Source: a virus
Strand: one strand, 5' to 3'
Length of the DNA: 36,294 nucleotides
IMG/VR virus record: IMGVR_UViG_3300036766_002195
Coordinates: 1 to 36,294 of that record
Numbering within the stretch: position 1 is the stretch's first letter; every line of letters begins with the position of its first letter. The notes beneath the pieces were generated by a model that did no database searches, was not told where the DNA came from, and saw nothing but the letters and a program-made list of their open reading frames with translations. Of this stretch, positions 1 to 36,294 are shown piece after piece. Both the position numbers and the translations under genes were made by a program.

Positions 1-498
1 GAGGAGGGCCTGCTCTCGATGGACGAGTCCAAGATCGTGGCGCTGTCCGAGCTGCAGCGCATCGCCTCGTTGTTCAAGAAGGTGAGCGAGTTCCTCGCCT
101 ACATCGACGCGCTCATCGTGGCCGTCCGCAAGGCCCAGCGCAGCGGCCTGCGGGTCAAGGACGAGGAGAACAAGGACGCCCTGGTGCTCTCGACCATCCA
201 CCGCGCCAAGGGCCTGGAGTGGTCCCACGTCTTCCTGGTGGACGTGTCCGCCGGGCGGTTCCCCCACTCCAAGGCGCAGAACCCGGACGAGGAGCTCAGG
301 CTTTTGTACGTGGCCGAGACTCGGGCGAAGGAAACGTGTGCAGTTTCATACAGTGGCGCGGATTCGTGCGGAAGTGGACACGACTCCGAAGACGAAGATG
401 AACCGTTTTCCTCGCATAGTTGGAGCCGTCGGCGGCTGAAGGCGAAGTCTCCCTTCATAGAACTGATTCGGCAGCAAATCGCTCTCCTGGAAAAGTGA
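1..498 (+). CDS. UvrD/Rep-type superfamily 1 DNA helicase, C-terminal fragment (cut by window edge)
   Basis: The frame is open to the left edge, so the N-terminal part, including the Walker motifs, lies outside the window. What is visible are the late superfamily 1 helicase motifs. STIHRAKGLEW near codon 66 matches motif V (family pattern T-x-H-x-x-K-G-L-E-[WF]), and EELRLLYVAETRAKE near codon 98 matches motif VI, with the arginine that contacts ATP. UvrD/Rep helicases unwind DNA 3'-5' in repair and replication restart. After motif VI there is a Ser/Asp/Glu-rich stretch and a short hydrophobic C-terminus, SPFIELIRQQ. Phage and host versions look alike at this level, so it cannot be said from this part whether it belongs to a phage replisome. 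Family assignment is secure; the exact subfamily is not. Confidence 0.85.
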   Translation, partial: EEGLLSMDESKIVALSELQRIASLFKKVSEFLAYIDALIVAVRKAQRSGLRVKDEENKDALVLSTIHRAKGLEWSHVFLVDVSAGRFPHSKAQNPDEELRLLYVAETRAKETCAVSYSGADSCGSGHDSEDEDEPFSSHSWSRRRLKAKSPFIELIRQQIALLEK

Positions 499-625
499 GT
501 AAGCAACCTGCTGCAATCATGCTACAATCGAGGGGAACCAATCGGAAAAAGCACTTCCGTCTGTAGGTGTTGTAAGTGATGGATTTCATTTGTGGTATTG
601 CTGGAAAAATGGCTACATTCCGGCA

Positions 626-659
626 TTTCGGACTGCACGGTAGACTCTTTAGTCCGAAA
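626..659. repeat. Inverted repeat (9-bp stem, 16-nt loop) upstream of the 675 gene
   Basis: TTTCGGACT at 626-634 is the exact reverse complement of AGTCCGAAA at 651-659. The hairpin would lie in the leader of the gene that starts at 675, ending 15 bases before its ATG and just ahead of the likely ribosome binding site (AGGTATAGG). It could be an operator or an RNA structure that affects translation. The region 499-674 is poorer in GC than its surroundings and otherwise holds no convincing gene. A TACAAT at 523-528 could be a -10 box, but its -35 box is poor. Confidence 0.45.
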
Positions 660-674
660 GGTATAGGTGCAACC

Positions 675-1220
675 ATGAACCAGGCGATCAATCTGTCGCC
701 CCCCAAGATCGAGCTCGTCTCGGTCATCAAGCACTGGGTGGCCCTGGTGCTCGCCGTGTGTCACCACACGGGCGTGTCACACATCCACCTCCTCAAGCAC
801 ACGGGGAGGTCAGGCAAGGAGCTGGCAGACGCGCGCCGGCTGCTCGCCTGGTGCCTGCTCGAGGTGGGCAACGGCGACACGAACATGGTGATCGCCTGGA
901 TGGAAGAGGTGATGGCCCTCGGCCGCAAGAGCATCTCGAACGGACTCCGCGGGGAGCCGCCGCCCGGCATCGGGAAGGTGCTGGAAATTTACACTAACCT
1001 ATGCCGCAGGCTTGGGCCTGACGACGTAGGCGAATCCATTGCGGCTGGCTTGCTCGGGCAAAAAACGTCTCGAGCAAGACTTTTCCCAAAGGGGTTCCTG
1101 GAGCGACTGGGACTTGGAAGCAAGCCGGTGGGTCCGGCAGTGTCGGAAGAACGCGACGAAGGTCAGGCAGAACTTCATACACGAGGCTTTGGAAGTCCGG
1201 GTTCTCCCGCCACTCCTTGA
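675..1220 (+). CDS. Small protein, possibly DnaA domain IV-like; 3' end apparently lost
   Basis: The ATG at 675 is chosen over 576 because the helical, protein-like sequence begins there (MNQAINLSPPKIELVSVIKHW). Residues 30-90 have the pattern of the DnaA C-terminal DNA-binding domain: GRSGKELADARRLLAWCLLE, then WMEEVMALGRKSISNGL, recalling the R-x-x-x-x-x-A-R-x-x-A helix and the lg-r-[SD]-H segment. This resemblance is weak and no function should be assumed. From about base 985 the frame stops looking like protein and runs to 1220 antisense to a minus-strand frame with clear coding character (994-1260). The normal 3' end therefore seems to be missing, as if a recombination or assembly junction lies near 985. 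The gene is real in its first 100 codons; the rest is probably read-through. Confidence 0.4.
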   Translation: MNQAINLSPPKIELVSVIKHWVALVLAVCHHTGVSHIHLLKHTGRSGKELADARRLLAWCLLEVGNGDTNMVIAWMEEVMALGRKSISNGLRGEPPPGIGKVLEIYTNLCRRLGPDDVGESIAAGLLGQKTSRARLFPKGFLERLGLGSKPVGPAVSEERDEGQAELHTRGFGSPGSPATP

Positions 1221-1260
1221 GCACGTACTCCAGCATCGTCTCGGGGCTCAACAACTGCAC
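994..1260 (-). CDS. 88-residue frame continuing the RepA-like ATPase gene in a shifted frame
   Basis: This frame opens at GTG 1260, inside the 3' part of the upstream ATPase gene, directly after an in-frame TAG. Its product (MQLLSPETMLEYVLKEWREN and onward, ending in QAQACGIG) has normal amino-acid composition, amphipathic helices and G/C-ending codons. By contrast the last 27 codons of the ATPase frame over the same bases read as Gly/Pro/Arg/Val-rich nonsense. The simplest reading is that this is the true C-terminus of the ATPase, separated by a +1 shift between about 1260 and 1270. The shift could be an indel, a sequencing error or recoding. A separate overlapping gene is possible, but the ribosome binding site is poor. 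No known family is recognised. Confidence 0.55.
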   Translation of the reverse strand: MQLLSPETMLEYVLKEWRENPDFQSLVYEVLPDLRRVLPTLPDPPACFQVPVAPGTPLGKVLLETFFARASQPQWIRLRRQAQACGIG

Positions 1261-2374
1261 TTCCTACCGGCTGAGGGCTCACGCTGTAGGTGGACAGATC
1301 CTGCTCTATCTCCAGCTCCCTAGCTTTGACCAAAGAAAGCGCAGCGTCAACAAGAGAAAGTCGTGGAAGCACTCGCCACGCTGCAACCCGTCTTGTCCCC
1401 TCCCCCGTCGCGCGCTCAACCACCGCATCCTTGGCGATGAAACCGTCTACCTCGAGCTGTGTCAGGAACCTCGGTAGCCGGTCGAGTCGGGCGCTCAGCT
1501 GCTCGGCGATCATCGCGTTGGTGAGCGGCGCGGGCGAGAGTCGGATGGCGCGGTAGACCTGGTGCAGGAAGAAGTCGTCAGCGACGGCGGCCGGAGCCCT
1601 GCCATCGTAGAGCGCGAACGTGATCATGCCGAACACGTCATCCTTCTGTGGTACCACCGAGAAGACGTGCCCGCTCTTCCCATTCCTCAACTTCTGGCTG
1701 TTCACCGACACCATGTCGCGTGGCTCCGACGTCGGTCCCTGTAGCCGCACGACCTCCTTCTTCACGTGGAGGACCGAGTCGGCCCAACCAAACCACGCGC
1801 TGCTCCCCCGAACCGATTCCTTCGCCTTGGTCTGGTGGTGAATGATGATGAAGGCGCACTCGTGCTCGCGCTGCAGCTGGTCGATGGCGCGGCGTAATGC
1901 CTTGGTCTCCTTGGCACTGTTCTCGTCGCCGGCGAAGAAGCTGTCGAGCGGATCGAGCACCACGAGCAGCGGCTTGAAGTGGGCGATGGTCTGCGAGAGC
2001 TCGGCCACGTCCGATGGGTCATCGAGAAGAAAAGGCTCCTGGCAAAAGTGGAGATTGATCTCGGCGGGGTTCACGTTGTGCGCCCGACAGTGCGCGAGGA
2101 TGCGGTCTCTGTTGTCGTAGATCGAACCCTCTGTCGAGATGAGGAGGACGGTGCCGTGATGCTTCACTGGAAACTGACGCAGGAGCTGTCCGCCCGAGGC
2201 GATGGCCACGCAGAGATCGAAGATGATGGTGGACTTGTAGGCACCCCCCTCGCCGAAGACAATGGTCTTGTTCGCCTTCGGAATCATGAAGGGAACGATC
2301 CATCTTTCCGGGTCATCCTTGAGGGTTAGCAGGTCGGCAGCAGAAAAGAATTGATGCGGTGTCTTGTCTGGCAT
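1175..2374 (-). CDS. RepA/AAA_25-like hexameric helicase-type ATPase
   Basis: This is a P-loop ATPase of the RecA/KaiC-like group typified by plasmid RepA helicases and AAA_25 proteins of phages and plasmids. The ATG at 2374 is chosen because AGGGAG lies 8 bases upstream; an upstream in-frame start at 2422 would overlap the promoter. Walker A is GEGGAYKST (about residues 41-49). Walker B is PLLVVLDPLDS (about 133-143). The IIIHHQTK...RGSSAWFGWADS segment is typical of this family. Such enzymes act as replicative helicases or in replication initiation; the role here is inferred. The last 27 codons look out of frame and the protein probably continues in frame 994-1260. It is transcribed away from the plus-strand replication block, from a good promoter at 2401-2429. 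Confidence 0.8.
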   Translation of the reverse strand: MPDKTPHQFFSAADLLTLKDDPERWIVPFMIPKANKTIVFGEGGAYKSTIIFDLCVAIASGGQLLRQFPVKHHGTVLLISTEGSIYDNRDRILAHCRAHNVNPAEINLHFCQEPFLLDDPSDVAELSQTIAHFKPLLVVLDPLDSFFAGDENSAKETKALRRAIDQLQREHECAFIIIHHQTKAKESVRGSSAWFGWADSVLHVKKEVVRLQGPTSEPRDMVSVNSQKLRNGKSGHVFSVVPQKDDVFGMITFALYDGRAPAAVADDFFLHQVYRAIRLSPAPLTNAMIAEQLSARLDRLPRFLTQLEVDGFIAKDAVVERATGEGTRRVAAWRVLPRLSLVDAALSLVKARELEIEQDLSTYSVSPQPVGSAVVEPRDDAGVRAQGVAGEPGLPKPRV

Positions 2375-2400
2375 AGGATGACTCCCTTGCGTGAAGTTGC

Positions 2401-2429
2401 ACTCTAGATGCATAAAATTCACGTGTCAA
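2401..2429 (-). promoter_or_regulatory. Sigma70-like promoter for the RepA-like gene
   Basis: On the minus strand TTGACA (2424-2429) is followed after 17 bases by TAGAGT (2401-2406), a consensus -35 box and a 4/6 -10 box at ideal spacing. The predicted start of transcription is about 20 bases ahead of the ATG at 2374. It lies in the 227-base divergent gap between the ATPase and the SNF2 helicase. Confidence 0.6.
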
Positions 2430-2562
2430 GAGCACACCCAAAAGCAGTTGCAACCTCGCGCACTTCTCGTGGCATTTCGATCTGGTGTGTTTTCCACGAG
2501 TAATGCGCGCGAAAAAAGAACGCAGCACTCCCATGAAGTTGCGAGGTACGGCGATTTTTTCC

Positions 2563-2592
2563 TTGACCACGAGATGCGGCTCATCGTAGAAG
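2563..2592 (+). promoter_or_regulatory. Candidate promoter for the plus-strand replication block
   Basis: TTGACC at 2563-2568 follows a T-run. TAGAAG lies 18 bases further on (2587-2592), a 4/6 -10 match. The same T-run plus TTGACC layout recurs at 14675-14685. The -10 box is weak and very close to the proposed ATG at 2602, so either the start codon is further downstream or the transcript has almost no leader. Confidence 0.3.
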
Positions 2593-2601
2593 AGTCGAAC
2601 G

Positions 2602-4407
2602 ATGCGCTCTCTGGTTCCGCTGGACCCTCTCGCTGGTTGTGTCTTCTCTGGTCCGACCCGCTGGCCTGGACAGATGAAGCTCGAGGCCTGTGCCGACGTC
2701 GGGCACTTCAACCTCCTGCAGCAAATGCCTGGTGTGCAGTCGCGAGACAGCCAGAAGCGCGTCGACGAGAACGGCTGGTACGTGCCGGTCTCCCTGATCG
2801 AGATGGGTCGACGTGGCGGCGAGCTCTCGGACTACCCGCCCGAGCCGCACGACACGATGCCCAACGGCTTCAAGCTCCGCGAGTACCAGGCGCGGACGGT
2901 CACCTTTCTCCGCCAGGTCACGCCAGATCGAGAAGGAACAATCCTCGCCGCGGACATGGGCCTTCGCAAGACGGCGACGGCGCTGCACGCGCTCTGGCTT
3001 GATGGCTACCTCAATCGGTGTGGTCTCGTGGTTGGCCCGCCGGTCGCGCAAGAGACGTGGTGCGACCCGGACGGAGACCCGCGGACCTTCTTCAACCTTG
3101 AGATCGTTCCACTCGAGGGCATGAAGAACATCGCACCGGAAATCCTACAGCACCACAAGTGGTTCTTCTGCCACTACGGCATCCTCAAGGCGTGGTACAG
3201 CTGGCTCTTCGCTGTGCTCAAGCCCTCCTCGATCATCTTCGACGAGAGCCACAACCTCCAGCACCCAACGACGCAGCGCTTCGAGGCCTCGCGCAGCATC
3301 TCCATGTGCGGTTCCATCGAGCGCCGGTACTGCCTGACGGGCACGCCCATCGGCAACCGGCGACTCGAGCTCTGGTGTCAGCTCTCCGTGGCGCAACCCC
3401 GCCAGTGGGGCAATGGCCAGTTTCAATTCGGCGTGCGCTACTGCGCCGGCCAGCGGCAGAGCGAGGAGGACGGAGGCCACTGGCAGTACGAGGGCGAGTC
3501 CAACGACTTCGAGCTCAGCGCTCGGCTCTCGGGCACACTCCTTCGCTACACGCGGTTCGATCCCGACGTGGCTGCGCAGCTCCCTCCGATGAAGCGCCAC
3601 GCGGTTGAGGCACAGGGCCTCGAGGAGCACCTGCTGAAGGACTACCACGAGGCGCGTGTCAACGTGGTCAAGTACCTGCAGGACAGGGGCGAACTCACCA
3701 AGAAGACGGAGAAGTTCACCATCGCCGGGCAGACGGTGGAGCTCTCCGCGAACGACCAGAAGCCTGGAGCCGTCCGGCTCATCTGCCTCACCCAGCTCAT
3801 CTCCATCCTGTCCAAGATCAAACAGGCGCCCGCGCTCGCCGAGGCCATCCGTATCCTCGGCGTGCACGACCGCCTCGTCATCTTCACCTGGCGCATCGAG
3901 ACCGCGGCCTGGCTTTTCGAGAAGCTCTCCGGTATCGCCAAGACCTCGAAGATTGCAGGCAAGACCGTCCAGGTCTTCGGTCCGGTCGATGGCGAGATGC
4001 CTCGCCCCCGGCGGCGTGAGCTGGCCAAGCTCTTTGCCAAGTCGCCGGCGGGCATCTACGTGGCCACGCGCGGAGCGGCAGGTGTTGCCATCAACGATCT
4101 CGTGTCGGCCTCGGCGTGCCTGATGGTCGACCTCTACTGGAACACCACGACGCTACTTCAAGCCGAGTCCCGCGTGCATCGTGACAGCGGTGTGCAGAAC
4201 AAGCACGTCGACGTCTACTACCTCGTCGTGCGCAACACCATCGACGACTTCATGCTGGAGAAGCTGCAGACCAAGGCTGCCTCGATCCGCAGCATTGCTC
4301 CACGTGACACCATGGGCATGCACCTCGTGCGTGACCTGTCGCCGATGAACGTCTCCGAGGACGGGCCCGACGTGGACGCGCTCTGCGCAGCGCTCATGGC
4401 AGCATAG
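2602..4407 (+). CDS. SNF2/superfamily 2 DNA helicase or translocase
   Basis: This is a complete SNF2-like enzyme of about 600 residues. Motif I is ADMGLRKTAT (about residue 117), motif II is IIFDESHN (about 211), and motif III is YCLTGTPIGNR (about 243). In the second RecA fold, VIFTWRIETA lies near 428, ATRGAAGVAIND near 487 and LLQAESRVHRDSGVQ (motif VI, near 518). The order and spacing fit phage SNF2 helicases that remodel DNA or protein-DNA complexes during replication and recombination. In motif I the usual G-L-G-K-T reads G-L-R-K-T; the catalytic Lys and Thr remain. The start is uncertain: 2602 has a weak GAAGAG and a second ATG is at 2674. The gene heads a plus-strand run with only short gaps to the next genes. 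Confidence 0.85.
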   Translation: MRSLVPLDPLAGCVFSGPTRWPGQMKLEACADVGHFNLLQQMPGVQSRDSQKRVDENGWYVPVSLIEMGRRGGELSDYPPEPHDTMPNGFKLREYQARTVTFLRQVTPDREGTILAADMGLRKTATALHALWLDGYLNRCGLVVGPPVAQETWCDPDGDPRTFFNLEIVPLEGMKNIAPEILQHHKWFFCHYGILKAWYSWLFAVLKPSSIIFDESHNLQHPTTQRFEASRSISMCGSIERRYCLTGTPIGNRRLELWCQLSVAQPRQWGNGQFQFGVRYCAGQRQSEEDGGHWQYEGESNDFELSARLSGTLLRYTRFDPDVAAQLPPMKRHAVEAQGLEEHLLKDYHEARVNVVKYLQDRGELTKKTEKFTIAGQTVELSANDQKPGAVRLICLTQLISILSKIKQAPALAEAIRILGVHDRLVIFTWRIETAAWLFEKLSGIAKTSKIAGKTVQVFGPVDGEMPRPRRRELAKLFAKSPAGIYVATRGAAGVAINDLVSASACLMVDLYWNTTTLLQAESRVHRDSGVQNKHVDVYYLVVRNTIDDFMLEKLQTKAASIRSIAPRDTMGMHLVRDLSPMNVSEDGPDVDALCAALMAA

Positions 4408-4422
4408 GAAAGGACGGCACCC

Positions 4423-4704
4423 GTGAATAAGGCCGAGGAGGCGCGATTGGCAAATGTGGCCCGAACGGCGGCGAACTTGCGAGAGTGCGTCAACGCGGCC
4501 GATTCCATGATGCGCTCATGGGCAAAGCACAAGACCGAGGCCGGTGAGATCTACATCTCACTGTCAGACCGACGGAGCTCGAGGTGGCATACGGGCGCGA
4601 ATTTACCTGCTGATGTAGTCCAGACCTTTCTGCTCCCCGTACTCAAGCGCATCCGGGATGAGTCGGCGAAGCAGCTCCGAGAGTTGGACCCGAAGATCAA
4701 TTAG
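4423..4704 (+). CDS. Hypothetical protein, 93 residues
   Basis: It starts with GTG at 4423 behind a good ribosome binding site (AGGAAAGGA), 15 bases after the SNF2 gene, and ends 12 bases before the Sak4-like gene. It is clearly part of the replication operon. The protein is charged and mostly helical at both ends, with a short central stretch (GEIYISLSDRRSSRW) that looks beta-like. There are no Cys pairs, membrane segments or signal peptide. No family is recognised. Position suggests a small accessory protein for helicase or recombinase, but that is only context. Confidence 0.7.
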   Translation: MNKAEEARLANVARTAANLRECVNAADSMMRSWAKHKTEAGEIYISLSDRRSSRWHTGANLPADVVQTFLLPVLKRIRDESAKQLRELDPKIN

Positions 4705-4716
4705 GAAGGGACACGC

Positions 4717-5568
4717 ATGAACCCGAACTACAACGATGTCGATCTGAGCTACCCGGGACAGGCGGGCGGCTACGTGCGGCAGGGGCTGACCGTCTTCCTC
4801 TTCGGCGGCGTGGGCACGATGAAGACGACCTGGGCAGGTCGCGCCCCCAAGCCACTCTTCCTATCCGTCGGCGCCGAGGGCGGCGATGATGCTCTGGGTA
4901 TGATCCCGCACCTCTACGGCGAGACGCAGCCGCCTGCCTACCACATCACCAACTGCAAGGCGATGGTGGAGAAGGTCGAGCGCATCTGTCGCGACTACAA
5001 GTCGATGGACATCAACACTGTCGTCATCGACTCGGTCACCTACTACGTCGACATGTGGATTGCCGAGCTCAACGAGCTTCGCTACAACGATCCCAAGATC
5101 AAGGCGAGGATGGACAAGGCCGGCGGTGAGGCCACCAACATGACCATGCGCGACTGGGGCATCCTCGGGATGCACATGCGCGACCTCGCGATGAAGCTGC
5201 ACAAGACCCAGCTCAACGTCATCTGGATCGCGCTCGAGAAGGAGAACCGGGTGAACGATGAGCAGACCGGCACCTCGCGGGTCGTCTCTGTCGATCCCTA
5301 CATCCGCGGCGAGACCACGATCAAGCTCCCAGGCATGTGCAAGATGATCATCCATGCCAAGAAGGAGCTCTTCCCTGACCCGAACGTCATGGGTCGGATG
5401 ATCTCGATCCCGAAGTTCTACACGTCTCCCAACCAGCTCACCCAGATCGTTCGGCACAAGTACGGCGACCTGTTCCCCGAGGGCTGTCTCGTCGACACCA
5501 AGTTCGGCACCTTCCCGACGTGGGAGGCGATCCACACGCGCATCGGCAACTTCGTCTACAGGACGTAG
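4717..5568 (+). CDS. Sak4-like / AAA_24 phage recombinase ATPase
   Basis: This is a RecA-fold ATPase of 283 residues, the usual length of phage AAA_24 or Sak4-type proteins. Walker A is FGGVGTMKTTW (about residues 29-39) and Walker B is INTVVIDSVTYY (about 98-109). The ERICRDYKSMD region before Walker B and the WIALEKENRV strand further on also match this group. Sak4 proteins bind ssDNA and promote strand annealing or exchange together with a phage SSB. The next gene encodes an SSB-like protein, which supports that pairing. A ribosome binding site (AGGAAGGGA) precedes the ATG. Family-level assignment is good; recombination activity is inferred from relatives. Confidence 0.75.
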   Translation: MNPNYNDVDLSYPGQAGGYVRQGLTVFLFGGVGTMKTTWAGRAPKPLFLSVGAEGGDDALGMIPHLYGETQPPAYHITNCKAMVEKVERICRDYKSMDINTVVIDSVTYYVDMWIAELNELRYNDPKIKARMDKAGGEATNMTMRDWGILGMHMRDLAMKLHKTQLNVIWIALEKENRVNDEQTGTSRVVSVDPYIRGETTIKLPGMCKMIIHAKKELFPDPNVMGRMISIPKFYTSPNQLTQIVRHKYGDLFPEGCLVDTKFGTFPTWEAIHTRIGNFVYRT

Positions 5569-5578
5569 ACGTCACCCA

Positions 5579-5596
5579 GAGAGGAAAGGGCCTCTC
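5579..5596. repeat. Short inverted repeat between recombinase and SSB-like genes
   Basis: GAGAGG (5579-5584) and CCTCTC (5591-5596) can pair around a 6-base loop, just after the recombinase stop and before the ribosome binding site of the next gene. The T-tract that follows is too poor for a clear terminator. It may slow transcription or be chance. Confidence 0.25.
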
Positions 5597-5632
5597 GATC
5601 TTTAACCGGCTTCGGCCAAGGAGAAAAGTGTC

Positions 5633-6265
5633 ATGTATCTGCCAGTCAATCTCGCAACCGTGCAGGCGGCAACCGGCTTCGACTACCCCCCCGGGCTCTA
5701 CGTCTTCAAGATCACCGGTGTGGACACGAAGCCCAACCAGGACGGTCAGGGACAGCGTCTCGTGGTGGCGAACGAGATCGTGATGGGCCCGGGCCCGTCG
5801 ACCCAGTTCATCGGTCGTCCCCTCGCCAACAGCTACCAGCTCAGCGACAAGGGCGCGCCCTTCCTCAAGCGCCTCTTCCTGTGCTGCGGCATCGACGAGG
5901 CCTTCATCCAGCAGCAGGGCGGCAACTGCGATGACCAGTGGCTCCTCGGTCGTCAGTACGTCGCCTCGGTGGTCAAGAACGGCAACTACACCAACATCAC
6001 CAACGAGCGCCCGCTCTCCGAGTGGAACGTGGCGCCCCAGGGCGGCAAGTCCGCCCAGGCCTCGGGCGCTCCGGCCCCGCAGCCCGCGCTGCTCCAGCCG
6101 ACGGCTCCGCAGGCGATGATGCCGCCCGCCCAGGGCGCGATGGGCCAGCAGTACGCCCAGCAGCCGGGGCTGCCCCCGACGTCGCTCCCGCCTGCCATGC
6201 CCGCGCCGCAGATGCCGACCGGCTTCCAGGCTCCGGCTCCCCCTCCGGGCCAGGTCGGTCGGTAG
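5633..6265 (+). CDS. Putative phage ssDNA-binding protein (SSB-like) with Pro/Gln-rich tail
   Basis: Residues 1-130 form a compact beta-rich domain (FDYPPGLYVFKI near 16-26, QLSDKGAPFLKRLFLCCGID near 76-95, NITNERPLSEW near 121-131). From about 135 to the end the protein is Pro, Gln and Ala rich, like the disordered tail of bacterial and phage SSBs, although it ends in QVGR rather than the acidic DDDIPF-type tip. The gene follows directly after the Sak4-like recombinase, the usual place for a partner SSB. A paralogue of the folded domain is encoded at 16580-17110. The ribosome binding site AAGGAGAAAAG fits the ATG. The SSB function is inferred from fold-like features and context, not from a recognised signature. 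Confidence 0.55.
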   Translation: MYLPVNLATVQAATGFDYPPGLYVFKITGVDTKPNQDGQGQRLVVANEIVMGPGPSTQFIGRPLANSYQLSDKGAPFLKRLFLCCGIDEAFIQQQGGNCDDQWLLGRQYVASVVKNGNYTNITNERPLSEWNVAPQGGKSAQASGAPAPQPALLQPTAPQAMMPPAQGAMGQQYAQQPGLPPTSLPPAMPAPQMPTGFQAPAPPPGQVGR

Positions 6266-6287
6266 TCAACCGCCAGAAGTAGAAGCG

Positions 6288-6351
6288 GCGGCCCGGGCGG
6301 TGTCCTAGGCTTTGCTCGCATCGCTCAGGGCGCATCGGCCGCCCGGGCCGC
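6288..6351. repeat. Long GC-rich inverted repeat (13-bp perfect arms, 38-nt loop)
   Basis: GCGGCCCGGGCGG at 6288-6300 is the exact reverse complement of CCGCCCGGGCCGC at 6339-6351. It fills the 116-base gap after the SSB-like gene. There is no T-tract, so it is not a standard intrinsic terminator. It could be an RNA processing or stability element, a protein-binding site, or the trace of a small inserted sequence. Confidence 0.6.
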
Positions 6352-6381
6352 TTAGCTTCGTAGTGGAAAGGGACGTTTCCC

Positions 6382-6657
6382 ATGGCGGATGAAAGCAGAA
6401 CTCGAACGTGCAGGGACTGCGGCGAGGAGTGGGAGTTCACCGAGAAGGACGAGGCGTTCCTGCGCAAGACGTTCGGCGACAAGTACACCGAGCCCACACG
6501 CTGCATACCCTGCCGCAAGATCAATAAAGAGAAGAAGGCCAGTCAGTCTACAAGCGACCTTGATCCCGCGCGGGGCACGCGGGGCGGACGCTTCTCTGCT
6601 GACCAACCCAATCTCGCCAACAACCAGCCCAAGCGACAGCGTGCACGTGGGCAATGA
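6382..6657 (+). CDS. Small zinc-ribbon protein (zf-trcl-like)
   Basis: This 91-residue protein has two CxxC pairs, C10/C13 and C41/C44. Around them are CRDCGEEWEFTEKDEAFL and EPTRCIPCRK, which match the pattern of the 'probable zinc-ribbon' (zf-trcl) family found in many bacterial and phage small proteins. The tail is basic and disordered (KRQRARGQ) and may contact nucleic acid. GAAAGGGA precedes the ATG. Its stop overlaps the start of the glycosylase gene as ATGA, so the two are translationally coupled. The exact role of the family is unknown. Confidence 0.75.
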   Translation: MADESRTRTCRDCGEEWEFTEKDEAFLRKTFGDKYTEPTRCIPCRKINKEKKASQSTSDLDPARGTRGGRFSADQPNLANNQPKRQRARGQ

Positions 6658-7220
6658 CGTGGACACCCGCATTCGGTAGGCCGCGAGGGCAGTACTACCA
6701 CGGGCTGCTCTACAACCCGAACTGCGCCGAATGCCCACTGCAGAACGACACCAAGGTCTTTCCTGACGGACCTGTCCCCGCCCGAATCGCCCTCGTCGGT
6801 GAGGAGCCCGGCAAGCAGGAAGTCGCAGTAGGCCGTGGCTTCGTAGGGCCTTCGGGCTACCTCCTCTGGCAGATGTGCAAGGAGGTCGGCCTCGTGCGCG
6901 AAGACGTCTGGGTCACCAACGCCGCGCTCTGCCGCGCCCGGGACGTCGTCAACCCACTCGGCGCCCGCACTCCGCTCATGCTGGTCAAGGCCTTGGCTGC
7001 CAAGGCATGTCGCGAGCGTCTCATCCGAGAGCTGGCCCAGGTCGATCCGGTTGTCATCATACCCCTTGGCAACTGGGCGCTCTGGGCGCTCTCGGACATT
7101 CCCAACGCTCGCATCTACTCGTACCGCGGCTCTCGCATCGAGACCGATCTCGAGACACTGGCTGACCGCGTGGCCCGCGGTCTGTGCCAAACACCCATGC
7201 GCCAGATCAAAGAGGAATAG
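6654..7220 (+). CDS. Uracil-DNA glycosylase (family 4/5-like), N-terminal part only
   Basis: It shows the Fe-S family of uracil-DNA glycosylases. CAECPL holds C24 and C27, motif 1 is VGEEPGKQE (48-56) followed by GRGFVGPSGYLL, TNAALCRAR supplies C93, and AKACRERL supplies C119. The IIPLGNWALWAL strand and a YRGSRI turn follow. Four Cys for the cluster are therefore present. The protein then ends after about 28 more residues and lacks motif 2, the H-P-[SA]-A loop needed for uracil removal. That motif appears 800 bases downstream at the start of the polymerase gene (IPTIHPAALMRNP). In phage SPO1 and relatives a glycosylase-like domain is fused to the polymerase, so this looks like the first half of a broken fusion. 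Activity may need assembly with the polymerase, or may be lost. Confidence 0.75.
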   Translation: MTWTPAFGRPRGQYYHGLLYNPNCAECPLQNDTKVFPDGPVPARIALVGEEPGKQEVAVGRGFVGPSGYLLWQMCKEVGLVREDVWVTNAALCRARDVVNPLGARTPLMLVKALAAKACRERLIRELAQVDPVVIIPLGNWALWALSDIPNARIYSYRGSRIETDLETLADRVARGLCQTPMRQIKEE

Positions 7221-7221
7221 A

Positions 7222-7584
7222 ATGATTCAACGTGATCAGAGTGTCGAGAACGTGGTCTGTCCTGCTGTCCAGCAGATCGCCCGCGAGGTCTGTGCTGCCA
7301 TCATGAGCTGCGAGCACGACCACGACTTTCACCACCAGGCGGTGAGCTACGCCTCGCAGCGCCTTGCCCGCTTCGGCGAGATGACGCCGGCCGAGGATGC
7401 CATCTTCCAGATCCTGTCGACGCTGGCGGTTGCGTGGCCGCCAGCGGTGCAGCCGGCGCAGATTCCGACGCAGCCCCTGCCGCTGCAGCCGGTGACGGCG
7501 CCGCCGTTCCCACCACCGCAACTTGTCCCCGAGGGTGCGCGGCAGTCCTATGTGCCGGTCAACCTGCCACCGGAGAGAGTGTAG
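7222..7584 (+). CDS. Hypothetical protein with Pro-rich C-terminus, inside the glycosylase-polymerase split
   Basis: The ATG at 7222 overlaps no other gene and has AGAGGA just upstream; longer in-frame starts would lie inside the glycosylase gene. Residues 1-70 are helical and include a His/Asp/Cys cluster (CEHDHDFHH near 30-38). Residues 72-120 are rich in Pro and Gln (repeated P-x-x-P). The first half might be a small folded, perhaps metal-binding domain and the second half a flexible arm. No family is recognised. It is the first of three genes that separate the two parts of the glycosylase domain. Confidence 0.65.
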   Translation: MIQRDQSVENVVCPAVQQIAREVCAAIMSCEHDHDFHHQAVSYASQRLARFGEMTPAEDAIFQILSTLAVAWPPAVQPAQIPTQPLPLQPVTAPPFPPPQLVPEGARQSYVPVNLPPERV

Positions 7585-7590
7585 CTTCGC

Positions 7591-7812
7591 ATGCCTGCAC
7601 TCCGAGAGAACCAAGCGGCCAACGCAGCCCTGGACAAGAAAGTCCTCGCTGCCGTGCGCAAGGGCGTCGACCAGTTCATGGACATCTGCGTGGACGTCGG
7701 TGTCAGCGTGGGCACGAAGGGCGACGAGTTCCGTACTGTCGACCGCAGCTTGCAACGCCTACGGCGAGCGGGGGCCATCCACTTCGTGAAGGGCAAGTGG
7801 GAGCGCTGCTGA
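7591..7812 (+). CDS. Small winged-helix-like protein
   Basis: This 73-residue basic protein ends in a segment typical of a recognition helix and wing (FRTVDRSLQRLRRAGAIHFV then KGKWERC). The N-terminal half is helical. The fold call is by pattern only. It follows the previous gene after six bases and its stop overlaps the next start as TGATG, so the three inserted genes behave as one translational unit. It could be a DNA-binding accessory factor of replication, or a regulator. Confidence 0.55.
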   Translation: MPALRENQAANAALDKKVLAAVRKGVDQFMDICVDVGVSVGTKGDEFRTVDRSLQRLRRAGAIHFVKGKWERC

Positions 7813-8030
7813 TGTCTGTCTCGTTCGGTTGCCACTGCCTCGAGAGCAAGAAGCCCGTGAAGGCGCGGGCCTGGGTGGTAGTCCAACGGCGCTGTCACCA
7901 CTCAGCCTTCGCGGGCTACCAGCAAACGCCGAGTCGCTACTCGACCGTCTTCTGCAAGAGCTGCCGTGCACTCGGTCGCACCAAGGCCAGATACGTGCAC
8001 GAGCTTCCCGATGGAGAGATCACCGCGTGA
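7812..8030 (+). CDS. Small Cys/His-rich protein
   Basis: This 72-residue protein contains CHC near the start, RRCHHSAF in the middle and FCKSCRAL near residue 49, giving enough Cys and His for one zinc site. Basic residues around them suggest nucleic-acid contact. It starts at the ATG in TGATG that overlaps the previous stop. It ends at the TGA in GTGA that contains the polymerase start codon, so it is coupled on both sides. No family is recognised. It is the last of the three genes lying between the two glycosylase pieces. Confidence 0.6.
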   Translation: MSVSFGCHCLESKKPVKARAWVVVQRRCHHSAFAGYQQTPSRYSTVFCKSCRALGRTKARYVHELPDGEITA

Positions 8031-10105
8031 CCTGGCTGATCCCCACCATCCATCCTGCCGCCCTGATGCGGAACCCTCGTCCGATCTCCAACGAGATCAA
8101 GATGGACCTGGCAAAGGCAAACCGCATCTCGCAGTACGGCTTCGAGCAGGAGGAGCACTTCGTCATTGCCCACCCCGCGAACCCCTCGGGCATCTACCCG
8201 ACGGTGAAGGAAGCACTCGCCTGGATGGATCGATGGATGGGTCTCAAATGCCCGGTGGCCGTCGACGTCGAGACCTCGGCACTCGAGTTCTTCCGTTGTC
8301 AACTCTTCTCCATCGCACTCTCCGGCGTGGACATGAACACGGCCATCGCCTGGTCGCTCCGCGACTACATCACGCTGCCCTGGGATGCACAGCTGGCTCT
8401 CGACCGCAAGCTCGCCGAGCTCCTCGCGCATCCCGAGGTGCCCAAGATCTTCCACAACGCGCCCTACGACTTCGCGGTGCTCACCCGCAAGGGCTTCACG
8501 ATCAACGGTCCCATCGAGGACACGCAGGCCTACGCCCACCTCGTGCAGCCCGACAGCTACAAGGACCTCGGCTGGATCGGTCACACGTGGCTGGACGTGG
8601 AGCCGTGGAAGCTCAACCACAAGACAGGGAAGAAGCACGCCACCACCAAGGACATCATCGAGCTCTTGATCTACAACGCGAAGGACGCGCTCAACACGGC
8701 CAAGCTGCGCAACCCACTCCTCGACGAGATCCTCGCCCGCGGGATGAACATGCTCCTGGTCCAGTACCAGAACGCCTTCGCCCGCCTCGCTGCGCGCATG
8801 GAGCTCGTCGGCATGCCCGTCAACTTCGCCAGGCGTAGGGAGATGGGACGGGTGCTCCTCGCCGAGCTGGACGATCTGCGGCAGCGCATGCGCGAGTATC
8901 TGCGGTGGCCAACCTTCAACCCGATGAACAAGAACCACGCAGTTGAAGCCATCTACGGGACCACGCACAACTACAACCCGCGCAAGTCGAAGGCGCCACC
9001 AGGCGTGCAGTACATCGGTCTCACGCCGACGGCCTGGACACCATCTAAGAAGCTCCCGTCGACCAAGTACGAAGACCTGCTCGACAACATGGAGCACCCC
9101 TTCATCAAGATGTTCATCTCCTACGTCGAGAACCACCACGTCCACGCGACGCAGTACCGCGACGCACCGACGCAGAAGGGCGACCCGAAGGCGGGCGCCT
9201 ACGCCAAGGCGGTCGAGGCTGATGGGCGCCTGCATGTGAAGTGGAACCCGACCGGGCAGAAGGGCTCGCGGTTCTCCTCGGAGCCCAACGTGCAGAACCA
9301 GCGTGCCAGGGACCGCGTGTGGTTCGAGGCGCCCGAGGGCCGCATTCTCGTCGGGGCGGACAAGGACGCGCTCGAACTACGTCTGGCCGCTGTCTTCTCC
9401 GGCGTGCGCGAGCTCATTGCCGAGATGACCCGCCCCGGTGGCGACCCACATCGTCTTGCTGCAGTGAACATCTTCGCCGAGAAGTTCCTCTCGAGACCGC
9501 CCGAGGAGCAGAAACGCCTGCGCGATGGCGTGAAGACCACCGTCTACGCTGCGCTCTACCGGGGCGGGGTCAAGACCGTGCACAAGAGCATCCGCAAGAA
9601 GAAGTGGCTCGACGCCTCGTTGCGCGCGGCGCTGACTCTCGAGGTCGTCGGTCACATCTACCACAGCTACTTTGGCAAGTACGTCGAGATCCCCGCCTGG
9701 CACGACCTGAACTACTCGCTCGCGCAGTCACAAGGCTACCTCGAGATCCCCCCGCTTGGCCGCCGACGCTACTTCCCGGTGCAGCCGCCACCCTACACCG
9801 AGATCGCGAACTGGCCCATTCAGACAGCTGGTAGCGACGCGGTGGGCATGGAGATGGTGCAGATTCAGGACGAGCTCGACCGCTGCTTCCACGGCGACGC
9901 TTCGATCATCCTGCACGGGCACGATGCCGTATACATCGAGTGTGCCGAACGCCACGCTCTGGACGTGGCCAAGATCGTCAACCGCATCTTCGGCGCCACG
10001 CCGATGATGGGCCCGGCCGGGCCGCTCGCGCTGACGGCGACGGCCAAGATCTGTCGGAATCTTCAATTTAGCAAGAAAGAGGTCACGACGGTGCCGCGAG
10101 AATAA
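8027..10105 (+). CDS. Family A DNA polymerase with 3'-5' exonuclease and a leftover glycosylase C-terminal motif
   Basis: The GTG at 8027 is taken as start because it overlaps the upstream stop (GTGA); in-frame codons before it look non-coding. Residues 4-16 (LIPTIHPAALMRN) match motif 2 and the end of Fe-S uracil-DNA glycosylases. The proofreading domain follows: Exo I D80/E82 in VDVETSALEF, Exo II N144/D148 in FHNAPYDFAVL, Exo III Y216/D220 in YNAKDAL. The polymerase domain has motif A (GADKDALELRL, about 443-453), motif B (GVKTTVYAALYRGG) and motif C (LHGHDAVYIE, about 629-638). It is 692 residues and has no 5' nuclease, as in many phage enzymes. It should be the replicative polymerase. 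Motif C reads H-D-A rather than H-D-E. The last 12 residues are nearly repeated at the end of the next gene. Confidence 0.92.
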   Translation: MTWLIPTIHPAALMRNPRPISNEIKMDLAKANRISQYGFEQEEHFVIAHPANPSGIYPTVKEALAWMDRWMGLKCPVAVDVETSALEFFRCQLFSIALSGVDMNTAIAWSLRDYITLPWDAQLALDRKLAELLAHPEVPKIFHNAPYDFAVLTRKGFTINGPIEDTQAYAHLVQPDSYKDLGWIGHTWLDVEPWKLNHKTGKKHATTKDIIELLIYNAKDALNTAKLRNPLLDEILARGMNMLLVQYQNAFARLAARMELVGMPVNFARRREMGRVLLAELDDLRQRMREYLRWPTFNPMNKNHAVEAIYGTTHNYNPRKSKAPPGVQYIGLTPTAWTPSKKLPSTKYEDLLDNMEHPFIKMFISYVENHHVHATQYRDAPTQKGDPKAGAYAKAVEADGRLHVKWNPTGQKGSRFSSEPNVQNQRARDRVWFEAPEGRILVGADKDALELRLAAVFSGVRELIAEMTRPGGDPHRLAAVNIFAEKFLSRPPEEQKRLRDGVKTTVYAALYRGGVKTVHKSIRKKKWLDASLRAALTLEVVGHIYHSYFGKYVEIPAWHDLNYSLAQSQGYLEIPPLGRRRYFPVQPPPYTEIANWPIQTAGSDAVGMEMVQIQDELDRCFHGDASIILHGHDAVYIECAERHALDVAKIVNRIFGATPMMGPAGPLALTATAKICRNLQFSKKEVTTVPRE

Positions 10106-10108
10106 ATC

Positions 10109-10795
10109 ATGGTAGCCCGCATAGACATACGTGGCCGGCGGTTTGGACGTCTCGTGGCGACACGTCGAGTGCCCGTGGTGCAAGGCCGGTCGTTCTGGCG
10201 CTGCCGCTGCGACTGCGGCAGAATGACCTCGGTGTACCTCAACAGCCTTCGATCAGGATCCACACGATCCTGCGGGTGTCTTCGATCTGAGACCAGCAAG
10301 CAGCGACACCTGATTCATGGCTGCAGCACGCCGGTGACGTCGGAGTACCGGACGTGGCGGGCGATGCTCCAGCGTTGTTATGACTCAGCGGACGTCAGCT
10401 GCAAGAACTACGGCAAGCGTGGCATTGGCGTGTGCCGCCGCTGGCGTCAATCTTTTGTGGCCTTCCTCACCGACGTCGGTCGAAAGCCGTCCAGGCAGCA
10501 CAGCCTGGGCAGAATCAAGAACAATCGAAACTACACACCCAGCAACTGTCGATGGGAGACACGAAAGCAACAGGGGCGCAACCGACGTGGCAATGTCTGG
10601 CTGCGCGTCAATGGCCAGAGGCGCACGCTGACCGATTGGGCACGTCGGAGACGAATCAGCCTCACGTTGATCTGCGAGCGGCTCAAACGCGGCTGGGGTG
10701 CGCGGGATGCAGTGCTCACGCCACCGCAACATTTCGGCTATCGGCAGAAGAAGTTCGACAAGAAGGAAGTCACCGTGGTCCCGAGGGCGGCATGA
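10109..10795 (+). CDS. HNH homing-type endonuclease at the polymerase 3' end, ending in a copy of the polymerase tail
   Basis: The domain order is: a zinc site at 32-57 (CRCDCG and SCGC); the HNH region at 80-160 (WRAMLQRCYD, YGKRGIGVCRRW, HSLGRIKNN, NYTPSNCRWET); and a C-terminal DNA-binding segment at 170-203 (TLTDWARRRRISLTLICERL). This is the order found in free-standing phage HNH endonucleases, and the gene at 31962-32600 is a paralogue. Where that copy reads HTIDRRDNN, this one reads HSLGRIKNN, so two acidic positions are lost and activity is doubtful. The last 15 residues (KKFDKKEVTVVPRAA) closely repeat the polymerase C-terminus (FSKKEVTTVPRE). The stop overlaps the next start as ATGA. 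The gene therefore seems to have been inserted just before the original polymerase tail and now uses that tail as its own end. Confidence 0.85.
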   Translation: MVARIDIRGRRFGRLVATRRVPVVQGRSFWRCRCDCGRMTSVYLNSLRSGSTRSCGCLRSETSKQRHLIHGCSTPVTSEYRTWRAMLQRCYDSADVSCKNYGKRGIGVCRRWRQSFVAFLTDVGRKPSRQHSLGRIKNNRNYTPSNCRWETRKQQGRNRRGNVWLRVNGQRRTLTDWARRRRISLTLICERLKRGWGARDAVLTPPQHFGYRQKKFDKKEVTVVPRAA

Positions 10796-11085
10796 TGAAG
10801 ATCGTCAACGAGTCTCCCGAGAACCGGCGCATGCGCATCCTCAAGCTGCTGCGCTCCGAGCAGTGGCTCACCATTGGCTACATCAGGCACCACATCGGCG
10901 TCGAGTTGAACGCAGTACGAGGCGATCTGCACTGCCTCGAAGACGAGGGGCTCCTCGAGCTCACGCTGGCGTTGAACATCGGAGAGAAGGATTGTCAGGG
11001 AGTCAAGAAGCCAACGGCCGTGCGCATCACCATGGCCAAGCTCACCACTGCGGGCAAGAAGAAGCGCAGCGGAGAAGAGGACTAG
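10792..11085 (+). CDS. Small winged-helix-like protein
   Basis: This 97-residue protein starts at the ATG in ATGA overlapping the HNH stop. Residues 10-60 fit a winged helix: RRMRILKLLRSEQWLTIGYI, then NAVRGDLHCLEDEGLLEL, with the helix pair and the 'DxGLLEL' start of a wing. The C-terminus is Lys/Arg rich. A similar fold pattern is seen at 14767-15036 (residue spacing alike, sequence only distantly so). It is probably a DNA-binding regulator or replication accessory factor. Before the HNH insertion it was probably coupled directly to the polymerase gene. Confidence 0.6.
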   Translation: MMKIVNESPENRRMRILKLLRSEQWLTIGYIRHHIGVELNAVRGDLHCLEDEGLLELTLALNIGEKDCQGVKKPTAVRITMAKLTTAGKKKRSGEED

Positions 11086-11086
11086 C

Positions 11087-11890
11087 ATGCCAGGATTGAT
11101 CATTGATGGCCATGAAGAGCAAGTTGCGGGTCTGAGCGTCACCCCGTTGAGTGTCGTCAACTACAAGGATGACCCACGGCTCAAGCTCAAGCCCGGGCAC
11201 TCCATGCGAGCGCGCGGCACGCGTTGGATCCGCAGCATCGTCGCTCACAACACCAAGAACATCGAGACGGTACTCAAGCCTGGCAAGGGGCCGAGCCGCG
11301 ACCTTGGCCACCGCCTGATCAGCTTCTGGTCGCTCGACTCCACGAAACCTGCCGGCGCTCACCTCGCCGTGGACTGGGACGGTGCCATCTTCTGCATGGC
11401 CGACCTCGTGCGGGACGCGGCCTATCACGCTTCGTCTATGAACGAGTACTCCATCGGCATCGAGACGTTCGAGGATGAGCATGGCGTCATCTACGAGACC
11501 CAGCTCGCGACGCTCATGAAGCTCATCCTCTGGCTCTGCGACCGCTTTGGCATCCAACACCAGTGCCCGGTCGACAGCCAGCAGATCGGCCGCCTCGCCA
11601 AGGGCGGCAAGGATTGCAACGGAGTCTTCGGCCATTGCAATCAGTACCATGTCGGCAAGGCGCATGACCCCGGCCAGCACGTTCTGGAAGGACTCGTCAA
11701 GATCGGCTTCAAGCAGTTTCACTTCAGCGGTCCTCCCACCGGCGTGCTCGGCGACGACAAGTCCGAGTGGGCGAGTATTCAGCAGAAGCTCGGGCTCGAC
11801 ATTGACGGTGTGCCCGGGACCGAGACCCGCGACGCGCTCCAAGCCGCGGGCTTCGAGAACGGCATCTACGACTGGAGCAGACCCCTGTGA
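11087..11890 (+). CDS. Endolysin: N-acetylmuramoyl-L-alanine amidase with peptidoglycan-binding domain
   Basis: Residues 45-205 form an Amidase_2-like zinc amidase: IVAHNTKN (H54), AYHASSMNEYSIGIET (109-126) and GHCNQYHVGKAHDPG (182-196). The last includes the second zinc ligands (H183 and H193/D194 are candidates). Residues 224-257 (WASIQQKLGLDIDGVPGTET, RDALQAAGF) match PG_binding_1, which holds peptidoglycan. There is no signal peptide, so release would depend on a holin; the two-helix membrane protein at 20742 is a candidate. The enzyme cuts the bond between muramic acid and L-alanine at lysis. The ATG is preceded by GGAGAAGAGG, one base after the previous gene. The placement next to replication genes, far from the membrane protein, is unusual but not rare in phages. 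Confidence 0.85.
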   Translation: MPGLIIDGHEEQVAGLSVTPLSVVNYKDDPRLKLKPGHSMRARGTRWIRSIVAHNTKNIETVLKPGKGPSRDLGHRLISFWSLDSTKPAGAHLAVDWDGAIFCMADLVRDAAYHASSMNEYSIGIETFEDEHGVIYETQLATLMKLILWLCDRFGIQHQCPVDSQQIGRLAKGGKDCNGVFGHCNQYHVGKAHDPGQHVLEGLVKIGFKQFHFSGPPTGVLGDDKSEWASIQQKLGLDIDGVPGTETRDALQAAGFENGIYDWSRPL

Positions 11891-12363
11891 TCGAAACCAT
11901 TTCCTACAAGGAGCTCACCAAGGAGCGGATCGACAAGCTGGGCACCTGCTACTGGGGCTCGCCGGGCTCCGAGCGCTTCGAGTGCTCCGACATCGAGGAT
12001 GCCGTCGACTACATCCTCGATGGCGCACATCCCGACGTGCCGGACGAGGTGGTCGTGGTGGCCGTGTGCCCGAGGAAGCTCACCGCCCAGGACGTCGGCA
12101 CCCGCGACATTCTCGAGCGGACACTGGAGTACCTCGACGAGGAGTACGGCGACCCAGATGGCGACCACTCCGACCCGACGCCGGTCATGGAAGAGGCCGC
12201 GTTGAAACTGGCCGAGGTGATCGCCCACGACTACGAGGTCTGGATCTGCGATGAAGCGCTGCGTGTCGTGCTCGACAAGGACGACATCAAGAACTGGGAA
12301 CAAGAACCACACGGCGATCACACGCCCAGGAAGGAACCCGAAGATGGCCATCCAGCTGAATAG
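11887..12363 (+). CDS. Acidic hypothetical protein, 158 residues
   Basis: It starts at GTG within the GTGA that ends the endolysin gene. The product is strongly acidic (many Asp and Glu, e.g. YLDEEYGDPDGDHSDP near 79-94), with beta-like strands (EVVVVAVCPRKL, DYEVWICDE). No Cys pairs, signal or membrane segment is seen. The acidic, soluble character would suit a protein that mimics DNA or binds a basic partner, but that is speculation. No family is recognised. Its 3' end overlaps the next gene by 20 bases. Confidence 0.6.
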   Translation: MIETISYKELTKERIDKLGTCYWGSPGSERFECSDIEDAVDYILDGAHPDVPDEVVVVAVCPRKLTAQDVGTRDILERTLEYLDEEYGDPDGDHSDPTPVMEEAALKLAEVIAHDYEVWICDEALRVVLDKDDIKNWEQEPHGDHTPRKEPEDGHPAE

Positions 12364-12559
12364 CATGCAGAAGCGCATCCTCGTTCAGAAGGGGCGGAAG
12401 CCCTGCTTCCGCTGCGACGGGACGGGAGAGATCTGCAACGTCTGCGGCGAGTCGCGGGCCGCATGCAAGTGCAACTTCAAGATCGGCGAAGAGGACTACG
12501 GCCCCTGCGAGGACTGTGCGGGCGAGGGTTCGGTCGAGAGCGCACCAGAGGCGCAGTGA
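12344..12559 (+). CDS. Small DnaJ-type zinc-finger protein
   Basis: The ATG at 12344 has AGGAA upstream; a longer in-frame start would read non-coding residues. The 71-residue product carries four Cys pairs: C21/C24 in CFRCDGTG, C31/C34 in CNVCGE, C41/C43 in CKC and C55/C58 in CEDCAGEG. CxxCxGxG repeats are the mark of the DnaJ Cys-rich zinc domain. Stand-alone versions occur in phages and may bind unfolded protein or nucleic acid. It overlaps the previous gene by 20 bases in another frame. Confidence 0.7.
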   Translation: MAIQLNSMQKRILVQKGRKPCFRCDGTGEICNVCGESRAACKCNFKIGEEDYGPCEDCAGEGSVESAPEAQ

Positions 12560-12563
12560 CCTT

Positions 12564-12860
12564 GTGCCGCCGCTTCGCGAGCGCATCTTCAAGTGCTACC
12601 CAGTGGCTCAACCACCGGACGTGCGAAGCAATCGGCATGAGGGTCCTTGGTGGGACTGGTACAACGGCTACCTGCGAAGTGCGATCTGGGTTGAAGTCCG
12701 CCGGCGGGTGATCGCCGCAGCTCACGGCGACTGTCAGTGTTGCAGAGCAGCCGCCGCGACGACCGCCCACCACCTCACCTACGACCGCGTCGGGCACGAA
12801 CGCTGGGATGACCTGCAAGCTGTCTGTCAGAAGTGCCACGAAGAGATTCACGGGCGCTAG
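12564..12860 (+). CDS. Small HNH-type endonuclease
   Basis: GTG at 12564 is the likely start, five bases after the previous stop. The HNH core is in the C-terminal half: CQCC (about residues 53-56), TAHHLTYDRVGHERWDDL (64-81) and VCQKCHEEIHG. This gives paired CxxC zinc sites around the H-H...N/D...H nuclease core. The HH followed by Y-R-x-G-x-E and L-x-x-[VL]-C-x-x-CH-x-x-x-H is the common short HNH pattern of phages and prophages. It is unrelated in layout to the two homing-type HNH proteins of this window. Small HNH proteins often act in DNA packaging or as nicking nucleases; which applies is open. Confidence 0.7.
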   Translation: MPPLRERIFKCYPVAQPPDVRSNRHEGPWWDWYNGYLRSAIWVEVRRRVIAAAHGDCQCCRAAAATTAHHLTYDRVGHERWDDLQAVCQKCHEEIHGR

Positions 12861-12876
12861 AAGAGGAGAACAAGTC

Positions 12877-13428
12877 GTGCACGATCCCAACACTGTCGCC
12901 TTCGAGATTCCACGGCCCTGGCCGGAGAAGAGCAAGGTGCTCGGCTGGCACTGGCCGGCGCTCATCACCATCTGGCATCGCGATCCCGAGAAGGATGGCG
13001 ACGAGGACTCCTGCAACTTCTCGGGCTTTCACAAGACCGGGGAGACTGGCTGGTGTGGCGTCGTCCTCGACGACTACAAGACGCTCTCCGAGGACCAGCA
13101 GCGCGTCGTCAATTTCATCTGGTGGGCCTTCAAGAGCAAGCTCACCGAGCGCCGGTGGTGGCAGCATCCGAAGTTTCACTTCTGGCACTGGCGGATTCAG
13201 ATCCATGCCCTTCAGCAGCTCAAGAGGTTCCTCTTCTCTCGCTGCACCAAGTGCGGCAAACGCTTCACCTGGAACGACGCCGGCGGTCACGTCATCGGAA
13301 CCTGGGATGGCCGCGGCCCGCAGTGGTTCACGAACGGTGAGAAGATCTGGCACTTTGGCTGCCACGCTCCGGCGAGCGCGCCCACGGCGTTCAAGCCGGA
13401 GGAGACGAGCACGCTGCCGGTGAACTGA
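12877..13428 (+). CDS. Hypothetical protein with C-terminal zinc-ribbon-like segment
   Basis: It starts with GTG at 12877, with AGAGGAG ahead of it. The protein is 183 residues and rich in Trp and aromatic residues (FEIPRPWPEKSKVLGWHWPA near the start; FIWWAFKSK; HFWHWRIQIH). Near residues 123-162 there is CTKCGKRFTWND and then HFGCH, enough for a zinc site. The sequence is clearly protein-like along its length. No named family is recognised. It ends within the TGATG that starts the next gene. Confidence 0.6.
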   Translation: MHDPNTVAFEIPRPWPEKSKVLGWHWPALITIWHRDPEKDGDEDSCNFSGFHKTGETGWCGVVLDDYKTLSEDQQRVVNFIWWAFKSKLTERRWWQHPKFHFWHWRIQIHALQQLKRFLFSRCTKCGKRFTWNDAGGHVIGTWDGRGPQWFTNGEKIWHFGCHAPASAPTAFKPEETSTLPVN

Positions 13429-13862
13429 TGCCCGTCTACGACAGCATCTTCGACCACCCCAACTGGGACTGCGATGGCCCTCTCTGCATCTGGAAGGCCA
13501 TCAGCATCCGGCACTCGGACCACTGGCTGCGTGAGGTCAGGAGCTCGACCTCTCCAGAACTGCTGCAGATCATGCTAGCCATCGAGCTTGTCTGCCCGCA
13601 CCCTCGATGCAACTACAGCTTCCATCCATTTCGCTGGCGTCGACAAGACCTGTCTGGTGCTAACGAGCCCCGAATGAATCGCGGCGGCCTCTGCTTCCAT
13701 GTCAGCTGCGCCCAAGAGGATCGCTATGCTCGTGGCTCAAAGATCGGATGCGACAAAGGCAAGGCAGCCACGGACGCGGCCAACAAGATCGGCTACTTCA
13801 TCTTCGAGAAGTTCAGGCAGTTGGGCTACTACCACCGGGACGATTCCAGACGCCCGCGCTAG
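13428..13862 (+). CDS. Hypothetical Cys/His-containing protein, 144 residues
   Basis: It starts at the ATG in TGATG overlapping the previous stop. It contains CDGPLC near residue 15, a CPHPRCNYSFHPFRW segment near 56-70 and GLCFHVSCAQ near 87, so a zinc site is possible. The C-terminal 40 residues are a charged helix. No family is recognised. It lies between the zinc-ribbon protein and the HhH glycosylase and shares their high Cys content. Confidence 0.55.
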   Translation: MPVYDSIFDHPNWDCDGPLCIWKAISIRHSDHWLREVRSSTSPELLQIMLAIELVCPHPRCNYSFHPFRWRRQDLSGANEPRMNRGGLCFHVSCAQEDRYARGSKIGCDKGKAATDAANKIGYFIFEKFRQLGYYHRDDSRRPR

Positions 13863-13872
13863 AGGTGAACCC

Positions 13873-14673
13873 ATGGGTTGGGCCTATGGCAAGCTCGCCG
13901 ATGGGCGAGAGATCGGCTACTCCGTGCCAGACATCTGCAACGCTCCGAGCTGCAAGATCAAGATCGACAGGGGCCTCGCCTACGTCTGCGGGGGCATGCA
14001 CGAGGGCGGCGACTGGGGCTGCGGCAAGTACTTCTGCGAGGACCACCGCAACGTCGGCCCTGTCCCTGGTGGCGAGTACGTCCAGCTCTGCGACAACTGC
14101 CTCAAGAAGTGGGAGGGCTGGCTCGAGAGACAGGCTGAGCTCCAGACCAAGCTCATCTACGCCATCGTGGTGGCCGGCAAGAGTGCCCGGTTCGCCAACG
14201 AGGTCATGCGCAGCCTGTGCGGCGAGGTCAACCGCGACGACGGCGAGCTCCTCTTCGACTTCTTGAACCGCAAGCGCGAAGCTGGTGAGCTTCGCCAGAC
14301 TCTCGAGCAGCACCGGACGGGCAACTACACCAAGCTCGAGAAGGCCATCGGTACGCTGCTCGAGGAGAGCTTCGACCTCGATGCAGTGGGACCCGAAGAC
14401 CTCGAGACGGTCCACGGTATCGGTCCCAAGACCGCCCGCTTCTTCATCGTCTGGACCCGACCGGCTGAGCGCTACGCGGTCCTCGACGTGCACATCCTTC
14501 GCTGGATGCGAGAGCACGGCCACGACGTCCCGCGCTCGACGCCTCAGACGCCGCAGCTCTACCGGCGCATCGAGGGCTGGTTTCTCGAGGAGGCGGCCAA
14601 ACGCAAGCTCACGCCGCGTCAGCTCGACCTTGAGATCTGGGGCAAGGCTGCTCGCTTCCCAAACGAAGTCTGA
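13873..14673 (+). CDS. HhH-GPD DNA glycosylase (8-oxoguanine glycosylase-like) with N-terminal zinc finger
   Basis: Residues 85-266 form a helix-hairpin-helix glycosylase. VAGKSARFANEV (100-111) is in the damaged-base pocket region. VHGIGPKTARFF (180-191) is the hairpin with the candidate catalytic lysine K186. YAVLDVHILRWM (201-212) carries the candidate aspartate D205. A Lys plus Asp pair indicates a bifunctional glycosylase/lyase, as in Nth and Ogg/AGOG enzymes. Similar phage proteins are commonly labelled thermostable 8-oxoguanine glycosylases. Residues 20-77 hold eight or more Cys/His (C22, C27, C39, C50, C55, H58, C73, C76) that can form one or two zinc sites. This is an unusual N-terminal addition for the family. 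AGAGG precedes the ATG. The role would be base excision on phage or host DNA. Confidence 0.75.
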   Translation: MGWAYGKLADGREIGYSVPDICNAPSCKIKIDRGLAYVCGGMHEGGDWGCGKYFCEDHRNVGPVPGGEYVQLCDNCLKKWEGWLERQAELQTKLIYAIVVAGKSARFANEVMRSLCGEVNRDDGELLFDFLNRKREAGELRQTLEQHRTGNYTKLEKAIGTLLEESFDLDAVGPEDLETVHGIGPKTARFFIVWTRPAERYAVLDVHILRWMREHGHDVPRSTPQTPQLYRRIEGWFLEEAAKRKLTPRQLDLEIWGKAARFPNEV

Positions 14674-14679
14674 TTTTTC

Positions 14680-14708
14680 TTGACCAGTGCGAATTTGTCC
14701 TCTATGGT
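14680..14708 (+). promoter_or_regulatory. Sigma70-like promoter in the gap after the glycosylase gene
   Basis: TTGACC (14680-14685) is followed after exactly 17 bases by TATGGT (14703-14708). It sits in a 93-base AT-rich gap, with a further TATATACTATATTC stretch at 14736-14750 that could add a second -10. The T-run before TTGACC resembles 2555-2568. It would drive the winged-helix gene at 14767 and the genes after it. Confidence 0.45.
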
Positions 14709-14766
14709 GATCGGCGGTGTGGGCGGGTTGATATTGTATATACTATATTCACTGGTGCGATTCCCC

Positions 14767-15036
14767 ATGTCTCGAGAAGCCACCGCCCGTCGACTGATCA
14801 TCCTGCGCTTCCTCGCCGAGCAGACCGAGCCCGTCCTGATCCGCGACGTCGCATCGGGCTGCCAGCTCGAGGTGCGACAAGCCCGGCTCGACATCCGCGC
14901 CCTGAGCGCTGTAGGCTGGACGCGCCAACGGCGGCATCGCGGTGTCCTGCCAAGCGGTGGCAAGATGCACACGACGGTCTACCTGGCCGTGGGCATCACC
15001 GACAAGGGCCGCAAGGCCCTCACGGAGGCAGCATGA
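14767..15036 (+). CDS. Winged-helix-like DNA-binding protein
   Basis: The ATG at 14767 is preferred because it lies downstream of the predicted promoter. An in-frame ATG at 14704 would add a hydrophobic stretch (GGLILYILYSLV) that overlaps the -10 box, but it cannot be excluded. Neither start has a good Shine-Dalgarno. The 89 residues fit a winged helix: ARRLIILRFLAEQTEPVLIR, then LEVRQARLDIRALSAVGW, then a basic wing (RQRRHRGVLPSGGK). It resembles the 10792 protein in layout. It is likely a regulator for this transcription unit. Confidence 0.6.
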   Translation: MSREATARRLIILRFLAEQTEPVLIRDVASGCQLEVRQARLDIRALSAVGWTRQRRHRGVLPSGGKMHTTVYLAVGITDKGRKALTEAA

Positions 15037-15716
15037 AGACGATCTGGATACGCGGACTTCTCCGTGCTCGTTCTCCTGGAAGCCGGCGCTCATCATTCCT
15101 GGACGGCCCACGCGTACACATGGCTCTTGATCACAGCGACCTTCGAATCGCGAGCCAGATGGTTCTCCGCATGGGAGAAGACGAGCCCGTGCCGGTCGAT
15201 GACATCAAGGTCGGCTACGACACCTTGGCGGAGTGGGAGATGCAGCAGACGCGCGTCGACAACTCGGACCTGGATGCCTTGCTGAAGGAGGGCAGTCGAA
15301 TACCGGTCGCCGAGCGCCACCCCTTCGGTGCCGTATCCGGGGGCAACCCCTTCCGCGACAACCTGGGCGCCCACGAGGAGCGTTGCAAAGCCCTGGAGCG
15401 AGAGCTTCACGAGGCCCTGGAGCGTCGCGACTGGCACGCCTCCATCGTGCTGCCCAACGACTGCGGCGCGCCGGACCGTCGGGGCAGAGAGCTTCGCCGG
15501 CTGCTGTGCGGCGGGCAGGTCGGAGCTCCCTGGTGGCAACGCTTCTGGTCCTGGTTTCGCAAGGACACCTACGCCGAGCTCGACCGGCAGCTCGAGACGG
15601 AACGACGTGAGGCTGAGCTGCGGACCAGGTTCCTCGCATCGATCAAGCTGCCCCAGGGAGGGACAGGCATCCAGCGCCCTTTCCCGCAGCCGCCGCCCGC
15701 GAGGGTGGTGCGGTAG
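15033..15716 (+). CDS. Hypothetical protein, 227 residues
   Basis: The ATG at 15033 overlaps the previous stop as ATGA. The middle of the protein (about residues 115-215) is a strongly helical, charged region likely to form a coiled coil (HEERCKALERELHEALERRD and DTYAELDRQLETERREAEL). A short Trp-rich segment, PWWQRFWSWF, between the two helices could contact a membrane. The C-terminus is Pro rich. No family is recognised. The N-terminal 40 residues are less protein-like, so translation might start at the ATG at 15120 instead. Confidence 0.5.
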   Translation: MKTIWIRGLLRARSPGSRRSSFLDGPRVHMALDHSDLRIASQMVLRMGEDEPVPVDDIKVGYDTLAEWEMQQTRVDNSDLDALLKEGSRIPVAERHPFGAVSGGNPFRDNLGAHEERCKALERELHEALERRDWHASIVLPNDCGAPDRRGRELRRLLCGGQVGAPWWQRFWSWFRKDTYAELDRQLETERREAELRTRFLASIKLPQGGTGIQRPFPQPPPARVVR

Positions 15717-15769
15717 CGCCGACGGAGATGCCGTCGCACGGCACGCCCGTGCTCAAGTAGGAGGCGAAT

Positions 15770-16015
15770 GTGGAAGCGCTCACGAGCGCAACAGCTGCTG
15801 AGATCTACCGTAGCGCCTGGAGCTCCTGGCTCCTCGTCCCGAGGGAACGAGACAAGCTGCGCTACCAGGCGCTCATGGACAGCGTCCAGTCGACCATCGC
15901 AAGGGGCCCACGCGACCCGGTGTGGCAGGCGTTCATCGACACCCTGCCGGGCTTCCGCGACTACTGGGCCACCGTGAGTCAGCGGCTGGCCGAGGAGCAA
16001 CGTGGGGCGCGATGA
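15770..16015 (+). CDS. Hypothetical helical protein, 81 residues
   Basis: GTG at 15770 follows AGGAGG at good spacing. An ATG two bases earlier is in a different frame and gives a Ser/Pro/Arg-rich product. The product is helical with conserved-looking Trp and Leu spacing (AWSSWLLVPRERDKLRYQAL). No Cys, signal or family is recognised. It overlaps the next start (ATGATG) and so is coupled to it. Confidence 0.55.
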   Translation: MEALTSATAAEIYRSAWSSWLLVPRERDKLRYQALMDSVQSTIARGPRDPVWQAFIDTLPGFRDYWATVSQRLAEEQRGAR

Positions 16016-16233
16016 TGGAGACGACCATGGACGACGGTGCGGGGACGGTGGACGAGAACGGGATGCCGGTCGACTGGACCCTTGAGCACAAGAAGAGCGT
16101 GGCCGACAGCGGCATCCGGTATCTCAAGGCCCGGCTCGCAGAGTGCCCTTGCGGCAGTCGCTCGTGCCCGTCGTGTCAGGAGCGAAGGGGCTACATCGAG
16201 CGCTACCAGAACGTGCTCGCCACAAGCGAGTGA
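16012..16233 (+). CDS. Small zinc-knuckle-like protein
   Basis: The 73-residue product starts at ATG 16012 within the previous stop. C45, C47, C52 and C55 (CPCGSRSCPSC) form a tight Cys cluster that could bind one zinc ion. The N-terminal half is acidic. No family name is recognised. It is one of a series of Cys-rich small proteins in 12344-17110. Confidence 0.55.
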   Translation: MMETTMDDGAGTVDENGMPVDWTLEHKKSVADSGIRYLKARLAECPCGSRSCPSCQERRGYIERYQNVLATSE

Positions 16234-16259
16234 GCGATCTCACCAGAAAGGTATAGAAG

Positions 16260-16559
16260 ATGGGCATCACCAAACAGTTCCTCATGGCGGAGCAAGACCA
16301 GAAGCAGTACCTCGAGTTCTTCAAGGCCCTCGTCGAGAGTGGCGCGGTCGACGAGGAGGGCGAGCTCGGCAAGCAGCTCGCCGAGGTCGTCGAGCAGGAA
16401 GACCCGTCCATCGTCATGGACGAGGTGCCCGAGGAGCTGCAAAGCTTCCTCGATTGCGCGCGTTGCGCCAACACCATCCCCCCATCGGAGCTCGTTGCCT
16501 CGCTCGACAACGGGGGCAACTGCGGCTACTGCGACCACATGGAAAACAAGGACGACTGA
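16260..16559 (+). CDS. Small acidic protein with C-terminal zinc ribbon
   Basis: The 99-residue protein has an acidic helical first part (residues 1-60). The C-terminal ribbon has C66/C69 in CARC and C88/C91 in CGYC. AAAGGTATAGAAG lies ahead of the ATG. The layout, acidic helix plus ribbon, is common in small phage proteins that bind a host or phage enzyme. No name can be given. The next gene starts 20 bases on. Confidence 0.6.
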   Translation: MGITKQFLMAEQDQKQYLEFFKALVESGAVDEEGELGKQLAEVVEQEDPSIVMDEVPEELQSFLDCARCANTIPPSELVASLDNGGNCGYCDHMENKDD

Positions 16560-16579
16560 ACCAGCAGAGGAGCGATAAG

Positions 16580-17110
16580 ATGCACACGTGTAAAACTTGC
16601 AAGCACTTCGACAGTGAGGGTGACGACACCTTTGAAGGCAGGTGTCGACGCAATACGCCAAGGGCAAGCCTCGAGGGTCTGGCCCTGTGGCCTGAAGTCA
16701 CCGTCAGCGACTGGTGCGGGCGCTACGAGCGCGACGCATTCGCATCCGCCACGGCTCCTCTCCCGCTGCACTTCCCCCCGGGTGACTACCTTTTCAAGAT
16801 CGTCTCGTCCATGGTGGACCACGCGGCACATCCGCCACGACTCGTCTGGACCTTGGAGATTGCCGGCGGTCCGGGGCCTGGTGCAGCTTTCAACGGCGCG
16901 CAGCTGGCACACGTGCAGGAACTGAGCGACCGTGGGGCTCCGTACATCAGGAAACTCATCTTAGCCTGTGGTACCACCGAGCAGATGCTAGTCAACAGTA
17001 GGGGGGAGATAGATCCGTCGATGATCCATGGCAAGCAATTCGTGGGCGAAATGCACGACGACCGCGTGCGCAATGAGCGCCCGATTCCACCGGCGCCAAA
17101 CGGTAACTGA
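16580..17110 (+). CDS. Zinc-finger protein fused to an SSB-like domain (paralogue of the 5633 gene product)
   Basis: Residues 1-50 hold C4/C7, C22 and C46 in the pattern CKTCKHF...GRCRRNTP...WPEV...DWCGRYE. This matches a small zinc module seen in many phage and bacterial proteins. Residues 64-176 align with the 5633 protein: FPPGDYLFKI with YPPGLYVFKI, LSDRGAPYIRKLILACG with LSDKGAPFLKRLFLCCG, and VRNERP with ITNERP. There is no Pro/Gln-rich tail here. The two genes are therefore paralogues, one with a disordered tail and one with an added zinc finger. A shared ssDNA-binding-type role is inferred. AGAGGAG precedes the ATG. Confidence 0.65.
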   Translation: MHTCKTCKHFDSEGDDTFEGRCRRNTPRASLEGLALWPEVTVSDWCGRYERDAFASATAPLPLHFPPGDYLFKIVSSMVDHAAHPPRLVWTLEIAGGPGPGAAFNGAQLAHVQELSDRGAPYIRKLILACGTTEQMLVNSRGEIDPSMIHGKQFVGEMHDDRVRNERPIPPAPNGN

Positions 17111-17136
17111 TCGATAACGTGAAAGGAGAGAGGTTG

Positions 17137-17604
17137 ATGCTGAAACGAACGCTGCTGCTCGTATGTTTGGTCCCACTGATCGCCGGGTGTCCGCACAACG
17201 GGCCAGGTCCGGTCATCAGTCCCTACACGACGGCGCGGGCCGCCATCCAGACGGCGCAGATCGCGCTCAGCATGGCCGATGGCGTCTTCGAGATCTGGGC
17301 CGGCACCCAGACCGACCTGCTCGCGGTGGAAGCCGCCCGGGCCAAGTACCTCAAGGTCAGGACCGCAGTCGCTGACGGGCTCAAGGTGGCCATGGACGCC
17401 GTGGCCCTCGCCGAAGCGGTCGGGGTGGACCTCGACCTCGGCAAGGTTCTGGCGGCTGCAGAGGCAGCTTGGCAGGACCTGCGCAAATTCCTGAGCGACC
17501 TGGGCACGACGCCGGCGAGCAAGCCCATGCTCAAGGGCACGTTCAAGATGCCGGTGGAGAAGCTACCGCCCAGCCTGCTGCCCGTCCCGCCCGCCAAGCG
17601 CTAG
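17137..17604 (+). CDS. Lipoprotein, possible outer spanin or lysis lipoprotein
   Basis: The ATG at 17137 is preceded by AGGAGAGAGG; an in-frame GTG at 17119 would lie before that site. The N-terminus is a type II signal: basic MLKRT, a hydrophobic core, then LIAGC with the lipidated Cys at residue 18. The mature part is helical and rich in Ala (about residues 35-125), with a Pro-rich C-terminus. It should be anchored to a membrane. In a phage the likeliest uses are an outer-membrane spanin or superinfection protection, but it is longer than most spanin lipoproteins and no inner-membrane partner lies next to it. Its stop overlaps the convergent gene as CTAG. Confidence 0.65.
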   Translation: MLKRTLLLVCLVPLIAGCPHNGPGPVISPYTTARAAIQTAQIALSMADGVFEIWAGTQTDLLAVEAARAKYLKVRTAVADGLKVAMDAVALAEAVGVDLDLGKVLAAAEAAWQDLRKFLSDLGTTPASKPMLKGTFKMPVEKLPPSLLPVPPAKR

Positions 17605-17828
17605 ACCAGCGCTCGCTCCTCCTGATCGATCCAGCTGACGAAGGTCCTGCCATTGTGCAGATGTACCCGACTCATGTCTTCGAGCCGGTTGTAGAGCACG
17701 GTCGAGGGCGTGTCGCTCCGCCAGCGCAAGACCACCGCGCCATCGGTGAAGACGACGCCGTCGGCCACGACGCCGCAGCCGGAGACTCCATTGACATCGT
17801 CGACGCGGGTAAGCGTGAAGCGGCGCAT
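17601..17828 (-). CDS. Small conserved-type phage protein, 75 residues
   Basis: The product is a short beta-rich protein (VVADGVVFTDGAVVLRWRSD, then STVLYNRLEDMSRVHLHNGR and TFVSWID). The pattern 'F-x-D-G-x-V-x-L-R-W ... H-x-x-G-x-T-x-x-x-W-x-D' recurs in small proteins of many actinobacterial and other phages. Its function is not known. It is downstream of the terminase gene on the same strand but has its own promoter (17870-17899). No good ribosome binding site precedes the ATG. Confidence 0.65.
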   Translation of the reverse strand: MRRFTLTRVDDVNGVSGCGVVADGVVFTDGAVVLRWRSDTPSTVLYNRLEDMSRVHLHNGRTFVSWIDQEERALV

Positions 17829-17869
17829 CGCTATAGCATATCAATGTCAAACCCACCCACCCGCCGATC

Positions 17870-17899
17870 AGTGTACAGACTCACTCTCACGTTTGTCAA
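17870..17899 (-). promoter_or_regulatory. Sigma70-like promoter for the 75-residue gene
   Basis: On the minus strand TTGACA (17894-17899) and TACACT (17870-17875) are 18 bases apart, a full -35 match and a 4/6 -10 match. They lie in the 79-base gap between the terminase gene and the small downstream gene. Confidence 0.4.
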
Positions 17900-17907
17900 C
17901 ACCTTTC

Positions 17908-19557
17908 TCAGAAGACAGAGATCCTGGCAGCCATGCCCTCGCCGCTTTCCCAGTCCTCGTCATCTCCCTCTTGCTGGAAGGAGCGCAGCGACTTGACGGC
18001 GTAGGCCAGGGCGTCGACGAGGTCCTTGTCCGTGCCCTGGGGGAACTCTCGAAGCTGGCCGACGATGTCGCCGATGGAGGTGCGCTCGATGTAAATCTGC
18101 GGGTCGAGCCGCGGGTTGAAGTAGACCCGGCCGCCCTCGAACATCGGCATTGCCTCCATGAGTCGGAGCTCCTTGGAGAGATTGCCTGGCTTCATCGGGT
18201 AGATGGGTAGTGGCTCCTTGGCGAGCTCCATCAGGTAGCCCCGGAGCGCCGCTTGGTAGCCGGTCTCCTCGATGACGATTCGGTTTGGCTGCCACTTGCG
18301 CGATTCCTCGACGAGGAGCTGCGCCTGCTCGGCGAAGCCGAGCTTGGCGTGCCAGGCGTCGGCGACGAACGCGATGTTCTTCTCGACGTTGTAGAGCACG
18401 GTCACGCAGGCGAACCACGAGCTCTTGCGGTTCTGCGAGATGGCAAGGTCGTAGGCCTGAACGCAGGCGAGGTTGTTCGGATCGCCGAGCATCGCCGCGT
18501 CGTAGTAGCGGATGTGCTCCGGCTTGAGCATAGCAAGCGCACCGGAGATGGCCTTGCAGCGCAGCGCTCGGTCGTACTCGAGGGGACCGATCTCGTTGCG
18601 CAGCTTGATGAGAGCCTCACGTGGCCAACGCTTGGGCCAGAGCGGGACGAATGGGTCCGCGTCGGTGCCGACCGAGTAGACCTCGGAGCGCCACTCGCGG
18701 TTCTTCCGGAGAGAGGCCACAGCGTCGAGCTCGTGGTGCGGCGTGGCGATGGAGACCGCCCGACCGTCCTCTTCGAGCATCGGGAGGATCTCGGCGTAGA
18801 TCTTCTTCTTGATCGCCTCACGGTGCTGCGGGTAGATGAGCGAGGTTCTGAAGTCGCAGATATCGTCGAGAACGACGAGGTCGGCTCGACCGCCCTCGAC
18901 CGAGCCCATGATGCCCGACGACTCGAGCGTGGGCTCCTTGTCCGAGATGTCGCGGTCGACGCAGATGGCACTCTTGTGCCACGGTCCCTTGCGGTTCGGG
19001 CGCAGACTCGGGAAGACGAGCTTGACGAGCTTGTTACGCAGGATGAGATCGGCGACGACGCCTAGTCGCTCCCTCGCCTTGTCCTCGCTCTGCGCGAAGA
19101 GCTTGATGCGGATGTTCGGGTTGTTGCCGATCATCCAGACGATGAAACCGATGAGGATGGTCGTCTTGCCATGCGATTTGGGCGCTTCGATCTGCACGCG
19201 GCGCTCGCTGTGGATGAGCTCGAGCCACTCCTTGTGAAACCACTCGAGCTCGATGCGCTCTCCCTTGGGAGAGCGCAGCACGAACTCGATGAAGGCCGCG
19301 GGGTCCTTGCGCGCGGCGAGGATCTGCGTCTTCATCCGGGCAGCGCTTGCCAGGAGCAGCTGCTCTCGACTCTTCTGCCCGTTGACTGCTTTGCGCTCGA
19401 CCTGCTCAGCCTCCGACCGCTGCGGCGGGGTCTTCCCCCAACGCCTCTTCTTCGTCGGGGGAGAGCTCGGCGTCGTCGGCGGCGGGAGCGTCGTTGCCGG
19501 TGGGGCTTCCGGTTCCGTGGAAGCCGTCCTCGGTGGGGGGAGCGATGTCGGTGGCAT
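17908..19557 (-). CDS. terL: Terminase large subunit (packaging ATPase and nuclease)
   Basis: The N-terminal ATPase has Walker A EAPKSHGKTT (about residues 124-133) and Walker B DLVVLDDICD (about 222-231). SIATPHHELD near 265 fits the coupling motif region. The C-terminal RNase H-like nuclease shows acidic positions in VQAYDLAIS, RIVIEETGYQ and DKDLVDALAYA. The length, about 500-550 residues, is normal. The enzyme cuts concatemeric DNA and pumps it into proheads. The start is uncertain: the first 51 residues, very rich in Pro and Thr, lie within the 3' end of the upstream gene in another frame. The ATG at 19557 does have GAGGAAGAAG ahead of it; the next in-frame ATG is residue 75. The small gene after it and the small-subunit-like gene before it complete the cluster. 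Confidence 0.85.
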   Translation of the reverse strand: MPPTSLPPPRTASTEPEAPPATTLPPPTTPSSPPTKKRRWGKTPPQRSEAEQVERKAVNGQKSREQLLLASAARMKTQILAARKDPAAFIEFVLRSPKGERIELEWFHKEWLELIHSERRVQIEAPKSHGKTTILIGFIVWMIGNNPNIRIKLFAQSEDKARERLGVVADLILRNKLVKLVFPSLRPNRKGPWHKSAICVDRDISDKEPTLESSGIMGSVEGGRADLVVLDDICDFRTSLIYPQHREAIKKKIYAEILPMLEEDGRAVSIATPHHELDAVASLRKNREWRSEVYSVGTDADPFVPLWPKRWPREALIKLRNEIGPLEYDRALRCKAISGALAMLKPEHIRYYDAAMLGDPNNLACVQAYDLAISQNRKSSWFACVTVLYNVEKNIAFVADAWHAKLGFAEQAQLLVEESRKWQPNRIVIEETGYQAALRGYLMELAKEPLPIYPMKPGNLSKELRLMEAMPMFEGGRVYFNPRLDPQIYIERTSIGDIVGQLREFPQGTDKDLVDALAYAVKSLRSFQQEGDDEDWESGEGMAARISVF

Positions 19558-20269
19558 GGAGCACTTCTTCCTCGATGTCGATGATCTGCCCGCCGTCGGC
19601 GGTGAAGCCCTCGTGTGGCGCCGCGCTCGCGCCCGCGCGCTGGTCGAGCAGGCGCCGCGGGACCTCGCCGGTGCGCATGACGAGCTCGAGCTCGCCGTCC
19701 TCGCAGTGGTCGAGGAGGAGTCCGATCTGGATGCCGAGCACCTGCTCGGGTTCTCCTAGCCGTTTGCGCTCGACGTCCATGGCCTTCTGCACGACAGCCG
19801 CGGCAGTGTCCATCGACTTGGTGAGCTGGTAGAGGATCTTGGGTGTCATCTCATCGGGGATGGGCACCTCGCCGGCCTCGAGCTTCTCCATGATCTTCTC
19901 GAGGACGTGCTGGTTGATCTTCATCGTGCGCAGGGCCATGGCCATGACCGTGCGGGCGGCCATGGCTTCCTCGGCCGCCTGCCGCGCCGCCTCGCCCCGG
20001 GTGATGTCGGCTGTCTCCCAGGACTCTCGGACCTTGGCCATCTCCTTGTGGATGGACGAGGCACCGGCCTCGAGCTGGACGAAGGGGGGCAAGGAGTGGT
20101 CAGGCCAGCCCTCGAGAATGGCCCGGCGAGCCATCTTCTTGCCGACCTGGGCGACCTCCATGACGTGCTTGATTTGCGGTCGTTCGCGGTAGGCGGCCAG
20201 CATCTTGTCCCAGACTGGCCGGGAAATACGAGAGATGCCGACGCGCACCGAGGTCACCTTGCGTGCCAT
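19406..20269 (-). CDS. Putative terminase small subunit or terminase-linked HTH protein
   Basis: The ATG at 20269 has GGAG seven bases upstream; the longer frame from 20323 is less likely. The N-terminal part has a helix-turn-helix-like segment (IKHVMEVAQVGKKMARRAI, about residues 34-52). The middle is helical (about 75-180), and the C-terminal 60 residues are acidic and disordered. A DNA-binding head with a helical oligomerisation region directly before the large subunit is the usual plan for small terminase subunits. No specific family was recognised and it is longer than average. Its last 152 bases overlap the beginning of the large-subunit frame. Confidence 0.5.
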   Translation of the reverse strand: MARKVTSVRVGISRISRPVWDKMLAAYRERPQIKHVMEVAQVGKKMARRAILEGWPDHSLPPFVQLEAGASSIHKEMAKVRESWETADITRGEAARQAAEEAMAARTVMAMALRTMKINQHVLEKIMEKLEAGEVPIPDEMTPKILYQLTKSMDTAAAVVQKAMDVERKRLGEPEQVLGIQIGLLLDHCEDGELELVMRTGEVPRRLLDQRAGASAAPHEGFTADGGQIIDIEEEVLHATDIAPPTEDGFHGTGSPTGNDAPAADDAELSPDEEEALGEDPAAAVGG

Positions 20270-20324
20270 ACGAGGCTCCATGTACGTCACGACCACGGTA
20301 GCAGCAACCATTCGAATGATCAAG

Positions 20325-20345
20325 GCATTGCGCTGGAAGCAATGC
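20325..20345. repeat. Inverted repeat in the divergent gap (7-bp arms, 7-nt loop)
   Basis: GCATTGC (20325-20331) and GCAATGC (20339-20345) are perfect inverted copies. They lie in the 200-base gap between the divergent terminase-side gene (start 20269) and the HTH gene (start 20470). An operator bound by the neighbouring HTH protein is one possibility. Promoters in this gap are not clear; a CATAAT on the minus strand lacks a good -35. Confidence 0.4.
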
Positions 20346-20469
20346 GCGCTCGCTGTAAATTATGAGTGAGAAACGAAGCAGTTCTCGAGCCTTGCGACGT
20401 AGAAGAACTCTTGCAATGAGCACGAAAGGATGCTAGAAGAAGAGGCTCGATTGCAAGGAGACCACTTAA

Positions 20470-20745
20470 ATGGCGGCCTCAGCCGTTCAGAAACAGCCCC
20501 GCCGGCGAGCCCGTCCGGACTCCGAGCTGACCAAAAAATTACGTGATAAAGGCTACATGCTCTGCACCGAGGTGGCGCAGAAGATCGGGGTGCACAAGGC
20601 CACCCTCTACCGCTGGATACGGGATGGGGTGGTCAAGGCCCTCGACTTCAACGGGGCCTACTACGTCGACTGGGCCTCGGTCGTCGAGCACATGGGCCCG
20701 GTGGGCAAGGTGCTTGGCATCGACAAGAAGATGGCCAAGGCATGA
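20470..20745 (+). CDS. Helix-turn-helix DNA-binding protein (MerR/excisionase-like)
   Basis: Residues 31-70 (LCTEVAQKIGVHKATLYRWI, then RDGVVKALDFNGAYYVDWAS) match the HTH_17/excisionase-type module, in which the helix pair is followed by a short wing that reads '[VI]-x-[YW]-[VI]-D'. The N-terminus is basic. The 91-residue size suits a small regulator. It starts after an AAGGAG site and its end overlaps the next gene as ATGA. It heads a five-gene plus-strand island within minus-strand virion genes and may control it. Confidence 0.7.
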   Translation: MAASAVQKQPRRRARPDSELTKKLRDKGYMLCTEVAQKIGVHKATLYRWIRDGVVKALDFNGAYYVDWASVVEHMGPVGKVLGIDKKMAKA

Positions 20746-21029
20746 GCGAGGGTAAGCTCTTCGAGTTGCCTCTCCGACCCCGCGGTGGCCCCGCACAGCC
20801 CCGCCCCGCCGGCCGGCAGGTCTGGGTCATGCTCTCGGCCCTGGTGGTACTCCTGGGCCTCGTAGCCGGTCTGGGAGCGGCTGTGGCCTGGCTGGTGAGT
20901 CATGCGGGGCTGGGTGTCCGCCTGGGCTTCTGGCAGGGCGTCTGCTTCTTTCTGGCCGTGCAAGTCCTCTTGCTCCCGTGCTATCTTTCCCTGGGCAAGG
21001 GTCGTGATGGATCTACTGGACTTTCTTAG
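20742..21029 (+). CDS. Two-helix membrane protein, holin candidate
   Basis: The 95-residue product has two hydrophobic segments, about 27-50 (VWVMLSALVVLLGLVAGLGA and on) and 61-83 (GFWQGVCFFLAVQVLLLPC). They are joined by a short loop, with a Pro/Arg-rich N-terminus. Size and layout suit a class II holin, which forms the inner-membrane hole that lets the endolysin reach the wall. It is not next to the endolysin (11087), so this is only a candidate. It overlaps the HTH gene (ATGA) and the next gene by 23 bases. Confidence 0.55.
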   Translation: MSEGKLFELPLRPRGGPAQPRPAGRQVWVMLSALVVLLGLVAGLGAAVAWLVSHAGLGVRLGFWQGVCFFLAVQVLLLPCYLSLGKGRDGSTGLS

Positions 21030-21354
21030 GGACGTGGCCGAGGACGTCCGGGAGGACACCGAGGCGCGCAAGCTCGCCCTGGAACTCGCGACGAGCTGGG
21101 GCGCCGGGTTGATTCCCGACCCGCGGCGCGTCGAGGTCCTGCGGCGCATGATCCGCAAGCCGAGCACCTGCACCCGCTTGAAGTCGGACGGGCAGTGCGA
21201 CTGGTTGCGCAAGAACGCGCGCCAGGTCGGCCTGCTGCCGCCACTGCCCGGGCAGGTGATCCTCTGCAACCGGCGCGGCTCGGGCTCGGGCAAGAGCAGC
21301 TTCGCCGACTGCCCGGGGTATCGCAAGGGCGACTACAAGGGAGAAGATCGATGA
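21007..21354 (+). CDS. Hypothetical Cys-containing protein, 115 residues
   Basis: It starts at ATG 21007, inside the 3' end of the membrane-protein gene. The N-terminal 35 residues form an amphipathic acidic helix. The C-terminal half has CTRLKSDGQCDWLRKN and ILCNRRGSGS...FADCPGY, four Cys that could form a zinc site or disulfides. No signal peptide is seen and no family is recognised. It ends in the ATGA that starts the next gene. Confidence 0.55.
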   Translation: MDLLDFLRDVAEDVREDTEARKLALELATSWGAGLIPDPRRVEVLRRMIRKPSTCTRLKSDGQCDWLRKNARQVGLLPPLPGQVILCNRRGSGSGKSSFADCPGYRKGDYKGEDR

Positions 21355-21635
21355 TCGCAACCTACACCGTGCACGTTCACATCGAAGAGGACGACTCGGG
21401 CAACGTGCGTAAGCACGAGCAAACCTTTGAGGTCACGGGCAGTGACATCGACGACATTCGTGAGAAGACCAAGAAGCTCCTCGCGGAGAAGCAGCTGCCG
21501 CCCGTGCGCTCGATGAACATGCACGATGGCGTGATCATCGTCTACTGCGGCGGGCATCCGCAGCGTGCCGAGGCCAATGTCGCGGCTGGCGTGAAGCCGG
21601 TGTGGCGCAAGCCCGCGCGCTTCATCAAGCCATAG
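21351..21635 (+). CDS. Hypothetical protein, 94 residues
   Basis: It is coupled to the previous gene by ATGA. The first half has alternating beta-like residues (ATYTVHVHIEEDDSGNVRKH, TFEVTGSD), followed by a charged helix (IREKTKKLLAEK) and a short strand (GVIIVYCGG). This suggests a small alpha/beta fold. No family is recognised. Confidence 0.55.
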   Translation: MIATYTVHVHIEEDDSGNVRKHEQTFEVTGSDIDDIREKTKKLLAEKQLPPVRSMNMHDGVIIVYCGGHPQRAEANVAAGVKPVWRKPARFIKP

Positions 21636-21643
21636 GTTGATCC

Positions 21644-22054
21644 ATGGCCGTTCCTTCGGACAGCAAGCTCATTCTCAAGTCGCTCCTCTGCGCCTATGCT
21701 GACGCGAGCAAGGACGGCGACCTGCGGCTCACCATCGGGACGCCAGGCTACCGCATTGAGGTGCGCAACGAGACCCAGGACACCGGTCAAGGCTACGTGG
21801 TTCCGGGGTTTATCGACGGAGTCCTCTACGCCGTTGGGGCCTTGATGGACCGTCGCGCGGGCGACGAGTTCGCTGTCACCAACCCACTCGGCCAGAGCTC
21901 GTTCACGCTCACCCAGATGCCCCGGGCGATCTCACTCTTCCGCGCCTTCAAGAATGGGCTCGTGCTCAAGAGCTCGGACTACGAGGTGGCCGGCAAGGTA
22001 GTGAGTGTCACTGGTGCGTTCGGCGACTGGTTCCTCTTCGACTACTGGTACTAG
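21644..22054 (+). CDS. Hypothetical protein, 136 residues
   Basis: It starts eight bases after the previous gene and is the last of the plus-strand island. The product has strand-rich segments (DLRLTIGTPGYRIEVRNE, DYEVAGKVVSVTGAFGDW) and a Gly-rich middle, as in small structural or tail-associated proteins. No Cys pair or signal is seen. Its stop overlaps the stop of the convergent minus-strand gene as CTAG. No family is recognised. Confidence 0.55.
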   Translation: MAVPSDSKLILKSLLCAYADASKDGDLRLTIGTPGYRIEVRNETQDTGQGYVVPGFIDGVLYAVGALMDRRAGDEFAVTNPLGQSSFTLTQMPRAISLFRAFKNGLVLKSSDYEVAGKVVSVTGAFGDWFLFDYWY

Positions 22055-22347
22055 ATCAGCGGTGGCTTCGGCCCGGTCGGAGGGAGCACGCTGGGGCGAG
22101 CGCTGACCACCACCGGAGGATCGGTTGGCTGCGCGCCATTCTTCACGGCGATCACGTGAGCCAGCGTTGCCCCGCGGGCAACGACTTTGGACTCATCGTT
22201 GATGGCCACAAGCTCCGGCTGGAGTGCTTCCGTGCCGACACGATAGACCTTGAAAGTCACCCCGTCGATCTGTCGCGTGCCGAGGTACGCAGCCTTGCGA
22301 TCCGCGAGCTCTTGCACGACCGTGTTGTAGTCCACTGAGCCTGGCAT
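22051..22347 (-). CDS. Hypothetical protein at the end of the tail cluster, 98 residues
   Basis: AAGGAGAG precedes the ATG and the gene follows the fibre-like gene by nine bases. The product has a helical N-terminus (VDYNTVVQELADRKAAYLGT), a central strand-rich part (GVTFKVYRVG, LVAINDESKVVARGATLAHV) and a Pro-rich C-terminus. It could be a tail-fibre chaperone or decoration protein by position, but nothing in the sequence proves this. Confidence 0.55.
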   Translation of the reverse strand: MPGSVDYNTVVQELADRKAAYLGTRQIDGVTFKVYRVGTEALQPELVAINDESKVVARGATLAHVIAVKNGAQPTDPPVVVSARPSVLPPTGPKPPLI

Positions 22348-22356
22348 TTGCTCTCC

Positions 22357-24522
22357 TTACTCCAGAATGCGCGGGTTTTGCTCGTTGATCCAGATGTCGA
22401 GGAGTTGACCTGCGACACCGATGGTGGGCACGGCGTAGGAGTCCACGCTGAAAAACCACTCGCACGTCTCACCGGAGTCGATGGCGCCCGAGGACGGGAT
22501 GAGTTGCTCGTAGCCACCCGGACCAACCACCCAGACGTAGTTGCTGTTGACGATGACAATCCTGAAGGTGTAGATGGCGCCCAGCGCAGCCGGTCCACCG
22601 ATCAGGTTGACAGCACCCCAGGCGACCTGACTGCCATTGTTGAAGAAGGCCCAGCAGCCATCTGCATCCAGGCGGATGGTGGCCTCAAAGCCATACCACC
22701 GCCCGCGGAACCCACCGCGCATGTAGGTGCCAGCGGGTGGAGCGGCGTATGGATTGATCCCCATCGAGAACTTGCACATGAGCCCACGGAATCTACCGAC
22801 ATCCCACCACCCCCCGGCCACGATCTCGTTTGATCTCGCCGAGCCGTCCCCGGACCCACCCCACAGTCCGATGAAGCGTTTCTCACTAGCGTTGCCCAGC
22901 TCATAGCCGAAGGAGGTGAACGCGTTGTTTGCCTTCCACTTGTGCGGCGGCAGGTGGTCGGCGATGTTCTGCGACGGCGACTGCGCCACGTACTGGAAGT
23001 TGTCGGTGAAGAGCGGTCCGTACATGACCGCACCGCAACGGTCGAGGTTGGCCCATGGCTGCGTCGAGGCTGTCTTCGAGGCCAGCAAGCCCAGGAGACC
23101 GCCGGAGGAACCATCCGTGCAGGAGAGCATCAGGCCGCCGGACCCCGGGTTTGGGATGACGGCAACTTCACGGTCGAACCTGGCTTGAAACGTCGCGTGG
23201 AGGTATCCGTTGAAAAGAGCCACGCCATCGACGTTGAGAGTGTCCTCGCACGTGAGATCGGTCAGGGCGCGCAGGTAGTTGGCCTCCAGCGTGCCGCTCA
23301 CTTCGGCAGCAGCCACGAACAGATTTCGCCAGTAGCTTCCCGTGGACCCGAGATCATACGCATTGTTGATTCCCGGGATCAAGTTACTCTTCACGGCGCC
23401 CTTGACGGTGACGTCGCGCAGGAAGGCGTCCCAGGACTTGAGCGCCGAGCCGAGTGTGGTCCCATCGATGGCCGGCGCGAGCAGGCCGATGCCGTCGTCG
23501 CCACCGCGGAAGACGCGCCCGTTGACCGCTCGCATGATGTCGGTGAGCTGGCTCTCCAGCGTGCCGGCCACCAGGCTCAGAGGGTGGGCTGCTCCGGGGG
23601 CGCTCAAGCTCCCCGCCTGCGCCTTGGCTCCAACGCGCTTGGCTCCAGCGACCTCGGTGATCTGCGACAGGTCGATCACGATGTCGTTGATCGCATTGCC
23701 CACGACCGTGGCCGTGCCGTAGGTCCCGCCCGTGCCGTCGGCCCAGACTTGGGTCGGCGCGAAGTCGATGTCGTTGGCCGGGTGCCGGTCGGCGTTCCCG
23801 TTGATGTGCTCGTTGTAGTACTCGAGCAGCTGGTAGATCGCCTCGCGAATGCGACCAGTCGTGATGGTCTTGTGAGGCGCGTTGATGGCAGACAGGTTGA
23901 GCATCCACTCGCGTCGAGTCTGGCTGATCGAGTGGTAGGTGACCGTGCCCGACGGGTTCTGCAGCCGCACGTCAGCGACGAGGAAGCCATCCGTCTCACG
24001 TGCTGGAGGAGTGGGGTCTCCGGGGTCGACGATCAGCTTGTGCGCGCCCATCGTGAGGTAGAAGTGGAAGCTCTCGTTGCGCTTGAAGTAGACCTTCTGG
24101 TTGTACCCGTCGTAGCGCTCATCGGAGAGCAGACGGTCGAAGGCGAGGAAGATGGAGACGATGCACTCCTTGCCCACGTCACCGGGAGCGCCGAGGACCG
24201 TGGTCCCGTCGCCATGGCCACCCTGTCCGATGGGACAAGAGCCGGTGTAGGCTGTGTTCACCGTGTAGTTTGTAGAGGTCCCGGTGCGCTTGCCGTCCTC
24301 GCGATAGGCAGCTCCGGGGTTGATGAAGATGTCGAGTCCGGAGAGGTGCATGGCGTTGAAGCCCCAAGCGATGCCACCGTAGACGCCCGGCTCGGAGTTG
24401 TGTCGGCACAGACCGAGGTCGGCGATGACTCGCCAGTCGGCAGTCTCGAGCGCGCCGAAGGCTCCGTCGAGCTCGTCCTCGAGCACCTTCTGTCGGTAGT
24501 ACCAGTCCCTCATGTCGGCCAT
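22357..24522 (-). CDS. Tail fibre-like virion protein, 721 residues
   Basis: GGAGG lies seven bases before the ATG. The first 300 residues include repeated alpha/beta segments and an NINGNADRH-type linker. The central part has the phage fibre pattern GINNAYDLGSTGSYWRNLFV followed by AAAEVSGTLEANYLRALTDL, typical of beta-helical fibre shafts. The C-terminal 170 residues resemble a lectin-like sandwich (GFEATIRLDADG, FRIVIVNSNYVWVV). It directly follows a gpI-like gene, the place of the gpH fibre in P2-like tails. Receptor binding is therefore likely. No exact family was recognised. Confidence 0.65.
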   Translation of the reverse strand: MADMRDWYYRQKVLEDELDGAFGALETADWRVIADLGLCRHNSEPGVYGGIAWGFNAMHLSGLDIFINPGAAYREDGKRTGTSTNYTVNTAYTGSCPIGQGGHGDGTTVLGAPGDVGKECIVSIFLAFDRLLSDERYDGYNQKVYFKRNESFHFYLTMGAHKLIVDPGDPTPPARETDGFLVADVRLQNPSGTVTYHSISQTRREWMLNLSAINAPHKTITTGRIREAIYQLLEYYNEHINGNADRHPANDIDFAPTQVWADGTGGTYGTATVVGNAINDIVIDLSQITEVAGAKRVGAKAQAGSLSAPGAAHPLSLVAGTLESQLTDIMRAVNGRVFRGGDDGIGLLAPAIDGTTLGSALKSWDAFLRDVTVKGAVKSNLIPGINNAYDLGSTGSYWRNLFVAAAEVSGTLEANYLRALTDLTCEDTLNVDGVALFNGYLHATFQARFDREVAVIPNPGSGGLMLSCTDGSSGGLLGLLASKTASTQPWANLDRCGAVMYGPLFTDNFQYVAQSPSQNIADHLPPHKWKANNAFTSFGYELGNASEKRFIGLWGGSGDGSARSNEIVAGGWWDVGRFRGLMCKFSMGINPYAAPPAGTYMRGGFRGRWYGFEATIRLDADGCWAFFNNGSQVAWGAVNLIGGPAALGAIYTFRIVIVNSNYVWVVGPGGYEQLIPSSGAIDSGETCEWFFSVDSYAVPTIGVAGQLLDIWINEQNPRILE

Positions 24523-24538
24523 CGTAGATACCTCCGGG

Positions 24539-27500
24539 CTACGGCTGGACGTGCTCTGCAGTCCAGTCTAGCGCCTCTGCCTGTGAGAAGCCGATGAAGT
24601 GCGTGTGAGCCGGACGCACGAACTCGACGATCTCTCGGATGTGCGATTCCTCCTCGGCTGTCAGATCCTCTGTGTGCTCCAGGTAGAAAGAGTAGCGCAC
24701 GACGGACCTCGAGGGGCCGATGAAGGTGTTGTAGTTGAGCTGACCGACGCCGAGCGTCCAGGTGTCAGCCGGGATGTCGAAGGGTACCACCGTCACGGTC
24801 TTGCCGACAAAGAAAGCGACGCTGTCCTCGATGCCAGCTGCGATGCCGCGCTGCTTGTACATCGGGACGAGGAGCGAGACGAGCTCGCGCTTCTTCTGTA
24901 GCGAGAGCCCGCGCACGAAGGCGAGTGGGTTCCCGAGGTGCTCGAGCAGCACGTCGACGACGACGTCCTTGGTGCGAAGCGGATCGAGCAGCGAGCCGAA
25001 CTGGTCGACGTCACCCAGCAGGATCTGCGCGCACTCGTCGATGGAGCGCACGAACCTCTCGAGCTCCTGGGTCGCGTCCTCGCGCTTGTTCATGTCGGGG
25101 ATCATGTCCCAGAGGTTGAAGGAGCGTCCCGGAGGCGCCTCGGGCATTGTCGACGAGAAGCTGTAGAGCGAGCCGATCTCGTTGTCCGAAGTGTCCTGCA
25201 CCCGGGTGAGCTCCAGCACGTAGTCCGTGTTGGATGTGAGATCGTCCTGGAACGTGAGGTGCACGAACCGATCCAGCACGTCCGTGGGCTTGATGGTGAG
25301 CGGGCCCGGCAGTGCGGCCGACGCCACGATGGGGCAGAAGATTGGAAGGATCGGGGACCGGTCGGTGGCTGCCTTGACACGGTACGGGCTGACGACCACG
25401 GTGGGCGCCTGTTCGTCCTTGGACAGGTCTGCGGGGTCCTCATCCACCAGTACCGAGTCGACGACTACAAGGGAGCTGGAGAGCCACTCGAGGATCTCGA
25501 AGGCACCGTTGTTGAGCGCGTTGCGCGCGCCCGCGCTGCCGAGGAAGAGCCCGACCTCATCCGTCGTGAACTCGGCCACGGGCGCCTCGACGACGTTGTA
25601 CTTCCAGCTCGGCGAAACCTCCGTGCCGATGTTGTACTTGTAGTGGTAGCTGATACGTCCGGAGACATCGCGGACGTGCAGCACGGAGGCCGGACCCGTC
25701 TCCTCGACCCCCTTCATGTCGTCGGAGAACTTCACACGCAGGGTTCTACGGTCCCACGGGATGATCGAAACGACAGTGGGCTTGAGCCAGTCGCGCACGT
25801 TGAAGACGTGAGTTGTCGATGTCGCTTGACCATTGTCGAGCCGCGCGTAGATGCGCACCTCGATCTCGTCCTCTGAGGTGAAGGGAGTGTCATGCGTGAA
25901 GCCGAAGTCCCAGCAGTCGTTGATAGAGGACCCGGGCGAGTTCGACTGCGCGAGGTCCACGTGCCAGCCTGCAGCGAGGAAGGGCAGCTGGTGGTCGTAG
26001 ATGTTGACCAACACGCCATTCAGCCGGAGTGCCAGTGTGATCTGGAAGGGCAGGGCGGTTCCACTCGGCGAGTAGACCGAGAAGTTGATCTCCGAATCCT
26101 CCCGCGCCTTGTCCACCTTGATGGCATCCGTCGAGTTGGACTTCACTCCGAAGGCGATGGGGGTCGAGACAACCAGGATGCTCCCGAAGTCGGTCGCCTG
26201 GAAGCGCACCCTGCTGTCATCGCGTGCCACGATGGCACTCGCGTATGCAATGCCATGGGCGTAGATGGCCGCAACAACCTCGGCGGGCGTGGCCGCTGCC
26301 GGGTTGACGAAGTCTCCAACCAGGAAGGTGACAGTCTCGTCGGTCGAGGCTGTGTAGACGCCGTCGTAGTTGGCCGTATCGAAGATAGCATGCGGGCCCT
26401 CGTCGGCCGCGGGCTCCTCGCTCACCACGACGCTGTAAGCGTCGATGAAGTGCACGACGGTGTAGTCGCGGTTGTTCTCGACGACGGTTGCTCCTGTCAC
26501 CTGCAGGATCTTGTCCACGTGGCCAGAGGTGAAGAGGCCCGCACCGCTCCGGATGATCTTGGTCAGCTTGGAAATGGAGTCCGTGGCATCTGCGGTGAAT
26601 GGGGTAAGCAATCGCCGCCCGGTGCGCAGCACGAGCTTGCGTTCACTCGTCATGCCCGTGCAGACGAAAACCTTGTCAGCCACCGTGTCGGTGATGGCAA
26701 TGCTCCCGAAGGCGCCGGCTCCGTTCCACTGCAGGTTGATCGTGTCCGTCCCACCAATGATCGCCGTGACGTTTAGCGAGGTGGCCCCGATGGCAGCGAT
26801 CAGCACGTCACGTACAGCACTCGTGGTGAGCGCCGTGTGGATATCCAGATGCCGATGGGTGGCATCGTAGCCACCCGAGGGCACGTAGGTTCCGGTGCAG
26901 TCGAAGATGAAGTGCGTGAGCGCGTGCACGCCATCGTCGAGGGTGAACTCCTCCGCATCGGTGAAGTAGCCCGGTGCCGTGACGACAATGGAGCCCGTCG
27001 CGCGCAGGTCGAACGGGCCGTTGGCTGTCTCGACCCCTGCCTCGATGGGCGGCGGTGGGAAACGGTTGCAGATGAGCGGAAGCGGGCTGACCCCGCGGAA
27101 GCTGACGCGGTCGCAGTAGAAGGCACCGAGGGGTGTTCGCAACGCGTTCTCGGCGACCGTCGTGTAGAACGTGTAGGACGTGTCGAGCACGTTCGGCACC
27201 ACGGCGAAGTCTGCGGCGTAGACCTCGACGAGCACCGGTGCGTTGTCGGGCAGCAGGCCCAGGGGACTGATGGCGAAGTGAAAGCCCTTGCCCCCGCCGA
27301 TCTCCGTCTTGGCGACGTTGAACGGGCCCTGCTCGGCGTCAAACTGCCAGCACGTCGTGCCGGCGATCTTGATGACGACAGTGGCAGGATCGACGCCAGA
27401 GTCGTCGTCCATCACCTCCAGGAAGATGTCCGCTGTTGGTAGAACATCGTGCTCGTTCGGTGCAGGGTTCTGCGCCTGCAGGTATGGCAGCGCGTTGACA

Positions 27501-29017
27501 CACTCGAAGGAGTAGCTCGTGTTGAGACTGTTCGGCGCCGGCGCCAGGTCGGCTGCTTGCACAGCAATGACCGGACTCGAACCCTCACCGAAGTCGACGT
27601 CGGGGTTGATTATGTAGCGGAAGCCACCAGACACTACGCTCTTGGTGACCGCGAAGCCGGGCTGCTGAAAGTCTCCCGTCCAGGCGAGGACGCCGTTCAC
27701 GCGGATGACGACCGATGAGACATCCACACCGTAGCCGACGTCGACGACCTCCAGCGTGACGTTGCTGTTGATGGGCACGTTGGGCGCGCTGGGGGCCGGC
27801 GCCCGATTCTGCAGGAAGGGTGCCTCGGTGTCAGCCGAGCGGAACGAGTAGGTCAGATCTGAGGTGTTCGGGACTTCCTCGTTGTCAGCTGAGTAGACCT
27901 CGACGTTGATCGTCTGGTAGGAGAGGAAGTCCGTGTCCGGGTTGATGACGAAGTGGAAGCCCGCGCCGGCTGGCAGGGAGACCGGTGTCTCGGTAACGGC
28001 AAAGCCAGGCTGTTGCACGCCAAGGTGCCAGGCATAGATGCCATTCACCTTGATCCAGATGGTGCTCTCGTTGACACCTGTGAACTGGTCGAGCAGATCG
28101 AACACGATGTTGCTGTTGCGCGGAACGTCGACGTCGCCGTTGTTCGGCGACAGGCTGACCAGGAAGGGGGCCAGTGTATCAACCGTCTGCCAGCTGTAGG
28201 TCGTGTCGAGCGTGTTCGGGATCGGCGCCGAGTCCAGGGCGTACACGCGGACGGACACGGTCTCGAATGGATCCCAGCCGCCAACCTTTTCGAAGACGAA
28301 GTGGTAGCTAGAGGCGTCGCCCGTGCGAGCCGAAGCGGCCCCATTGTAGGGCGCTACGAACGCGTCGGAGTCTCCTCGGTAGGCGAGATTGCCTTCGAAG
28401 TAGACGAGGACGGTGTTCAACGCCACGCCAGAGTCATCATCCTTCAGATCGAAAACAGGATGCTGCAAGATGGGGACGTTGACGTCCCCATTGTTCGGGT
28501 TCCGCGCGGCAAGATAGGGAGCGACCAGGTCCGGGTAGAAGCCGCTGGACGCTGACTCCTGCATGCCTGGGTAGCCAGAGGTGAAGCTGTGGATGGTGGC
28601 CGGGCTGGTGTAGTCGACCTTCTGCTGGCCAGTGAAGTCTTGCGTCTGAAGGCTGATGGTGTTGCCCTGGAAGTCCATCACGCCGCCGGCGACGCAGGTC
28701 ACGCGGTAGGCCGATGCGGCCTGGTTCGCCGTGGCCAGATCGATGGCAGTATCGTTGATCCAGATCGTCCGCACGACTTCCAACGGAGATCCGTCCGAGA
28801 GCTTGATGATGCCGAAGCTGGCAAGGTCCAGCGTCAGGGCACGGTAGATGCCAGCCTGCCGGTACTCGAGCATCAGACGGCGGTCGAAGACCAGCCGTAC
28901 GGTGTTGGGATCGGTGCTGGTCGCCGAGACGAACACCGGCCCTGTGAGACCACCGCCCGCGGCGATGGTCTGCTTCTCGACCGCCCAGCCGATGCTGTTG
29001 TAGAGCGTGAGGCTCAT
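24539..29017 (-). CDS. Giant tail protein: Ig-like repeats fused to a P2 gpI-like domain
   Basis: This is a 1492-residue protein. Four repeats of about 110-115 residues begin near 167, 284, 400 and 509. Each opens with '[AL]-P-[YF]-L ... P-N-N-G-D-V' and '[FL]-D-L-x-D...SGV' and ends 'P-N-[TS]-L-[DN]-T-[ST]-Y-S'. This is the pattern of bacterial Ig-like (Big_5-type) domains. Residues 630-1290 hold further beta-rich modules. The last 200 residues match phage tail protein I (P2 gpI): LVSLLVPMYKQRGIAAGIED, then LGVGQLNYNTF, then a final IVEFVRPAHTHFIGF. P2 gpI itself is under 200 residues and sits at the baseplate edge. The repeats would add surface-exposed adhesive arms. The gene overlaps its upstream neighbour by ATGA. 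Confidence 0.75.
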   Translation of the reverse strand: MSLTLYNSIGWAVEKQTIAAGGGLTGPVFVSATSTDPNTVRLVFDRRLMLEYRQAGIYRALTLDLASFGIIKLSDGSPLEVVRTIWINDTAIDLATANQAASAYRVTCVAGGVMDFQGNTISLQTQDFTGQQKVDYTSPATIHSFTSGYPGMQESASSGFYPDLVAPYLAARNPNNGDVNVPILQHPVFDLKDDDSGVALNTVLVYFEGNLAYRGDSDAFVAPYNGAASARTGDASSYHFVFEKVGGWDPFETVSVRVYALDSAPIPNTLDTTYSWQTVDTLAPFLVSLSPNNGDVDVPRNSNIVFDLLDQFTGVNESTIWIKVNGIYAWHLGVQQPGFAVTETPVSLPAGAGFHFVINPDTDFLSYQTINVEVYSADNEEVPNTSDLTYSFRSADTEAPFLQNRAPAPSAPNVPINSNVTLEVVDVGYGVDVSSVVIRVNGVLAWTGDFQQPGFAVTKSVVSGGFRYIINPDVDFGEGSSPVIAVQAADLAPAPNSLNTSYSFECVNALPYLQAQNPAPNEHDVLPTADIFLEVMDDDSGVDPATVVIKIAGTTCWQFDAEQGPFNVAKTEIGGGKGFHFAISPLGLLPDNAPVLVEVYAADFAVVPNVLDTSYTFYTTVAENALRTPLGAFYCDRVSFRGVSPLPLICNRFPPPPIEAGVETANGPFDLRATGSIVVTAPGYFTDAEEFTLDDGVHALTHFIFDCTGTYVPSGGYDATHRHLDIHTALTTSAVRDVLIAAIGATSLNVTAIIGGTDTINLQWNGAGAFGSIAITDTVADKVFVCTGMTSERKLVLRTGRRLLTPFTADATDSISKLTKIIRSGAGLFTSGHVDKILQVTGATVVENNRDYTVVHFIDAYSVVVSEEPAADEGPHAIFDTANYDGVYTASTDETVTFLVGDFVNPAAATPAEVVAAIYAHGIAYASAIVARDDSRVRFQATDFGSILVVSTPIAFGVKSNSTDAIKVDKAREDSEINFSVYSPSGTALPFQITLALRLNGVLVNIYDHQLPFLAAGWHVDLAQSNSPGSSINDCWDFGFTHDTPFTSEDEIEVRIYARLDNGQATSTTHVFNVRDWLKPTVVSIIPWDRRTLRVKFSDDMKGVEETGPASVLHVRDVSGRISYHYKYNIGTEVSPSWKYNVVEAPVAEFTTDEVGLFLGSAGARNALNNGAFEILEWLSSSLVVVDSVLVDEDPADLSKDEQAPTVVVSPYRVKAATDRSPILPIFCPIVASAALPGPLTIKPTDVLDRFVHLTFQDDLTSNTDYVLELTRVQDTSDNEIGSLYSFSSTMPEAPPGRSFNLWDMIPDMNKREDATQELERFVRSIDECAQILLGDVDQFGSLLDPLRTKDVVVDVLLEHLGNPLAFVRGLSLQKKRELVSLLVPMYKQRGIAAGIEDSVAFFVGKTVTVVPFDIPADTWTLGVGQLNYNTFIGPSRSVVRYSFYLEHTEDLTAEEESHIREIVEFVRPAHTHFIGFSQAEALDWTAEHVQP

Positions 29018-31923
29018 GCACCCACCGCCATGGAGAGAGGCTGATGCGCGTCGTCTTGGAAGCCTCTCCAGTAGACCGCGTGCGTGCCGCGGTTGATTGC
29101 CCAGATCCGATCAGGCCTGGCCATGCCCACGATCAGGAGCGGTGTTGCGCCATCGGTCGCGAGCTTGACCGAAGAGATCGTCGTGTAGTCACCAAGGACC
29201 TCGTGTGTGGCTCCCGACCCTGCCTTCCCGTAGATGAGGGTCGAGCTGCCCGTGGAGAGATCCATGGCGTACACGCCCTCATTCCGCGCGTAGAAGAGCA
29301 GACCAGCGGCGTCGTCGAGGGTCATCGAATCTTGTGCCAGAGCCCCATTCGCGTTGGCGTCAACGGAGCCAGCCAGGCTGTACTCGTGATCTTCGAGCCA
29401 CGTTCCACCACCGCCGCCCATGACCACGTTCCACGTCGCGTAGTGTGTGATCCAGAGCTTGATCCGGTTGTGCGCGAGGATGTCCCTGGACGTCGGGCGG
29501 AACGTCGTCCAGCGCGTGGCCACAGTCTGCGTGCCGATGGCGTAGTCCGGCGTGTTGAGATGCGCGTTGCCTGTGCCCTCAAACTTCCAACGCTGCCACT
29601 TGGCCAGATACACGCCGCCGTTGTTAGCGATCAAGCGGTACTGATAGCCTCCGTCGTGCAGGATGTCGACCCAGTTCGCACGAGGGTCTTGGTATTGCCA
29701 GTTGTCGAAGTGCGAGGAGTAGTAAGCACACGCTGAATTCCTGAATGCGATGCAGCCATTCGCCGAGTCACGTGGCCAGACACTCGTCGTCAGCTCCACA
29801 TTGTAGATGTACCCGGCATCAGCCGGGGCTGTTCCACGATGTAGCCGCACAAAGTCCAAGGTGAAATCGATCCAAAAACCCTGTCCTGTCGACGTTGCGG
29901 TATCGAGTGTGCGATAGGCCACGAACAGGGTGCCGTCCTTCATCACAACCTGATTAACGTAATAGTTTGCGTCAGGACCGCCAATTAGGTTGTTGGTAAC
30001 TCCACGGAAGCTCATCCAGAGCTTGTCGGTATCCGCATCGATGATGTCGAGGCTGTTGCCCGAGGACACGATCAGTGCGTGCTGCGGGAACTCGGCCAGC
30101 GAACCACGATAGGTACCGGCGGCTTCACGCGCCCAGCCGATGAGGTTCGTAGTGGAGCCGGAGTTGATCGTGAAGTTTCTCAACTTCACAGTCACGTTCG
30201 CTGTTCCACCATGCGGGGCCAGGAAACAGTCGATGTACATTGGTTTGGCGTGGGTCATGGCGTAGCTGCTACCGAGTTGAACCCACGAGCTTCCATTCCA
30301 GTAGTACACAGACACCGTGGAACCAACGCGAGTGATTCGCATCTTTCCGCTAGTGTCGGCCGTGGCCACCTGCGCGTAGTTGACCCAGCCCCCGTTGTTC
30401 TTCACCTGGTAATCGTAGGTCTGCGCTGTCCACATGTGACGGCGAAAGAAGACCATGTTGTTGAGATCCATGATCGCAAAAAAGTACAGGCCGCCATCCG
30501 TTGGGCCAGCTCCAGCGGAAACGATCTCGTAGTCCACCTGGACATCGAAGTCGCCCGTGAAGAACCAGCGCATGCGACTGCTCACTCCAGCCGCAGCGTG
30601 GCTCGTCGTGAGAGCAAACTGCATCTCATCATCGGCTGTGATCGTGGGAGCAGGGCCATAAACGTAGGAGTTGAGCGGCGCATTTCCAACGTCTATGAAG
30701 TCCCCATTGGATGCCCAAGCGGTCTTGCGGCGTCCATTCGCGAGCGTGCCAAAGGAACCGGGTCCGCACTCGACCCCGTCGTAGTAGAGCTTGCCGTTGC
30801 GCCCCGCGCCGTAGAAGCCGGCGCCGTGGGTGTGCCAGGGATCTGCGGTCGCATCGTAGAGCATGATGTGCCTGACGCCATAGTTCCCGAGGTACTCTTT
30901 GCCGTCAGCGTCATACTTCGCCTTGATGTAGTCGGTGTTGTCGAGCTGGACGAATAGCGCCTCTTCCAGTGCTATTCGATCCGACGGAACAACCGGCGCC
31001 CCCGCGATCTCCGGTAGATCAAAGCGCGGCGCTCCACCTTGGGTCAGCAGCCCGCCCTGGTCCTCGAACGCGACCGGGGTCGGAGGAGTGAATGCTACAT
31101 CCCCGCCGACATCGGAGTAGTCGAAGCGCGGAAGACCGGACAGCGTGCGAGGTACAGCCTGATCCTCGAGTCCGAGAGTCTCTTGGCCGCCCTTGCCCAC
31201 CAGGGGATTCAAGACTTGATCGGTCTCGTTGTATTGGGTTGCGCGAAAGTACTCGAAATCGGCCTGTGCGCTGACCGCGCTCGTCTCCCACTTGCGAACA
31301 TAGAGTCCTGCAAACACGCGCGAGAAACTGAAGTCACGAGCACGCGTGCCAGTACTGGTCCAAGTCGTGCCGGCATTGATAGAGTAGGCGAACAGCAGGG
31401 TATCGGCATCCAATACCGCGCTGACCTCAGCGATGTAAAGCGGCCTGGAGGTCGGGTTGTAGTAGATCCGATAGAGGTGCGGTGTGCTTGCCGGGTCTGT
31501 GACCATGACAGCCGTGACTACTTCGGTCTCGACTCCTGGATAATCGTACCAGACGTGTAGCTTTCCATCGCTCTTGTACCAGCCCATCTGGTACGAGTAG
31601 AAAGGCTCCGCGCCTCCAGGGAAGAACGTCTTGAACAGGGCCAGACCCGCGATGCGCAGGTTCGTGGTTCCGGTGAAGACCGAGAGCTTGGTCTCCAAGA
31701 ACAAAGCCTGGCCCGGCTGAGACATCTGCCACATGCTTCCGAGCGTGTCGTACAAGATCGGAGGACGCCCGGCGGCGTCTCCGGCGTAGAACTGGCAGTT
31801 GACGCTGTTGGGCGCGATGAGTCGAGCGTCCCCGGCGCCAGGGATCGTGATCGTCCCGTTGCCAGGGAACTGCTTCATGATCGTGCTGCTGGGAAACAGA
31901 TCTTGGTAGGTGGTGAGAATCAT
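29014..31923 (-). CDS. Large virion protein, paralogue of the 32622 product
   Basis: AGAGG precedes the ATG at 31923. The 969-residue protein and the 768-residue product of 32622-34928 share their first 390 residues in order. They share a beta domain with YRIY-[YW]-NPTSRPL near 150, then three 34-35 residue repeats built on E-D-Q or E-E (at 253, 287, 320), then DPWHT...RNGKLYYDG. Residues 415-600 are absent from the paralogue and look like a concanavalin-type sandwich ([33 protein letters not shown]). The C-terminal third has propeller-like strands ([20 protein letters not shown]). It is probably a tail or baseplate adhesin. The gene lies between the HNH gene and the gpI-like gene. Confidence 0.6.
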
Positions 31924-31961
31924 GCTTGACCTCTGAGGACGTTTTCTGCTACGTGTTGGAG

Positions 31962-32600
31962 ATGAACCTCAAAGGACAGCGTTTCGGTCGACTTGTCGTG
32001 ACTTCCAGAGCCCCAAATTTGCCCGGACAGACCTACCGTTCTCCTCGCTGGAGAGTGCATTGCGATTGCGGTAGCAAGAAGACCGTCTTCCAGGTTGCGC
32101 TGCGTTCTGGACAGGTGATCAGTTGCGGATGCAATCGCAGAGAGCGGGCACAAGAGAACATGCGCAAGAATCGGATCACACCTGACAATCTCCGACATGG
32201 GCGAACCAAAACACCCGAGTGGAACGCTTGGTGCGGTATACGTCAGCGATGCACCAACCCTAACCATCCTGCTTGGGAGAACTACGGTGGACGCGGCATC
32301 GTTGTTTGCAAGCGCTGGCTGGAGTTTGAAAACTTCTTCGCTGACATGGGCCAACGACCCACCGAAAAGCATACGATTGATCGAAGGGATAACAATGGTC
32401 CCTACTCTCCCGAAAACTGCCGCTGGGCCACACGCAAGGAGCAGGCAAACAACAAGCGCAACAATGCGCGCTTCGAGTATCGCGGAGAGTCGCATACACT
32501 TGCCGAATGGGCCGAGATGCTTGAGGTTGGTAGAAGCACGCTCCAGGCACGCGTCCTTGCCCAAGGATGGCCCACAGCACTCGTCATGTCGAAGCAGTAG
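31962..32600 (+). CDS. HNH homing-type endonuclease, antisense between two tail genes
   Basis: The 212-residue product has a zinc site at 34-57 (CDCGSKK, SCGC). The HNH region at 85-165 reads [46 protein letters not shown] and [10 protein letters not shown]-terminal HTH-like segment follows at 180-205 ([20 protein letters not shown]). The core keeps the acidic positions lost in the paralogue at 10109. It sits in the only wide gap between the two paralogous minus-strand tail genes, in the opposite direction. That is typical of a free-standing homing endonuclease that spreads by cutting alleles without it. The start at 31962 has GGAG nearly touching it; translation strength is uncertain. Confidence 0.85.
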
Positions 32601-32621
32601 TGGATGTGCCATGATCTGCTC

Positions 32622-34928
32622 CTATGAAGCCAGCATCGTGGGAGAGATGAAGGTGCCCGGTTCCATGAGGCTGGGTGCAACAAAGGACGTCACCACTACG
32701 TCATCCCAGAGACGCAACAGGGTGTAGCCCCCAACGCCCGAAGCGTTGAACATGGTTCCCACGGCTAGGTAAGGGATGACCGTCGTGCCGCGGAGCAGCG
32801 TGTAGGACATGAGCGAGGAGATCGCGGCCACGGTTCCGACCAGCAGCTCTCCAGAGTGGGCAACCTTAAGTCGACCCAACCCGCCACCTCCGGAGATGGT
32901 GTAGGCCAAGTAGGCCTGCATCGAACCCTTGTGGATGCGATAGATGCCATTCGCGGTCCCGGCGTAGATGCTGTCCTTGGCGTAGACCAACTTGGTGATC
33001 GTAGTGCCGAGATCTACCTGCCCTTGGCGCAGGTCCAGCCGGTCGGGGCGCATGTACCCCTCGCGCCAGTCGCGGCAGTTGCGGTAGAGCACGCTTCCGA
33101 TGGAGAACCAGAGCCAGCCGACGTCGTCGAAGAGCACCCTGCGGTAGTTCCCGAGATCAACTCCTCCGATGTCCTCACCGACTGCCGGGCTGGAGGATTG
33201 CAGAGCTCCACCGACGTACTTCAAGATCTCTGGTGAGGGATCTTCTCCGGAGAGCGCAACGTAGAGCGTGTTGGTCCCCTCCACCAGCGCTGACATGCTG
33301 TGATTCTCTTCCGAGCTGATTCGAACCGAACCACTGGTTGCCCAAATGGCGTTGGTGTTTCGATCAACGATGGTCTTTGTCCCAGTCCCGATCCATTGGT
33401 TGTCCGAGCCCACCAAACTGAAAGTCGTAGCTGTGGTCGTGGCCTTGAAATCGATGCTGTGAACGCGTCCGTTCTCCCAACCGGTGTTCGTCGTTCCGAT
33501 CACGAGCTGCCCGTTGGCGAACACGACCGAACGGATGGTCTCGAAGCCCCTGCCCAGGGCGTAGTAGTCGGGGGTCGCGTTCGCGAGTAGGAAACGCATC
33601 CACACGCGCAGGCTGTCGACCGCGCCGGTGAAAGTGTCGAGATCGAAGATCACAAGCTCGAGTCTCGTGACTACGATCAAGCTCTTCACCGGGAAGTCAG
33701 CACGAGAGCTGCGGTTAGCTCCAGACGCTTCAGACCTCCAGGGCGCCGACACCGGACCGGCATCTTGCACGCCGTTCGTGTACTTGTAGCCGTTGCGCGC
33801 ATATCCGGAGAAGGAGTTCAGCGTCGGCGTGTTCCATGGGTCGAGTGTGGCGTCGCAGTAAAGCGCGAGGTAGGGCTTAGGGTACGCGAAGTGGTAGTGC
33901 AGGTCCACGTCCTGCGTGACCGTGCTGAACTCGGGCTCCAGGCTGAGCAACCACGAGGAGATCTGATCCTCGAGGGACAAGGAAGGCGGGCGAACGTCGA
34001 GGCCCTGGTCGAGCCCGTCGGGCATCGTGTGGACGGGCTGACCGCCCTGCATGAGGAGCTGGATCTGGTCCTCCATCGCGACCGGGACAGGATCCTTGAA
34101 GATGAGCCCATCGCCTTGACCATCCGGCCACTGGAACCCGGCTGGTCCACTTTGGGTGATCAGTGCGGTTTGGTCCTCGAGTGCGAGGACGACCTTCGGA
34201 TCGACAGAGGTGTCGATCAGGGGGACAGGATCGTTTGCGGGAACGAATGCCTGCGAAGCAGCGTCCCACTGATCGACTTCGCAGTAGTTGAAGAGCGCCG
34301 AGATACCGTGCTTCGTAGCGACGTAGTTGTGCGCGCACAGACCAAAGTGCACATCCCCGTCCGCCCATTCCCAGTCGCGGGTGTGGAGCAACGTCCAGGT
34401 CCCGGCATCGCCCACGCGGTACCAGAACTGAACGCTGTTGGCGGTAATGATGAAGGAGGTGCCATCGGCTTCCTGTACGAACAGCGGTCTGGAGGTCGGA
34501 TTCCAATAGATCCTGTACGTGTGTGGGCTGGCTGTGGGGGTTGCCAACGGAGTGGTGTTGGCGACGTTGCCCCCCGCACCAGCCATCCAACGCGTCACGT
34601 AGATTTGATTGTCCCCCGCGTACCAACCGAACTCGTAGCCGTTGTTATAGTCCTTGTAGAGAGCCGCCCCCGCCCGCGCCGTAGTGCCTCCGACGGTCGT
34701 GCCGCTGTAGAGACGAGCCTCGTGCTTGAAGACGGTGTCGAACGCTATGATCTTGATGTGCGTCGGCACCCAGGCGATAGGTGCAAGATCCGGGTCCCAG
34801 TCACCATTGACGGTCTGCGCCACGGCGACGGTGAGCACTCCAGCCGCCTCGACGATGGTTCCGCCACCGAGGGTCTGTTGCATCTCTCCGCCGGGGAAGG
34901 CGGAGTAGAATCTCTGGAGGAAAGACAC
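32622..34928 (-). CDS. Large virion protein, paralogue of the 29014 product
   Basis: The protein has 768 residues. The N-terminal domain includes YRIYWNPTSRPL (138-149). Three repeats follow with LEDQTALITQ (250), MEDQIQLLMQ (285) and LEDQISSWLL (319), each about 35 residues. Then comes a DPWNTPTLN...ARNGYKYTNG segment (363-388) shared with the paralogue. The C-terminal 350 residues have blades of a propeller-like fold (GIYRIHKGSMQAYLAYTISG, LLVGTVAAISS). It lacks the 185-residue sandwich domain of the other copy. GGAG precedes the ATG at 34928. It is likely an exposed tail or baseplate protein; no family was recognised. Confidence 0.6.
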   Translation of the reverse strand: MSFLQRFYSAFPGGEMQQTLGGGTIVEAAGVLTVAVAQTVNGDWDPDLAPIAWVPTHIKIIAFDTVFKHEARLYSGTTVGGTTARAGAALYKDYNNGYEFGWYAGDNQIYVTRWMAGAGGNVANTTPLATPTASPHTYRIYWNPTSRPLFVQEADGTSFIITANSVQFWYRVGDAGTWTLLHTRDWEWADGDVHFGLCAHNYVATKHGISALFNYCEVDQWDAASQAFVPANDPVPLIDTSVDPKVVLALEDQTALITQSGPAGFQWPDGQGDGLIFKDPVPVAMEDQIQLLMQGGQPVHTMPDGLDQGLDVRPPSLSLEDQISSWLLSLEPEFSTVTQDVDLHYHFAYPKPYLALYCDATLDPWNTPTLNSFSGYARNGYKYTNGVQDAGPVSAPWRSEASGANRSSRADFPVKSLIVVTRLELVIFDLDTFTGAVDSLRVWMRFLLANATPDYYALGRGFETIRSVVFANGQLVIGTTNTGWENGRVHSIDFKATTTATTFSLVGSDNQWIGTGTKTIVDRNTNAIWATSGSVRISSEENHSMSALVEGTNTLYVALSGEDPSPEILKYVGGALQSSSPAVGEDIGGVDLGNYRRVLFDDVGWLWFSIGSVLYRNCRDWREGYMRPDRLDLRQGQVDLGTTITKLVYAKDSIYAGTANGIYRIHKGSMQAYLAYTISGGGGLGRLKVAHSGELLVGTVAAISSLMSYTLLRGTTVIPYLAVGTMFNASGVGGYTLLRLWDDVVVTSFVAPSLMEPGTFISPTMLAS

Positions 34929-34938
34929 CAGACTCTCC

Positions 34939-35190
34939 TTACGTCAACGGTGTTCGGACGCCGTCGGACCAGACCAAGTCTTCCGAGCCGTCCGCGTTCG
35001 CCACGCGCGCCCTCACGTTTGGGTAGTGATTCCTGTAGTCCTCGCCCTCCTCGAGGACCGCACTGAACTCGGCCTCCGGGAACAAGACCAGCTGTTCTGC
35101 CCTCGCCGCGTCCGCTTCATCCTCGGTGCCGTAGCCACCGGGCAGGATGGGTCGCACGTCGATCTCGCGCTTCATCGTGAAGAAGAACAT
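34939..35190 (-). CDS. Hypothetical virion-cluster protein, 83 residues
   Basis: AGGAGAG precedes the ATG at 35190; a TTG three bases earlier is also in frame. The product is acidic (TEDEADAARAEQLVLFPEAE; VLEEGEDYRNHYP) with a beta-like C-terminus (RVANADGSEDLVWSDG). It fits tightly between two virion genes. It may be a small tail-associated or assembly protein; no family is recognised. Confidence 0.55.
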   Translation of the reverse strand: MFFFTMKREIDVRPILPGGYGTEDEADAARAEQLVLFPEAEFSAVLEEGEDYRNHYPNVRARVANADGSEDLVWSDGVRTPLT

Positions 35191-35199
35191 CAATCTCTC

Positions 35200-35850
35200 C
35201 TACAGCGTCGGCATCGTGAACGTGTACTCGACCAGCAAGCTCTTCGTGGCGACCTTGGAGATTGTGACGGGGTTGCCACCACTGTCCTTGATGCGCACGC
35301 GCCCGGTCCGAAAGAAGTAGGCCCCACTCGCCGGATCGTTTCCAGCACCATAGAGCGTCACGCTTTTGATCACACTACTTGTGCCCTCTCCAGGCAGGTA
35401 CAGCCACTTGAACTTGCCGTAGATCGATTCGCGACCAGCAGAATCAACCTTGAAGTCGGGCGTCACGATGCAGTCGTTGATGAATCGCTTGCCTCTACCT
35501 GCTCCGATACCCGCAGTATCGGGAATCGCGTCCCAATTTGCCAAAAATGATACATAAACTTCGCCGTTGTACGTGGGCTCGGACGCCGTGTTGGTGAGGA
35601 TAATGCACACCAGACCGCCCCAACTCATAGGGTTCGCACCGTAGATTGAAGGTCCGGTGAACGTGTGGTAGTAGAGGATGCTTGGCGTGGTTTGGAAGAT
35701 CAGGTTGTCTGTCTTCCACTCGTCCTCCTTCGCGAACTTGCGAAGGTAGCCCTCGACCGCCGGGTCCCCACCTTCTCGCCGCACGGCCTCGATCAAATCC
35801 CGGGTGAGCCCGGGCGTGTTGAGCATCGTCAGATCGAAGTGACCTTGCAT
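35200..35850 (-). CDS. Hypothetical virion protein, 216 residues
   Basis: AAGGAG precedes the ATG at 35850. The first 50 residues are helical (LTRDLIEAVRREGGDPAVEG); the remainder is beta rich with regular aromatic strands (SILYYHTFTGPSIYG, GKFKWLYLPGEG, SLLVEYTFTMPTL). This is usual for phage structural proteins. It ends ten bases before the 83-residue gene. A tail or adaptor role is suggested only by position. Confidence 0.55.
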   Translation of the reverse strand: MQGHFDLTMLNTPGLTRDLIEAVRREGGDPAVEGYLRKFAKEDEWKTDNLIFQTTPSILYYHTFTGPSIYGANPMSWGGLVCIILTNTASEPTYNGEVYVSFLANWDAIPDTAGIGAGRGKRFINDCIVTPDFKVDSAGRESIYGKFKWLYLPGEGTSSVIKSVTLYGAGNDPASGAYFFRTGRVRIKDSGGNPVTISKVATKSLLVEYTFTMPTL

Positions 35851-35860
35851 GATCTTCTCC

Positions 35861-36294
35861 TTAGAAGTCGTACGGCTTGCTAAAGTTGCCCGCCTGCCGC
35901 AGGGTATAGATGAAGGTCACGGCGTTCGCCTGGGCCTTGGTGAAGGGTTGCGTGACACCGGTCTTCGCTACGGCTGATGTCGAGAGCCCAAGCGTGGCAT
36001 TGATCGTACTACCGTTGCCCGTGGAGTCGATGTGGAGCTGGGCATAGTTCCCAGCCACCGTCGCCCTGAGCCAGATGAAGCCGAACGTGCTGCGGTAGGC
36101 CTCGAGTCCCCAGCCGATGAGACGGCGGTTGAGCGCGTTCACGATGGTCTGGGAGCTCGCCGTGTTCGCCACCGTCGGCATCGTAGAGGCGCGGTAGGTC
36201 GGGACGCCATCCACGGCGTGGCGAAGGACGTTCGAGCCGCCGATGGAGAGCCACTCGCGCCCGGTATCGCCGTCGCGCACCTCGAACATGTACA
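35861..36294 (-). CDS. Probable virion protein, N-terminus at or beyond the window edge
   Basis: An ATG lies at 36289, but the frame is open to the window edge, so the protein may begin further upstream. The visible 142 residues are beta rich with Gly/Thr/Ser loops (AYRSTFGFIWLRATVAGNYA, IDSTGNGSTINATLGLSTSA) and end in a helix and FSKPYDF. It reads into a series of small structural genes. No family is recognised. Confidence 0.5.
   Translation of the reverse strand, partial: YMFEVRDGDTGREWLSIGGSNVLRHAVDGVPTYRASTMPTVANTASSQTIVNALNRRLIGWGLEAYRSTFGFIWLRATVAGNYAQLHIDSTGNGSTINATLGLSTSAVAKTGVTQPFTKAQANAVTFIYTLRQAGNFSKPYDF

What the first reader, a model, noticed from the sequence alone, without database searches (positions are those of the whole stretch)
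6654..8160. Uracil-DNA glycosylase domain cut in two by three inserted genes, with its catalytic loop left on the polymerase
Seen: the 6654-7220 product has the Fe-S cysteines and motif 1 (VGEEPGKQE) but stops before motif 2. Motif 2 with its flank (LIPTIHPAALMRNP) opens the polymerase gene at 8027. Between them are three small coupled genes. Known: family 4 glycosylases resemble the N-terminal domain of phage SPO1 DNA polymerase, so a glycosylase-polymerase fusion is a plausible ancestor. Inference: an ancestral fusion was opened by gene insertion, or a two-gene arrangement arose in which the halves assemble in trans. A split glycosylase that must dock on its polymerase would tie uracil recognition to replication.
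Basis: partly seen in the sequence, partly recalled or inferred. Interest (0 to 1): 0.8.

Follow-up and report, generated by a model that had tools for sequence, protein, structure and literature searches.

The report
Split uracil-glycosylase domain on phage polymerase
In this phage and a handful of relatives, the uracil-recognising domain that many phages carry fused to their DNA polymerase is encoded in two pieces, one as a separate small protein and one as the first forty residues of the polymerase, so the two proteins probably have to dock to complete it.

Summary
The 188-aa product (6654-7220) is a family-4-like uracil-DNA glycosylase (UDG) domain that ends before its last strand and motif 2. 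The missing strand, motif 2 (IPTIHPAALMRNP) and following helix form residues 1-40 of the PolA gene (8027-10105). A profile of intact UDG-PolA fusions from other phages matches the small proteins at columns 9-170 and the polymerase N-termini at 169-207. Intact fusions are common (PHROG 17, phiLo 9qhs).

The same split occurs in six other IMG/VR phages with both halves and probably in two distant ones. The proposed cause is not supported: one relative has no inserted gene (TAGTG overlap), others carry different ones, including a vault-protein gene. Split and fused polymerases fall on opposite sides of a well-supported branch, so the split looks single and old, with later gene turnover.

The small protein folds confidently alone (pLDDT 88); polymerase residues 1-40 are conserved but predicted disordered alone (pLDDT 41-51). 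This suggests reassembly in trans, which was not modelled as a complex. Catalysis is uncertain: motif 1 is GEEPG and the family-4 PPxN asparagine is not conserved.

Verdict: real, conserved, apparently unreported; a new variant of a known fusion.

The parts
6654..7220 (+). UDG half: 188 aa, four Fe-S-type cysteines, motif 1 GEEPG, stops before strand beta-4 and motif 2; has an extra C-terminal tail of about 25 residues
   Evidence: Pfam UDG positions 1-101/141; NCBIfam UDG_fam4 1-113/173; fused-UDG profile columns 10-162/210; AlphaFold2 pLDDT 88.2, aligned to 1ui0 residues 3-148
7222..7584 (+). inserted gene A, 120 aa with Pro-rich C-terminus, no confident family
   Evidence: no homologue in the fetched loci
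7591..7812 (+). inserted gene B, 73 aa, PHROG 7185 of unknown function
   Evidence: E 2.1e-7; no homologue in the fetched loci
7812..8030 (+). inserted gene C, 72 aa, Cys-rich, overlaps gene B and the polymerase start
   Evidence: no homologue in the fetched loci
8027..8140 (+). polymerase residues 1-38: UDG strand beta-4, motif 2 (HPAALMR) and C-terminal helix left on the polymerase
   Evidence: fused-UDG profile columns 170-207 (E 1.5e-6); invariant P6, H9, P10, A11, A12, L13, R15; pLDDT 41-51 when folded alone
8027..10105 (+). family A DNA polymerase with 3'-5' exonuclease domain, 692 aa, GTG start
   Evidence: Pfam DNA_pol_A 1.3e-26 and DNA_pol_A_exo1 4e-10; PHROG 17 positions 605-1229

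Best explanation
The ancestor was a single UDG-PolA fusion protein. In one phage lineage the fused gene split in the permissive loop just before the edge strand that carries motif 2. The first piece became a separate Fe-S-type protein with motif 1; the second (strand, motif 2, helix) stayed on the polymerase as its first ~40 residues. The two proteins, encoded side by side in one tightly packed gene run, most likely dock so that the polymerase peptide completes the sheet and uracil pocket, giving a polymerase with a non-covalently attached uracil-recognition module. Different small genes later occupied the gap. Shown by sequence: fused relatives, matching halves, conservation, common break point. 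Inferred: docking, uracil binding, and the functional link to replication. Excision of uracil is possible but not secure.
For: Intact fusions in other phages: L011, L033, L021, phiLo and others; PHROG 17 holds the fused domain at 476-1236 in one protein, and the split pieces match 480-595 (L004 UDG half) and 605-1229 (window polymerase). The fused-UDG profile is tiled by the UDG halves and then the polymerase N-termini in all seven loci with both halves; only L004 overlaps, by one column; controls. Motif 2 is invariant in the five aligned split polymerases; purifying selection on the motif 1 region (pN/pS 0.26) and motif 2 segment (0.37), with pS near saturation. The UDG half folds alone with pLDDT 88; polymerase residues 1-40 do not (41-51) while the adjacent body does, the pattern of a segment that folds on a partner. 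Split and fused polymerases are separated at 99.2/100 support. Precedent: split phage genes encode pieces that form working enzymes, Aeh1 nrdA and phage 25 gp43 (PMC2988022).
Against: No complex was modelled and nothing was measured. Low pLDDT at an N-terminus with a shallow alignment (10 sequences) is weak evidence for binding-coupled folding. The UDG-half model is well ordered without the missing strand. Motif 1 is GEEPG rather than GE(A/G)PG, and the PPxN-loop asparagine of family-4 enzymes is not conserved, so the pocket may not be catalytic. The two distant split relatives have a degenerate motif 1.
Confidence: 0.7

Rival explanations
1. The halves reassemble, but the domain is a non-excising uracil or DNA clamp: it stalls or steadies the polymerase rather than removing uracil, somewhat as the vaccinia UDG D4 serves as part of a processivity factor.
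For: GEEPG instead of GE(A/G)PG and no conserved PPxN asparagine (motif definitions PMC10359453); degenerate motif 1 in distant split and some fused relatives; D4 precedent PMC5682278.
Against: Glu50, the four cysteines, and HP plus Arg of motif 2 are invariant in the close clade, more than a pure scaffold needs; L016 has a normal GEGPG.
Confidence: 0.35
2. The 188-aa protein works alone in another role and the polymerase N-terminus is a vestige.
For: The small protein is predicted to fold well alone; it has its own C-terminal tail.
Against: The polymerase N-terminus is about as conserved as the exonuclease domain (mean pairwise identity 0.61 for residues 1-17 against 0.62) with motif 2 invariant; a vestige in a lineage this diverged should decay.
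Confidence: 0.12
3. Insertion of the three window genes split a formerly intact fusion in this phage.
For: Three genes do lie between the halves.
Against: L004 has the split with no insert; six other relatives have different inserts; the window genes have no homologues in those loci; split and fused polymerases separate on one branch.
Confidence: 0.05
4. Assembly or frameshift artefact.
For: One relative, L004, differs only by overlapping frames.
Against: Seven contigs (window and six others) show the same break, most with real genes in the gap and own start codons; L004 has an upstream AAGGAAGAG ribosome-binding-like sequence.
Confidence: 0.01

Closest known systems
UDG-PolA fusion polymerases of phages (PHROG 17; Thermus phage phiLo polymerase, PDB 9qhs; Pseudomonas phage PaBG DNA polymerase I)
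   Same: Same modules in the same order, homologous over the whole length; the UDG-half model aligns to 9qhs at Z 8.8, 3.7 A over 127 residues; PaBG polymerase with a UDG domain is published (PMC7412058)
   Different: Here the UDG domain is cut between the RG segment and beta-4 and encoded by two genes
Family 4 uracil-DNA glycosylase (T. thermophilus UDG 1ui0; T. maritima TM0511 1vk2)
   Same: Fold (1ui0: Z 13.2, 2.9 A over 142 residues), four cysteines, motif 1 Glu, motif 2 HPxxxxR (on the polymerase)
   Different: Incomplete in one chain; GEEPG; PPxN asparagine not conserved
UdgX
   Same: Top structural match (6l6s_B Z 13.7, 3.4 A over 147 residues; tied with family 4) and best NCBIfam E-value
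   Different: No KRRIH loop and no GEQPG
Split phage enzymes: Aeh1 NrdA, T4-like gp43A/gp43B (PMC2988022)
   Same: One ancestral phage replication gene in two pieces; in 44RR only an untranslated sequence separates the gp43 pieces, much as L004 has no insert
   Different: There the catalytic polymerase or reductase is split; here an accessory domain is split and one piece stays on the polymerase; no homing endonuclease seen in the gap

Membership tests
UDG-PolA fusion polymerase (PHROG 17) | UDG, 3'-5' exonuclease and PolA modules homologous to the family | tested here: met
UDG-PolA fusion polymerase (PHROG 17) | all modules in one polypeptide | tested here: not met
   two ORFs with a stop and three genes between
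Family 4 UDG | motif A GE(A/G)PG | tested here: not met
   GEEPG in the window; the catalytic Glu is present, the third residue differs; definition PMC10359453
Family 4 UDG | motif B HP(S/A)xx(L/V)R in the same chain | tested here: not met
   HPAALMR is on the polymerase, not the 188-aa protein
Family 4 UDG | four Fe-S cysteines | tested here: met
   Cys24, 27, 93, 119 aligned to 1vk2 and 1ui0; invariant in all six aligned sequences
Family 4 UDG | catalytic Asn of the PPxN loop (TthUDG N89) | tested here: not met
   no Asn aligned there in the window clade, present in fused L011, L021, L033
Family 4 UDG | uracil excision | not testable with these tools
   needs an assay
UdgX | GEQPG and KRRIH loop | tested here: not met
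   sequence of P0001; definition PMC10359453
Split phage enzyme | fragments of one ancestral protein encoded by separate neighbouring genes | tested here: met
Split phage enzyme | fragments assemble into a working complex | not testable with these tools
   no complex prediction or assay available

The most novel reading that the evidence does not exclude
A catalytically active uracil-DNA glycosylase whose active site is built from two proteins, with motif 2 supplied by the phage DNA polymerase, so that uracil excision can occur only when the glycosylase is docked on the polymerase.
Probability: 0.4. Interest if true: 0.82.

Novelty: new variant of a known kind. Interest (0 to 1): 0.6.

Why it matters
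Phage polymerases with a fused UDG domain are common, yet what that domain does in replication is not established in the papers found here. A natural split makes it directly testable: the domain can be added, removed or mutated in trans without touching the polymerase body. If active, it would be a repair enzyme whose active site exists only on the polymerase. It also offers a case of domain fission at a loop that elsewhere in the family accepts large insertions.

Tried and rejected
Insertion-first origin: rejected by L004 and the varied inserts. Assembly error: rejected by recurrence. Complete UDG elsewhere in the window: six-frame profile search found only the one locus. UdgX membership: rejected on motifs. 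Defence role: no PADLOC match for the UDG half or the three inserted genes. Programmed frameshift joining the halves: not pursued for the window, as three genes intervene. Host or prophage relatives: the genome-contig search with A1 found none. Searches from the distant split phages L012 and L009 in IMG/VR gave no further copies of this split, but one yielded a different fission (L034-L036). A DNA pattern for start codon plus motif 2 found no new split member beyond those known. The tail of the UDG half does not superpose on beta-4 and the last helix: aligned ranges end at model residue 165-171, so it does not obviously replace the missing part.

Full report
What is there. The window is a phage record. 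The 188-aa ORF at 6654-7220 is a UDG-superfamily domain: Pfam UDG E 2.5e-18 but only profile positions 1-101 of 141, NCBIfam UDG_fam4 1-113 of 173. The next large gene, 8027-10105 (GTG start), is a family A DNA polymerase with a 3'-5' exonuclease domain, opening with VTWLIPTIHPAALMRNPRPISNEIKMDLAKANRIS. Three small genes lie between with tight or overlapping junctions.

The two pieces are one domain. In PHROG 17, fused polymerases match from about 476-481 to 1229-1236 in one protein; the L004 UDG half matches 480-595 and the window polymerase 605-1229. I built a profile from UDG domains of intact fusions only. UDG halves match columns 9-170 and polymerase N-termini 169-207 of 210; in the window the two are 10-162 and 170-207, and only L004 overlaps, by one column. 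Against 1026 ORF N-termini, the best non-split sequence scored 2.5 bits in the C-terminal part of the profile, compared with 15.5-25.9 for split polymerases. In the archaeal-virus fusion vir526 the segments matching the two window proteins lie three residues apart in a single protein. A joint alignment with phiLo, vir526 and others puts the break in the loop between the RGS segment and the strand before HP. AlphaFold2 folds the UDG half with pLDDT 88.2 and pTM 0.84; it aligns to T. thermophilus UDG residues 3-148, so that enzyme's last strand, motif 2 and helix have no counterpart in this chain.

The split is conserved. IMG/VR searches gave seven further contigs of this clade; six show both halves and L016 ends before the polymerase. 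In all six, motif 2 opens the polymerase. The gap differs: nothing in L004 (TAGTG overlap); one gene in L001; one gene in L003 and L005; a small gene, a vault-protein gene and more in L002; a phosphoesterase and a small gene in L016; small ORFs in L030. A small gene family recurs in L002, L003 and L016. The three window genes have no homologue in these loci. Two distant phage records seem to have the same break: MW202637, where an RNA ligase gene lies in the gap and the annotated polymerase start misses VPKIEALHPGTAFF; and MW202477, with a degenerate UDG half. Their assignments are weaker: the fused profile gives E 3.4 for the L012 polymerase start and 0.016 for the L009 UDG half.

History. 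A polymerase tree separates nine split from eleven fused sequences with 99.2/100 support (FastTree 0.993). With a root among fused forms one old split suffices; the root itself is not determined. L004, without insert, is nested in the clade, so inserts have come and gone. The same loop carries large insertions in two fusions that stay in one frame: about 140 residues with zinc-ribbon-like cysteines in L049 and about 125 in L064. This suggests a permissive site where fission costs little.

How it likely works. The motif 1 region and motif 2 segment are under purifying selection (pN/pS 0.26 and 0.37, synonymous sites near saturation). The polymerase N-terminus is conserved like the exonuclease domain yet predicted disordered alone: pLDDT 41, 43, 50 and 51 for the first four blocks of ten, against 82-95 for the next four, and structural matches of the polymerase begin at about residue 40. 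The simplest reading is that it adds an edge strand, the motif 2 loop and a helix to the UDG half; the strand order is from general knowledge of the UDG fold. Split phage proteins that re-form working enzymes are known: Aeh1 NrdA and phage 25 gp43 (PMC2988022). I put reassembly at 0.7. Active excision is less sure, about 0.4: Glu50 and the four cysteines are invariant, and polymerase His9 and Arg15 are invariant, but GEEPG departs from GE(A/G)PG and the PPxN asparagine is not conserved. A non-excising role is the main rival; the vaccinia UDG D4 is a polymerase processivity subunit (PMC5682278).

Literature. PaBG polymerase with a UDG domain is described (PMC7412058). The phiLo polymerase structure 9qhs is in the PDB; no paper on it was found. 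No paper found here describes a UDG domain split between two genes, but the library lacks most subscription journals.

Limits. Few sequences (seven loci with both halves); only single-chain predictions; no host known; no experiment. Novelty rests on a partial library.

Noticed in passing
L002 6690-9344 (IMGVR_UViG_3300037126_000158): A Major Vault Protein homologue (Pfam MVP_shoulder 1.4e-15 and Vault_3 7.7e-10, both above cut-off) encoded in a viral contig inside the UDG/polymerase gap.
   Followed up: partly
L034 3864-7002, also L035 and L036: A different fission of the same polymerase family: degenerate UDG plus the first part of the exonuclease in one ORF, two small genes, then the rest of exonuclease plus polymerase.
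   Followed up: partly
L019 around 3245: UDG-exonuclease ORF ends with TAA and an ATG follows in the same frame after one codon, near the exonuclease position where L034 is split.
   Followed up: no
L049 6841-8049; L064 minus strand: Intact fusions with insertions of about 140 and 125 residues in the same loop where the window protein is split; the L049 insert has zinc-ribbon-like CxxC pairs.
   Followed up: partly
L004 6534-9545; L005 6773-11095; L064: Intein-like insertions in the polymerases (two in L005), judged from alignment gaps and sequence, not by a family search hit.
   Followed up: partly
window 10109-10795 and 31926-32600: Two related HNH endonuclease-type ORFs (PHROG 374, E 2.8e-54 and 6.1e-67), one directly after the polymerase.
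   Followed up: partly
L012 (MW202637) 1601-1700: The annotated polymerase start omits an N-terminal stretch with motif 2 (VPKIEALHPGTAFFG), open in frame from after the RNA ligase gene.
   Followed up: partly
window 13699-14673: Weak match to an OGG-type helix-hairpin-helix glycosylase (22.9 bits, cut-off 27), possibly a second DNA glycosylase in this phage.
   Followed up: no
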